Shown here piece after piece: positions 1-45,044 of a stretch of DNA of 45,044 nt. Position numbers and translations under genes: made by a program. The notes beneath the pieces are model-generated. The model made no database searches. It was not told where the DNA came from and saw nothing but the letters and a program-made list of their open reading frames with translations. Position 1 is the stretch's first letter. Every line of letters begins with the position of its first letter. Origin of the DNA: Actinomycetota bacterium (GTDB lineage Bacteria > Actinomycetota > Actinomycetes > Nanopelagicales > Nanopelagicaceae); the NCBI GenBank assembly GCA_009698615.1, contig WLPU01000015.1, forward strand, positions 1 to 45,044, written 5' to 3'.

Positions 1-648
1 CCTACGTTGCCGGTCACAGGGTCGGCGCGGAAATCGATTTCTCATTCGGATGCATCCGTTGCCGGCTTCACTTTGCTCTTGGGGCTCAGGCCAGATCCAA
101 TGGCTCAAAGATTAAGACACCACACAGTTTTATTTCCGGAAAATTATGATGCCGAATTTGATGCCATCTTCAAAGAAGGCAAACCAGTAGATAACCCGAC
201 TATCTATATCTGCGCACCCCATGATGAAACGATGGTGGCACAGAGCGGATACGAAAGTTGGTCGGTCCTTGTCAATGCACCAGCTCACTCCACAAGCGGA
301 TTCGGGTGGGATTGGAACGATGAGAAATTTGTTCGTGATTACGGTGCAAAAATAATTTCGCAGATCGAATCACGAGGCATAAACATCCGTGATCGTCTGG
401 AAGTATTAGAGCTTCGTACACCCGCCGATTTAGAGCGAACCGTTCGAGCCCCTGGTGGTTCTATTTATGGCACATCGAGTAATGGTCCCCGAGCCGCATT
501 CCGGCGAGCCCGCAATAGTTCACCGCTGGCTGGATTATTTTGTGTCGGTGGTTCGGCTCATCCAGGTGGCGGGCTTCCCCTGGTTGGAATCAGCGCAGAG
601 ATTGTGGCTAATGCAATTTCGAAAAAGCAAAACGCAAAACCAAAATAA
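1..648 (+). CDS. CrtI-like FAD-dependent carotenoid oxidoreductase, C-terminal part (5' truncated)
   Basis: The reading frame is open from base 1 with no convincing start, so the N-terminal half, including the FAD-binding Rossmann motif, lies outside the window. The visible 215 or so residues resemble the C-terminal half of the CrtI/CrtN/CrtP/CrtD family. The family-typical ending is present: a GGSIYG segment, then GLFCVGGSAHPGGGLPLVG, the second FAD-contacting region. Family members desaturate or oxidise carotenoids. Because a separate complete phytoene desaturase (crtI) lies 2.5 kb away, this copy is more likely a second desaturase, ketolase or oxygenase acting on a later carotenoid; that is inference. 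Its 3' end overlaps the convergent CDP-alcohol phosphatidyltransferase gene by 41 bp. Confidence 0.75.
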   Translation, partial: PTLPVTGSARKSISHSDASVAGFTLLLGLRPDPMAQRLRHHTVLFPENYDAEFDAIFKEGKPVDNPTIYICAPHDETMVAQSGYESWSVLVNAPAHSTSGFGWDWNDEKFVRDYGAKIISQIESRGINIRDRLEVLELRTPADLERTVRAPGGSIYGTSSNGPRAAFRRARNSSPLAGLFCVGGSAHPGGGLPLVGISAEIVANAISKKQNAKPK

Positions 649-1222
649 AGCTCAAGCCCTGTAAAAACACCAAGGCAATCAGTAACGGTAAGGAAAAAGC
701 ATGTGGAACAATCAGTGCACAGAATAAAAAACTTGCCCTGACTGGGCGTTCGGCTGGAGTTACTACCCCTACTTCCTTTACCCCCGCAGCAGAAAGTCGT
801 GCACGTGCATACTCTTGAATTGCAGCCACTGTCGCTGCCGCCAAGATCCACAGCAATGGAATTCCAATTCGGTAAAAAGCAATCGCCCAACATATTTCCG
901 AGATTCGATCCGCAATTGCATCCCAGATTGCACCTCTAGAACTCACTCTCTTTTGAATGATTGCGACGCTTCCATCGACTCCATCAAAAATCAACGACAA
1001 CGCCAAAAAGGGAACAGACCACAAATGTGGCGAGACAATGGCAGTTGCGACTGCTGACACCACGCCGAGCAGCGTCAGAGAATTTGGAGTAATCCTAAGG
1101 AAAGTGCACACTCGGGCACACCTAAAAGAAACTGCTAACCATAGGCCGACAATTCCTGATGTGTCAGCATTGCCGTGCATTGAACTCCATTGCAATTTGA
1201 ATCCTTCTAACTCCAACGTCAT
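608..1222 (-). CDS. CDP-alcohol phosphatidyltransferase family membrane protein
   Basis: This 204-residue multi-helix membrane protein carries the family motif D-G-x2-A-x-x8-G-x3-D-x3-D at D83, G84, A87, G97, D101 and D105, with an additional D80. The usual Arg after the Ala is Ile (I88). Family enzymes transfer a phosphatidyl or similar group from a CDP-alcohol to an acceptor alcohol at the membrane, for example in phosphatidylglycerol or phosphatidylinositol synthesis. The acceptor cannot be read from the sequence. The start at 1222 overlaps the metF stop as ATGA and has an AGGA about 8 nt upstream, so translation is probably coupled to metF. The link to carotenoid genes may be only positional. 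Confidence 0.8.
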   Translation of the reverse strand: MTLELEGFKLQWSSMHGNADTSGIVGLWLAVSFRCARVCTFLRITPNSLTLLGVVSAVATAIVSPHLWSVPFLALSLIFDGVDGSVAIIQKRVSSRGAIWDAIADRISEICWAIAFYRIGIPLLWILAAATVAAIQEYARARLSAAGVKEVGVVTPAERPVRASFLFCALIVPHAFSLPLLIALVFLQGLSFILVLRFAFSKLH

Positions 1223-2070
1223 CGAGCAATTCCTAAATTTGCATAGATCTCTTGCGTAGCACTCGAAGAATTCATCGTGTAAAAATGCAAGCCAGGTGCA
1301 CCAGCAGCAAGAAGGTCTTGGCCCAATTGTGTTGCAATTTCAATTCCTAGCGCTCTTACGGCATTGGCATCTGATTCGACCGCTTGAAATCTTTGTAGAA
1401 CTTTCGCTGGGATGGGAGTGCCAGTTAATTCAGACATTCTGACTAACTGCTTCACGTTCCCAACTGGCAAAATGCCGGGGATAATAGGAAGGTTCGACCC
1501 GCGCTCTCTGAGTCGATCCACCAGGGCGCTCCAGCGTGAAGCGTCAAAGAAAAATTGCGTTGTGGCGAAACTTGCTCCAAGTTCCTCCTTGCGAACAAGT
1601 ACATTGACATCGAGGTCAAAATCTCCGTGAGATGCAGGATGTCCATCAGGGAATGCAGCCACTCCAATTGTGAAATCTCCAAACTCCGCTGCCAGGGCTA
1701 CAAGTTCGTCTGCGTGGTTGAGTCCACCAGGAGTTGAAACCCAAGGGGTGCTCGGTCCCCCAGTTGGATCTCCGCGAAGGGCCATAATCGATTTGATTCC
1801 TGCATCGCGATAATGTGTCAAGATTTCTAAAATTTGATCCCTCGTCGAACCAACGCAGGTCAGATGTGCAACAGTTGGAATTTTTGTACGGGCGGTAATT
1901 TCTTTGGTAATTCGAATAGTTCTGTCACGAGTGGATCCACCAGCCCCATATGTCACGGAAATAAAGTCAGGAGCGGTGGATTTTAACGAATCCATAGCCG
2001 ACCACAAGCGGGCTTCCCCTTCGGCATCCTTAGGAGGGAAGAACTCAAAGGAGAAAGTAGACCTAGCCAT
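1219..2070 (-). CDS. metF: Methylenetetrahydrofolate reductase
   Basis: This reduces 5,10-methylene-THF to 5-methyl-THF, the methyl donor for methionine synthesis. The protein begins with the MetF signature FEFFPPK (the Glu is the catalytic acid), followed by SVTYGAGGSTRDRT, AHLTCVG and MALRGDP, all typical of this FAD-dependent TIM-barrel enzyme. An upstream in-frame start at 2124 would run into crtE. I chose ATG 2070 (MARSTFSF) because an AAAGGA sits about 6 nt before it; the adjoining ATG at 2073 is the alternative. Length is then 283 aa, normal for the family. It is divergent from crtE with about 45 bp between starts, and the CDP-alcohol phosphatidyltransferase gene follows with a 4-bp overlap. 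Confidence 0.93.
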   Translation of the reverse strand: MARSTFSFEFFPPKDAEGEARLWSAMDSLKSTAPDFISVTYGAGGSTRDRTIRITKEITARTKIPTVAHLTCVGSTRDQILEILTHYRDAGIKSIMALRGDPTGGPSTPWVSTPGGLNHADELVALAAEFGDFTIGVAAFPDGHPASHGDFDLDVNVLVRKEELGASFATTQFFFDASRWSALVDRLRERGSNLPIIPGILPVGNVKQLVRMSELTGTPIPAKVLQRFQAVESDANAVRALGIEIATQLGQDLLAAGAPGLHFYTMNSSSATQEIYANLGIAR

Positions 2071-2115
2071 CATCTTCCTTTCGCCGAGTAACGAGAGTGA
2101 GGGTACCGTTACCAC

Positions 2116-3201
2116 GTGAGCCAAGAACCGCAGCGCGCCTTAGCCGATTTTAGAATTCGTATCCAGGGCCACCTCACCGACTACCTTGCACAACAAACCC
2201 AATATCTCGGTGACATCGGCAGTGAGCTAATTCCTGTCGCCGAAGCAATAAACTCCTTTTTGCTCGATGGAGGCAAGAGGCTGCGCCCATTATTTGCTTA
2301 CGCAGCATATTTAGCTGCAGGCGGTAGCGATGATGACCACGTGATTCGAGCTGTTGCAAGTTTAGAACTTCTGCAGGCATGCGCTCTGATTCACGATGAT
2401 TTAATGGATGCTTCAGACACTCGACGCAATAAGCCCTCTATGCATCGTCACTTTGAAAATATCCACGCTACAGATGATCTCTCGGGATCGGCTTCTACCT
2501 ATGGCGCTTCTACTGCGATCTTGCTGGGTGATTTGGCGTTGGTCTGGTCTGATCAGATGCTGCATGCTTCTGGGATTTCAGATGCGGCGCTTCTGCGTTC
2601 GCTCGTTCTTCATGATGAAATGCGTATCGAACTCATGGCCGGTCAATTCTTAGACATCCACGAACAAGCACTCACAAGTACAAGCGTTGCTCGGTCTTTG
2701 AAAATAGCCCGATACAAATCTGGTAAATACACGATCGAGCGACCATTGCATCTCGGTGTGCACTTGGCGATAGCTGATCCCCAAAAAAGAAAAATATATC
2801 TTGATATTTTCTCCGAGTTTGGCCTGCCGCTAGGTGAAGCTTTTCAACTTCGTGACGACTTATTGGGCGTTTTTGGTGATCCCACAACTACTGGCAAACC
2901 CGCAGGAGATGATCTTCGAGAAGGTAAACGGACAGTGTTGATGGCAATGACACATGATCGGGCCGATGCGCGCCAAGAGGGCGTCATAGCAAGATACTTT
3001 GGTGAATCTGACTTAGATTCGCACGGAGTGGATGCACTTCGCACTGTGATATCTGATACTGGCGCACGAGAACATGTCGAAGATCTCATTGAAAAACTCA
3101 CTCTCACCGCGCTAGATGCCTTAGGTCGTGATGAAATTGATGCCTCTGCGCATGCTCTCCTAAGTGAGCTTGCCTCGATTGCGATACGTAGGAGTTTGTA
3201 A
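2116..3201 (+). CDS. crtE: Geranylgeranyl diphosphate synthase (polyprenyl synthetase)
   Basis: This trans-isoprenyl diphosphate synthase condenses isopentenyl diphosphate units, here most likely to GGPP for carotenoid synthesis. Both aspartate-rich motifs are present: HDDLMDASDTRR from D94 and RDDLLGVFGD from D247, the Mg/diphosphate binding sites. The early GGKRLRP motif is also clear. At 361 aa it fits actinobacterial GGPP/polyprenyl synthases. The start is GTG 2116, with only a weak purine run upstream. It is the first gene of crtE-crtI-crtB, and crtI begins immediately after its TAA stop. Chain length is inferred from context; a longer-chain quinone prenyl synthase is the alternative. 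Confidence 0.9.
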   Translation: MSQEPQRALADFRIRIQGHLTDYLAQQTQYLGDIGSELIPVAEAINSFLLDGGKRLRPLFAYAAYLAAGGSDDDHVIRAVASLELLQACALIHDDLMDASDTRRNKPSMHRHFENIHATDDLSGSASTYGASTAILLGDLALVWSDQMLHASGISDAALLRSLVLHDEMRIELMAGQFLDIHEQALTSTSVARSLKIARYKSGKYTIERPLHLGVHLAIADPQKRKIYLDIFSEFGLPLGEAFQLRDDLLGVFGDPTTTGKPAGDDLREGKRTVLMAMTHDRADARQEGVIARYFGESDLDSHGVDALRTVISDTGAREHVEDLIEKLTLTALDALGRDEIDASAHALLSELASIAIRRSL

Positions 3202-4686
3202 ATGCCCGCAAGAGTAAAGGGACCCACTGATCACGTTGTGATTGTTGGAGCAGGACTTGCCGGGCTCAGCGCAGCGCTTCGATTGGCCGGTGCGGGGCGA
3301 CGAGTCACTGTGATAGAGCGAGAATCAGTTCCTGGTGGGCGAAATGGTTTATTAAAAAAAGATGGCTACTCATTTGATACTGGCCCATCAGTATTGACAA
3401 TGCCAAGTCTTATCAACGATGCCTTCAATAGCGTCGGCGAAGAGCTCAAAGATTGGCTAGAACTCAAACCCGTCGCACCCCTTTATCGTGCATTCTATGC
3501 AGATGGCTCTCAATTAGATGTACACGCCAATACTGATGAGATGGAAGCAGAAATTGCTAAAAATGTCAGTGCCGAAGATGCAGCTGGCTACCGCCGCTAC
3601 GTAGATTTTGTTACAAAACTCTACAAATATGAGATGAACGATTTCATCGATCGAAATATCGATTCGCCTCTCAATCTATTGACTCCAAATCTCGCACGCC
3701 TGATCGCCTTAGGGGGCTTCCGTCGACTTGCGCCGAAGGTCAATCAGTTTCTTAAAGATCCGCGCCTACAAAAGGTGTATTCATTCCAAGCAATGTACGC
3801 GGGAGTAAGTCCACAACAGGCTCTAGCAATTTATGCGGTAATCGCCTACATGGATTCAGTTAATGGTGTTTTCTTTCCAAAAGGCGGGATGCACGCACTC
3901 CCCCGCGCACTTGCTGCCGCTGCGCAAAAACATGGCGTGACATTCAAATACAACACAACGGCGACAAAGATTGAGCATCGCAATGGAAGAGCCAATGCTG
4001 TCCTCACTCATACCGGAGAACGTATTGAATGCGATGTTCTTGTTCTTAACCCAGACCTTCCGGTGGCTTGGAGGGATCTTCTAGGACGTACTCCAGCCTC
4101 AATCAAGCGTCTGAAATATTCGCCATCGTGCGTCACTATGTTGGTCGGATCTCGACAGGGTTATTCACATATCGCTCATCACAATATTCACTTCGGCAAT
4201 TCTTGGGATGGGGTTTTCGACGAACTTATTAATAAGAAAATTCTCATGACCGATCCGAGCATCTTAGTAACGGTGCCGTCATTAGATGATGCGAGTTTGG
4301 CTCCTGAAGGTAAGCATTCGTATTACGTACTATTTCCCACTCCGAATCTCGATGCTGACATTGATTGGAAGAAACAGGCTGGCTCATATCGAAATCAGAT
4401 GATAAAAACTTTGGAGGCGCGCGGTTATACAAACTTTGGAGATTCAATAGAAGTTGAATCAATCACCACTCCGCTAGATTGGGAAATGCAAGGCATGGAG
4501 CGAGGTGCCCCTTTTGCCAGTGCACATACTTTTTTTCAAACCGGACCATTTCGTCCACGCAATTTAGCTCAAGGATTTGAAAACGTTGTCTTTGCCGGAT
4601 CGGGTACTCAACCTGGGGTTGGTGTCCCTATGGTTTTGATTTCGGGGCGCTTGGCTGCTGAACGAATCGTCGGGCCCATAAAGTAA
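3202..4686 (+). CDS. crtI: Phytoene desaturase
   Basis: This FAD-dependent enzyme introduces double bonds into phytoene, giving lycopene or an intermediate. The N-terminus has the dinucleotide-binding motif VVIVGAGLAGLSAALRLAG followed by ERE at the end of the second beta strand. The C-terminus has the CrtI signature FAGSGTQPGVGVPMVLISGR. Length (494 aa) is normal. The ATG directly abuts the crtE stop (TAAATG), with AGGAG about 8 nt upstream inside crtE, which points to translational coupling. crtB follows after 2 bp. The number of desaturation steps cannot be judged from sequence. Confidence 0.95.
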   Translation: MPARVKGPTDHVVIVGAGLAGLSAALRLAGAGRRVTVIERESVPGGRNGLLKKDGYSFDTGPSVLTMPSLINDAFNSVGEELKDWLELKPVAPLYRAFYADGSQLDVHANTDEMEAEIAKNVSAEDAAGYRRYVDFVTKLYKYEMNDFIDRNIDSPLNLLTPNLARLIALGGFRRLAPKVNQFLKDPRLQKVYSFQAMYAGVSPQQALAIYAVIAYMDSVNGVFFPKGGMHALPRALAAAAQKHGVTFKYNTTATKIEHRNGRANAVLTHTGERIECDVLVLNPDLPVAWRDLLGRTPASIKRLKYSPSCVTMLVGSRQGYSHIAHHNIHFGNSWDGVFDELINKKILMTDPSILVTVPSLDDASLAPEGKHSYYVLFPTPNLDADIDWKKQAGSYRNQMIKTLEARGYTNFGDSIEVESITTPLDWEMQGMERGAPFASAHTFFQTGPFRPRNLAQGFENVVFAGSGTQPGVGVPMVLISGRLAAERIVGPIK

Positions 4687-4688
4687 AG

Positions 4689-5573
4689 ATGGACGCTCTA
4701 GAGGCTTCTTATCAAGAGTGCAAGCGCTTAAATTCTTTGCATGGAAAAACTTACTACCTAGCAACGCTGTTGCTCCCAAAAGATAAACGGCCCTACGTGC
4801 ATGCGCTCTACGGTTTTGCTCGATTTGCCGATGAAATTGTAGATGACCTCGACTCGCAATTGTCTCCCGAACAAAAGGCTCACCAATTACGGACTTGGGG
4901 GGATTCAATTCTTGAAAGTTTAAAAACTGGGGAAAGTTCCGATTACATTGGGATGGCACTCATCGACACAGTCAATAAATTCTCGATTCCACACCAGTAT
5001 TTCGAAGCTTTCTTATCATCCATGGAGATGGATTTAACTGTCACTTCTTATGAAACGTATTCGGATCTGATGGAATACGTCTATGGGTCAGCAAGCGTCA
5101 TTGGCTTAGAGATGGTTCCAGTTCTAGGCGCTCTCTCCCCTGAAGCGCTCATACCCGCAGAAAAACTAGGGACCGCATTTCAACTAGCCAATTTCATCCG
5201 TGATGTTGGCGAAGATCTTGACCGCGGAAGAATTTACTTGCCCATGGAAGAACTTCGTGCACACGGAGTTGATCGCGAGATGTTAGAGCGCAGAATTCTG
5301 ACGCCGCAAATAGTTTCCGTTCTCAAAGAACAGATTGCGCGTGTGCGCCGACTTCAACGAGAAGCCCAACCCGGAATCCAATTACTCTCAAAGCAATCTC
5401 GTCCATGTATAGAAGCCGCTAGTAATCTTTACTGTGGAATCGTTGATGAAGTCGAAAAGATTGACTACGATATTTTTAATAGACGCGCGACAACATCAAA
5501 CGTTCGCAGATTACAGGTGGCGGGCAAGGCTTACGTCAGAGCGGTTCTTGCTCGTCAGCGCCTTCCTTGGTAG
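4689..5573 (+). CDS. crtB: Phytoene synthase
   Basis: This head-to-head condensing enzyme (squalene/phytoene synthase family) joins two GGPP molecules into phytoene, the first committed carotenoid step. It carries both aspartate-rich motifs: FADEIVDDLDS around residue 48 and NFIRDVGEDLDRGRIYLP around residue 172. Length is 294 aa, typical. It is the last gene of crtEIB, and its 3' end overlaps the convergent crtYd gene by 19 bp, so the two carotenoid transcription units run into each other. Confidence 0.95.
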   Translation: MDALEASYQECKRLNSLHGKTYYLATLLLPKDKRPYVHALYGFARFADEIVDDLDSQLSPEQKAHQLRTWGDSILESLKTGESSDYIGMALIDTVNKFSIPHQYFEAFLSSMEMDLTVTSYETYSDLMEYVYGSASVIGLEMVPVLGALSPEALIPAEKLGTAFQLANFIRDVGEDLDRGRIYLPMEELRAHGVDREMLERRILTPQIVSVLKEQIARVRRLQREAQPGIQLLSKQSRPCIEAASNLYCGIVDEVEKIDYDIFNRRATTSNVRRLQVAGKAYVRAVLARQRLPW

Positions 5574-5845
5574 ATCCACAAAGACAGCACGCTGAGGATC
5601 AAGGCAAAACCGAATATTAAATCTTCTATTGGAGCGCTCGCGATTCGAGTTCCTACGATCACATGAGCGTTGTAAGTGACAATCTCACGGGAGGTCAACC
5701 ACCAATTTGTGAGAAGTTGAAATGGCAAGACAATCGCATAGGAAGCCCAAAACCCTTTTCGTCGGAGCAAAAAAGTTTGTGTGACGAATCCATCCATAAC
5801 TATCGCATGAATCAAGGCAACCAGAGCAATTTGCGAATAGCTCAT
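5555..5845 (-). CDS. crtYd: Lycopene cyclase subunit, CrtYd-type domain
   Basis: This is a 96-residue, three-helix membrane protein with the heterodimeric cyclase motif APIEDLIFGF near residues 71-80; the ED pair matches the conserved acidic pair of the family. In actinobacteria CrtYc and CrtYd form a heterodimer that cyclises lycopene (beta ends) or C50 precursors (CrtYe/Yf). No C50 elongase (CrtEb/LbtA) is visible here, so a beta-cyclase role is favoured. Its ATG overlaps the crtYc stop as ATGA (5842-5845), and its stop lies inside the end of crtB. Subunit naming rests on order and motif only. Confidence 0.85.
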   Translation of the reverse strand: MSYSQIALVALIHAIVMDGFVTQTFLLRRKGFWASYAIVLPFQLLTNWWLTSREIVTYNAHVIVGTRIASAPIEDLIFGFALILSVLSLWIYQGRR

Positions 5846-6174
5846 TGCTCATCCCCCATTGACCAATTACCTTTTACTCGGCGTACCGCTTCGATTGTCA
5901 TAATCGCAGCAAGGGGTACTACCAAAAAGAAAAGATATTCCTCAAGCGGGATGCCTCCCGGCCCATAAACCCCGAGTATCTGGTTGGGGTCAAAGGCCCA
6001 GTGTCGACGCGAAATCGCATATGAGTCCCAGATCAGAAAGCAAAAAGCGATTGGTGCAATGCTGACAAGCGCCCTCTTGATACGTCGCAAAACTCCAACT
6101 CTGAGAACGATTTCCAACCAAAAGGATCCCGCAACTGTAAAGGCAAGCATCGCCATGTATCCGAATTTGCCCAT
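5842..6174 (-). CDS. crtYc: Lycopene cyclase subunit, CrtYc-type domain
   Basis: This 110-residue membrane protein has the lycopene cyclase domain pattern: an IWDSYAISRRHWAFDPNQI block (about residues 48-66), then GPGGIPLEEYLFFLVVP with the conserved Pro-x-Glu-Glu and FF. It pairs with CrtYd to form the functional cyclase. No Shine-Dalgarno sequence is visible. A CACAAT -10 (plus strand 6181-6186) ends 6 nt before the ATG, with TTGTTA (6205-6210) at 18-bp spacing, so the message is probably leaderless. This promoter overlaps that of the divergent riboswitch operon. Confidence 0.87.
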   Translation of the reverse strand: MGKFGYMAMLAFTVAGSFWLEIVLRVGVLRRIKRALVSIAPIAFCFLIWDSYAISRRHWAFDPNQILGVYGPGGIPLEEYLFFLVVPLAAIMTIEAVRRVKGNWSMGDEQ

Positions 6175-6180
6175 GCCACC

Positions 6181-6210
6181 ATTGTGCCGAATTCATTGCT
6201 AGAGTAACAA
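6181..6210 (-). promoter_or_regulatory. crtYc promoter, sharing DNA with the divergent pnuT promoter
   Basis: On the minus strand TTGTTA (6205-6210) and CACAAT (6181-6186) are 18 bp apart and the -10 ends 6 nt before the crtYc ATG. The divergent pnuT transcript must also start in the roughly 36 bp between crtYc and the TPP aptamer. A TTGTGC at 6182-6187 is a possible -35 for it. The two promoters therefore physically overlap. Confidence 0.5.
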
Positions 6211-6290
6211 ATACGGGAGCCGACACGGCTGAGAGGATCTGAAACTCAGATCGACCGTTTGACCAGTCCGATAATGCGGACGCGGAAGGA
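6211..6290 (+). promoter_or_regulatory. TPP (THI-box) riboswitch
   Basis: The segment matches the TPP aptamer in order. P2 is ACGG 6213-6216 with CCGT 6255-6258. P3 is GCCG 6219-6222 with CGGC 6226-6229, followed by the invariant CTGAGA at 6229-6234. A 7-bp optional P3a hairpin follows (6236-6242 with 6246-6252). Then comes TTTGACC, and P5 GTCCG 6266-6270 with CGGAC 6277-6281 enclosing ATAAT, ending in GCGGAAGGA. The GGAAGGA at the 3' edge is also the Shine-Dalgarno sequence of the gene at 6297, so ligand binding should block translation initiation. P1 is not clear to me. Confidence 0.9.
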
Positions 6291-6296
6291 TCATGA

Positions 6297-6872
6297 ATGT
6301 TTATACTTTTCCGAATTTGGGGATACGACCTTACCGCCCTGGAACTTGTTGCCGCTCTGACTTCCTTCATTGGCGTGGCATACGGAATTACTGGAAAGCG
6401 AATTACGTGGCCGTGGTGGATCATCAGCAGCTTCCTATATGCAGTTTTTTTCTACAAAGTGAATCTCTTGGCAAGTGCTACATTGCAATTTGTTTTCATC
6501 GCCGCTGCAGTGTGGGGCTGGTTTGGCTGGGCTCCCACGGGGGCCGTGCCTGGGAAGTTAAGCAGAAAATCAATTTCCTATTGGGCCGTTGGGCTTTTCC
6601 TTTCTTGGATTATCCTCGCGCCGGCCCTTCACCGCATTGGTGCAGCAGCCACATGGTCTGATTCTTTTATTTTCATTGGAAGTTTCATTGCCCAAGTTTT
6701 GATGGTCTATGAAAAATTCGAAAACTGGCCTTTGTGGTTTATCGTCGATGCGGTTGCAACGATTGAGTATTTCACACTGGGCTATTGGTTTACGGGAGCT
6801 CTTTATCTCGCCTTTACTTTTATGGCGCTCATTGGCTGGCGATCCTGGTTGGTGCGCGTAAATAAGGTATGA
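6297..6872 (+). CDS. pnuT: PnuC-family vitamin transporter, probably thiamine-specific (PnuT)
   Basis: This 191-residue membrane protein has the PnuC-family pattern of multiple helices rich in Trp, including WPWWIISSFLYAVFFY and VWGWFGW. Classical PnuC imports nicotinamide riboside; the related PnuT imports thiamine and is known to sit under TPP riboswitches. The aptamer directly upstream therefore argues for thiamine or a precursor as substrate. ATG 6297 is chosen because the aptamer-embedded AAGGA lies 6 nt before it; an out-of-frame ATG at 6293 opens only a shadow frame. The stop overlaps the downstream kinase start as ATGA. The family is secure; substrate is inferred from regulation. Confidence 0.85.
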   Translation: MFILFRIWGYDLTALELVAALTSFIGVAYGITGKRITWPWWIISSFLYAVFFYKVNLLASATLQFVFIAAAVWGWFGWAPTGAVPGKLSRKSISYWAVGLFLSWIILAPALHRIGAAATWSDSFIFIGSFIAQVLMVYEKFENWPLWFIVDAVATIEYFTLGYWFTGALYLAFTFMALIGWRSWLVRVNKV

Positions 6873-7420
6873 ATCTCATTGATGACCTGAATGAAATCTT
6901 CTTATCGCCCCCACGGTGCGGGACAACTCGCGTCATAGCCATTGATGGGCGGGCTGGGGCTGGGAAAACAACACTTGCTCATGAACTATTCCTTGCATTT
7001 AGTACTCAGATGCAGGTCAGCGTTCTTGGGATGGATGAGATTTACCATGGCTGGGACGACGCGTTGGGAAATTCCTTGAAGCACACTCTGTCTAGCCTTC
7101 TTGAGGATCTAGGTCAAAATAGCGCTTCCCAAGTACCCATATATAACTGGAGTTCAGCCTGTCTTGATTCAGCACGAATCATTAATCCGTGTGACTTATT
7201 GATTCTCGAAGGCGTTGGAAGCGCCCAACAAATAGTTCGTGAATTCACTCTCGCAACTATTTGGTTGGACATTGACCCATCGATTGGACTTCAACGAGTG
7301 ATAGACCGTGATGGTGAATTGATTTCTTCACAGATGCAGCGGTGGCAGCAAGAGGAAGTGCGCCATTTTTCTCACGACAAAACTCGCGAGAATGCAGATT
7401 TTGTTCTATCGACAATGTAG
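6869..7420 (+). CDS. Small P-loop kinase (uridine-kinase-like), possibly acting on imported thiamine
   Basis: This 183-residue P-loop protein has Walker A DGRAGAGKTT at residues 26-35, a DEIYHGW segment in place of the substrate-binding DD(L/F)Y motif, and an LILEGVGS Walker-B-like strand. It resembles a broad actinobacterial set of uridine-kinase-like ATP-binding proteins whose substrates are mostly unknown. It overlaps pnuT by 4 bp (ATGA) and so is under the same TPP riboswitch. PnuC-type transporters work by metabolic trapping, which needs a cytoplasmic kinase, so phosphorylation of thiamine or a pyrimidine precursor is a reasonable inference. A nucleoside or nicotinamide riboside kinase role remains possible. 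Confidence 0.7.
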   Translation: MNLIDDLNEIFLSPPRCGTTRVIAIDGRAGAGKTTLAHELFLAFSTQMQVSVLGMDEIYHGWDDALGNSLKHTLSSLLEDLGQNSASQVPIYNWSSACLDSARIINPCDLLILEGVGSAQQIVREFTLATIWLDIDPSIGLQRVIDRDGELISSQMQRWQQEEVRHFSHDKTRENADFVLSTM

Positions 7421-7473
7421 TTTCGCAGCGCGCCGAAAAGAATAATTTGGGTCGAATTGCCTAAGATTTTCCC

Positions 7474-9372
7474 GTGGCCGATCTTTCTGGAGAACTTATT
7501 GACAGCAGGTATGAGCTCCTGCGTCAGATTGCAACCGGAGGAATGGCCACTATTTATGAAGGGCTAGACACTCGCCTAGATCGTAAAGTAGCTGTAAAAA
7601 TCATGCACTCGCATCTGGCAAATGACGAAGAGTTTGTGAATAGGTTTATTCGAGAAGCAAAGGCTGCGGCGGCACTCACCCATCCCAATATTGTCGCCGT
7701 ACAAGATCAAGGGTGGAATCAAAGTGGCGTTCCAGCTGTATTTCTAGTGATGGAATTGATCGAGGGTCACACTCTTCGTGATTACCTTTTTGAACGGGGC
7801 AAACTTTCGCAGGAAGAAACGCTTAGGTACCTCATTCCTGTGCTTAGCGCTCTTGCTGCTGCGCATAAAGTTGGGATCGTCCATCGTGATATAAAACCCG
7901 AAAACATTCTGATCTCTTCATCGGGTTTCGTTAAAATTGCTGATTTTGGATTAGCAACTGGCGATCTCATAGGCAGAACTTTGACCACCGAATCAAGTGT
8001 CATATTGGGCAGCGTTTCCTATCTACCCCCCGAGCAGGTCCAACGGGGTGTGACGGATTCTCGAAGTGATGTCTATTCCGTAGGCATTGTTGCCTACGAA
8101 TTACTCACCGGAGAGAAACCTTTTGAGGGCCAAACTCCAATTGAAATTGCCTATAAACACGTCAACGAAAAAGTTCCAACGCCTTCGATGGTAGTCAAAG
8201 GAATTAATCCTTTAGTAGACGCCCTTGTCGCGCGAGCCACGAGCCTTAACCCCGATGATCGACCTCGTGATGCTGGTCAATTTCTCGATGAGATGAGAGA
8301 TGTGCTGGCCGTACTCGACCCAAAGCGAACCCAAATGAGCCTCGAACTCGATCTACCTGCGATGCCGGTGCGAGATAAATCTCGTAAAGGCTCGAGGGTT
8401 TCGACAGGCAAAACACCTCCAATCTCTGGCACAGTGTTAACTATGCCAGCGGCCAAAGAAAGTGTGCGCGCCAAAAAGAAGCGAGCAAGTGCGCGAGTTC
8501 AAAGGAATCGATGGGTTGCTCTTCTTATAGTGATCGCTCTATGTGCAGGAGGTTGGTACCTTCTTGTCGGTCCTGGAGTACGAATAGTTGTTCCTTCAGT
8601 TGCTGGGATGAGCGTTGCTGAAGCAAATCAGGCACTTGAGCCACTGGGATTGAAATCTGTTGTCGGCGAAGAAGTTTTTAGTGAAGATATTCCTAAGGGA
8701 AAGATTATTTCTTCAAAACCAGGTGGCGGCGGGAAGGTAAAAGCGGCGGGAACAGTCTCATTTACCCTCTCAAAAGGTCCAGAAAGATACCTAGTTCCAG
8801 ATGTGCATGGCATTACACCGGATGCCGCTACAGCGCTCATCATGAAAAGTCCCCTGAAGATTGGAAATGTAACAACAAGTTTTAGCTCAGATGTTCCTGA
8901 CGGAATTGTCATCAGCACCACACCTGCTGTCGGGACTTCGGTCACGCGAGACTCCACAATAGATATTTTAGTGAGCAAAGGAATTGAACTTGTGGTCATG
9001 AGTTCATATGTCGGAAAGAGTGGAGAGCAAGCATTAAACGAGCTCACCGATGCAGGATTTGATGTCACTTCCGACTTTGCCTTCAGCGACACAATCGCAA
9101 CGGGGGCCGTCATATCGCAAACACCAGATGTCGCGACCGCTGGTAAGGGTACGAAAGTTGTGCTCGTCGTATCAAAGGGATCTGAATCTGTCTTTATTCC
9201 AAATATCTATTCTTTAACCCAATCAAAAGCCACCAGCGCATTGCAGGACCTCGATTTGAAGGTGATGGTGAAGAAAATAGGTAAAGCCAAGATCAAATCC
9301 GTCACCAACATCTCCCCAAAGGTTGGCACCAAAGTTAAACGTGGCAGTACGGTCACCATCACAGTAGGGTAG
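7474..9372 (+). CDS. pknB: PASTA-domain Ser/Thr protein kinase
   Basis: This is a transmembrane Hanks-type kinase that senses peptidoglycan fragments. The kinase domain covers about residues 12-275: Gly loop ATGGMATIYEG, VAVK with ATP-binding K42, HRDIKPEN (D139 catalytic) and DFG (D157). A Lys/Arg-rich linker precedes one membrane helix (about 347-367). Four PASTA repeats follow to the C-terminus, each ending in a VSKG-like strand; these normally bind muropeptides or lipid II. Length 632 aa is typical of PknB. The usual rodA/pbpA/FHA neighbours are absent, so PknB versus PknL paralogy is uncertain. The start is GTG 7474; TAAGAT at 7462-7467 lies 6 nt upstream without a Shine-Dalgarno, suggesting a leaderless transcript. 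Confidence 0.9.
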   Translation: MADLSGELIDSRYELLRQIATGGMATIYEGLDTRLDRKVAVKIMHSHLANDEEFVNRFIREAKAAAALTHPNIVAVQDQGWNQSGVPAVFLVMELIEGHTLRDYLFERGKLSQEETLRYLIPVLSALAAAHKVGIVHRDIKPENILISSSGFVKIADFGLATGDLIGRTLTTESSVILGSVSYLPPEQVQRGVTDSRSDVYSVGIVAYELLTGEKPFEGQTPIEIAYKHVNEKVPTPSMVVKGINPLVDALVARATSLNPDDRPRDAGQFLDEMRDVLAVLDPKRTQMSLELDLPAMPVRDKSRKGSRVSTGKTPPISGTVLTMPAAKESVRAKKKRASARVQRNRWVALLIVIALCAGGWYLLVGPGVRIVVPSVAGMSVAEANQALEPLGLKSVVGEEVFSEDIPKGKIISSKPGGGGKVKAAGTVSFTLSKGPERYLVPDVHGITPDAATALIMKSPLKIGNVTTSFSSDVPDGIVISTTPAVGTSVTRDSTIDILVSKGIELVVMSSYVGKSGEQALNELTDAGFDVTSDFAFSDTIATGAVISQTPDVATAGKGTKVVLVVSKGSESVFIPNIYSLTQSKATSALQDLDLKVMVKKIGKAKIKSVTNISPKVGTKVKRGSTVTITVG

Positions 9373-9376
9373 GCAA

Positions 9377-10234
9377 ATGTCTGCTACCCGCCCGCGTATT
9401 GGAGCGCACGTTCCAACATCGGGTGGAATGGCAAAACGATCTATTGCTTACGCCCTTGACGTAAAAGCAGAAGCGATACAAGTATTTGCCTCGAACCCAC
9501 GAGGATGGGCAATGCCAGAGGCAAACTTTGAAGCAGATGAAGCCTTTCGTACTAAAGCTGGTGAATTAGATATTGCAACTTATGTCCATGCTCCATTTCT
9601 CATTAACCTCGGGTCGCCAACGGTAGGAACATACGAAAACTCCCTTGCTTCAACTGCTTATTCACTCAAGCGGGGCGCTGAAATCGGCGCACTCGGAGTT
9701 GTTATTCATACTGGCTCTGCTGTTGACGTTAACCATGTCGCACAAGCGTGGAAGCAAATCCACGAAGGCATGATGCCCGTATTGAACTCACTCGGTGATG
9801 ACGCTCCCACACTTCTCTTAGAGCCCACCGCCGGGCAAGGCCAATCGCTGGTAAAGAAACTCGACGATCTCACTAAATACTTAGAAGCCCTCGAATTTCA
9901 TCCCAAAGTAGGGATTTGTCTTGACACATGTCATGTCTTTGCAGCTGGCCACGATATTTCCATTAAGGGTGGAATGACGGAAACTTTAGACTTATTAGTT
10001 TCAATTGCGGGAGCAGAACGAATCCAACTGATACATGCAAATGATTCCAAGGATGTTTGCGGGGCGCTGAAGGATCGTCATGAGAATATCGGTGATGGCA
10101 AAATTGGCGTCGATCCATTTAAGGAACTTCTAGCCCATCCTGCTGTCTCTAACGCTCCCCTAATACTAGAAACCCCTGGGCAAGAACTTGAGCACGGAAA
10201 AGAAGTTGCACTCTTGAAGAAAATGCGCGGATGA
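9377..10234 (+). CDS. nfo: Deoxyribonuclease IV (AP endonuclease)
   Basis: Endonuclease IV cleaves abasic sites during base excision repair using three zinc ions in a TIM barrel. Family hallmarks are the start RIGAHVPTSGG, YVHAPFLINL, LLLEPTAGQG with a metal-ligand Glu, GICLDTCHVFAAGHD, and LIHANDSKD near the C-terminus. Length is 285 aa, normal. It starts 4 bp after the kinase stop, with AGGGTAGG just upstream, and its stop overlaps the following EamA gene by 4 bp. The three genes probably form one operon. Confidence 0.93.
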   Translation: MSATRPRIGAHVPTSGGMAKRSIAYALDVKAEAIQVFASNPRGWAMPEANFEADEAFRTKAGELDIATYVHAPFLINLGSPTVGTYENSLASTAYSLKRGAEIGALGVVIHTGSAVDVNHVAQAWKQIHEGMMPVLNSLGDDAPTLLLEPTAGQGQSLVKKLDDLTKYLEALEFHPKVGICLDTCHVFAAGHDISIKGGMTETLDLLVSIAGAERIQLIHANDSKDVCGALKDRHENIGDGKIGVDPFKELLAHPAVSNAPLILETPGQELEHGKEVALLKKMRG

Positions 10235-11079
10235 GCAAACACGTACGGCTTGCGCCAGTTGCCCTCCTGCTCGTTTCTGCAATGTGGGGATCTACATTTT
10301 TTTTAATGAAAGATGCCATCCAGCGGCAAGATGTCTATAGCTTTTTATTTTCCCGCTTTGGATTCGCTGCTCTGGCGATGCTTATTTTGCGACCACAGGT
10401 AATCAAACATTTTTCCAAAGATTTACTCTTACGTGGATTTATTGCGGGAACATTCTTGGCGTCGGGTTACATCTTGCAAACTCTAGGCCTTGCACGCTCG
10501 AGCGCCGCAGTCACCGGATTTGTCACAGGACTTTATGTCGTCATAACTCCATTACTGGCAGCTGTGGTCTTGGGCCATCGCATAGCAGGCAAACTTTGGG
10601 GTTATGTTGCTGTCGCAACAATCGGACTCGCTTTACTCTCTTTACATGGGTGGGCGATGGGCACTGGTGAATTCCTAGTATTTGGCAGCGCCATTGCATT
10701 TGCCTGCCATATCATCTGCCTTGCTCGATGGAGCAGCGGGCGAGACACCTACGCCCTCACGATTATCCAATTAAGCACCTGTGCACTTTTTTCTGGATTA
10801 GGAACTATTAAGGATGGATATCTTGCTCCGCCCGATCAAGGCATCTGGGCTGTTGTAATTTTCACCGCCATTTTTGCAACTGTGATTGCCTTCATTGTTC
10901 AGACGTGGTCACAGGCTCACATCGCACCTACTAAAGTGGCAGTGATCCTGACGATGGAAACAGTATTCGCGGCAATTTTTGCCGTAATTTTCGGTGGCGA
11001 AATATTGACACTGCGAGTTGCCTTAGGAGGCGCGCTGGTTGTCATCGCCATGTTCCTAATCGTGCTTCAAGAAGCGTGA
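10231..11079 (+). CDS. EamA/DMT-superfamily transporter
   Basis: This 282-residue protein has about ten hydrophobic helices in two EamA repeats. The first repeat shows the typical MWGSTFFLMK opening and LARSSAAVTGFVTGLYVVITP, and the second repeat has WSQAHIAPTKVAVILTMETVFAA. Family members export or import metabolites, often amino acids or purines; the substrate is not predictable here. The ATG overlaps the nfo stop as ATGA, so it is co-translated. Confidence 0.85.
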   Translation: MSKHVRLAPVALLLVSAMWGSTFFLMKDAIQRQDVYSFLFSRFGFAALAMLILRPQVIKHFSKDLLLRGFIAGTFLASGYILQTLGLARSSAAVTGFVTGLYVVITPLLAAVVLGHRIAGKLWGYVAVATIGLALLSLHGWAMGTGEFLVFGSAIAFACHIICLARWSSGRDTYALTIIQLSTCALFSGLGTIKDGYLAPPDQGIWAVVIFTAIFATVIAFIVQTWSQAHIAPTKVAVILTMETVFAAIFAVIFGGEILTLRVALGGALVVIAMFLIVLQEA

Positions 11080-11091
11080 GATACTCAGACT

Positions 11092-12141
11092 ATGCGCGTT
11101 GACCTTCGTTCTGACACCGTTACAACTCCTTCGCAGTCAATGCGCGAGCTCATGGCTCAAGCACCAGTGGGCGATGACGTGTATGGGGAAGATCCAACGG
11201 TAAATGCCCTAGAAGAACGCGTGGCGGCAATGTTTGGGAAAGAAGCCGCCGTATTCACTCCCTCAGGTTCTCTTGCTAACCAACTTGGAGTGCGAATATT
11301 GGTTGCTCCCGGCGAGGAACTTTTAACGGAAACTAATTCACACATTGTCAGAGCCGAACTAGGCGGCAGCGCAGTCTTTGGGGGCATCACTACTCGTACG
11401 TGGCAAGCTGCCCGCGGGCTACTACGTGCAAGTGATGCTCTTGAAATTGCACGCCCTAATTCTGGCCCATACATGGTTTCGACAACTGCTATCGCTGTGG
11501 AGAACACTCACAACTTCGGTGGTGGAACGATTCAACCGATCGAAGAGATTGCATTACTCCGCAAGGAATCTCTCGGCCTTGGCCTTTCGATGCACCTTGA
11601 TGGTGCGCGCATTTGGAATGCTCATATTGCATCGGGAGTTTCATTTTTAGAATATGGAAAGCACTTCGACACGATCAGCATTTGCTTTTCCAAGGGCCTT
11701 GGAGCACCAGTTGGCTCCGCCATGCTCTCCACGAAAGCCAACGTCACAAGAGCCCGTGTATGGCGCAAGCGCTACGGCTCCGGAATGCGCCAGGTAGGCA
11801 TTCTTGCCGCAGCCGCTCACTACGCCCTAGATACCAACCTTCCCCTTTTGTCACACGATCACCGACGTGCACAATTCCTCGCCAAGCGCGCTCACTCCGT
11901 AGCGCCATCCACAATTGATCCTGCACTCGTCGATACAAATATTGTCGCGCTAGATCTGCGCGAACTTCCTGTTACCGCTGCAGAATTTGTGGAGATGGTT
12001 GCACCTGAAGGAGTTCTCATTGGAGCATTTGGAACTAATTTCGCTCGAATAGTCACTCACTTAGACATCGATGATGCTGCAATGGAATATGCAGCAGATG
12101 TGATCGCTGATGCTCTAAAGCGCACCCTCATGTCGAAGTAA
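11092..12141 (+). CDS. ltaE: Low-specificity L-threonine aldolase
   Basis: This PLP enzyme cleaves threonine or allo-threonine to glycine and acetaldehyde. It begins with the family signature DLRSDTVTTPS and has GDDVYGEDPTV, HLDGARIWNA (the Asp contacts the PLP ring nitrogen) and SKGLGAPVGS with the PLP-binding Lys at about residue 201. Length 349 aa is typical. No Shine-Dalgarno is visible. GATACT (11080-11085), right after the upstream EamA stop, ends 6 nt before the ATG, so the gene probably has its own leaderless promoter. Its 3' end overlaps the convergent ogt gene by 27 bp. Confidence 0.93.
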   Translation: MRVDLRSDTVTTPSQSMRELMAQAPVGDDVYGEDPTVNALEERVAAMFGKEAAVFTPSGSLANQLGVRILVAPGEELLTETNSHIVRAELGGSAVFGGITTRTWQAARGLLRASDALEIARPNSGPYMVSTTAIAVENTHNFGGGTIQPIEEIALLRKESLGLGLSMHLDGARIWNAHIASGVSFLEYGKHFDTISICFSKGLGAPVGSAMLSTKANVTRARVWRKRYGSGMRQVGILAAAAHYALDTNLPLLSHDHRRAQFLAKRAHSVAPSTIDPALVDTNIVALDLRELPVTAAEFVEMVAPEGVLIGAFGTNFARIVTHLDIDDAAMEYAADVIADALKRTLMSK

Positions 12142-12591
12142 CCATTCTTTCGCAGGCAGACCGTAGGCATAATTTCCCAATGCTCCTCCAGTTTTTACAA
12201 CTCGATGGCAAGGAACCACTAAAACAATTCCATTTTTTGCACAGGCTGTGCCTGCAGCTCTTACAGCCGCGGACGACCCGGAACGTTGGGCTAAGTCAGC
12301 GTAGGAAAGAACTTTCCCCGCCTTAATTTTTCGCATTGCTTTCCATGCTGTTTGAGAGAAAGCAGGACCTGGTTGTCGCACCAAAATAGCATTTATCGCA
12401 TCGATATCTCCATCAAAATAGTCATCGATCAGATCGGAGATAATTGGAATCTTCTTTACTTGCTGAACTCCGCTGAGTGAGACTTCAGAAAACGAAAGTT
12501 CTCCAAAACTTGCAGCTAGTAGAACGTGTTCATCTGCTATCAATTGCAGGGTGCCTATTGGTGTTTTCTTTGCGCTCGACAGAAGAGACAT
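12115..12591 (-). CDS. ogt: Methylated-DNA--protein-cysteine methyltransferase
   Basis: This suicide repair enzyme moves the alkyl group from O6-alkylguanine to its own cysteine. The active-site motif VVPCHRVV places the acceptor Cys at about residue 128, followed by the characteristic GALGNYAYGLPAKEWLL helix region. The FSQTAWKAMRKIKAGKVLSY segment carries the DNA-binding part. Length is 158 aa, as expected for an Ogt without an Ada domain. It lies directly downstream of the DAHP synthase gene (9-bp gap) on the same strand and overlaps ltaE at its 3' end. Confidence 0.92.
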   Translation of the reverse strand: MSLLSSAKKTPIGTLQLIADEHVLLAASFGELSFSEVSLSGVQQVKKIPIISDLIDDYFDGDIDAINAILVRQPGPAFSQTAWKAMRKIKAGKVLSYADLAQRSGSSAAVRAAGTACAKNGIVLVVPCHRVVKTGGALGNYAYGLPAKEWLLRHEGAL

Positions 12592-12600
12592 TACGCAAGA

Positions 12601-13944
12601 TTAACGATCGCGGAGCATCTCCGCCACTAGAAAAGCGAGCTCTAATGACTGAGCATGATTTAATCGCGGATCGCAGGCGCTCTCGTAACGGGTAGAAAGA
12701 TCCTCATGTGAAATGTTTTCTCCCCCACCAACACATTCGGTCACATCATCGCCAGTGAGTTCAATATGAATACCCCCTGGATGGGTCCCGAGGGCCTTGT
12801 GGACTTCAAAAAAGCCCTTGACCTCATCGAGAACATCTTCAAAACTACGCGTCTTATAACCACTTGGAGCCTCATATGTATTGCCGTGCATCGGATCACA
12901 GACCCACAGCACTTGAGCTCCAGATTTTGTAACTCCATCAACAAGGGGTGGCAGTGCTTCGCGAATCTTGCTAGCGCCCATACGAGTAATGAATGTGAGT
13001 CGTCCAGGTTCACGATTTGGGTCGAGCTTGTCTATTAGCGCCAAAGCATCAGCGACGGTGGATTTTGGCCCAAGCTTGACGCCAATTGGATTTCGCACCT
13101 TTGAAGCAAAATCTACGTGCGCCCCATCTAATTGCCGAGTGCGTTCACCAATCCAAATAAAATGTGCAGAAACGTCATACGGCAATTGAGTCCTTGAATC
13201 AATACGAGTGAGCGCCTTTTCGTATTCAAGAATGAGAGCCTCATGGCTTGAAAAGAAATCAACTGTCTTGAATGCTTCTGGGTCGACGCCAGCAGATTTC
13301 ATGAACTCAAGGGCTCGGCCGATTTCCTTTGCCATCTCTTCATAGCGAACTCCAACGGATGAATCTCTAATGAATCCCTTGTTCCATTCGTGTACCTGAC
13401 GAAGGTCTGCAAAACCACCTTGAGTAAAGGCACGAACTAAATTCAGTGTTGATGCAGAAGTGTTGTAAACCTTAACAAGGCGCTGCGGGTCAGGGGTACG
13501 CGACTCCTCTGTGAAATCCAAACCATTGACTGCATCGCCCCGGTATGCAGGTAAAGTGACATTGCCTCGAGTTTCAGAATCGTTTGACCTGGGCTTAGCA
13601 AATTGCCCAGCCATGCGGCCAACTTTGACGACAGGCAAACTGGAGTGATACTGCAAAACTGCAGCCATCTGCAGAATCGTCTTAATGCGATTCCGAATGG
13701 AATCTGCAGTAGCCGCTGCAAATGTTTCGGCGCAATCTCCACCTTGTAACCAAAATGCTTTACCTGCTGCTGCATCAGCGATCCGTGCCTTCAAGTTATC
13801 GCACTCGCCAGCAAAAACTAATGGAGGAAGAATCTTTAACTCGGCAACAGCGGCCTTAATAGGTGCGCCATCATTTCCTCCCGGCCATTGAGGCTGCTGG
13901 GCAGCGACAAGTCCTGGAGTAAAGAGGGAATCTAAAGTGACCAT
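12601..13944 (-). CDS. aroG: 3-Deoxy-7-phosphoheptulonate synthase, class II
   Basis: This condenses phosphoenolpyruvate and erythrose-4-phosphate, the first step of the shikimate pathway. It is the plant/actinobacterial class II type: FAGECDNLKARI, FWLQGGDCAETF with the metal-binding Cys, VKVGRMAGQFAKPRS, and near the end WVCDPMHGNT and GGIHIELTGDDVTECVGG. Length 447 aa is normal. It is preceded by pfkA and followed by ogt on the same strand. The N-terminal extension of about 25 residues before the core is usual for this class and forms part of the regulatory interface. Confidence 0.95.
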   Translation of the reverse strand: MVTLDSLFTPGLVAAQQPQWPGGNDGAPIKAAVAELKILPPLVFAGECDNLKARIADAAAGKAFWLQGGDCAETFAAATADSIRNRIKTILQMAAVLQYHSSLPVVKVGRMAGQFAKPRSNDSETRGNVTLPAYRGDAVNGLDFTEESRTPDPQRLVKVYNTSASTLNLVRAFTQGGFADLRQVHEWNKGFIRDSSVGVRYEEMAKEIGRALEFMKSAGVDPEAFKTVDFFSSHEALILEYEKALTRIDSRTQLPYDVSAHFIWIGERTRQLDGAHVDFASKVRNPIGVKLGPKSTVADALALIDKLDPNREPGRLTFITRMGASKIREALPPLVDGVTKSGAQVLWVCDPMHGNTYEAPSGYKTRSFEDVLDEVKGFFEVHKALGTHPGGIHIELTGDDVTECVGGGENISHEDLSTRYESACDPRLNHAQSLELAFLVAEMLRDR

Positions 13945-13995
13945 AGTTGCTTAGAGTAGAGAATTCATCGGTGATCGCGTAGGTAATTACCCCGC

Positions 13996-15057
13996 TTAAC
14001 CGAAGAAAATCTCTGCTTCCTGATAGCGAGCCAGATCCACAGTCTTAAGTTTTTCGGTAGCCGAAATAAGTGGAACTCGGACTATGTCTGTGCCATGTAA
14101 GGCAACCATTTTGCCCCAATCGCCTTCATGGGCCGCAGTGATGGCGTGGAGGCCAAACCGGGTAGCAAGTACACGATCAAATGCAGTGGGAGAGCCACCG
14201 CGCTGAACATGTCCAAGCACTGTTGTCCGCGCTTCTTTGCCAGTGCGGATTTCGATTTCTTGAGCCAACCATTCTCCAATTCCTGAAAGTTTGACGTGAC
14301 CAAACGCATCTTTTGTTTCATCTTTGACAACCATGTCACCGTCTTGAGGAATCGCGCCCTCTGCAACAACAATGATTGGCGCGTAATTAGTTTTAAAACG
14401 AGATTCAACCCATTCGCATACTTTTGCCACAGAGAACTTTTGCTCAGGAATCAAAATACAGGCAGCGCCTCCGGCTAACCCGGAATGAAGTGCGATCCAA
14501 CCCGCATGGCGACCCATGACTTCAACGATAAGAGCGCGATGATGAGACTCTGCAGTGGTGTGAAGGCGATCAATCGCCTCGACAGCAATATTGACCGCTG
14601 TATCGAAACCAAATGTGTAGTCCGTGTTATTGAGGTCATTATCAATGGTCTTGGGAACGCCAATGACTTTGACACCCAGGCCATCTAGTTTTGTTGCAAC
14701 TCCGAGGGTGTCCTCTCCGCCGATGGCAATGAGCGCATCGATTCCAGAAGTGGCAAGATTTTCTTTAATTCGTTCAACGCCGTTTTCAATCTTAAAAGGA
14801 TTTGTCCGAGAAGAACCTAGGATTGTTCCACCACGTGGCAAGATTCCTCTAGTTGCGGCAATATCCAAAGGCATTGTTAAACCTTCGAGAGTGCCTCTCC
14901 ATCCATCGCGAAAACCTACAAATTCGTGTCCGTACTCTTTGACACCTTTGCGCACTACAGCGCGAATAACTGCATTGAGCCCGGGGCAATCTCCCCCGCC
15001 AGTTAAAACACCAATTCGCATTTCTTTAGCTCCAACGCTCGATTGAGCAGTCATCAT
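13996..15057 (-). CDS. pfkA: 6-Phosphofructokinase, probably pyrophosphate-dependent
   Basis: This PfkA-family enzyme phosphorylates fructose-6-phosphate. The nucleotide loop is LTGGGDCPGLNAVIR. Two positions usually separate phosphoryl donors: the loop here reads GGEDT with Asp at about residue 116, where ATP enzymes have Gly, and PKTIDND with Lys at about 136. Asp plus Lys is the pattern of PPi-dependent enzymes such as that of Amycolatopsis, so the donor is inferred to be pyrophosphate and the reaction reversible. Length is 353 aa counted from ATG 15057; ATG 15054 is equally possible, and MRIGVL begins at 15021. A TAATAC hexamer lies 5-8 nt upstream. Confidence 0.9.
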   Translation of the reverse strand: MMTAQSSVGAKEMRIGVLTGGGDCPGLNAVIRAVVRKGVKEYGHEFVGFRDGWRGTLEGLTMPLDIAATRGILPRGGTILGSSRTNPFKIENGVERIKENLATSGIDALIAIGGEDTLGVATKLDGLGVKVIGVPKTIDNDLNNTDYTFGFDTAVNIAVEAIDRLHTTAESHHRALIVEVMGRHAGWIALHSGLAGGAACILIPEQKFSVAKVCEWVESRFKTNYAPIIVVAEGAIPQDGDMVVKDETKDAFGHVKLSGIGEWLAQEIEIRTGKEARTTVLGHVQRGGSPTAFDRVLATRFGLHAITAAHEGDWGKMVALHGTDIVRVPLISATEKLKTVDLARYQEAEIFFG

Positions 15058-15152
15058 TCAAAGTATTAGTCAACACTGACAGGGCCTAGTCTAACTAAGT
15101 CATCGGCATTCAACGAATTGTGTTTTCTATGCTTTTCCTGCTAAAAACACCT

Positions 15153-16088
15153 ATGCCTTTAGCCCCAGAATTTGTTGAATTTCTAAAAATACGTGCTGCC
15201 GCTGCCTTGCCGGAAGTGTGGCAGGCCCCAGTGCGCGTCTCTCGAGCAGGCACCTACGGCCGTGTTGACGTTGCTGGAATTCCAGAAGAAATCTTTTCTC
15301 TCACTAACCGATTCATACCAGGGCCTACCTCAGACCTACCGATTCGAATTTATCGTCCCACTAATTCTCAGGACGCACCAGCAATAGTCTATTTCCATGG
15401 AGGGGGCTGGGTCGTAAATTTCATCGACATTTATGATGCAGGCTTAACTGCACTTGCAAATAGAACGGGCTCAGTAATTATTGCGGTCAGTTATCAAAAA
15501 GCGCCCGAGCATCCCTATCCGATTCCATTTGATGATTGTTATGCAGCATTTTTGTGGACCCACGAAAACGCCAAGGAATTGGGAATTAATGCAAAAAAAA
15601 TCGGAGTGAGCGGAGATAGCGCTGGAGGCAATTTAGCTGCTGCGGTTGCACTCAAAGCGCGTGATGCCAATGGTCCCTCGATTGCATATCAATTCCTAAT
15701 CTATCCAGGGGTGGGTCGCGACCTGAATACGAGTACCTATAAATCCTTTGAAACTGGTTTTGGTTTATCTCGTCACTCCATGGAATGGTTTTGGCAGCAA
15801 TATTTGCAAGGCACATCTCATGATCAAGATCCATATGCGGTGCCAATGAGCGCGAAGAGTTTTGTCAACTTGCCACCAACAATCACCATTACAGCTGAAT
15901 TTGATCCGCTCAAAGACGATGGGGTTATCTATGACAAGGTACTTCGCGAAGCTAAAGTGAAGACTTATTACAAAGATTACGCAGGAATGATTCATGGATT
16001 TTTGATCATGGGATCAGTAACGAAAACAGCAGATATTGCGATCACTGAATGTTCAGAGTGGATTCTAGAAATCCTCAATGCGATCTAA
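15153..16088 (+). CDS. Alpha/beta-hydrolase, hormone-sensitive-lipase-type esterase
   Basis: This is an acetyl-esterase/lipase-like enzyme. It has the oxyanion motif YFHGGGWV, the nucleophile elbow GDSAGGN, the acid in FDPLKD and the His in MIHGF, so a full Ser-Asp-His triad is present. The physiological substrate is unknown. The frame is open upstream, with possible starts at GTG 15120 and ATG 15129. I prefer ATG 15153 because the resulting MPLAPEFVEFL opening fits the family and no Shine-Dalgarno supports the earlier ones. It is divergent from pfkA and is followed on the same strand by an EamA transporter 24 bp later. Confidence 0.85.
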   Translation: MPLAPEFVEFLKIRAAAALPEVWQAPVRVSRAGTYGRVDVAGIPEEIFSLTNRFIPGPTSDLPIRIYRPTNSQDAPAIVYFHGGGWVVNFIDIYDAGLTALANRTGSVIIAVSYQKAPEHPYPIPFDDCYAAFLWTHENAKELGINAKKIGVSGDSAGGNLAAAVALKARDANGPSIAYQFLIYPGVGRDLNTSTYKSFETGFGLSRHSMEWFWQQYLQGTSHDQDPYAVPMSAKSFVNLPPTITITAEFDPLKDDGVIYDKVLREAKVKTYYKDYAGMIHGFLIMGSVTKTADIAITECSEWILEILNAI

Positions 16089-16112
16089 ACCTCGACACAG
16101 GGCACTGTCTAG

Positions 16113-16979
16113 ATGACACGCAAGAATTGGCTACTTTTTGTCTTGGCTGGATTCCTATGGGGCATTCCTTACCTATTCTTGCGCATAGCCGTTCGTGAAT
16201 TTGAGCCAGGATGGATAGTTTTTGCTCGCCTAGTTATCGGTGCAGCAATCCTTATCCCTATTTCTGTAAAACAGGGAACCCTGGCTGCAGCAATGAAAGG
16301 GTGGAAGTTTGTACTTCTCTACGCAATTACAGAAATGGTTTTCCCTTGGTATCTAATTACAAAGGCTGAAACCGAGATTTCATCTGGACTCACAGCGCTT
16401 CTCATAGCTTCTGTGCCCATATGGTCAACAATCTTTGCTTCACTCCATGGCGACAAAACCGTTTGGCACCATAAGCGACTTGTTGGCATGCTGATCGGTT
16501 TCCTAGGCGTCTTTCTTCTTGTTGGGATCGAAAGTCTTTCCGGGCACAGCGCGCTGTGGGCAATTATTTTTGTGCTCGTTGCCTCAGTTGGATATGGGTA
16601 TGCGGTAAACATGATTACTCAAAAGCTTCCAAATGTTTCCGGAGTCGCTGTCAATGCTGTGGGAATGGGAATGGCCGCCCTTATCTACACGCCCTTTGGA
16701 ATCCTCCAGTGGCCCCGTCATCACATTTCCGCAAGCGCAATATTCGCGATCGTGGTGCTTGGCGTTCTTTGCACCGCAGCAGCATTTATCGTCTTCTTTG
16801 CAGTCATGGACGAAATTGGCGCTGCCCGAGCATCCCTAGTGACATACCTCAATACCGCCTTTGCCGTGGTACTTGGAGTTCTCATTCTTTCGGAACCGCT
16901 CACCCTAGGAATTGCGATTGGACTTCCGCTGGTCTTACTTGGTTCATACCTAGCCAGTCGAAAAACTAAAACTTCTTAG
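16113..16979 (+). CDS. EamA/DMT-superfamily transporter (second copy)
   Basis: This 288-residue protein has ten predicted helices in two EamA repeats, opening with FVLAGFLWGIPYLFLRIAV and ending in a basic tail. The second repeat contains DEIGAARASLVTYLNTAFAVVLGV, the usual helix 8-9 region. It is clearly different from the copy at 10231 and not a recent duplicate. Substrate is unknown. The 3' end overlaps the convergent era gene by 4 bp (TTAG). Confidence 0.85.
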   Translation: MTRKNWLLFVLAGFLWGIPYLFLRIAVREFEPGWIVFARLVIGAAILIPISVKQGTLAAAMKGWKFVLLYAITEMVFPWYLITKAETEISSGLTALLIASVPIWSTIFASLHGDKTVWHHKRLVGMLIGFLGVFLLVGIESLSGHSALWAIIFVLVASVGYGYAVNMITQKLPNVSGVAVNAVGMGMAALIYTPFGILQWPRHHISASAIFAIVVLGVLCTAAAFIVFFAVMDEIGAARASLVTYLNTAFAVVLGVLILSEPLTLGIAIGLPLVLLGSYLASRKTKTS

Positions 16980-17893
16980 TTCTCTCCGAAACCCAATCGC
17001 TCAAGCAATTTCGGATCCTTCTGCCATTCTTTCGAAACTTTAATATGTAGTCCCAGAAATACACGTGCTGACAAAATTCTTTCAATATCAGCCCGTGCAC
17101 GAGTGCCGATATCTTTCAATCGCTCACCTTGGTGGCCTAATAAAATACCGCGCTGCGAATCTCTTTCAATATGAATTGTTGCGTGAATGTCATAAAAAGA
17201 TCGGCTGCCTTGTTCTTCTCGCTCAGACATCTCATCAATTGTTACTGTGATGGAGTGTGGTAATTCTTGACGAGCATCCCGCAAAGCCGCTTCCCGAATA
17301 AGTTCACAAATCCATTTTTCTTGGGGTTGATCACTCACCATATCTTTGGGATAAAACTCAGGACCTGGCTTAAGGGATGCCCCGATAAGGGATGAGAGAA
17401 GATCTATCTGGTCGTGAATAACTGCTGAAACCGGAATAATTTCATCCCACGTGAAATCTTTCGCAAGTTCCACAATTCCCATGAGGCGCTGCGCTAGTTC
17501 TGCTTTATTAACAAGGTCTGTTTTAGTAATCACCGCAATCTTCTTGCTGCGTGGATGCTTATTAACTTCATCGATAATGAATTGGTCTCCTGAGCCTGAG
17601 ACTTCATCTGCCGGAATGCACATAATGATGACATCGACGGAATCTAAACTTTCTCCAACAACAGCATTAAGGCGGTGTCCCAGAAGTGTCTTTGGCTTAT
17701 GGATTCCGGGAGTATCAACCACTATCGCCTGAAAATCAGGGCGATTCACGATTCCGCGGATTGCATGTCTGGTTGTATTGGGGTGTGGCGATGTAATTGC
17801 AATCTTGCTTCCAACCAATGCATTAACGAGAGTTGATTTTCCAGTGTTAGGCCGGCCAACTATGGCAACAAAGCCTGAACGAAATTCACTCAT
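16976..17893 (-). CDS. era: GTPase Era
   Basis: Era binds the 3' end of 16S rRNA and assists 30S assembly. The GTPase motifs are clear: G1 GRPNTGKST, G3 DTPGIHKP and G4 TKTD, followed by a C-terminal KH domain with the LGHQGERLKDIGTRAR loop. Length 305 aa is normal. It is the last gene of the minus-strand block rplS-lepB-rnhB-yraN-comM-dprA-era, starting 12 bp after dprA. The usual partners ybeY and recO are not next to it. Confidence 0.96.
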   Translation of the reverse strand: MSEFRSGFVAIVGRPNTGKSTLVNALVGSKIAITSPHPNTTRHAIRGIVNRPDFQAIVVDTPGIHKPKTLLGHRLNAVVGESLDSVDVIIMCIPADEVSGSGDQFIIDEVNKHPRSKKIAVITKTDLVNKAELAQRLMGIVELAKDFTWDEIIPVSAVIHDQIDLLSSLIGASLKPGPEFYPKDMVSDQPQEKWICELIREAALRDARQELPHSITVTIDEMSEREEQGSRSFYDIHATIHIERDSQRGILLGHQGERLKDIGTRARADIERILSARVFLGLHIKVSKEWQKDPKLLERLGFGEN

Positions 17894-17905
17894 GGGGCAA
17901 GTCTC

Positions 17906-18766
17906 TCACCTGTGGGTGGCAATGAACTCCACTGCATCAACTATGGATGTGACCACTTCTGCCGATCGCTCCCCAATAAGCCGATGACACCCTTCGCTTG
18001 TGGGAGAAGTGATGGGGCCAGGAATTGCCATGACTGGTCGTAGTAGTTCTGCGGCATCTCGCGCAGTGCGCAATGATCCGCTGCGGAATGCGGCCTCCAC
18101 TACAAGAGTTGCCTTCGAGATTGCCGCTATCAATCTATTTCGCGTAAGAAATCGCGCAGGAATAGCGTGCGAACCTGGCACCACTTCGCTCACGATTGCA
18201 CCAGAATCTGCAATCTCTGCAAATAGCCGTGCATGCCCTGCCGGATAATTAACATCCACCCCAGTTGCAATCACCGCAATAGTTATGCCTTCTGCAATCA
18301 ACGCACCTTTATGCGCAGCACCGTCGATTCCGTACGCGCCACCGCTCACTATCGCCCACTCGCGGTCAACAAACCCTGCGGCGAAATCTCCGGCCACCCT
18401 CACTCCATAGTTCGTTGGATTGCGAGTCCCAACAATTGCCAGAGAAGAATGCAAGAGAACTTCAGATTTGCCCTTTACTACTAGTCCGATTGGTGGTGCT
18501 GCCAGATCTTTGAGGCCCACTGGCCAATGGTCATGCTCAGGAGTGATGAACTGCGCATTCGCTATGGCAATACTTTCAAGTACCTGACCTACATTTAACT
18601 TGCGTGTGGCGCTGTTAATCCTGTCGAACTTAACTCCTTCATAGCCGAGGTTAACGAGCTTCTCGGCAACATTGATTGGCCCAAGGAGTCCAATCTCCTG
18701 CCCCCAGAAACTATGCCCACCTTCGATCACAGAAAAAAGGAGTGCTCTCGCTTCCATGACATTCAT
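17906..18766 (-). CDS. dprA: DNA-processing protein DprA
   Basis: DprA binds incoming single-stranded DNA and loads RecA during transformation. The Rossmann-like core is recognisable from VGTRNPTNYGVRVAGDFA, IVSGGAYGIDGAAHKGAL, IATGVDVNYP and FLTRNRLIAAIS to GSLRTARDAAELLRPVMAIPG. Length is 286 aa. It overlaps comM by 4 bp (18763-18766) and is co-translated with it. No DNA-uptake genes are visible in the window, so a role in transformation here is not shown. Confidence 0.94.
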   Translation of the reverse strand: MNVMEARALLFSVIEGGHSFWGQEIGLLGPINVAEKLVNLGYEGVKFDRINSATRKLNVGQVLESIAIANAQFITPEHDHWPVGLKDLAAPPIGLVVKGKSEVLLHSSLAIVGTRNPTNYGVRVAGDFAAGFVDREWAIVSGGAYGIDGAAHKGALIAEGITIAVIATGVDVNYPAGHARLFAEIADSGAIVSEVVPGSHAIPARFLTRNRLIAAISKATLVVEAAFRSGSLRTARDAAELLRPVMAIPGPITSPTSEGCHRLIGERSAEVVTSIVDAVEFIATHR

Positions 18767-20283
18767 AGCCCAATGCCTTCGCGTAGTGAATATGCAATCT
18801 TGGTATCTTCAACTGAGGGAATGAGGTGCCCCGCGAGATCTGCAACGCTCCAGGCGGTTCTCATTACTTTATGAAGCCCTCGCGCCGATATATGTTCTTG
18901 GTCAAGCTCATTGTGCAAGAAATTCATGGCAGCTCTCTCCGGTTGGTAGGAAGTACGAAGAGCTCGACTCGGAATTTCTGAGTTGAGTGACCAGGGATCA
19001 AATCTAAATCGTGCACTTGCTACGGCGCGGGCAGCAATAACTCTGGCTCGGATAGTTGAGCTACCTTCACCAAGTTCGGGTTGCATCATCTCGACTCTGC
19101 TCAGCGCTTCGACTTCAACTCTCAAATCAATTCGATCCATCAAAGGGCCAGAAAGTTTGCTGAGATAGCGCCTCACTTGCTGCGAACTACATGTGCAATT
19201 TCTACCTCGCCCTGAAAATTTTCCGCATGGGCAAGGGTTAGCTGCGAGGATTAATAGAAATTGTGCAGGGTAGGCAATGCTTCCGACACTTCTGGCAATG
19301 GTGATTGAGCCAGATTCAAGGGGTTGCCGTAAAGAATCCAAAACACCAACTCCGCACTCTGGTGCTTCATCAATAAATAGGACGCCCCGATGCGCAAGAG
19401 AACATGCACCTGGACGAATGTGATGACTCCCTCCCCCCACCATCGCAACTCGGGTTGCTGTGTGATGAGGTGCAATAAATGGCGCACTACTGGACAAGGG
19501 AGATCTGACACTAAATCCCCCAGCAATGGAATGAATCGCGGTAACTTCTAAGGATTCGTTTCGAGAAAGCGGAGGCAAGATCCCAGGAAAGCGTTGAGCA
19601 ATCATTGTTTTTCCGGCCCCTGGTGGCCCGATCAAAAGCAAATGATGACCGCCCACCGCAGAAACCTCTGCCGCAGTTCGAGCACGTTGTTGTCCAGCAA
19701 GATCGCTAAAATCAAAGAGTTCATCACCGATATCGATTACCACATCAAGGCCTTGAACTTCATCCCGTTGCCCTGTTTTCAACCAATGCAAGAGCTCATT
19801 GAGATTCGTCATCGGAATAATCGTCATCTCAGACATCAATTGTGCTTCAAGATAATTTGCCTGGGGTACAACCGCAGTTGTAATCCCTGCCTTGTAGGCA
19901 GCTATGAGCGAGGGAAGAACTCCGCGCACTGCGCGAATTCGACCATCAAGGGCCAGTTCTCCCAAAAACAAGGTGTCGACAGTATGTTCTGATGGAATGC
20001 TTTGCTGCGCGGCCAAAAGTGCAATCGCAATTGGAAGATCGAAATTAGGACCACTCTTAGGAAGCCAAGCTGGCGAAAGAGAAACAGTTACTTTGCGATT
20101 AGGCCAATTCTGCAAGCAATTGACTAAGGCCGACCTCACTCTGTCTCTTGATTCGGTTAATGCGGTATCGGGTAAACCTAAAAGTGTGTAGCCCGGTAAC
20201 CCATCAGCAATGTCAACATCTATCGTCACCAAATGACCTTCGAGGCCAACGAGTGCAACTCCAAGACTCATACCTAGCGTCAT
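18763..20283 (-). CDS. comM: YifB/ComM-family Mg-chelatase-like AAA+ ATPase
   Basis: ComM is an AAA+ hexameric helicase that promotes branch migration during natural transformation. It has an N-terminal Lon-like fold with LPGYTLLGLPDTALTESRDR and LPKSGPNFDLPIA, Walker A GPPGAGKTM, the Walker B-like LFIDEAPE and sensor residues in ANPCPCG. The cysteine cluster PCPCGKFSGRGRNCTCS is typical. Length 506 aa is normal. The start overlaps yraN and the stop overlaps dprA, each by 4 bp. Confidence 0.95.
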   Translation of the reverse strand: MTLGMSLGVALVGLEGHLVTIDVDIADGLPGYTLLGLPDTALTESRDRVRSALVNCLQNWPNRKVTVSLSPAWLPKSGPNFDLPIAIALLAAQQSIPSEHTVDTLFLGELALDGRIRAVRGVLPSLIAAYKAGITTAVVPQANYLEAQLMSEMTIIPMTNLNELLHWLKTGQRDEVQGLDVVIDIGDELFDFSDLAGQQRARTAAEVSAVGGHHLLLIGPPGAGKTMIAQRFPGILPPLSRNESLEVTAIHSIAGGFSVRSPLSSSAPFIAPHHTATRVAMVGGGSHHIRPGACSLAHRGVLFIDEAPECGVGVLDSLRQPLESGSITIARSVGSIAYPAQFLLILAANPCPCGKFSGRGRNCTCSSQQVRRYLSKLSGPLMDRIDLRVEVEALSRVEMMQPELGEGSSTIRARVIAARAVASARFRFDPWSLNSEIPSRALRTSYQPERAAMNFLHNELDQEHISARGLHKVMRTAWSVADLAGHLIPSVEDTKIAYSLREGIGL

Positions 20284-20660
20284 AGGACATTCGCTCGATA
20301 CTCGATCGTGTGTTCACCAGGTTTACCGAGCAATACAGCAGCACAATCTATTTGATAATCGACGCCTAAGCAGTGATGTGCTGCAAGCCATCCTAAAGCC
20401 AATCGCTGGAGCCTTTGCGATTTTTCAGACGAGATCGACTCCAGTGGATGTCCGAATGCCAATGATGAACGAGTTTTGACTTCAACAAAAGCAATGGTCC
20501 CGCTGTCATGACGCGCCACAATGTCAATCTCGCCATCTTTTATCCGCCAGTTGCGGTCGAGGATCTTTGCTCCATTCGAGCGAAGAAATTGAGCAATAAC
20601 TCGTTCACCGAAGAGTCCGATACTTGTATTAGTCTTTTCTGGGTCATGTTTCGTTGCCAT
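20280..20660 (-). CDS. yraN: YraN-family (UPF0102) endonuclease-like protein
   Basis: This 126-residue protein belongs to the conserved UPF0102 family with a restriction-endonuclease-like fold. Visible core elements are GERVIAQFL, ILDRNWRIKDGEIDIVA (Glu and Asp of the metal site) and FVEVKTRS (the E-x-K motif). Biochemical function is not settled for the family. Its last codon overlaps the comM start by 4 bp. The DUF2469 gene that commonly lies between rnhB and yraN in actinobacteria is missing; only 60 bp separate the two here. Confidence 0.9.
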   Translation of the reverse strand: MATKHDPEKTNTSIGLFGERVIAQFLRSNGAKILDRNWRIKDGEIDIVARHDSGTIAFVEVKTRSSLAFGHPLESISSEKSQRLQRLALGWLAAHHCLGVDYQIDCAAVLLGKPGEHTIEYRANVL

Positions 20661-20720
20661 AGTGAGGGCACGCTAAAGCCTCAAACTTGCGCAGAATCAA
20701 GAACAATTAAGCGATGTGGG

Positions 20721-21335
20721 CTAAGCCCCAGTGTTGATAATGGCGGCCACATTCGCAAATGAACGCCGATGGAACTCACATGGCCCAAACTCTTCAAGAG
20801 CTTGCGTGTGTGCTTGAGTTCCGTAACCTTTGTGGCGAGCAAATCCATACATCGGAAAATCCAGATCCATTTTTCGCATAATTCGATCTCGCGTAACTTT
20901 CGCAATGATCGAGGCCGCGCTGATCGAATGCACCACTTGGTCGCCTTTCCAGACAGCAAGAGTGGGTAGCCCCAAGCCCTCAATCACATATCCGTCGGTA
21001 AGGACATATGAGGGAGTCATTGATAATCCTTGGACTGCCCTTCTCATTCCATCAAGATTTGCTGCGTGCACTCCTCGCTCATCGATTACGTGCGATGAAA
21101 TTTCAATGACTGAAATAGCTAATGCTTCTTCAGTAACAAGGTCGAACAACTCTTCGCGCTCTTCTTCGCCAATTTCTTTTGAATCACGAATTCGTGCTAA
21201 CTCAGGAGCGAATGGATCCTTCAAGACAACGGATGCAACCACAAGAGGACCAGCACAGGCACCGCGTCCGGCTTCATCGACGCCCGCGATAGGTGAAATA
21301 CCAGCATCGAGCAAGATTCGCTCGATGACTTTCAT
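20721..21335 (-). CDS. rnhB: Ribonuclease HII
   Basis: This removes ribonucleotides from DNA, including single misincorporated ones. The signature IAGVDEAGRGACAGP supplies two catalytic acids (D-E) and the GRG substrate-recognition motif. The later YVLTDGYVI and SAASIIAKVTRDRIM carry the remaining acids. Length 204 aa is typical. It starts 8 bp after lepB in the rplS-lepB-rnhB order common to actinobacteria. Confidence 0.95.
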   Translation of the reverse strand: MKVIERILLDAGISPIAGVDEAGRGACAGPLVVASVVLKDPFAPELARIRDSKEIGEEEREELFDLVTEEALAISVIEISSHVIDERGVHAANLDGMRRAVQGLSMTPSYVLTDGYVIEGLGLPTLAVWKGDQVVHSISAASIIAKVTRDRIMRKMDLDFPMYGFARHKGYGTQAHTQALEEFGPCEFHRRSFANVAAIINTGA

Positions 21336-21343
21336 GTACTAAT

Positions 21344-21997
21344 TTACTTTAGAACGTTGATGCGATGAATGATCGTTGCATCGCGCCAAGGCCAAATGAC
21401 AGCTACAACTCTGCCCACAACCATCTTTTCCGGAACCATGCCCTTATTAATGTCTTCCATATGGAAACGTGAATCAGCACTTGCTGCGCGATGGTCTCCC
21501 ATTACCCACAACATTCCTTTGGGGACCGTGACATTGAAACTTGAGTCACTGGGAACGTCACCCTTAAATATGTAGGGCTCCTTAACGGCAACTCCATTAA
21601 TTGTGAGCAACTTTTTGTTGTCGCAACAAACAACGTGATCTCCGCCGACCCCGATGACCCGCTTCACTAGATGTTGTTTTGCAGGATCTGGAAGGATGCC
21701 GACTTGAATGAGCCCTTCACGCGTTTTTTCAATAATGAAGTTGCCACTCTTCGTATTATCTTCTGAGAGCCAATTATCAGGATCGTGAAAAACGACAATA
21801 TCTCCGCGATGGATTGAGCGCGAAACAAAGGGAAGTTTGTTGACGGCAACACGATCTTTGATGAGCAGAGTGTTTTCCATGGAGCCAGATGGGATATAGA
21901 AGAATTGAACCAGAAAAGTTTTTATGACGAGAGAAACCAATAACGCAACTACTACGAGTATTGGAAACTCACGAAGGACAGAACCCTTGCGCCCCAT
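21344..21997 (-). CDS. lepB: Signal peptidase I
   Basis: This membrane-anchored Ser/Lys protease cleaves Sec and Tat signal peptides outside the cytoplasmic membrane. One N-terminal helix (about residues 11-30) precedes IPSGSMENTL, with the nucleophile Ser39. The general base Lys lies in HLVKRVIGVGGD near residue 112, and the box-E motif is MGDHRAASADSR. Length is 217 aa. It sits 8 bp downstream of rplS. Confidence 0.95.
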   Translation of the reverse strand: MGRKGSVLREFPILVVVALLVSLVIKTFLVQFFYIPSGSMENTLLIKDRVAVNKLPFVSRSIHRGDIVVFHDPDNWLSEDNTKSGNFIIEKTREGLIQVGILPDPAKQHLVKRVIGVGGDHVVCCDNKKLLTINGVAVKEPYIFKGDVPSDSSFNVTVPKGMLWVMGDHRAASADSRFHMEDINKGMVPEKMVVGRVVAVIWPWRDATIIHRINVLK

Positions 21998-22005
21998 CAG
22001 AGGAG

Positions 22006-22482
22006 TTACGCCTGCTCGGCGGGTGCTTCTACCGTTTCAACGCTCACTTCATCGACAACTACCTCTTCGATGACGGCTTCAGCAACTGGCGCAACTGCCA
22101 CAGGTGTCGGAGTTGTTGAGAAAGTTAAGTCATCGCCGACTCCACGCTTTTCGCGGATCTTTGCAGCCTTACCGCGAAGATCGCGAAGGTAATACAACTT
22201 GGCACGACGTACGTCGCCCTTACGGACAACTTCAATTTTTTCAATCACTGGAGTGTGCACTGGGAATGTGCGCTCTACGCCAACACCGTATGAAACTTTA
22301 CGAATTGTGAAAGTTTCGCGAACGCCATCACCTTGACGACGGATAACAATTCCTTGGAAGACCTGAAGACGGCTCTTGCTACCTTCAATAACGCGGACGT
22401 GGACCTTGAGCTCATCTCCGGCACGGAAAACTGGAACATCCGAGCGAAGTGAAACAGCATCTACAGCATCAAGCACGTTCAT
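22006..22482 (-). CDS. rplS: 50S ribosomal protein L19 with acidic C-terminal tail
   Basis: L19 sits at the 30S-50S interface. The core is clear from [20 protein letters not shown] through [12 protein letters not shown] to [19 protein letters not shown]. The frame is open upstream to 22656, but ATG 22482 ([10 protein letters not shown]) gives the family start and has GAGGAC about 8 nt before it, so the gene is 158 aa. About 40 residues beyond the usual end form an Ala/Val/Glu-rich acidic tail of unknown role. It leads the rplS-lepB-rnhB block. Confidence 0.96.
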
Positions 22483-22585
22483 CTGTGTGTCCTCATCATC
22501 GGTAATAGTCGGGCTAGAAATAACCCGCGCAAGGCGCCTATCTTGCCACAGCGCAAGCCCAAGCGCTAAATCCTTCCTCCGAGCG

Positions 22586-23347
22586 CTAGATCGCCAGCGC
22601 AGCCACCAGCACGGGATGGAGCGTTGGACCCGCACAGACCGTGATTCCAGCGGCATCGGTGGTGTAAATCGCCCCGGCCTCAGTGGCGATCAAACTCCCA
22701 GCAGCGCTATCCCATTCCTTGAGGCCAAACTCAAAATACCCATCAAATGCACCCATAGCAACATAGGAGATATCAACTGCAGCCGAACCCATCCGGCGCA
22801 AATCACGAATTTGAGGAAGCAGCGCTGCGACAACCTCACCTTGTCGAATTCGATCATGCAGGTTGTAAGCAAAGCCCGTACCAATGAGTGCCAGATTCAG
22901 TGGAACGGGATCATTGCAACTGATGCGCACTCCATTGAAATACGAACCGCCTCCACGAATTGCTGTCCATGTTGAATTTACTGTGGGTGCATGCACAACT
23001 CCGACAAGGGAACCCTGCTCATCTTTGGCGCCAATACTGATATTCCAACCAGGCAAGCCATACAAATAATTCACCGTGCCATCAATGGGGTCTATGACCC
23101 ACGTGATGCCGGAACGAGAAGGAATCGAAACTCCCTCCTCGCCAATAAACCCATCATCTGGACGCGCTTTGAGAATCTGGGAAACGATTAATTTTTCACT
23201 GGCATGATCCATTTGAGTCGCAATATCTATCGCATTGGTCTTAGATGAAATCTCAAAGGCAACAGGTCGATGCATTAAGAGTTCACCTGCATCGAGCGCT
23301 ACTTCAAGGGCCAGGGCCAATAAGCCATCATTGCTCGACATACGCAT
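22586..23347 (-). CDS. Inositol monophosphatase family protein
   Basis: This Mg-dependent phosphatase is related to SuhB, IMPase and histidinol-phosphatase-type enzymes. The metal-site motifs are [20 protein letters not shown] and, near the C-terminus, [15 protein letters not shown]. Length is 253 aa counted from ATG 23347; ATG 23341 is a close alternative. The true substrate (inositol-1-phosphate, histidinol phosphate or another sugar phosphate) cannot be fixed from motifs. It is divergent from sepH. Confidence 0.9.
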
Positions 23348-23405
23348 ACTCTAACTGCCCATCGCCTCCCGCCCTGGCCACCAGAACAACCCAAAACTGG
23401 CGATC

Positions 23406-23513
23406 ATGGAGAGTAAATGCTGGTTTGAGGTTCTCTGCGGCGCACTTTGTTGCGCGTTGACGATCCTTCTTACCTACTTCGGCCCGTGGAATAGATTACG
23501 ATTCACTCCGTGA
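23406..23513 (+). CDS. Possible 35-residue membrane microprotein overlapping sepH start
   Basis: An ATG at 23406 opens a 35-codon frame whose TGA overlaps the sepH GTG as GTGA, the coupling geometry seen at most same-strand junctions here. The product has a hydrophobic Cys-rich core with GALCCALTILLTYFG, consistent with one membrane helix, and a short basic end. Against it, there is no Shine-Dalgarno and a leaderless sepH promoter would lie inside the frame. I do not recognise it; it may be chance. Confidence 0.25.
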   Translation: MESKCWFEVLCGALCCALTILLTYFGPWNRLRFTP

Positions 23514-24301
23514 GCGAGCTTCGTGTAATCGGCAAGAATGAAGATGGAACGCATCTATTTTTGACTGACAGTCAAGATGTTGACTATTCATTGCGCATTA
23601 GCGACACCTTGCGTTCGCTGGTCAATCAACCTCGCCTAGCTGCTGTTCGTACCGAAGAAGCCGAAGGCGTTTCGGTTCGAGAGATTCAAGCTCGCTTGCG
23701 CTCTGGCGAACCCATGGAAAATATCGCTCGTGATGCCAATTGTTCGCTCGATAAAATTGAACGCTTCTCTGGACCGATTCTGCAAGAGCGCACCTACATC
23801 ATTGGATTAGCTCAAGAAGTTGTCATGCGAAAAGAAAGCGGCCGCGAACCAGTTAATTTTAAAGAAGTAGTAACTTCACGCCTTGCTCCTCGCCAAGTGG
23901 ATATGAGCGCCGTTGAGTGGCTCACGTGGAGACTCGATGATGGCACGTGGATTATTCGCATTCACTATCCCAACCGCGAGGGATTAGGAACGGCAGATTG
24001 GAATTTCGATCTCCATCGCCGTTGCCTTTCAGCACTTGATGAAGGAGCAAAGTGGATGGTGGGCGAAGAAGTTGCTCCTGCGCGAAGTGTCGATCACGGT
24101 TTGGTCTATGGAACTCACCCGACCGCATCGCGTGCGCAAGAACCTCCTATTGGACGAGATGGTCCTCGTCTGGTCTCACTGCGTGTTGAACCTGAACCCG
24201 AAGCGGTCAAAGATGGCGTCACTGCCCGTGCCAAAGTGCCATCGTGGGATGAAATTATGTTTGGAACCTCAAAAAAGAGCCAAGACGAGTCAGACTTTTA
24301 A
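23510..24301 (+). CDS. sepH: Septation protein SepH (DUF3071)
   Basis: SepH is an actinobacterial protein that binds FtsZ and stimulates Z-ring assembly. The N-terminal DUF3071 region (about residues 1-170) shows the usual opening, LRVIGKNEDGTHLFL, and a helix-turn-helix-like stretch GVSVREIQARLRSGEPMENI. The C-terminal part is variable and charged. Length 263 aa is shorter than Streptomyces SepH. The start is GTG 23510; TACGAT at 23497-23502 lies 7 nt upstream and no Shine-Dalgarno is seen. The stop overlaps the convergent phosphatase gene by 4 bp (TTAA). Confidence 0.9.
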   Translation: MSELRVIGKNEDGTHLFLTDSQDVDYSLRISDTLRSLVNQPRLAAVRTEEAEGVSVREIQARLRSGEPMENIARDANCSLDKIERFSGPILQERTYIIGLAQEVVMRKESGREPVNFKEVVTSRLAPRQVDMSAVEWLTWRLDDGTWIIRIHYPNREGLGTADWNFDLHRRCLSALDEGAKWMVGEEVAPARSVDHGLVYGTHPTASRAQEPPIGRDGPRLVSLRVEPEPEAVKDGVTARAKVPSWDEIMFGTSKKSQDESDF

Positions 24302-25398
24302 TTAATCTGGTGCATGGCAAGAGGTACGAGCTTTTCAATTTCAGTTAATCCCCCGTGATGGCCAATCATCGAGGTTTCTTGCTTCTCTCTAGCCTTATCT
24401 ATAAAAACTACTGAATCGCGTGCAATGAGGATTATGTCGCCCATTCGATCGCGTGCATCTTGTGTAACTGTGGCACCGAATAGTCCTGCCTCGATTGCCT
24501 CGGCCTGCGTCATCACATCACCACGATCGCCGAGGAAGTCGCGCATTAAATGTGCAACAGCATCTGGCTCATGTACATGACTCTCGCTGAGATAGAGATG
24601 GCGGGCGCGAGTTTCGCCGGCAACTTCTGACACCCCAGTGAGAAGTGGATTGCCATTACCCATAATTATTTTTTCTTGGGCATTCACCATCCCATGATCA
24701 GCGCTAATCCATATTCGAGTTCCTTTAGGCAAGTGAGCCACAAGGCTCGCGGCAATTTGATCGACATAAGAAAGTGCGGCCAACCATTTGGCCGAACCCA
24801 CTCCATCGCTATGTCCGGCAACATCGAGCTCGTTGGCATACACATAAGCAAAAGCAGGAGATTTCTTCAATGCATTCTTAGTTTCCTTGACCAGATCTGA
24901 CAATTCATTTGCTCCGCGATAATGAGCGCCCCTCAAAGCTGCTCGTGTAAAGCCAGATTTTTCATATCGATTGGCAGCAATGTGCGATACCTCAATACCG
25001 GCTGCATTTCCTCGTTCAAAAAGTGTAGGAACTGGTTGCCACACTTCTGGATCAACTCGCTCGTCCCACTTGAGGGCATTGAGAATTCGACCACCCGATC
25101 GCGGCACTCGCACCGTGTAGCCCAACATCCCGTGGGCGCCAGGAAGTTCTCCAGTCATTAATGTTGCAAGGCTTGTGGCAGTGGTAGAAGGAAATGCAGT
25201 CTGCGCTGATGCAAATTGTTTAAAGTTACGAATCGTTGGAATGTGTTCGGCATATTCTTTGGCAGCAGAAGCGCCAAGTCCATCGATGATGAATAAACAT
25301 TCGCGACCGGCAGGACTTGAATCAAATGAATTGCGGCCACGACTATCGGGTAAACCCAAGCTTGCAAAAATTGATGGTGCGATATCGGCCAAATGCAC
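24298..25398 (-). CDS. Alkaline phosphatase-superfamily phosphodiesterase / nucleotide pyrophosphatase-like protein
   Basis: This 366-residue protein belongs to the type I phosphodiesterase/nucleotide pyrophosphatase group. It has LFIIDGLGASAAKEYAEH near the N-terminus (first metal Asp), AFPSTTATSLATLMTGELPG with the nucleophile Thr, and ISADHGMVNAQ with metal-binding Asp and His. A further IGHHGGLT supplies another His. No signal peptide is visible, so it appears cytoplasmic. In other actinobacteria a similar gene lies near sepH and parC; the substrate is unknown. Confidence 0.85.
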   Translation of the reverse strand: MHLADIAPSIFASLGLPDSRGRNSFDSSPAGRECLFIIDGLGASAAKEYAEHIPTIRNFKQFASAQTAFPSTTATSLATLMTGELPGAHGMLGYTVRVPRSGGRILNALKWDERVDPEVWQPVPTLFERGNAAGIEVSHIAANRYEKSGFTRAALRGAHYRGANELSDLVKETKNALKKSPAFAYVYANELDVAGHSDGVGSAKWLAALSYVDQIAASLVAHLPKGTRIWISADHGMVNAQEKIIMGNGNPLLTGVSEVAGETRARHLYLSESHVHEPDAVAHLMRDFLGDRGDVMTQAEAIEAGLFGATVTQDARDRMGDIILIARDSVVFIDKAREKQETSMIGHHGGLTEIEKLVPLAMHQIN

Positions 25399-25580
25399 GG
25401 TGTCATCCTCTCATCAAATCAAGCATCGATGAATGTGCTGGCTGATAATCGGGCAATTGCTCATCTCAAAACATTCCAAGGGGCACGAATCGATCAAAGA
25501 GCCAAGTGTGGTGCAATCGTCGGGGCTCGCCTGCAGGTCACTACCGTGATTTAACCTCACACCTTGGCATAATCACCGCC

Positions 25581-27113
25581 ATGGCTACTGCGAAATCTTC
25601 AGCGAAATCTGCTGGCAAAGGGAAGAAACCTGTTGGCCCCAAGCCCGGTGAATATCCTGGAAAGATTATTGACATTGATGTGTCATCTGAAATGTCAGAA
25701 TCTTTTCTTGAATACGCATATTCAGTCATTTATTCACGTGCGCTACCTGATGCTCGCGATGGATTAAAGCCAGTACACCGTCGAATCTTGCACCAGATGG
25801 CCGATATGGGGCTTCGTCCAGATCGAGGCCACGTCAAGAGCGCTCGAGTCGTTGGTGAAGTCATGGGTAAGTTGCACCCTCACGGTGACGGAGCAATTTA
25901 TGACGCACTTGTGCGCATGGCCCAATCTTTTTCTATGCGCTTGCCACTCATTGATGGCCACGGAAATTTCGGATCCTTAGATTCTGGTCCTGCCGCAATG
26001 CGTTATACCGAAGCACGTCTAGCTCTTCCTGCCATGGCCATGGTCGCAGAGGCAGATGAAGATACTGTTGATTTTGGTTCCAATTATGACGGCCAACTGT
26101 TAGAACCAATGGTCTTGCCTGCCGCATACCCAAATCTTTTGGTCAACGGAGGCTCGGGAATTGCAGTTGGTATGGCCACAAATATGGCCCCACACAATCT
26201 CGGCGAAGTGATTGCAGCGACGAAGCACCTGATCGAAAACCCCACTGCAACATTGAAGCAATTAATGAAGTTTGTCCCAGGGCCAGATTTTCCAACGGGT
26301 GGCGAATTGGTTGGCGCCGAGGGCGTTCGCGAAGCATATGCAACGGGAAAAGGCAGCTTCAAAGTTCGTGCCACTGTCGAAATTACTAAAGTCACTTCTC
26401 GCAAAATGGGAATCGTGATCAAAGAACTTCCATTTACCATCGGACCAGAAAAAGTTGTAGAACGCATTGCCGATCTTGCCAAAGCGAAGAAGATTCAAGG
26501 CATCTCAGACATCATCGACCTCACCGATGGAAAGACTGGAACTAACGTTGTCATTGAATTGAAGAATGGCTTTGAACCAGAAGAGGTCCTTGCTCAGCTA
26601 TACAAGCTCACCCCTATGGAGGATGCATTCGCGATCAATGCTGTTGCCCTTGTAAAAGGCAAGCCACAGACCCTTGGTCTCAAGGAACTCCTTCAAGTGT
26701 TCATCGGCCATCGCATTGAAGTCGTGCGCCGCCGCTCAGAATTTCGCAAAGCTAAAGCCACCGCTCGTTTGACCCTTGTCGATGGGTTGCTCAAAGCAAT
26801 CATCGACATAGATAAGGTGATCAAGATTATTCGTGGAAGCGATGATGCAACCACGGCGAAGGCTGCTCTCATTAAGGGGTTCAAGCTCAATGACGAGCAA
26901 GTCACTTACATCTTGGACATGCCACTTCGTCGATTAACGAAGATGTCAAAACTCGAGCTCGAATCAGAACAGAAAGAATTGAAAGCGGTTATCGCTGCGC
27001 TGGTTACTCTGCTCAAGAGCGAAGAGAACATTAAAAAGCAGGTTTCAGATGAACTTACTGAAGTGGGAAAATCTTTCGCTACTCCGAGGAAAACTAAAAT
27101 AACTTCTCTCTAG
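25581..27113 (+). CDS. parC: DNA topoisomerase IV subunit A lacking the C-terminal beta-propeller
   Basis: This is the breakage-reunion subunit of a type IIA topoisomerase. After a Lys-rich N-terminal tail come the winged-helix region HPHGDGAIYDALVRMAQ and the active-site Tyr in AMRYTEARLA. The position equal to E. coli GyrA Ser83 is Gly. The tower and coiled coil continue to a stop right after SFATPRKTKITSL. ParC/GyrA proteins usually have about 300 more residues forming a DNA-wrapping beta-propeller, absent here; the protein is 510 aa. ATG 25581 is chosen over the upstream frame since MATAKSSAK fits and CATAAT lies 7 nt before it. ParC rather than GyrA is inferred from nearby parE. Confidence 0.88.
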   Translation: MATAKSSAKSAGKGKKPVGPKPGEYPGKIIDIDVSSEMSESFLEYAYSVIYSRALPDARDGLKPVHRRILHQMADMGLRPDRGHVKSARVVGEVMGKLHPHGDGAIYDALVRMAQSFSMRLPLIDGHGNFGSLDSGPAAMRYTEARLALPAMAMVAEADEDTVDFGSNYDGQLLEPMVLPAAYPNLLVNGGSGIAVGMATNMAPHNLGEVIAATKHLIENPTATLKQLMKFVPGPDFPTGGELVGAEGVREAYATGKGSFKVRATVEITKVTSRKMGIVIKELPFTIGPEKVVERIADLAKAKKIQGISDIIDLTDGKTGTNVVIELKNGFEPEEVLAQLYKLTPMEDAFAINAVALVKGKPQTLGLKELLQVFIGHRIEVVRRRSEFRKAKATARLTLVDGLLKAIIDIDKVIKIIRGSDDATTAKAALIKGFKLNDEQVTYILDMPLRRLTKMSKLELESEQKELKAVIAALVTLLKSEENIKKQVSDELTEVGKSFATPRKTKITSL

Positions 27114-27283
27114 AGTAAAGTTGCCGGAACGTACTGCGCATGAGGCAGTGGTGGTGCTTCGACAACGGGAACAACTTTCTTAAAGCCAAAGGGAATCTGA
27201 ATCTTAGCCACGGCTTGGAATGCCAAAAAGTCAATCTCGTCTTGGTCTACTTGAGAGATGATGCGCGGCAAATACGATGGCAT
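27110..27283 (-). CDS. Small conserved-looking hypothetical protein (57 aa)
   Basis: This short frame starts at ATG 27283 with GAGG 7 nt upstream and ends in TAG whose bases overlap the parC TAG as CTAG. The same 4-bp tail-to-tail geometry is seen at era and sepH. The product opens MPSYLPRIISQVDQDEIDFL, continues with an AVAKIQIPFGFKKVVP stretch and ends Pro-rich. It has no signal peptide, membrane helix or cysteines. I do not recognise a family. It lies between parE and parC ends on the parE strand and could be co-transcribed with parE, which ends 197 bp upstream. Confidence 0.55.
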   Translation of the reverse strand: MPSYLPRIISQVDQDEIDFLAFQAVAKIQIPFGFKKVVPVVEAPPLPHAQYVPATLL

Positions 27284-27480
27284 AGGCTTGCCTCATCTCT
27301 TCTTTACAGATGGACGCAGTTGTCCAGATGCATATCTTCGCTTGAGGGAGTAGCACTGACAAGAGGCGGACTAGAGCTCTTCATGCGGGGCGAGAAATCC
27401 TCATTCGGGTAATACAAGCCATTTATTAGGGCATTACAAGCAATTTTCTCCCCAAGTGCGGAGTCGGATTCACCACAGGT
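27284..27480. other. Intergenic stretch between parE and the small gene
   Basis: No gene of credible length is seen here on either strand. It contains two similar 9-mers, AATACAAGC (27411-27419) and ATTACAAGC (27433-27441), 22 bp apart, which could be a tandem binding site on one helix face. No clear terminator hairpin with a T-run follows parE. Confidence 0.3.
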
Positions 27481-29556
27481 CTAAGCGTCGATCCGATCAC
27501 GATCTATCTCAGCGGTGGAAATAAACTCTTTGCGTGGGGCAACGTCATTACCCATCAATAAATCAAAGATTGCATCTGCTGCTTTTGCATCATTGACTGT
27601 GACGCGGCGCAAAGTGCGATGATCGGGATCCATTGTGGTTTCGCGAAGTTGATCTGCATCCATTTCGCCAAGGCCCTTATATCGCTGTAGCGGCTCTTTC
27701 CATTTCTTGCCAGCTTTTTTGAGATCGGCCAAGACTTTTTTCATTTCATCGTCAGAGTATGTGTAATAGAATTCGCCCTTTTTGCCTCCAGAGCCCATGA
27801 CTTCAATTCGATGTAACGGCGGGATTGCCGCAAATACACGACCGGCATCAATGAGCGGGCGCATATATCGATAAAGCAAAGTAAGAAGCAAGCAGCGAAT
27901 ATGGGCGCCATCAACATCAGCATCAGACATCAAGATGATTCGCCCGTACCGTGCTTCATCCAGTGCAAAGGAGTGTCCAGACCCAGCACCGATAACTTGA
28001 ATAATTGATGCGCATTCGGTGTTTTCAAGCATTTGCGAAAGCGTCGCTTTTTGAACATTTAGAATTTTCCCGCGGATTGGCAAGATTGCCTGGAATTCGG
28101 AGTTTCGAGCAGCTTTGGTCGTTCCTAAGGCAGATTCACCTTCTACGATGAATAGCTCAGTACGAGATACATCCTCTGAGCGGCAATCAGAAAGCTTGGT
28201 AGGTAAAGAAGAACTTTCTAGAGCATTCTTTCGACGTTGTAAATCTTTATGAGCTCTGGCAGATATGCGTGTGCGAGATGCTGCTGCAACCTTCTCCAGA
28301 ATTAGTCGTCCATTGGCTTTATCGATGCGCTTGGTTGTAGAGAAGAAAGCCTTCATCTCATCGGCAACGACGGTAGAAACAATTTTCGTCGCAGCTGCTG
28401 TACCAAGTACCTCTTTAGTTTGCCCTTCAAACTGAGGCTCAGACATTCGTACAGTCACAACGGCGGTGAGGCCTTCCATAATGTCATCTTTAATGACATC
28501 TGCTTCTGAATTCTTTAATGTCTTAGTCGCACGAAGTGCTTCATTAAATGCCTTTGTAATCGCTCGTTCGAAGCCAAGAATGTGAGATCCACCTTTAGGA
28601 GTTGCGATGATATTAACGAAGGAGCGCATTGTGGTTTCAAAACCATTGCCCCACTTCATGGCAATGTCTACGCCCATGTCGCGTTCGACTTCAGTCGAGA
28701 CCATATGGCCTTGGTCATCTAAGACCGGCACCGTCTCTGCATAGTGCCCGCTGCCAGACAGGCGGATGACATCTCCTACAGCCTCATCAGGTTGTAGGAA
28801 GGTGCAATATTCTGAAATTCCACCCTTATGAAAAAAAGATTCTGTAGTTTTAGTTTTCGTACGATTGTCATTAACAATCAGCATTAATCCGGGCACCAAG
28901 TAGGAAGTTTGGCGAGCGCGCGCGTAAATCTCTTCTAATTCAAGTTCGGCTTCTTTAAGGAAGATCTGCTTATCGCTCCACCATTTAATACGTGTGCCAG
29001 TGACCTTTTGTGGAATTTTGCCGACAACTCGAAGGCCTGATGCAGGGGTGAATGGAGCCTTGGGCCCATCTCCATCGAAAATTCCTGCAGCACCGCGTTG
29101 GAAAGACATCCAATAGATTTTGCCATCGCGATCGACTTCAGCGTCTAATCGAGAAGCTAACGCGTTGACAACTGATGCACCTACTCCGTGAAGTCCGCCA
29201 GATGCAGCATAGGAGCCACCGCCAAATTTTCCGCCCGCGTGCAATTTCGTTAACACAACTTCGACACCAGTTAGCCCAGTTTTTGGTTCCTTATCAACGG
29301 GAATTCCGCGTCCATCATCGTGAACTTCAACCGATCCATCTGATTCAAGATTAATTTCAATCTTCTTACAATGGCCAGCCAGGGCTTCATCTACTGAGTT
29401 ATCGATGATTTCCCAGAGGCAATGCATAAGGCCCCGAGAGTCGGTGGAGCCGATATACATTCCGGGGCGCTTTCGAACAGCATCTAAGCCCTCGAGTACT
29501 GCTAAATCTTTAGCGGTGTAGCTCGCCTCAATTGAGTCATTATCTTTGGTAGCCAC
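27481..29556 (-). CDS. parE: DNA topoisomerase IV subunit B (ParE/GyrB family)
   Basis: This is the ATPase subunit of a type IIA topoisomerase. GHKL motifs are present: WEIIDNSVDEALAGH (metal Asn), VHDDGRGIPVD and GGLHGVGASVVNALAS. The TOPRIM domain has EGESALG and DADVDGAHIR. The C-terminus has YKGLGEMDADQLRETTMDP. Length is 691 aa. TAACCT lies about 8 nt before the ATG (GTTGCAT about 15 bp further up), with no clear Shine-Dalgarno. Position between rpoD and parC matches the Streptomyces order, supporting ParE rather than GyrB. Confidence 0.92.
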   Translation of the reverse strand: MATKDNDSIEASYTAKDLAVLEGLDAVRKRPGMYIGSTDSRGLMHCLWEIIDNSVDEALAGHCKKIEINLESDGSVEVHDDGRGIPVDKEPKTGLTGVEVVLTKLHAGGKFGGGSYAASGGLHGVGASVVNALASRLDAEVDRDGKIYWMSFQRGAAGIFDGDGPKAPFTPASGLRVVGKIPQKVTGTRIKWWSDKQIFLKEAELELEEIYARARQTSYLVPGLMLIVNDNRTKTKTTESFFHKGGISEYCTFLQPDEAVGDVIRLSGSGHYAETVPVLDDQGHMVSTEVERDMGVDIAMKWGNGFETTMRSFVNIIATPKGGSHILGFERAITKAFNEALRATKTLKNSEADVIKDDIMEGLTAVVTVRMSEPQFEGQTKEVLGTAAATKIVSTVVADEMKAFFSTTKRIDKANGRLILEKVAAASRTRISARAHKDLQRRKNALESSSLPTKLSDCRSEDVSRTELFIVEGESALGTTKAARNSEFQAILPIRGKILNVQKATLSQMLENTECASIIQVIGAGSGHSFALDEARYGRIILMSDADVDGAHIRCLLLTLLYRYMRPLIDAGRVFAAIPPLHRIEVMGSGGKKGEFYYTYSDDEMKKVLADLKKAGKKWKEPLQRYKGLGEMDADQLRETTMDPDHRTLRRVTVNDAKAADAIFDLLMGNDVAPRKEFISTAEIDRDRIDA

Positions 29557-29772
29557 GGGCGCAAAGGTTAGCCACTGATTCGCAGATGCAACGGCAAGCG
29601 CGCCGTAACTATCTCAAATAGTGAGTAATTGAGGTGATTCCCCCAGAAAAGTCGATTTTAATCGAGATTCACAGCAAAATTTATTTACTTCAGCCAGCGG
29701 GGAATAACCAGTACGTGTCATGATGTTCTACTACAGGGCCCACAGTGGGCTTATGAATGTGAGGAGAGCGAA

Positions 29773-29988
29773 ATGACTGATCAGATGATTCTGGAGACCA
29801 CTCCCCTCAATGCCGTCGATCGTTGCGATCGTTGCGGGGCTCAGGCTTACGTACGTGCAGTTTTGCTTTCTGGTGGAGAGCTCATGTTCTGTGCACACCA
29901 TGCAAAAGAATATGCAGCCGGACTCAAGCCAATCGTTGCCCATATTCAAGATGAAACTGAAAAGTTAGTCGAGACTTCCGCTAACTAA
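29773..29988 (+). CDS. Small Cys-rich actinobacterial protein (DUF7455-like)
   Basis: This 71-residue protein has VDRCDRCGAQAYVRAVLLSG followed by LMFCAHHAKEYAAGL. The C-x2-C with C-x-H-H spacing suggests a single bound zinc. Proteins of this type occur next to the principal sigma factor and parE in actinobacteria, but their function is unknown. A strong GAGGAGAG (29761-29768) precedes the ATG. The 216 bp upstream to parE hold both divergent promoters and a GC-rich palindrome at 29738-29750. Confidence 0.75.
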   Translation: MTDQMILETTPLNAVDRCDRCGAQAYVRAVLLSGGELMFCAHHAKEYAAGLKPIVAHIQDETEKLVETSAN

Positions 29989-30020
29989 TCTGCAGACTTT
30001 CTACACAGATTCCTTATTTT

Positions 30021-30218
30021 CTAAAGCGCGGGAGCTTCAAATCCAGCATCGCGATGGCTGCCATCGCACATTGGTTTCTCTTTGGAGTGTCCACATCGGC
30101 ATAGTGAAAAATTCTCTTTTGTCGTGACGATTTTTCCTTCTGCATCTACAAAATCTACGGCGCCAGTCACTTTGATTGACCCATTGGCTTTTACCTGCAT
30201 CTTGATGTTTTCAGACAT
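30021..30218 (-). CDS. CDGSH iron-sulfur domain protein
   Basis: This 65-residue protein carries the [2Fe-2S] ligand set of CDGSH (mitoNEET-type) domains: C40, C42, C51 and H55 in LCRCGHSKEKPMCDGSH. Members transfer electrons or clusters; the partner here is unknown. An AAGGG sits several nt before the ATG. It lies just downstream of rpoD on the same strand (65-bp gap) and converges with the DUF7455-like gene. Confidence 0.9.
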   Translation of the reverse strand: MSENIKMQVKANGSIKVTGAVDFVDAEGKIVTTKENFSLCRCGHSKEKPMCDGSHRDAGFEAPAL

Positions 30219-30283
30219 TTAGTTTCCCTTACTTTGGTTGGCTGTAATGATCCTATTTTTCAGACTATGAAGCCCGGCTTGCT

Positions 30284-31885
<1,602 letters not shown>

Positions 31886-31951
31886 ATCAGTCCTTTGTTT
31901 TGACTTCGCCGATTAATCTCTAACGATTAACCGCGAAGAAGCGATGGCTAT

Positions 31952-31968
31952 ATTATAATTTATCCACA
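31952..31968 (-). promoter_or_regulatory. rpoD promoter -10 with an adjoining consensus DnaA box
   Basis: On the minus strand TATAAT (31952-31957) is a perfect -10 for rpoD. Immediately upstream, in the -35/-10 spacer, the plus strand reads TTATCCACA (31960-31968), the exact DnaA box consensus. The -35 is weak. The box is seen; DnaA binding is inference. Confidence 0.55.
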
Positions 31969-32012
31969 GGGTTAAATGCACATCGAAAAGCTAGTTTTGC
32001 TCTCGAAACTCT

Positions 32013-33113
32013 CTACCCGAGCCTGAGGGCGCTACGAATTACCTCTCCCACAGCTTCGACTTCGACCAAAAAGCCATCATGTCCAAAGGGCGATGCCAGC
32101 GTTGCAAGAGGAGCTGCCGTGGGAACCAACTCAGCAATTTCACTTTGCAAGCGGGGAGGGAAGAGTCGGTCAGTATCGATCGATAAGACCACAACAGGGA
32201 CGGTGATGGCAGACAAAGCCGCTGCCACTCCCCCGCGATCTCGACCAATATCGTGCGAATTCATCGCTTCGGTCAGGGCAATATAAGTATTTGCATCAAA
32301 CCTGTGGGCTAACTTCACTGCCTGATGATCTAAATAGGACTCCACGGCATATCGCCCCGTGTCATCGCCTTGAAGTTCTCGCCCAAATCGAACATCCATT
32401 TCGGCTTCGGTGCGATAGGTCAGGTGAGCAATTCGCCGGGCTATTCCTAGTCCTTCGATAGGGCCTTGTTTTTTGTCGTAGTAGTCGCCACCGTAAAAGT
32501 GTGGATCACTTTTAATTGCACGAATTTGAATCGATGCTGTCCCGATTTGATCACCGGTGGCAACCGCGGATGAACCAATGGTGCAAATGACGCCTACTCG
32601 CTCTGGCCACTGCACTGCCCATTCAAGGGCGCGCATTCCACCCAAGGATGGTCCAAGTGCAAGTCGATATTTCTTTATTCCAAGTGCATCGCTAAATGCA
32701 ACTTCGGCAGCAACCATGTCTCGAATAGTCAACGTTGGAAATCGTGAGCCGTAGCGCTTTCCATCTGGGGCAATACTTGATGGTCCAGTACTTCCTTGGC
32801 ATCCACCGATAACGTTGGGACATATAACAAAATATTTTTCTGTATCGAGAGGTAGTCCTGGTCCCACCATCGAAGGCCACCAACCGAGGACATCAGACCA
32901 CCCAGTGAGTGCATGATTGACCAAAATCGCATTATCTTTTGCTGAATTTAGCGTTCCCCAACTTTGATAGGCAATCACAACCTCTTCAAGGACGTCGCCA
33001 CTTTCCAAAGCAACAGACCCAATAGAAATAAATTGGCGCTCTCCCGAATCATAAGTTTCTAACCACGCACCTGTAACAGATGTGAAATCTGTTGGAGGTA
33101 TAGGTGTAGTCAT
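32013..33113 (-). CDS. metX: Homoserine O-acetyltransferase
   Basis: This alpha/beta-hydrolase-fold enzyme acylates homoserine at the start of methionine synthesis. Family motifs are ILVNHALTGWSD (oxyanion region), NVIGGCQGSTGP, and the nucleophile elbow LGPSLGGMRALEW. The C-terminus carries the acid and His in the SIDTDRLFPP and GHDGFLVE segments. Length is 366 aa. Acetyl rather than succinyl specificity is assumed from actinobacterial relatives. Its leader is a SAM-IV riboswitch, so expression should fall when SAM is plentiful. The frequent partner metY is not adjacent. Confidence 0.93.
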   Translation of the reverse strand: MTTPIPPTDFTSVTGAWLETYDSGERQFISIGSVALESGDVLEEVVIAYQSWGTLNSAKDNAILVNHALTGWSDVLGWWPSMVGPGLPLDTEKYFVICPNVIGGCQGSTGPSSIAPDGKRYGSRFPTLTIRDMVAAEVAFSDALGIKKYRLALGPSLGGMRALEWAVQWPERVGVICTIGSSAVATGDQIGTASIQIRAIKSDPHFYGGDYYDKKQGPIEGLGIARRIAHLTYRTEAEMDVRFGRELQGDDTGRYAVESYLDHQAVKLAHRFDANTYIALTEAMNSHDIGRDRGGVAAALSAITVPVVVLSIDTDRLFPPRLQSEIAELVPTAAPLATLASPFGHDGFLVEVEAVGEVIRSALRLG

Positions 33114-33120
33114 TGCAAAA

Positions 33121-33234
33121 CCTTCCGCGCTTGCTGGCGCTCAAGAGCGCCAACCTGGTCTTCACCCGGAGCACCCCGCCGCGATGGAGGGTTGCCGTCT
33201 AGTTAGCCGGGGCTGGAACCTAGAACTCGTGACC
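33121..33234 (-). promoter_or_regulatory. SAM-IV riboswitch upstream of metX
   Basis: Read on the minus strand, the leader matches the actinobacterial SAM-IV aptamer as I recall it. It has GGTCACGAG, AGCCCCGGCT, CGGCAACCCTCCA, CGCGGCGGGGTGC, CCGGGTGA and GACCAGG. P1 pairs GGTC (33234-33231) with GACC (33160-33157). A 3' hairpin (33135-33152) and then AGCAAGCGCGG follow. The GCGCGG overlaps the metX Shine-Dalgarno GGAAGG, which suggests control of translation. A -10-like CATTAT (33240-33245) places the transcript start at about the first aptamer base. Confidence 0.88.
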
Positions 33235-33273
33235 TAGTGATAATGGTAGGTGATGAAGGCCGTTTTGTGAAAA

Positions 33274-34293
33274 TCAGTTCTCGAAAATTGCCGCACATAC
33301 TTTGGGGTGCAAATCTTTGCGCATAGCGCTAAAGGACTCAGGCGGCCATCCAGCGCTAAAGACTCTACGTAGCAAGGTAGCCAATGAATACCCAGGTTGG
33401 TCGATGAGCGCTCGATCCAAAGCTTGCTGAGCAATGGCCCCTGCACCTTTTTCATATGCAACTGCACCCAGAAGACAAGCAACCGGCGCGATGAAACCTT
33501 CAGGAGCAATGCGAATCAAGTAGCGCCACATCGAGAAATACAGCTCGATTGTTACTTCATCATGAGAACCCAATGCGAAATCGCGTACTTGAATATCGGT
33601 AAGAGCCCCCAACACTCGTGCCGATGCGCGCTGATCTGAAGCAATATCTGCCCCAAGGGTCCCGGCAATAAATCGTGAGGCTAGATCGATCACAGAAAGC
33701 GCACCTTCACGTTGTGCTGAGTGAATTCCTGCGGAATCTGGATCAACTGAATGATTGGTCACTTGTTCGATAAAACTTTTCTCGGATGCAAGCGGGAGTG
33801 CTGCAATAGAATCTGCAAGATCTTCGCGATCTATAAATGGCATGGGATGTCCATGTGCCACCTGCTCTACGGCGACTCTGGATGATTGAATATCCGGCAG
33901 AGCCCGCCCTTTCGGCGGACAGCAATTGATATCGCCACACAAGAGTGAGCGCCAGCGTCCAGCGCATACAACAAGAGCCTCGCGCACTTGAATCTCCACC
34001 CGATTCAACGCCGTTGCAATTGAATCGAGTATCTCTGGTCCGTCACTTCGGTCATGGGGCGCGTATGCAATTACCAGTGCTCCGTCGGCACCTTCATTCA
34101 CCAAATACGCTATTAGCCTGTCATAAGGCTCATAATTTGAATCTTTCTGAATAGCAGGAGGGTAATCAATACGCATAGCCATACCAACAGATTCATTTTT
34201 CAAGGAAACCAGAACCAAAGAATCCGTAGGGTGATAGCCAATGAGGAAAGGAATTGCAGCAAGGAGATCGTGGGGTGAAGTAAGAGTTGTCAT
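33274..34293 (-). CDS. DUF4192 family protein
   Basis: This actinobacterial protein of unknown function belongs to DUF4192, recognised by the opening SPHDLLAAIPFLIGYHPTDS with LVLVSL following, and by VVCAGRWRSLLCGD with CCPPKGR in the middle. The protein is 339 aa from ATG 34293 (MTTLTSPHDLL), where the family normally begins. An upstream ATG at 34332 would add 13 residues but neither start has a Shine-Dalgarno. It precedes the metX riboswitch on the same strand, with no shared function apparent. Confidence 0.8.
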   Translation of the reverse strand: MTTLTSPHDLLAAIPFLIGYHPTDSLVLVSLKNESVGMAMRIDYPPAIQKDSNYEPYDRLIAYLVNEGADGALVIAYAPHDRSDGPEILDSIATALNRVEIQVREALVVCAGRWRSLLCGDINCCPPKGRALPDIQSSRVAVEQVAHGHPMPFIDREDLADSIAALPLASEKSFIEQVTNHSVDPDSAGIHSAQREGALSVIDLASRFIAGTLGADIASDQRASARVLGALTDIQVRDFALGSHDEVTIELYFSMWRYLIRIAPEGFIAPVACLLGAVAYEKGAGAIAQQALDRALIDQPGYSLATLLRRVFSAGWPPESFSAMRKDLHPKVCAAIFEN

Positions 34294-34371
34294 AACGCCG
34301 AAGATTTCACCCACCCACCCACATATTCGCATCCCTAGGAGTCGCGTTGTGGAAAGAACAGTTCTGTGTCC

Positions 34372-35154
34372 TTAGCTTGCTAGTTTTAATGGAGCGTTTG
34401 CAACGTTCACCGTGCTGATGGAAACTTTTCTTACGGTGCCAGTAATTGCTCGCGCTACGCCATTGTGGGTCCAGGTCCCTCCCCATGTGGCTACCATCGC
34501 CACTATAAATGTCCCAGCATGCGAGTAGGAATGTGAAATTTCTTGATTGGGGTAAGCCGCTCCGGCCTTTGTGGTTGCATAAATCGAACCATCACCGAAA
34601 CTCCAGACAAATGATGGTCTCATCGCCACGTCAACTACTTCCCCCACGATTGCAACCCTTGCATTAAAGAGTTCTGGAAGTCCACACCAATAAATCATCG
34701 GCACATTCACTATGGCGCCTTGGGTTGGTTGATGAAAGATATTCGCTATAGGAAGTAACTTCACTAATCGATCATTGAGCGATACTCCAGATGTATTACT
34801 GGGTGAAGATTTGCGAATGACTGTTTTTCCAGGAGTGCTCTTTCGGGGAAGGACTCTGCGGACTACAGTTTTTTTGGTCGAGGCAGGCGAAAGCAATACT
34901 TTTGGTTTCGCGCCTACTTTCGGTTTTATGACGGGCCTAGCTGCCCCAGAATGCGTTGGCTTGGGTGTTGGCTTCGCGGTTGCGTTTTTGATCCCGCTGC
35001 CTTTTTTGCCGACAATAATGACTTCTCCATTTTGTGTGTAAACGTCAATACATGCCTTTGTGCTGCAGTCCTGCGCAATAGCAGGTTCGGATATGAGATG
35101 TGATGGCGTAATGAGAAATGGGCAGATAAGTGCAATCGGAATAAGTCTGGTCAT
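34372..35154 (-). CDS. Secreted PKD-domain protein of unknown function
   Basis: From ATG 35154 the product (260 aa) has a signal peptide: TRLIPIALICPFLITPSHL with a likely Ala-x-Ala-type cleavage near EPAIAQ. A basic, Pro/Lys/Thr-rich low-complexity linker follows. The C-terminal domain is PKD-like, with FVWSFGDGS and SHSYSHAGTFIVAMVATW. Such domains mediate extracellular or cell-surface contacts. The frame is open upstream to 35313, but that would overlap the Nudix gene and add unlikely sequence. No catalytic motif or LPxTG anchor is visible. Confidence 0.7.
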   Translation of the reverse strand: MTRLIPIALICPFLITPSHLISEPAIAQDCSTKACIDVYTQNGEVIIVGKKGSGIKNATAKPTPKPTHSGAARPVIKPKVGAKPKVLLSPASTKKTVVRRVLPRKSTPGKTVIRKSSPSNTSGVSLNDRLVKLLPIANIFHQPTQGAIVNVPMIYWCGLPELFNARVAIVGEVVDVAMRPSFVWSFGDGSIYATTKAGAAYPNQEISHSYSHAGTFIVAMVATWGGTWTHNGVARAITGTVRKVSISTVNVANAPLKLAS

Positions 35155-35259
35155 GAAAATGTGATGTTCCATACCGCGAGCGTAAAAGAGGACTAAAAAG
35201 TGGAGCGCAATAAGCACGCAGCTGTGCAAAGACCCTACTTGTAGTTCTACAGTGGATCC

Positions 35260-35718
35260 GTGGCACATCGCGATGGAGATGGTTGGGTGCAATGTCGTTG
35301 TGGCGGCAAGCATTGGGGCTTACATGGCGCAGCAGGTTTGCTCCTCATCCGCGATAACACATTGCTTTTGCAACATCGCGCAGAATGGGTCCACAACGGA
35401 GGCACATGGGGAGTTCCAGGAGGCGCTCGTGATTCGCACGAAAGCTCGATAGAGGCTGCTTGTCGCGAATCAGAGGAAGAAACCGGAATTGATTCATCGC
35501 TCTTGACCATTTACATAACCCACACCGATGATCACGTTGATTGGCGCTATGACACCGTGATTGCAACGGCACATCCCCAACTTGTTCCTCACGCAATGAA
35601 TGAAGAATCCCAAGAATTACGATGGGTTCTTTGGGATGACATAGATGCGATGGATTTACATCCCAGTTTTGCTAAATCGTGGCCAGCAGTAAAACTACTT
35701 TTGCATCAACTCTTCTGA
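35260..35718 (+). CDS. Nudix hydrolase
   Basis: This 152-residue Nudix enzyme hydrolyses a nucleoside diphosphate linked to another moiety. The Nudix box is complete: PGGARDSHESSIEAACRESEEETGI follows the G-x5-E-x7-R-E-U-x-E-E-x-G-U spacing. A short N-terminal segment with CRCG precedes the domain. The substrate is unknown; MutT-like cleaning of oxidised nucleotides is one option. The start is GTG 35260; TACAGT (35248-35253) ends 6 nt before it and there is no Shine-Dalgarno. The 3' end overlaps dinG by 24 bp. Confidence 0.88.
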   Translation: MAHRDGDGWVQCRCGGKHWGLHGAAGLLLIRDNTLLLQHRAEWVHNGGTWGVPGGARDSHESSIEAACRESEEETGIDSSLLTIYITHTDDHVDWRYDTVIATAHPQLVPHAMNEESQELRWVLWDDIDAMDLHPSFAKSWPAVKLLLHQLF

Positions 35719-37695
35719 AAGTCGCTTAAGGGAATCTTTTACAATCGCGGCATCTGATGTGCGCCACAGCGGCGGCATCGAATTAAGCAACACTGATCCA
35801 TATCGTTTAGTGACAATGCGAGAATCTAGAATTGCGACAACTCCTCGATCCTCCTCTGATCTAATCAGGCGCCCAGTGCCTTGCGCTAATAACAATGCAG
35901 CCCTCGGCAATGAGACTTGCATGAAGCCGCTTCCGCCAGCTGCATCAATCTCTGCAGCACGGGCTGACATCACAGGATCATCGGGGCGAGGAAAGGGAAT
36001 TCGATCAATCGCGACCAGAATGCATGAGGCACCAGGTACATCCACACCTTGCCACAAACTCATTGTGCCGAGCAAAATAGAAGTTTCATCTTTTACAAAT
36101 CGCTCTACAAGCGGCCCGACGGCGTCGCCTCGCTTTTGAGTAATCACCTTGATCGGAAGTTCGGCCAACACTTTTCGCAAATGCGCATCGGCTGCCTCTA
36201 CCCCACGCCATGAAGAAAATAGCGCCAGTGTGCGCCCACCCGCTGCGTCGATGAGCTCACCTAATTCGGTAAGGGCTTCAATGCTGGGTCCATCTCTGCC
36301 CGGCTCTGGCAAATGCTTGGGCATATAGAGCATTCCTTGATTAGCAAAATCAAAGGGGGAGCCAACATCGAGCATCTTCACATTTGCTGGGTCTACATCG
36401 CCTTCTTCTACTTGCGTATCGGCGTCATCGCCAACAACAAAACCAATGTTGCGAGCCATCGCATCAAAGCCATTGCCCACAGTCAGGGTTGCTGATGTTG
36501 CTATGACTGGTGTCTTCGTGAGCAAATTTGCGCGAAGTACAGATGAGACGGCAAGAGGTGCTAAATGAAGTGTGGAAAAAGTGGGTTCATACCACAGCAC
36601 TTGTCCAGCCCCGAGTTTTAATAACTTTCCAGCAGTGGTTGAAACCTCAGTGACGGCGCCTTTAACTCGAGCACGCATTGCTATGGCGTCAGAATCCACA
36701 ATCTCTTCATCGGCGCTAATGGATTGAGTGATCCCTTGGGCGCTCTCGCGCACCTTTCTGATGGGTGCCTCTAACTCTGATGGCAACTGATCAAGGCGCC
36801 CTTGCAGATTGGTCTCATACTTCACTCGTTGCCCATAGCTATCCATCGCATCATCAAAAGCGTCTGCAGCTTTGGTAAAAGCATCTGCGAGCTTGCCAGG
36901 CATATGTTTTCTGGCCATCGCAGCTGCGCGAGAAACTCGTGGCCCAGTAAGTTCTTCAGTTACTGCTTGCGTAGTCCGATCCATAAATTCATGGGCTTCA
37001 TCCAAGATCACGGCATCGCGCTCGGGCAAAATAGGATGTGAGTCCACAATCTCTATGGCTAACAAGGTGTGGTTAGTAACAACCACATCGCACGTTTGCG
37101 CCTTAGCTTTGGCAATGGCTGCAAAACATTGATGGCCGTAGGCGCAAACATCTGCTCCCACACATTCGCGACCAGATAGAGAATTGGCATACCAAACTCG
37201 GCGATCGACATCGGGGGCATCATCGCGATCCCCCGAAACGCCGGGTGTCTTTGCCCAGGCCGTCAATCTTTTGGCATCTTGTCCCAGGCTAGATACCTCT
37301 AGTAATACATCACCATCTGGGTCTGAGGTTTCGCTATTCATTTTTTGTAAGCAGATGTAGTTTCCGACTCCCTTATAAATTCCAAAACTAATATCTCGTC
37401 CCAATACTTTCTCAAGGGCGGGGACAATTCGTGGCAAGTCGCGTTCGACCAATTGACGTTGCAGGGCCAAGGTTGCAGTTGCGACAAGGACTCGCTTGCC
37501 GTGCACTAGCGCCGGAACCAAATAGGCAAGAGATTTACCGGTGCCAGTGCCGGCTTGAACCATTAAGTGATGTCGATCCGACAGCGCATTGGCAACTGCC
37601 TCTGCCATCTCAATTTGTCCTTCGCGCGAGGTGCCACCAATGGCCTCAATAGCTGCATCTAAAGCTTTGCGCACTTGGGCTGAAAGGTCACTCAC
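35695..37695 (-). CDS. dinG: DinG/XPD-like superfamily 2 DNA helicase
   Basis: This ATP-dependent helicase of the DinG/YoaA type has Walker A AGTGTGKSLAYLVPAL, the DEAH box ILDEAHE, and C-terminal motifs TMSLWQGVDVPGA and LAQGTGRLIRSEEDRG. Cysteines between motifs Ia and II (in NYICLQK, GRECVGADVCAYGHQCF) fit an Fe-S cluster domain. Length is 666 aa. The start is GTG 37695; TATAAG (37704-37709, minus strand) lies 8 nt upstream. No LexA box is seen before it. A 16-bp palindrome lies at 37741-37756. Confidence 0.92.
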   Translation of the reverse strand: MSDLSAQVRKALDAAIEAIGGTSREGQIEMAEAVANALSDRHHLMVQAGTGTGKSLAYLVPALVHGKRVLVATATLALQRQLVERDLPRIVPALEKVLGRDISFGIYKGVGNYICLQKMNSETSDPDGDVLLEVSSLGQDAKRLTAWAKTPGVSGDRDDAPDVDRRVWYANSLSGRECVGADVCAYGHQCFAAIAKAKAQTCDVVVTNHTLLAIEIVDSHPILPERDAVILDEAHEFMDRTTQAVTEELTGPRVSRAAAMARKHMPGKLADAFTKAADAFDDAMDSYGQRVKYETNLQGRLDQLPSELEAPIRKVRESAQGITQSISADEEIVDSDAIAMRARVKGAVTEVSTTAGKLLKLGAGQVLWYEPTFSTLHLAPLAVSSVLRANLLTKTPVIATSATLTVGNGFDAMARNIGFVVGDDADTQVEEGDVDPANVKMLDVGSPFDFANQGMLYMPKHLPEPGRDGPSIEALTELGELIDAAGGRTLALFSSWRGVEAADAHLRKVLAELPIKVITQKRGDAVGPLVERFVKDETSILLGTMSLWQGVDVPGASCILVAIDRIPFPRPDDPVMSARAAEIDAAGGSGFMQVSLPRAALLLAQGTGRLIRSEEDRGVVAILDSRIVTKRYGSVLLNSMPPLWRTSDAAIVKDSLKRLSEELMQK

Positions 37696-37740
37696 GTGCT
37701 CACCTTATACATCTACACGGATAAAGCTGACTCTTAATGT

Positions 37741-37756
37741 AGTTGAAAGTTCAACT
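37741..37756. repeat. 16-bp perfect inverted repeat upstream of dinG
   Basis: AGTTGAA-AG-TTCAACT is a perfect dyad in the 90-bp gap between the paiB-like gene and dinG. It lies about 30 bp upstream of the presumed dinG -10. It has the shape of an operator for a dimeric regulator, but no regulator is identified. Followed by TTTTATT, it could alternatively be a weak terminator on the plus strand. Confidence 0.4.
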
Positions 37757-37785
37757 TTTATTAACCTTACGACACTACCAAAAAT

Positions 37786-38418
37786 CTAATTTTTGCGAAA
37801 ATATTTCTGCATGAACGTCGCGAGCTCTGGATTGGCTGTGCCCATCCCTGCAATAACTCCGTTTCGGTCATCTTCAGAACGATTCTGACTGATCTTCATT
37901 TTTCCTTCGATCCGCACTGATTCAATAGACAATCCGACAATCGCAGAAAGACTTTTAGAGATGAATTCCTCTGGGGCATCTTCTACTTTCCAAGGAGTCG
38001 ATTGCTGAGCCTCATGGGTGTCGGTTAACTCTCCGACATGATTTCTTAACCAAGTGGCGTCATCATGGACGAGAGGTGTCCCCCAAATGTGCACTGTTGT
38101 GTAGTTCCAGGTCGGAACCACTTTTCCATTTTCTTTCTTTGTCTCATACCACCCTGGGGTTACATAATCTTGCGGTCCTTGGAATACCAAAAGGCATTCA
38201 TTGCCCAGTGCGAGGTCGCGAAGTTGGTTATTTCCGCGAGCTAAATGTCCCGAGAGCGAAAGTGATTGAGGGTCCTTACCCGGCTTGGTTATGAAGGGAA
38301 TAAGATTTGCCGTAATTCCAGTCTGGTCATGAGTAATCAATGTCGCCAACGGAAAGTGTCGAACAAAACTCAGAATCTGCTCGTCTCGTTCCTCTTTGAA
38401 ATGATGAGGAATATACAT
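37786..38418 (-). CDS. PaiB-family FMN-binding protein
   Basis: This 210-residue protein belongs to the FMN-binding split-barrel PaiB family, originally described as a negative transcriptional regulator in Bacillus. Visible motifs are the start MYIPHHFKE, FPLATLITHD, HLARGNNQLRDLA and VTPGWYETKKENGKVVPTWNY with IWG. Whether it regulates transcription or is an FMN enzyme is unclear in most bacteria. Its ATG directly follows the stop of the DsbA-like gene (no gap), so the two are very likely co-translated. Confidence 0.87.
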   Translation of the reverse strand: MYIPHHFKEERDEQILSFVRHFPLATLITHDQTGITANLIPFITKPGKDPQSLSLSGHLARGNNQLRDLALGNECLLVFQGPQDYVTPGWYETKKENGKVVPTWNYTTVHIWGTPLVHDDATWLRNHVGELTDTHEAQQSTPWKVEDAPEEFISKSLSAIVGLSIESVRIEGKMKISQNRSEDDRNGVIAGMGTANPELATFMQKYFRKN

Positions 38419-39060
38419 TTAGGAAACCCCTGCGCGTTCTTTCCAGGCACTTTCAAGTGTCTGTGTGAAGGCCTCAAGTGGTTGAGCCCCTGAGATCCCG
38501 TACTTCATATCCACCACAAAAAATGGCACCCCAGTTGCCCCGAGTTGGCTAGCAAGAGTGCGGTCAGCATTGACTTCTTCGGTAAATTTTCCAGAAAGCA
38601 CTATGTCCTCGACCACGTCTGCATCTAAGCCAATTGATAAACACACACTTACTAAATCTGCATGAGAAAACAGTGGCTTTGATTTCTCAAAATAGGACGA
38701 ATACATGGCCTCGAGTAACTGATCTTGTTTTCCAATAGTTGCTGCCCACAAGAGCAGGCGATGGGCATCAAAAGTATTGCCAGATAGCGTGTTATCGAGG
38801 TCATAGCAAAGGCCTTCACCGTCGGCGATAGCGCAAACATTAGCCTGCATTTCCTTCACGGCAGATGGAGCCAAGTTATATTTAGTGGCTAAGAGTTCTT
38901 GAGTTGCAACAGTTGTCTCAATATCTGGTTGTAGTTGGAAGGCCCGATGGCGAATAGTGATTTCTTCTTTATGCTCGAAAGTTGATAGCGCCTTTTCCAA
39001 TCGGCGCTTGCCGATATAACACCAGGGGCAGACAACATCTGACCAAACATCGATAATCAT
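38419..39060 (-). CDS. DsbA-family (FrnE-like) thiol oxidoreductase
   Basis: This 213-residue thioredoxin-fold protein has the CPWC active site (C11-C14) in VWSDVVCPWCYIGKRRL, and the conserved cis-Pro loop GATGVPFFVVD. It has no signal peptide, so it works in the cytoplasm, as FrnE-type disulfide isomerases do. Pairing with a PaiB-like flavoprotein with zero spacing suggests a joint redox function, which is inference. It is separated from nrdJ upstream by a strong terminator. Confidence 0.88.
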   Translation of the reverse strand: MIIDVWSDVVCPWCYIGKRRLEKALSTFEHKEEITIRHRAFQLQPDIETTVATQELLATKYNLAPSAVKEMQANVCAIADGEGLCYDLDNTLSGNTFDAHRLLLWAATIGKQDQLLEAMYSSYFEKSKPLFSHADLVSVCLSIGLDADVVEDIVLSGKFTEEVNADRTLASQLGATGVPFFVVDMKYGISGAQPLEAFTQTLESAWKERAGVS

Positions 39061-39078
39061 GACTTTAGTTTAGGGCTA

Positions 39079-39117
39079 AAAAAATCCCTGACCCAATTTC
39101 TGAGCCAGGGATTTTTT
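39079..39117 (-). terminator. Intrinsic terminator after nrdJ (bidirectional form)
   Basis: A 12-bp perfect stem, AAAAAATCCCTG (39079-39090) with CAGGGATTTTTT (39106-39117), encloses a 15-nt loop. A-tracts and T-tracts flank the GC core on both sides, so it reads as a terminator on either strand. It sits in the 67 bp between the nrdJ stop and the FrnE-like gene start and should end nrdRJ transcripts. Confidence 0.85.
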
Positions 39118-39127
39118 GTAATTCAGA

Positions 39128-41968
39128 TTAACTGCAGCCTGATGTATTTCCGCAACCTTCACAGACATAACAGGCACCAGATGCACGCATCTTGACGCCG
39201 CAGGTCATACATAACGGTGCATCAGACTTAATACCTGAGATCGCCTCAAGTAATTCTGTCGATGATCCGAAGGTAATTGGCGCATCAATTTTCACATCCA
39301 CAGCCTTGGTTGGAGCTTTAGCAATGGGTGTCGAAACTGGTGTCGCAACAGGGGCTTCAGAGCGTTCGAACTCATCGACATCATCGCTGACATCTTGGGT
39401 GTATGTACCGGTCTCCAGGGCACGTGCGCGCTCAGAAGCGGTGTAGAGGCCAATCCCAGAGCGTGCCTCAAAGGGCAAGTAATCCAGCGCCAAGCGACGG
39501 AAGATGTAATCCATCATGGATTGTGCGATACGAATATCTGCATCATCTGTCATTCCACTTGGCTCAAAACGCAAGTTGGTGAATTTCTCAACAAAAGTTT
39601 GTAGAGGAACTCCGTATTGCAACCCGATTGAAACAGCGATCGAGAATGCATCCATCACGCCGGCAAGAGTTGATCCCTGCTTACCAAGTTTTAAGAAGAC
39701 TTCACCGAGTGCGCCATCGGCATAGGCACCAGAGGTCATGTAGCCCTCAGCACCGCCAACGGAGAACGATGTAGTCATCGATGGACGAGACTTTGGAAGG
39801 CGTTTGCGCACAGCCACTGCTGGTGCAGTTGATGCAGGTGCGCTTCCCTTGGCTTCTTTGCCATCAGACAAAGGTTGTCCAACTTTGCAATTGTCGCGAT
39901 AAACGGCAAGTGCCTTAAGACCAAGCTTCCAACCTTCGTAGTAAACCTCTTCTACTTCCTCCACTGTTGCCTCAGCAGGCAAGTTCACGGTCTTGGAAAT
40001 AGCCCCTGATAGGAATGGCTGGCAGGCAGCCATCATGCGCACATGGCCCATAGGGGCAATGGAACGAGTTCCTAGCGCGCAGTCAAAGATGTCGTAGTGC
40101 TCTGGCTTGAGGCCAGGAGCATCAATGACGTGGCCGTGAGTGGAGATATATTCGACAATGGCTTCAATGGTTTCTTCGGTGTATCCAAGTTTGCGAAGTG
40201 CTGCAGGAACGGTTTGATTAACGATCTGCATCGATCCGCCACCGACAAGTTTTTTGAACTTCACGAGTGAGAAATCAGGTTCGATACCAGTGGTATCGCA
40301 ATCCATCATCAAACCAATGGTGCCGGTTGGGGCAAGAACTGAGATTTGCGCATTGCGCCATCCGTTCTTTTCGCCGATGCTTAAACAAGCATCCCAGGCC
40401 TTATTTGCTTCAGTCCAGACATCACGATCAAGTGTTGTTTGTGACTTAGCAGAAATTGATGCAGATGCATGTTTGCGCATCACGCGTGCATGAGGAGCTG
40501 CGTTGCGTGCAAAGCCATCGTATGGTCCGACAAGTCCTGCAAGCTCAGCACTTCTCTTGTAGGTAATTCCGCTCATAAGCGAGGTGATTGCACCAGCAAG
40601 GGCTCGTCCACCATCTGAGTCATAAGCAAGTCCAGATGCCATCAAAAGCGCACCTAGGTTGGCATAACCAATACCCAGTTGGCGATAGGCACGAGTTGTA
40701 TCGCCGATTGCCTCTGTTGGGAAATCAGCAAAGCAGATCGAAATATCCATTGCAGTGATGATCATCTCTGCTGCACGAGAAAATGTCTTAGCATCAAAGG
40801 AGCCGTCAGCTTTTTGGAATTTCATCAAGTTTAATGATGCAAGGTTGCAAGATGAATTATCTAGCGACATGTACTCAGAGCAAGGGTTGGATGCATTGAT
40901 GCGCCCAGTCTCTGGGTTGGTGTGCCAGTCATTGATCGTGTCATCGTATTGAATTCCAGGATCAGCACATGCCCAAGCAGCCTGTGACATCTTGCGAAAT
41001 AGTGAGCGTGCATCAACTGTCTCAATAACTTCACCAGTTGAGCGAGCCTTCAAACCAAATTCGCTTCCGCCCTCAACAGCGCGCATGAAATCATCGCTCA
41101 CTCGCACAGAGTTGTTGGCGTTTTGATATTGCACAGAAATAATGTCTTTGCCGCCAAGGTCCATATCGAAACCAGCATCACGCAAGGCGCGAATCTTGTT
41201 TTCTTCGTTGACCTTGGTCTCGATGAATTCTTCAATATCTGGATGATCAACATCTAGAACAACCATCTTTGCAGCGCGGCGTGTAGCCCCACCTGACTTG
41301 ATGGTTCCGGCAGATGCATCAGCACCCCGCATAAAGGAGACAGGCCCTGATGCGGTGCCGCCTGATTTGAGAAGCTCTTTGGATGAACGGATGCGTGAAA
41401 GGTTTAGTCCAGCACCGGATCCACCTTTGAAGATCATTCCTTCTTCGCGATACCAATTAAGGATCGAATCCATCGTGTCATCAACAGCCAAAATGAAACA
41501 GGCGCTCACTTGCTGTGGTGATTGCGTACCAACGTTAAACCAGACTGGTGAGTTAAATGAAAAGATCTGGTGAAGCAACATATGAGTAAGTTCGTGTTCG
41601 AAAACCTCAGCATCGGCATCGGATGCAAAATAGCCACTTTCTTTTCCGGCCTTGGTGTAAGTCAACACAACGCGATCGATAACTTGCTTAAGTGACCATT
41701 CGCGGTTTTCGGCACCGACTGCTCCACGGAAATATTTCGTGGTGACAATCATCGATGCGTTCACTGACCAAAAGTCAGGATACTCAACGCCGCGTTGTTC
41801 GAAAACAACTTCGCCGCTCTTCCAGTTTGTCTGAACGACATCTCGACGCTCCCACATCACTTCGTCGTAAGGGTGCACTCCAGCTTTTGTGTAAATCCGC
41901 TCGAGTGTTAAACCCTTGCCTGACTTAGTGGTGGACTTGCTAGGTCGATTGATGACCGTCTCTGACAT
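39128..41968 (-). CDS. nrdJ: Adenosylcobalamin-dependent (class II) ribonucleotide reductase
   Basis: This reduces ribonucleotides to deoxyribonucleotides with vitamin B12 and needs no oxygen-dependent radical subunit. The catalytic barrel is recognisable from FNSPVWFNVGTQSPQQVSAC, GGSGAGLNLSRIRS, NPCSEYMSLDNSSCNLASLN and LAPTGTIGLMMDCDT. The C-terminus ends with CMTCGVKM and CYVCEGCGNTSGC, a zinc-like/redox cysteine tail. Length is 946 aa. GGGGAA lies about 8 nt before the ATG. It follows nrdR by 37 bp in one operon, ended by the terminator downstream. Cells would depend on supplied or made cobalamin; no cobalamin riboswitch is visible. Confidence 0.97.
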   Translation of the reverse strand: MSETVINRPSKSTTKSGKGLTLERIYTKAGVHPYDEVMWERRDVVQTNWKSGEVVFEQRGVEYPDFWSVNASMIVTTKYFRGAVGAENREWSLKQVIDRVVLTYTKAGKESGYFASDADAEVFEHELTHMLLHQIFSFNSPVWFNVGTQSPQQVSACFILAVDDTMDSILNWYREEGMIFKGGSGAGLNLSRIRSSKELLKSGGTASGPVSFMRGADASAGTIKSGGATRRAAKMVVLDVDHPDIEEFIETKVNEENKIRALRDAGFDMDLGGKDIISVQYQNANNSVRVSDDFMRAVEGGSEFGLKARSTGEVIETVDARSLFRKMSQAAWACADPGIQYDDTINDWHTNPETGRINASNPCSEYMSLDNSSCNLASLNLMKFQKADGSFDAKTFSRAAEMIITAMDISICFADFPTEAIGDTTRAYRQLGIGYANLGALLMASGLAYDSDGGRALAGAITSLMSGITYKRSAELAGLVGPYDGFARNAAPHARVMRKHASASISAKSQTTLDRDVWTEANKAWDACLSIGEKNGWRNAQISVLAPTGTIGLMMDCDTTGIEPDFSLVKFKKLVGGGSMQIVNQTVPAALRKLGYTEETIEAIVEYISTHGHVIDAPGLKPEHYDIFDCALGTRSIAPMGHVRMMAACQPFLSGAISKTVNLPAEATVEEVEEVYYEGWKLGLKALAVYRDNCKVGQPLSDGKEAKGSAPASTAPAVAVRKRLPKSRPSMTTSFSVGGAEGYMTSGAYADGALGEVFLKLGKQGSTLAGVMDAFSIAVSIGLQYGVPLQTFVEKFTNLRFEPSGMTDDADIRIAQSMMDYIFRRLALDYLPFEARSGIGLYTASERARALETGTYTQDVSDDVDEFERSEAPVATPVSTPIAKAPTKAVDVKIDAPITFGSSTELLEAISGIKSDAPLCMTCGVKMRASGACYVCEGCGNTSGCS

Positions 41969-42005
41969 TTATATGTTCCCCATCTTCTTTTCGAGTGTCG
42001 TGTAC

Positions 42006-42572
42006 TTAAACTTTTACTGAACTTTTTTGTGCAGATGAAACAACGTTCTTTGGTGTTGGGTTTACAGTGTTGCTTGCAGTGGGGGCTGCACTTTTTCCTG
42101 AGGAATTACTTTGCGAGAGTGCTATCGATGGCGCAGCTCGCAACAGTGCGATCTCACCTTCGAAATCTTCAAGGGAGTTAAAGTTACGGTAAACCGAGGC
42201 ATATCGCAGGTAGGCCACTTCATCGAGTTCGCGAAGTGGTGCCAAAATCGCAAGACCCACTTCTTGGGCTTCGATCTCTGCTTGGCCCGAGGCGCGTAAG
42301 GTTTCCTCCACTCGCTGAGCAAGAAGTGCTAAATCATCTGAATTGACAGGCCGGCCTTGGCAGGCTTTACCCACGCCAGCGATAACTTTCTCGCGGCTGA
42401 AGGGCTCGGTTGCACCAGATCGCTTGATGATGTTGAGCAAAGTAGTTTCTTGAGTCGAAAAGCGAGCGCCACATTCTGGGCACTCACGACGCCGGCGAAT
42501 CTGGGTGCCATCTTCAACTTGGCGGGAGTCAACAACGCGCGAATCATCATGTCGGCAAAATGGGCAGAGCAT
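42006..42572 (-). CDS. nrdR: Transcriptional repressor NrdR
   Basis: NrdR senses dATP/ATP and represses ribonucleotide reductase genes. A zinc ribbon (C3, C6, C31, C34 in CPFC and CPEC) is followed by an ATP-cone (about residues 46-135: [30 protein letters not shown]). The usual length is about 150 aa; here a Ser/Ala/Thr-rich disordered tail of about 35 residues extends it to 188. GGAAGGA precedes the ATG at about 11 nt. It heads the nrdR-nrdJ operon, behind a promoter with two candidate NrdR boxes. Confidence 0.96.
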
Positions 42573-42648
42573 GCGGCGTGTCGTCCTTCCTTCTATGAAG
42601 TGCGGGTGTATTAGCGATTTTCGTTAAGACCCATCAGTAGGGTTAAAA

Positions 42649-42695
42649 CCACTACTTATGGAACTATACCGCGCTTTGACCCCTACATCTAGTGG
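42649..42695 (-). promoter_or_regulatory. nrdRJ promoter with tandem candidate NrdR boxes
   Basis: Two 16-bp sites resembling the NrdR box (consensus near ACACTATATATAGTGT) occur on the plus strand as CCACTACTTATGGAAC (42649-42664) and CCCCTACATCTAGTGG (42680-42695). By my alignment they match about 9/16 and 11/16 positions. Their centres are 31 bp apart, with a 15-bp gap, the known spacing for NrdR pairs. On the minus strand a promoter TAGATG (42686-42691), 17 bp, TATAGT (42663-42668) is overlapped by both boxes. Confidence 0.6.
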
Positions 42696-42811
42696 TAACT
42701 GTAAAGGAGCACTTAAGGCTTGCCCTGCATTGCCTCAATGAATTTTTCTAGGGCGTGTCGGGGCTACCCCTCTAATTTTTCTTGGTGCGCCCCGCTCAAT
42801 CCCCAACCGCC

Positions 42812-43153
42812 TTATGCAGGAATGCGAAGAACCTGCCCTGCCGAAACATCAGGCACCAATAGTGAATTGGCACTCATGATCGCATCGACCATCGCCAAAA
42901 CATCGCTCCCGTGGGCTGCAGTGGTGGCAAGAGACCACAGAGTGTCCCCTGGAGCCACAACAACTTTCACATAAGAAACGTGCGTGCTGTGAGAGAAAAC
43001 ATCACCAGCTCCAGCCTTCATCGAAAAAGCAGCGCCCAGCACTATCGCCAGAGAGACAACCACGGCCAATCGCGCTAACCGACCACGACGATTAAGCCCT
43101 TGCGAGCGAAGCGTCATAGTGCGGGACGGATAATTCAGTGCGATTGTGCTCAT
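42812..43153 (-). CDS. LysM-domain membrane protein, Rv2719c/DivS-like SOS cell-division inhibitor candidate
   Basis: From ATG 43153 (MSTIALNYP, AGGAGG 8 nt upstream) the product is 113 aa. A basic N-terminus precedes one hydrophobic helix (LARLAVVVSLAIVLGAAFSM), then a LysM domain beginning VAPGDTLWSLATTA. LysM binds peptidoglycan. In actinobacteria small LysM proteins divergent from lexA (M. tuberculosis Rv2719c, Corynebacterium DivS) are SOS-induced and hold back division. The same arrangement occurs here, with a perfect LexA box 64 bp upstream. Function by synteny; an extended start at 43177 is less likely. Confidence 0.8.
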   Translation of the reverse strand: MSTIALNYPSRTMTLRSQGLNRRGRLARLAVVVSLAIVLGAAFSMKAGAGDVFSHSTHVSYVKVVVAPGDTLWSLATTAAHGSDVLAMVDAIMSANSLLVPDVSAGQVLRIPA

Positions 43154-43216
43154 GGTCTTGCCTCCTGGACGAGTCACTTCTTAGCGCTAGTCCTTGGTTC
43201 AACCTTGGGGAAGGTT

Positions 43217-43232
43217 TCGAACACTTGTTCGA
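43217..43232. promoter_or_regulatory. LexA/SOS box (perfect)
   Basis: TCGAAC-ACTT-GTTCGA is an exact match to the actinobacterial SOS box TCGAAC-N4-GTTCGA. It lies 64 bp before the LysM gene start and about 90 bp before lexA, and probably serves the LysM gene. Confidence 0.9.
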
Positions 43233-43275
43233 TAGGACATTTATAGCCCACCCCACTGACAAAAGCAAGAATAAT

Positions 43276-43316
43276 TCGAACAGATGTTTGAATTTTTTTA
43301 CTTTTTCCCCTATCCT
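43276..43316 (+). promoter_or_regulatory. lexA promoter with second LexA box on the -35
   Basis: TCGAAC-AGAT-GTTTGA (43276-43291) is an SOS box with one mismatch. It overlaps the -35 TTGAAT (43288-43293), which is 17 bp from the -10 TATCCT (43311-43316). The -10 ends 6 nt before ATG 43323, so the lexA message should begin at its start codon and be autorepressed. Confidence 0.8.
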
Positions 43317-43322
43317 CTAGCC

Positions 43323-44054
43323 ATGAGCAAAAAAAGCAGCGATACAGCCCAGGCTAAGCGTGGATCTGGCAAGTTGGCCCCGGCTAAGGCTTCCAATGAC
43401 CTCCTCGAGCTCCCTGATGGCCCTGCCGATGAGCATGGCCTCACCACCCGCCAGCTGAAGATTTTGCAGGCGATCAAGGAAGCGTTGGTGACCAACGGCT
43501 ACCCACCTTCCATGAGAGAAATCGGCGCCGCTGCAGGACTTGCCTCCCCTGCCTCTGTTCAATACCAATTGCAAGCCCTTGAGAAAAAAGGTTTTATCCG
43601 TCGAGACCCCACCCGTGGCAGAGCCCTTGAGGTTCTACTTCCAGGCGATGAACCAGTATCGCCACCAGCAGCTGAGAGAACTCGCCAAGTGCCACTTGTC
43701 GGACGCATTGCAGCTGGCGGGCCCATCTTGGCTGAACAAACAATTGAAGAAACATTCCCATTGCCCGAATCCATCGTTGGTAGTGGCGAACTGTTCATGC
43801 TTAAGGTCGTCGGGGATTCCATGATTAATGCAGCTATTTGTGATGGCGACTTTGTCGTTATTCGCTCACAAAAAGATTGCAACAAGGGCGAGATTGTTGC
43901 CGCGATGATTGATGGCGAAGCAACGGTAAAAACTTTCTCTCGCAAAGATGGTCACATCTGGTTACTGCCGGCAAATGATGATTTCGAACCAATCAATGGC
44001 GATCATTGCGAGATTCTTGGCAAGGTCACTGCAGTACTTCGAAGCGTGCAGTAA
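43323..44054 (+). CDS. lexA: SOS repressor LexA
   Basis: The N-terminal winged helix-turn-helix ([36 protein letters not shown]) is preceded by a 35-residue Lys/Ala-rich extension. The C-terminal peptidase domain has the cleavage site in RIAAGGP (A131-G132), the nucleophile S166 in VVGDSMINA and the general base K203 in ATVKTF, so self-cleavage is intact. Length from ATG 43323 is 243 aa. A longer frame from 43284 would start inside the promoter and is rejected. It converges with the permease gene 8 bp downstream. Confidence 0.96.
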
Positions 44055-44062
44055 TTCGAGGG

Positions 44063-45044
44063 CTACGGCTTCCACTCTCCTCGGACAACCTCATGTGGAT
44101 TAATTCCAGGACCAAAATCCACCTCTGACAAATCTAGATCTGCGTCGGGACGATCACCTTTCACCCAACGCCGAAGTGCTGGATACGAGCAAGCCGCTAG
44201 GGTTGGAAGTCCAACTCCGATCCAGAATGCAATGGGTTCAGTGGTCAAAGAAGTATTGAGCAACCAGAGCGTTAACAAGGTTGGGAAAATTGCTATCCCA
44301 ATAGCGCCAAACCATCCTCCGGGAACGGTGTAGGGCCGCTTCATATCTGGATATCTCAATCGCAAAGCGATGAGAGCAGCGAACTCCAAAAGTAAACCAA
44401 AGAGAATTAATATGACATCCGCGTCAATGATCGTGGTGAAATTCAATGCAATGAATACTGCATAGATGCCACAACTGAGAATGATCGATCGAACCGGTGC
44501 GCCTGTACGAGGGTTGATACGTGCCAACGATTGTGGCAAGTAATGATCAGCGGCCAAAACCATGGGGATTCGCGACACGCAAAAAAGTAATGATGAGAAC
44601 AGCCCAATTTGTGAAAGCAGGGCACCAATAACCAAGGTATTCTTCAACCAGGGGCCACCTAATAGTCCACCGGCAAGGGCAAAATCTCCGTTTTCCCATA
44701 AAGTGACATCATTTGCGTGGAGCCCAGAAATTAGACTGGCAAGCACCGGCAGAATGTAACCAATAGCAATCAGCGGAACTGTTATGAGAAGTGCCTTTGG
44801 AAAGGTCCGGACTGGATCTTTAATCTCTCCACCTGCAGTTGTGATGGAGTCATAACCAATGTAGCTCCAGATCATGATTGCAAGGCCAGCACTTGCAGAT
44901 GAAGTTGCAGAGGTTCCTGGCACGGTGAATGGCTGGAGAGGATGAACCCCAGGAGTGGTTAACAGGTGTCCGGCAGCAAGAAATATCAGCACAACAAATG
45001 GCGTCAATATTGCGACCATAAATGCGATCATCGTGTTGCCAACA
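44063..45044 (-). CDS. APC-superfamily amino acid permease (5' truncated by window end)
   Basis: The frame stays open to the right edge, so the N-terminal helices lie outside; internal Met codons such as 45031 are not the start. About 326 residues with some eight hydrophobic segments remain. They include IMIWSYIGYDSITTAGGEIKDP, the unwound helix-6 region typical of APC transporters, and RIPMVLAADHYLP with INPRTGAPV. These features fit the cationic amino acid transporter or YfnA-like branch. The C-terminal cytoplasmic tail is acidic. Substrate is unknown. Confidence 0.88.
   Translation of the reverse strand, partial: VGNTMIAFMVAILTPFVVLIFLAAGHLLTTPGVHPLQPFTVPGTSATSSASAGLAIMIWSYIGYDSITTAGGEIKDPVRTFPKALLITVPLIAIGYILPVLASLISGLHANDVTLWENGDFALAGGLLGGPWLKNTLVIGALLSQIGLFSSLLFCVSRIPMVLAADHYLPQSLARINPRTGAPVRSIILSCGIYAVFIALNFTTIIDADVILILFGLLLEFAALIALRLRYPDMKRPYTVPGGWFGAIGIAIFPTLLTLWLLNTSLTTEPIAFWIGVGLPTLAACSYPALRRWVKGDRPDADLDLSEVDFGPGINPHEVVRGEWKP

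Follow-up and report, generated by a model that had tools for sequence, protein, structure and literature searches.

The window, the whole stretch of 45,044 nucleotides that was analysed, belongs to a 1.50-Mb genome (G000) that is 99.98% complete and carries a TPP riboswitch, a gene for a PnuT-type transporter and a gene for a P-loop kinase in a single operon. The kinase is probably a non-orthologous thiamine kinase, predicted to convert thiamine to thiamine monophosphate (TMP), and the operon is likely to constitute a two-gene vitamin B1 salvage unit. The analysis establishes the riboswitch, the operon, its family-wide conservation, the pattern of gene content and the fold of the kinase.

The TPP riboswitch (THI element) precedes the transporter gene. 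A search of 301 bases yielded an RF00059 match at 6203–6304 on the plus strand, spanning all 105 model positions with a score of 38.6 bits (E 2.5e-6). The Rfam gathering score is 54.3 bits, hence the element is absent from default Rfam scans of the whole window and the whole genome. It was recovered by a lax local scan and by a covariance model built from the sequences of relatives (R1), which scores the window element at 97.8 bits and has no other match in G000. The aptamer comprises helices P2–P5 (6206–6295, plus strand). An alignment of the upstream regions of 25 relatives contains 32 invariant columns, and the core CGGGAGC...GCTGAGAGG...CGACCG...TAATGC is kept throughout. RNAalifold applied to these relatives formed P2–P5 with compensatory changes at 11 of the 20 predicted pairs, and covariation as strong as that observed occurred in none of 500 shuffles. 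The conserved core, the compensatory changes and the shuffles show that the sub-threshold match is not a chance one. The canonical closing helix P1 is paired in 29.6% of cells over the 25 sequences when scored on one register, that of the Rfam alignment, versus 94–100% in the other helices. Thus, the preliminary description of this DNA, which considered the aptamer complete in its key elements, holds for the core and P2–P5 but not for P1.

A -10-like element, TAGAGT (6200–6205, plus strand), abuts the aptamer, and a TAnnnT hexamer lies 13–16 nt before CGGGAG in 27 of 27 upstream regions of relatives. The unsupported P1 and the proximity of TAnnnT to CGGGAG place the transcription start probably at or next to P2. 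The Shine-Dalgarno sequence AAGGA (6286–6290, plus strand), located 6 nt ahead of the ATG start at 6297, falls inside the aptamer's conserved 3' edge, as had been proposed, and hiding it would be the mechanism of translational control. Every PnuT-containing family genome in which the upstream sequence is present has exactly one R1 element, located before pnuT. An additional R1 match in G017:C184 (E 6e-5) lies where the sequence resembles cytochrome-biogenesis genes and was regarded as a chance hit. Actinobacterial TPP aptamers, in the window (6200–6219) and at loci L277, L280 and L131–L142, begin with ACGGGAG just behind a -10-like element and have no supported P1. TPP switches of this kind, lacking P1 and abutting the promoter, may be widespread, which would account for sub-threshold Rfam scores.

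The transporter (191 amino acids; 6297–6872, plus strand) belongs to the PnuC family, with a PF04973 score of 123.8 bits against a cut-off of 27.3, and its family profile matches the solved PnuC structure 4qtn (E 1.3e-14). Control by a TPP riboswitch in a thiamine auxotroph defines the PnuT subtype, and the window transporter is found in this setting; its cargo would be thiamine. The kinase gene (183 amino acids; 6869–7420, plus strand) overlaps pnuT by 4 bp, its start codon lying in an ATGA that also holds the transporter stop. A PASTA-type Ser/Thr protein kinase gene (7474–9372, plus strand) is, by synteny, the conserved downstream neighbor; it marks the locus and presumably does not belong to the thiamine system. 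A second, distant PnuC-family gene of the same genome (G000:C3:648-1196, minus strand) is about 33% identical to that of the window and possibly serves a different vitamin, for example riboflavin or nicotinamide riboside.

The association of the two genes was examined in 60 relatives and in 80 named loci, some of which come from the same genomes as the first set. All 28 PnuT-containing family genomes have the kinase, which adjoins pnuT in 27; in the 28th (G022) the pair is split between contig ends. The PnuT count leaves out second PnuC-family genes with weak matches (E about 1e-5). The named loci include 73 with both PnuT and the kinase, among them that of the cultured acI strain IMCC26103 (L166), and 72 of these 73 have the TPP element, the remaining locus beginning at a contig edge. 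At most loci the trio lies between carotenoid genes and the PASTA Ser/Thr kinase gene. The order riboswitch-pnuT-kinase is kept in at least three more neighborhoods (L217/L218; L215/L230; L222), and therefore the association is more than inherited synteny. Several public MAG records labeled 'Bifidobacterium breve' or 'Streptomyces griseus' (L159, L164, L168, L177, L187, L211 and L217) hold acI-type or other actinobacterial loci, and their names look wrong.

ThiL converts TMP to TPP. It scores above cut-off in 34 of 37 family genomes tested, the remaining three being 74–92% complete. ThiE is present in 7 of 296 family genomes and absent from the other 289, and among the 37 family genomes ThiD is confined to the ThiE-containing members. 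In genomes lacking ThiE the ThiD profile gave weak hits, partial and with low scores, which were excluded from the ThiD count. G000 itself encodes ThiL and has neither ThiE nor ThiD, which agrees with the earlier expectation that the lineage is auxotrophic for thiamine. Because ThiL needs TMP and ThiE is missing, TMP has to come from thiamine, or be imported as such, and a thiamine kinase is expected. A complete separate set of thiamine kinase and pyrophosphokinase, which would speak against the proposal, did not emerge; thiamine pyrophosphokinase (TPK, PF04263) was found in none of the 37 family genomes, and ThiK (TIGR02721) scored above cut-off in none of the 60 genomes. TPK-profile matches in 12 genomes of other families extend over only ~35 of 113 positions, inside longer reading frames, and were not counted. 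The P-loop kinase is present in 277 of 296 family genomes and in 105 of the 108 good-quality ones, and no other family-wide kinase was found to be TPP-controlled.

PnuT is absent from seven family genomes that retain the kinase. In six of them (G012, G014, G015, G017, G018 and G030) a TPP element precedes ThiB-ThiP, and in G005 it precedes YkoE and an ECF ATPase (YkoE/D). The kinase of the ThiB-ThiP genomes has no riboswitch control. A very divergent kinase copy (26% identity) occupies the same slot after crtB in one PnuT-less ThiB-ThiP genome (L073, G030:C22, 4294–4839). G005 and G015 combine thiC-thiM-thiE-thiD with a thiamine transporter and the kinase. Five kinase-less genomes (G024, G033, G088, G089 and G090) all contain ThiE. 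They include the three good-quality genomes, of 108, from which the kinase is absent (Fisher p 5e-5, uncorrected for kinship); a further 14 kinase-less genomes are at most 86% complete. The loss events are phylogenetically few, involving genera g5 and g14. Judged by their genes, the good assemblies without the kinase make thiamine themselves.

In two of the kinase-less genomes (G024 and G033; loci L140 and L142) a TPP element, thiO, a thiS-sized gap and thiG lie directly before the PASTA Ser/Thr kinase gene. Synthesis (TPP-thiO-thiG) and salvage (TPP-pnuT-kinase) thus occupy the same chromosomal slot. The presence of thiE beside the slot suggests that thiamine synthesis is ancestral there and that salvage would have followed. 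In the thiamine-making relative G024, another TPP riboswitch (L141, G024:C30, 6530–6623, minus strand) precedes a cytosine/purine-type permease (PF02133) that is probably an HMP transporter.

The kinase matches PF00485 (PRK/Udk) weakly, with 37.8 bits. The closest named family, PRK06547 / NF005115, is annotated 'hypothetical protein' and has no assigned function; the window protein scores 95.1 bits against it, below the cut-off of 173. Uridine kinase profiles score far below their cut-offs (TIGR00235, 42.6 of 220.3 bits; PRK05480, 43.3 of 180). Thirty-four family (A3) sequences share an invariant Walker A motif DGxxGxGK, D56xxY59xxW62, W94, EGV and R143...RD148. D56xxY59xxW62 is located at the position of the uridine kinase catalytic Asp, and W94 lies in the Y[DN]W strand. 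The AlphaFold model (pLDDT 95) resembles UCK2, Udk, phosphoribulokinase and PanK, with a Foldseek TM score of 0.7 to UCK2 and Z scores of 17–18 to PanK and UCK2. The fold, the Walker A motif and the lid motif are those of the PRK/Udk/PanK class of P-loop kinases, which are known for transferring a single phosphate. With PF00485 members, UCK2, Udk, PanK and NRK1 the kinase shares the P-loop fold, the catalytic Asp-x-x-Tyr region, the aromatic YD[WF] strand, the EG motif and the RxxxRD lid. In contrast to Udk, it has no DHP nucleoside-binding segment; in profile alignments with Thermus Udk and the uridine kinase P10, the (N)YDHP nucleoside/ribose-binding segment falls in a gap. The protein therefore has a P-loop kinase scaffold and, by the sequence features tested, is not a uridine kinase. 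The closest solved sequence, 1rz3, is a kinase without an assigned function, and a search of plasmids returned distant homologues only. The earlier characterization as a uridine-kinase-like P-loop protein outside the known thiamine kinase families is borne out, as the kinase itself has no match to PF04263 and differs in fold from ThiK.

In the proposed mechanism, scarcity of TPP would cause the riboswitch to expose the Shine-Dalgarno sequence to ribosomes. Thiamine would then enter through PnuT by facilitated diffusion and be trapped as TMP when the co-translated P-loop kinase phosphorylates its hydroxyethyl group. ThiL, encoded elsewhere, would turn TMP into TPP.

Four other readings of the kinase were weighed. 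There is a slim chance that it represents a new fold of thiamine pyrophosphokinase and takes thiamine to TPP in a single step. The absence of TPK and the pairing of pnuT with the thiamine pyrophosphokinase gene tnr3 in Bacteroides (PMC5613172) are in its favor; however, such an enzyme would render ThiL useless, yet nearly all of these auxotrophs keep ThiL, and the kinase has the PRK/Udk/PanK-class fold. A thiamine precursor (HMP, hydroxyethylthiazole or a breakdown product) is also an improbable substrate, even though homologues occur behind YkoEDC and behind an NMT1/THI5-type binding protein, systems listed for both thiamine and HMP (PMC6593275). With ThiE missing from 289 of 296 family genomes a phosphorylated precursor has no joining partner, and G005 and G015 already possess ThiM and ThiD beside the kinase. 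The preliminary description had left the choice between thiamine and a precursor undecided. Since HMP and other precursors are useless to a cell without ThiE, the substrate is narrowed to thiamine, to which the gene content, the transporter swaps and the TPP-ykoEDC linkage also point.

The remaining two readings separate the kinase from thiamine altogether. An ordinary nucleoside or small-molecule kinase that merely shares the locus would resemble uridine kinase, PanK and phosphoribulokinase in fold and sequence, as this one does in its best matches, and would have many distant homologues with unrelated neighbors, as is also seen. This reading is unlikely, as the ribose-binding segment of Udk is in an alignment gap and as the loss of the kinase in ThiE-containing genomes, its linkage to PnuT in several neighborhoods and the TPP-ykoEDC linkage are hard to square with it. 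It is highly improbable that thiamine is instead phosphorylated by a distant ThiK-like protein of the APH fold, with the P-loop kinase serving another function. G000 does encode an APH-fold protein that matches the ThiK profile with 68 bits (G000:C1:29224-29874, minus strand), but this is far under the 299-bit ThiK cut-off. The protein is patchy in the family and missing from the complete or near-complete PnuT-containing genomes G021, G026, G027, G034 and G035; the prototroph G024, which lacks the kinase, does have it.

Beyond the family, a homologue of the kinase was found in 46 of 396 genomes drawn across the phylum. Among 20 neighborhoods read, two from one genus (G540 and G583) have the order TPP riboswitch-ykoE-ykoD-ykoC-kinase with overlapping starts, and these kinases score 142 and 160 bits against PRK06547. 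At L207 and L211 the kinase gene follows that of an NMT1/THI5-type (ThiY-like) binding protein, with permease and ATPase genes nearby; the substrate of these binding proteins is uncertain. Rfam found no TPP element near L207, L211, L225 or L228. In the kinase tree, these three types of linkage fall on different branches. Homologues located mainly away from thiamine genes would count against the proposal. Within the family this is not the case, as the kinase is linked to pnuT, but it is so outside the order, where about 18 of the 20 homologue loci examined lie away from thiamine genes, which leaves room for other substrates in the wider family. The predicted thiamine kinase activity can accordingly be held firmly for the acI clade but only tentatively for more distant homologues. 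A broader proposal, to which we give about even weight, is that the DxxYxGW (PRK06547-like) kinase would be a third, non-homologous thiamine activator that functions across Actinomycetota with PnuT, ThiBP, YkoEDC or ThiXYZ-like transporters, and that in freshwater acI a TPP-controlled salvage pair stands where the TPP-controlled thiazole synthesis operon lies at the same site in other genomes.

In many lakes no bacteria are more abundant than the acI actinobacteria, which depend on other organisms for vitamin B1. The TPP riboswitch and PnuT of acI are already published; a THI element before a pnuC-like gene, read as PnuT, is described for four acI strains in the available parts of Kang et al. 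2017 (PMC5301498). IMCC26103, a strain from that paper, has the same riboswitch-pnuT-kinase order as the window. The same parts of that paper state that nearly all thiamine salvage enzymes are missing in acI; they report no salvage kinase and make no mention of the kinase described here (PMC5301498). The Bacteroides pnuT-tnr3 operon likewise joins a TPP riboswitch, PnuT and a thiamine-activating enzyme (PMC5613172). There tnr3 is a thiamine pyrophosphokinase, the partner that the preliminary description had named for PnuT elsewhere, whereas the window partner is an unrelated P-loop kinase that would need ThiL. E. coli ThiK (TIGR02721) catalyzes the reaction proposed here, thiamine to TMP followed by ThiL, but has an APH fold without homology to the window kinase. 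The B1 salvage enzymes named in a large genome-based survey of vitamin metabolism are ThiK, ThiM and ThiN alone (PMC6593275), and no report of the present kinase was found among open-licence papers. The assignment of the kinase appears to be new, its catalytic step being a prediction.

The path from thiamine uptake to TPP has a gap in published reconstructions, and the assignment, if true, would name the missing enzyme. It would also give a function to an NCBI 'hypothetical protein' family, correct auxotrophy predictions that rely on ThiN and ThiK alone, and mean that biosynthesis and salvage alternate at one locus under the same riboswitch type.

The window contains another regulatory RNA, a SAM-IV riboswitch (33122–33234, minus strand; 105.9 bits), which is the sole element returned by the standard Rfam scans. 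Its end, GCGGAAGG, is followed closely by an ATG at about 33112, which belongs to the controlled gene (MTTPIPPTDFTSV...).
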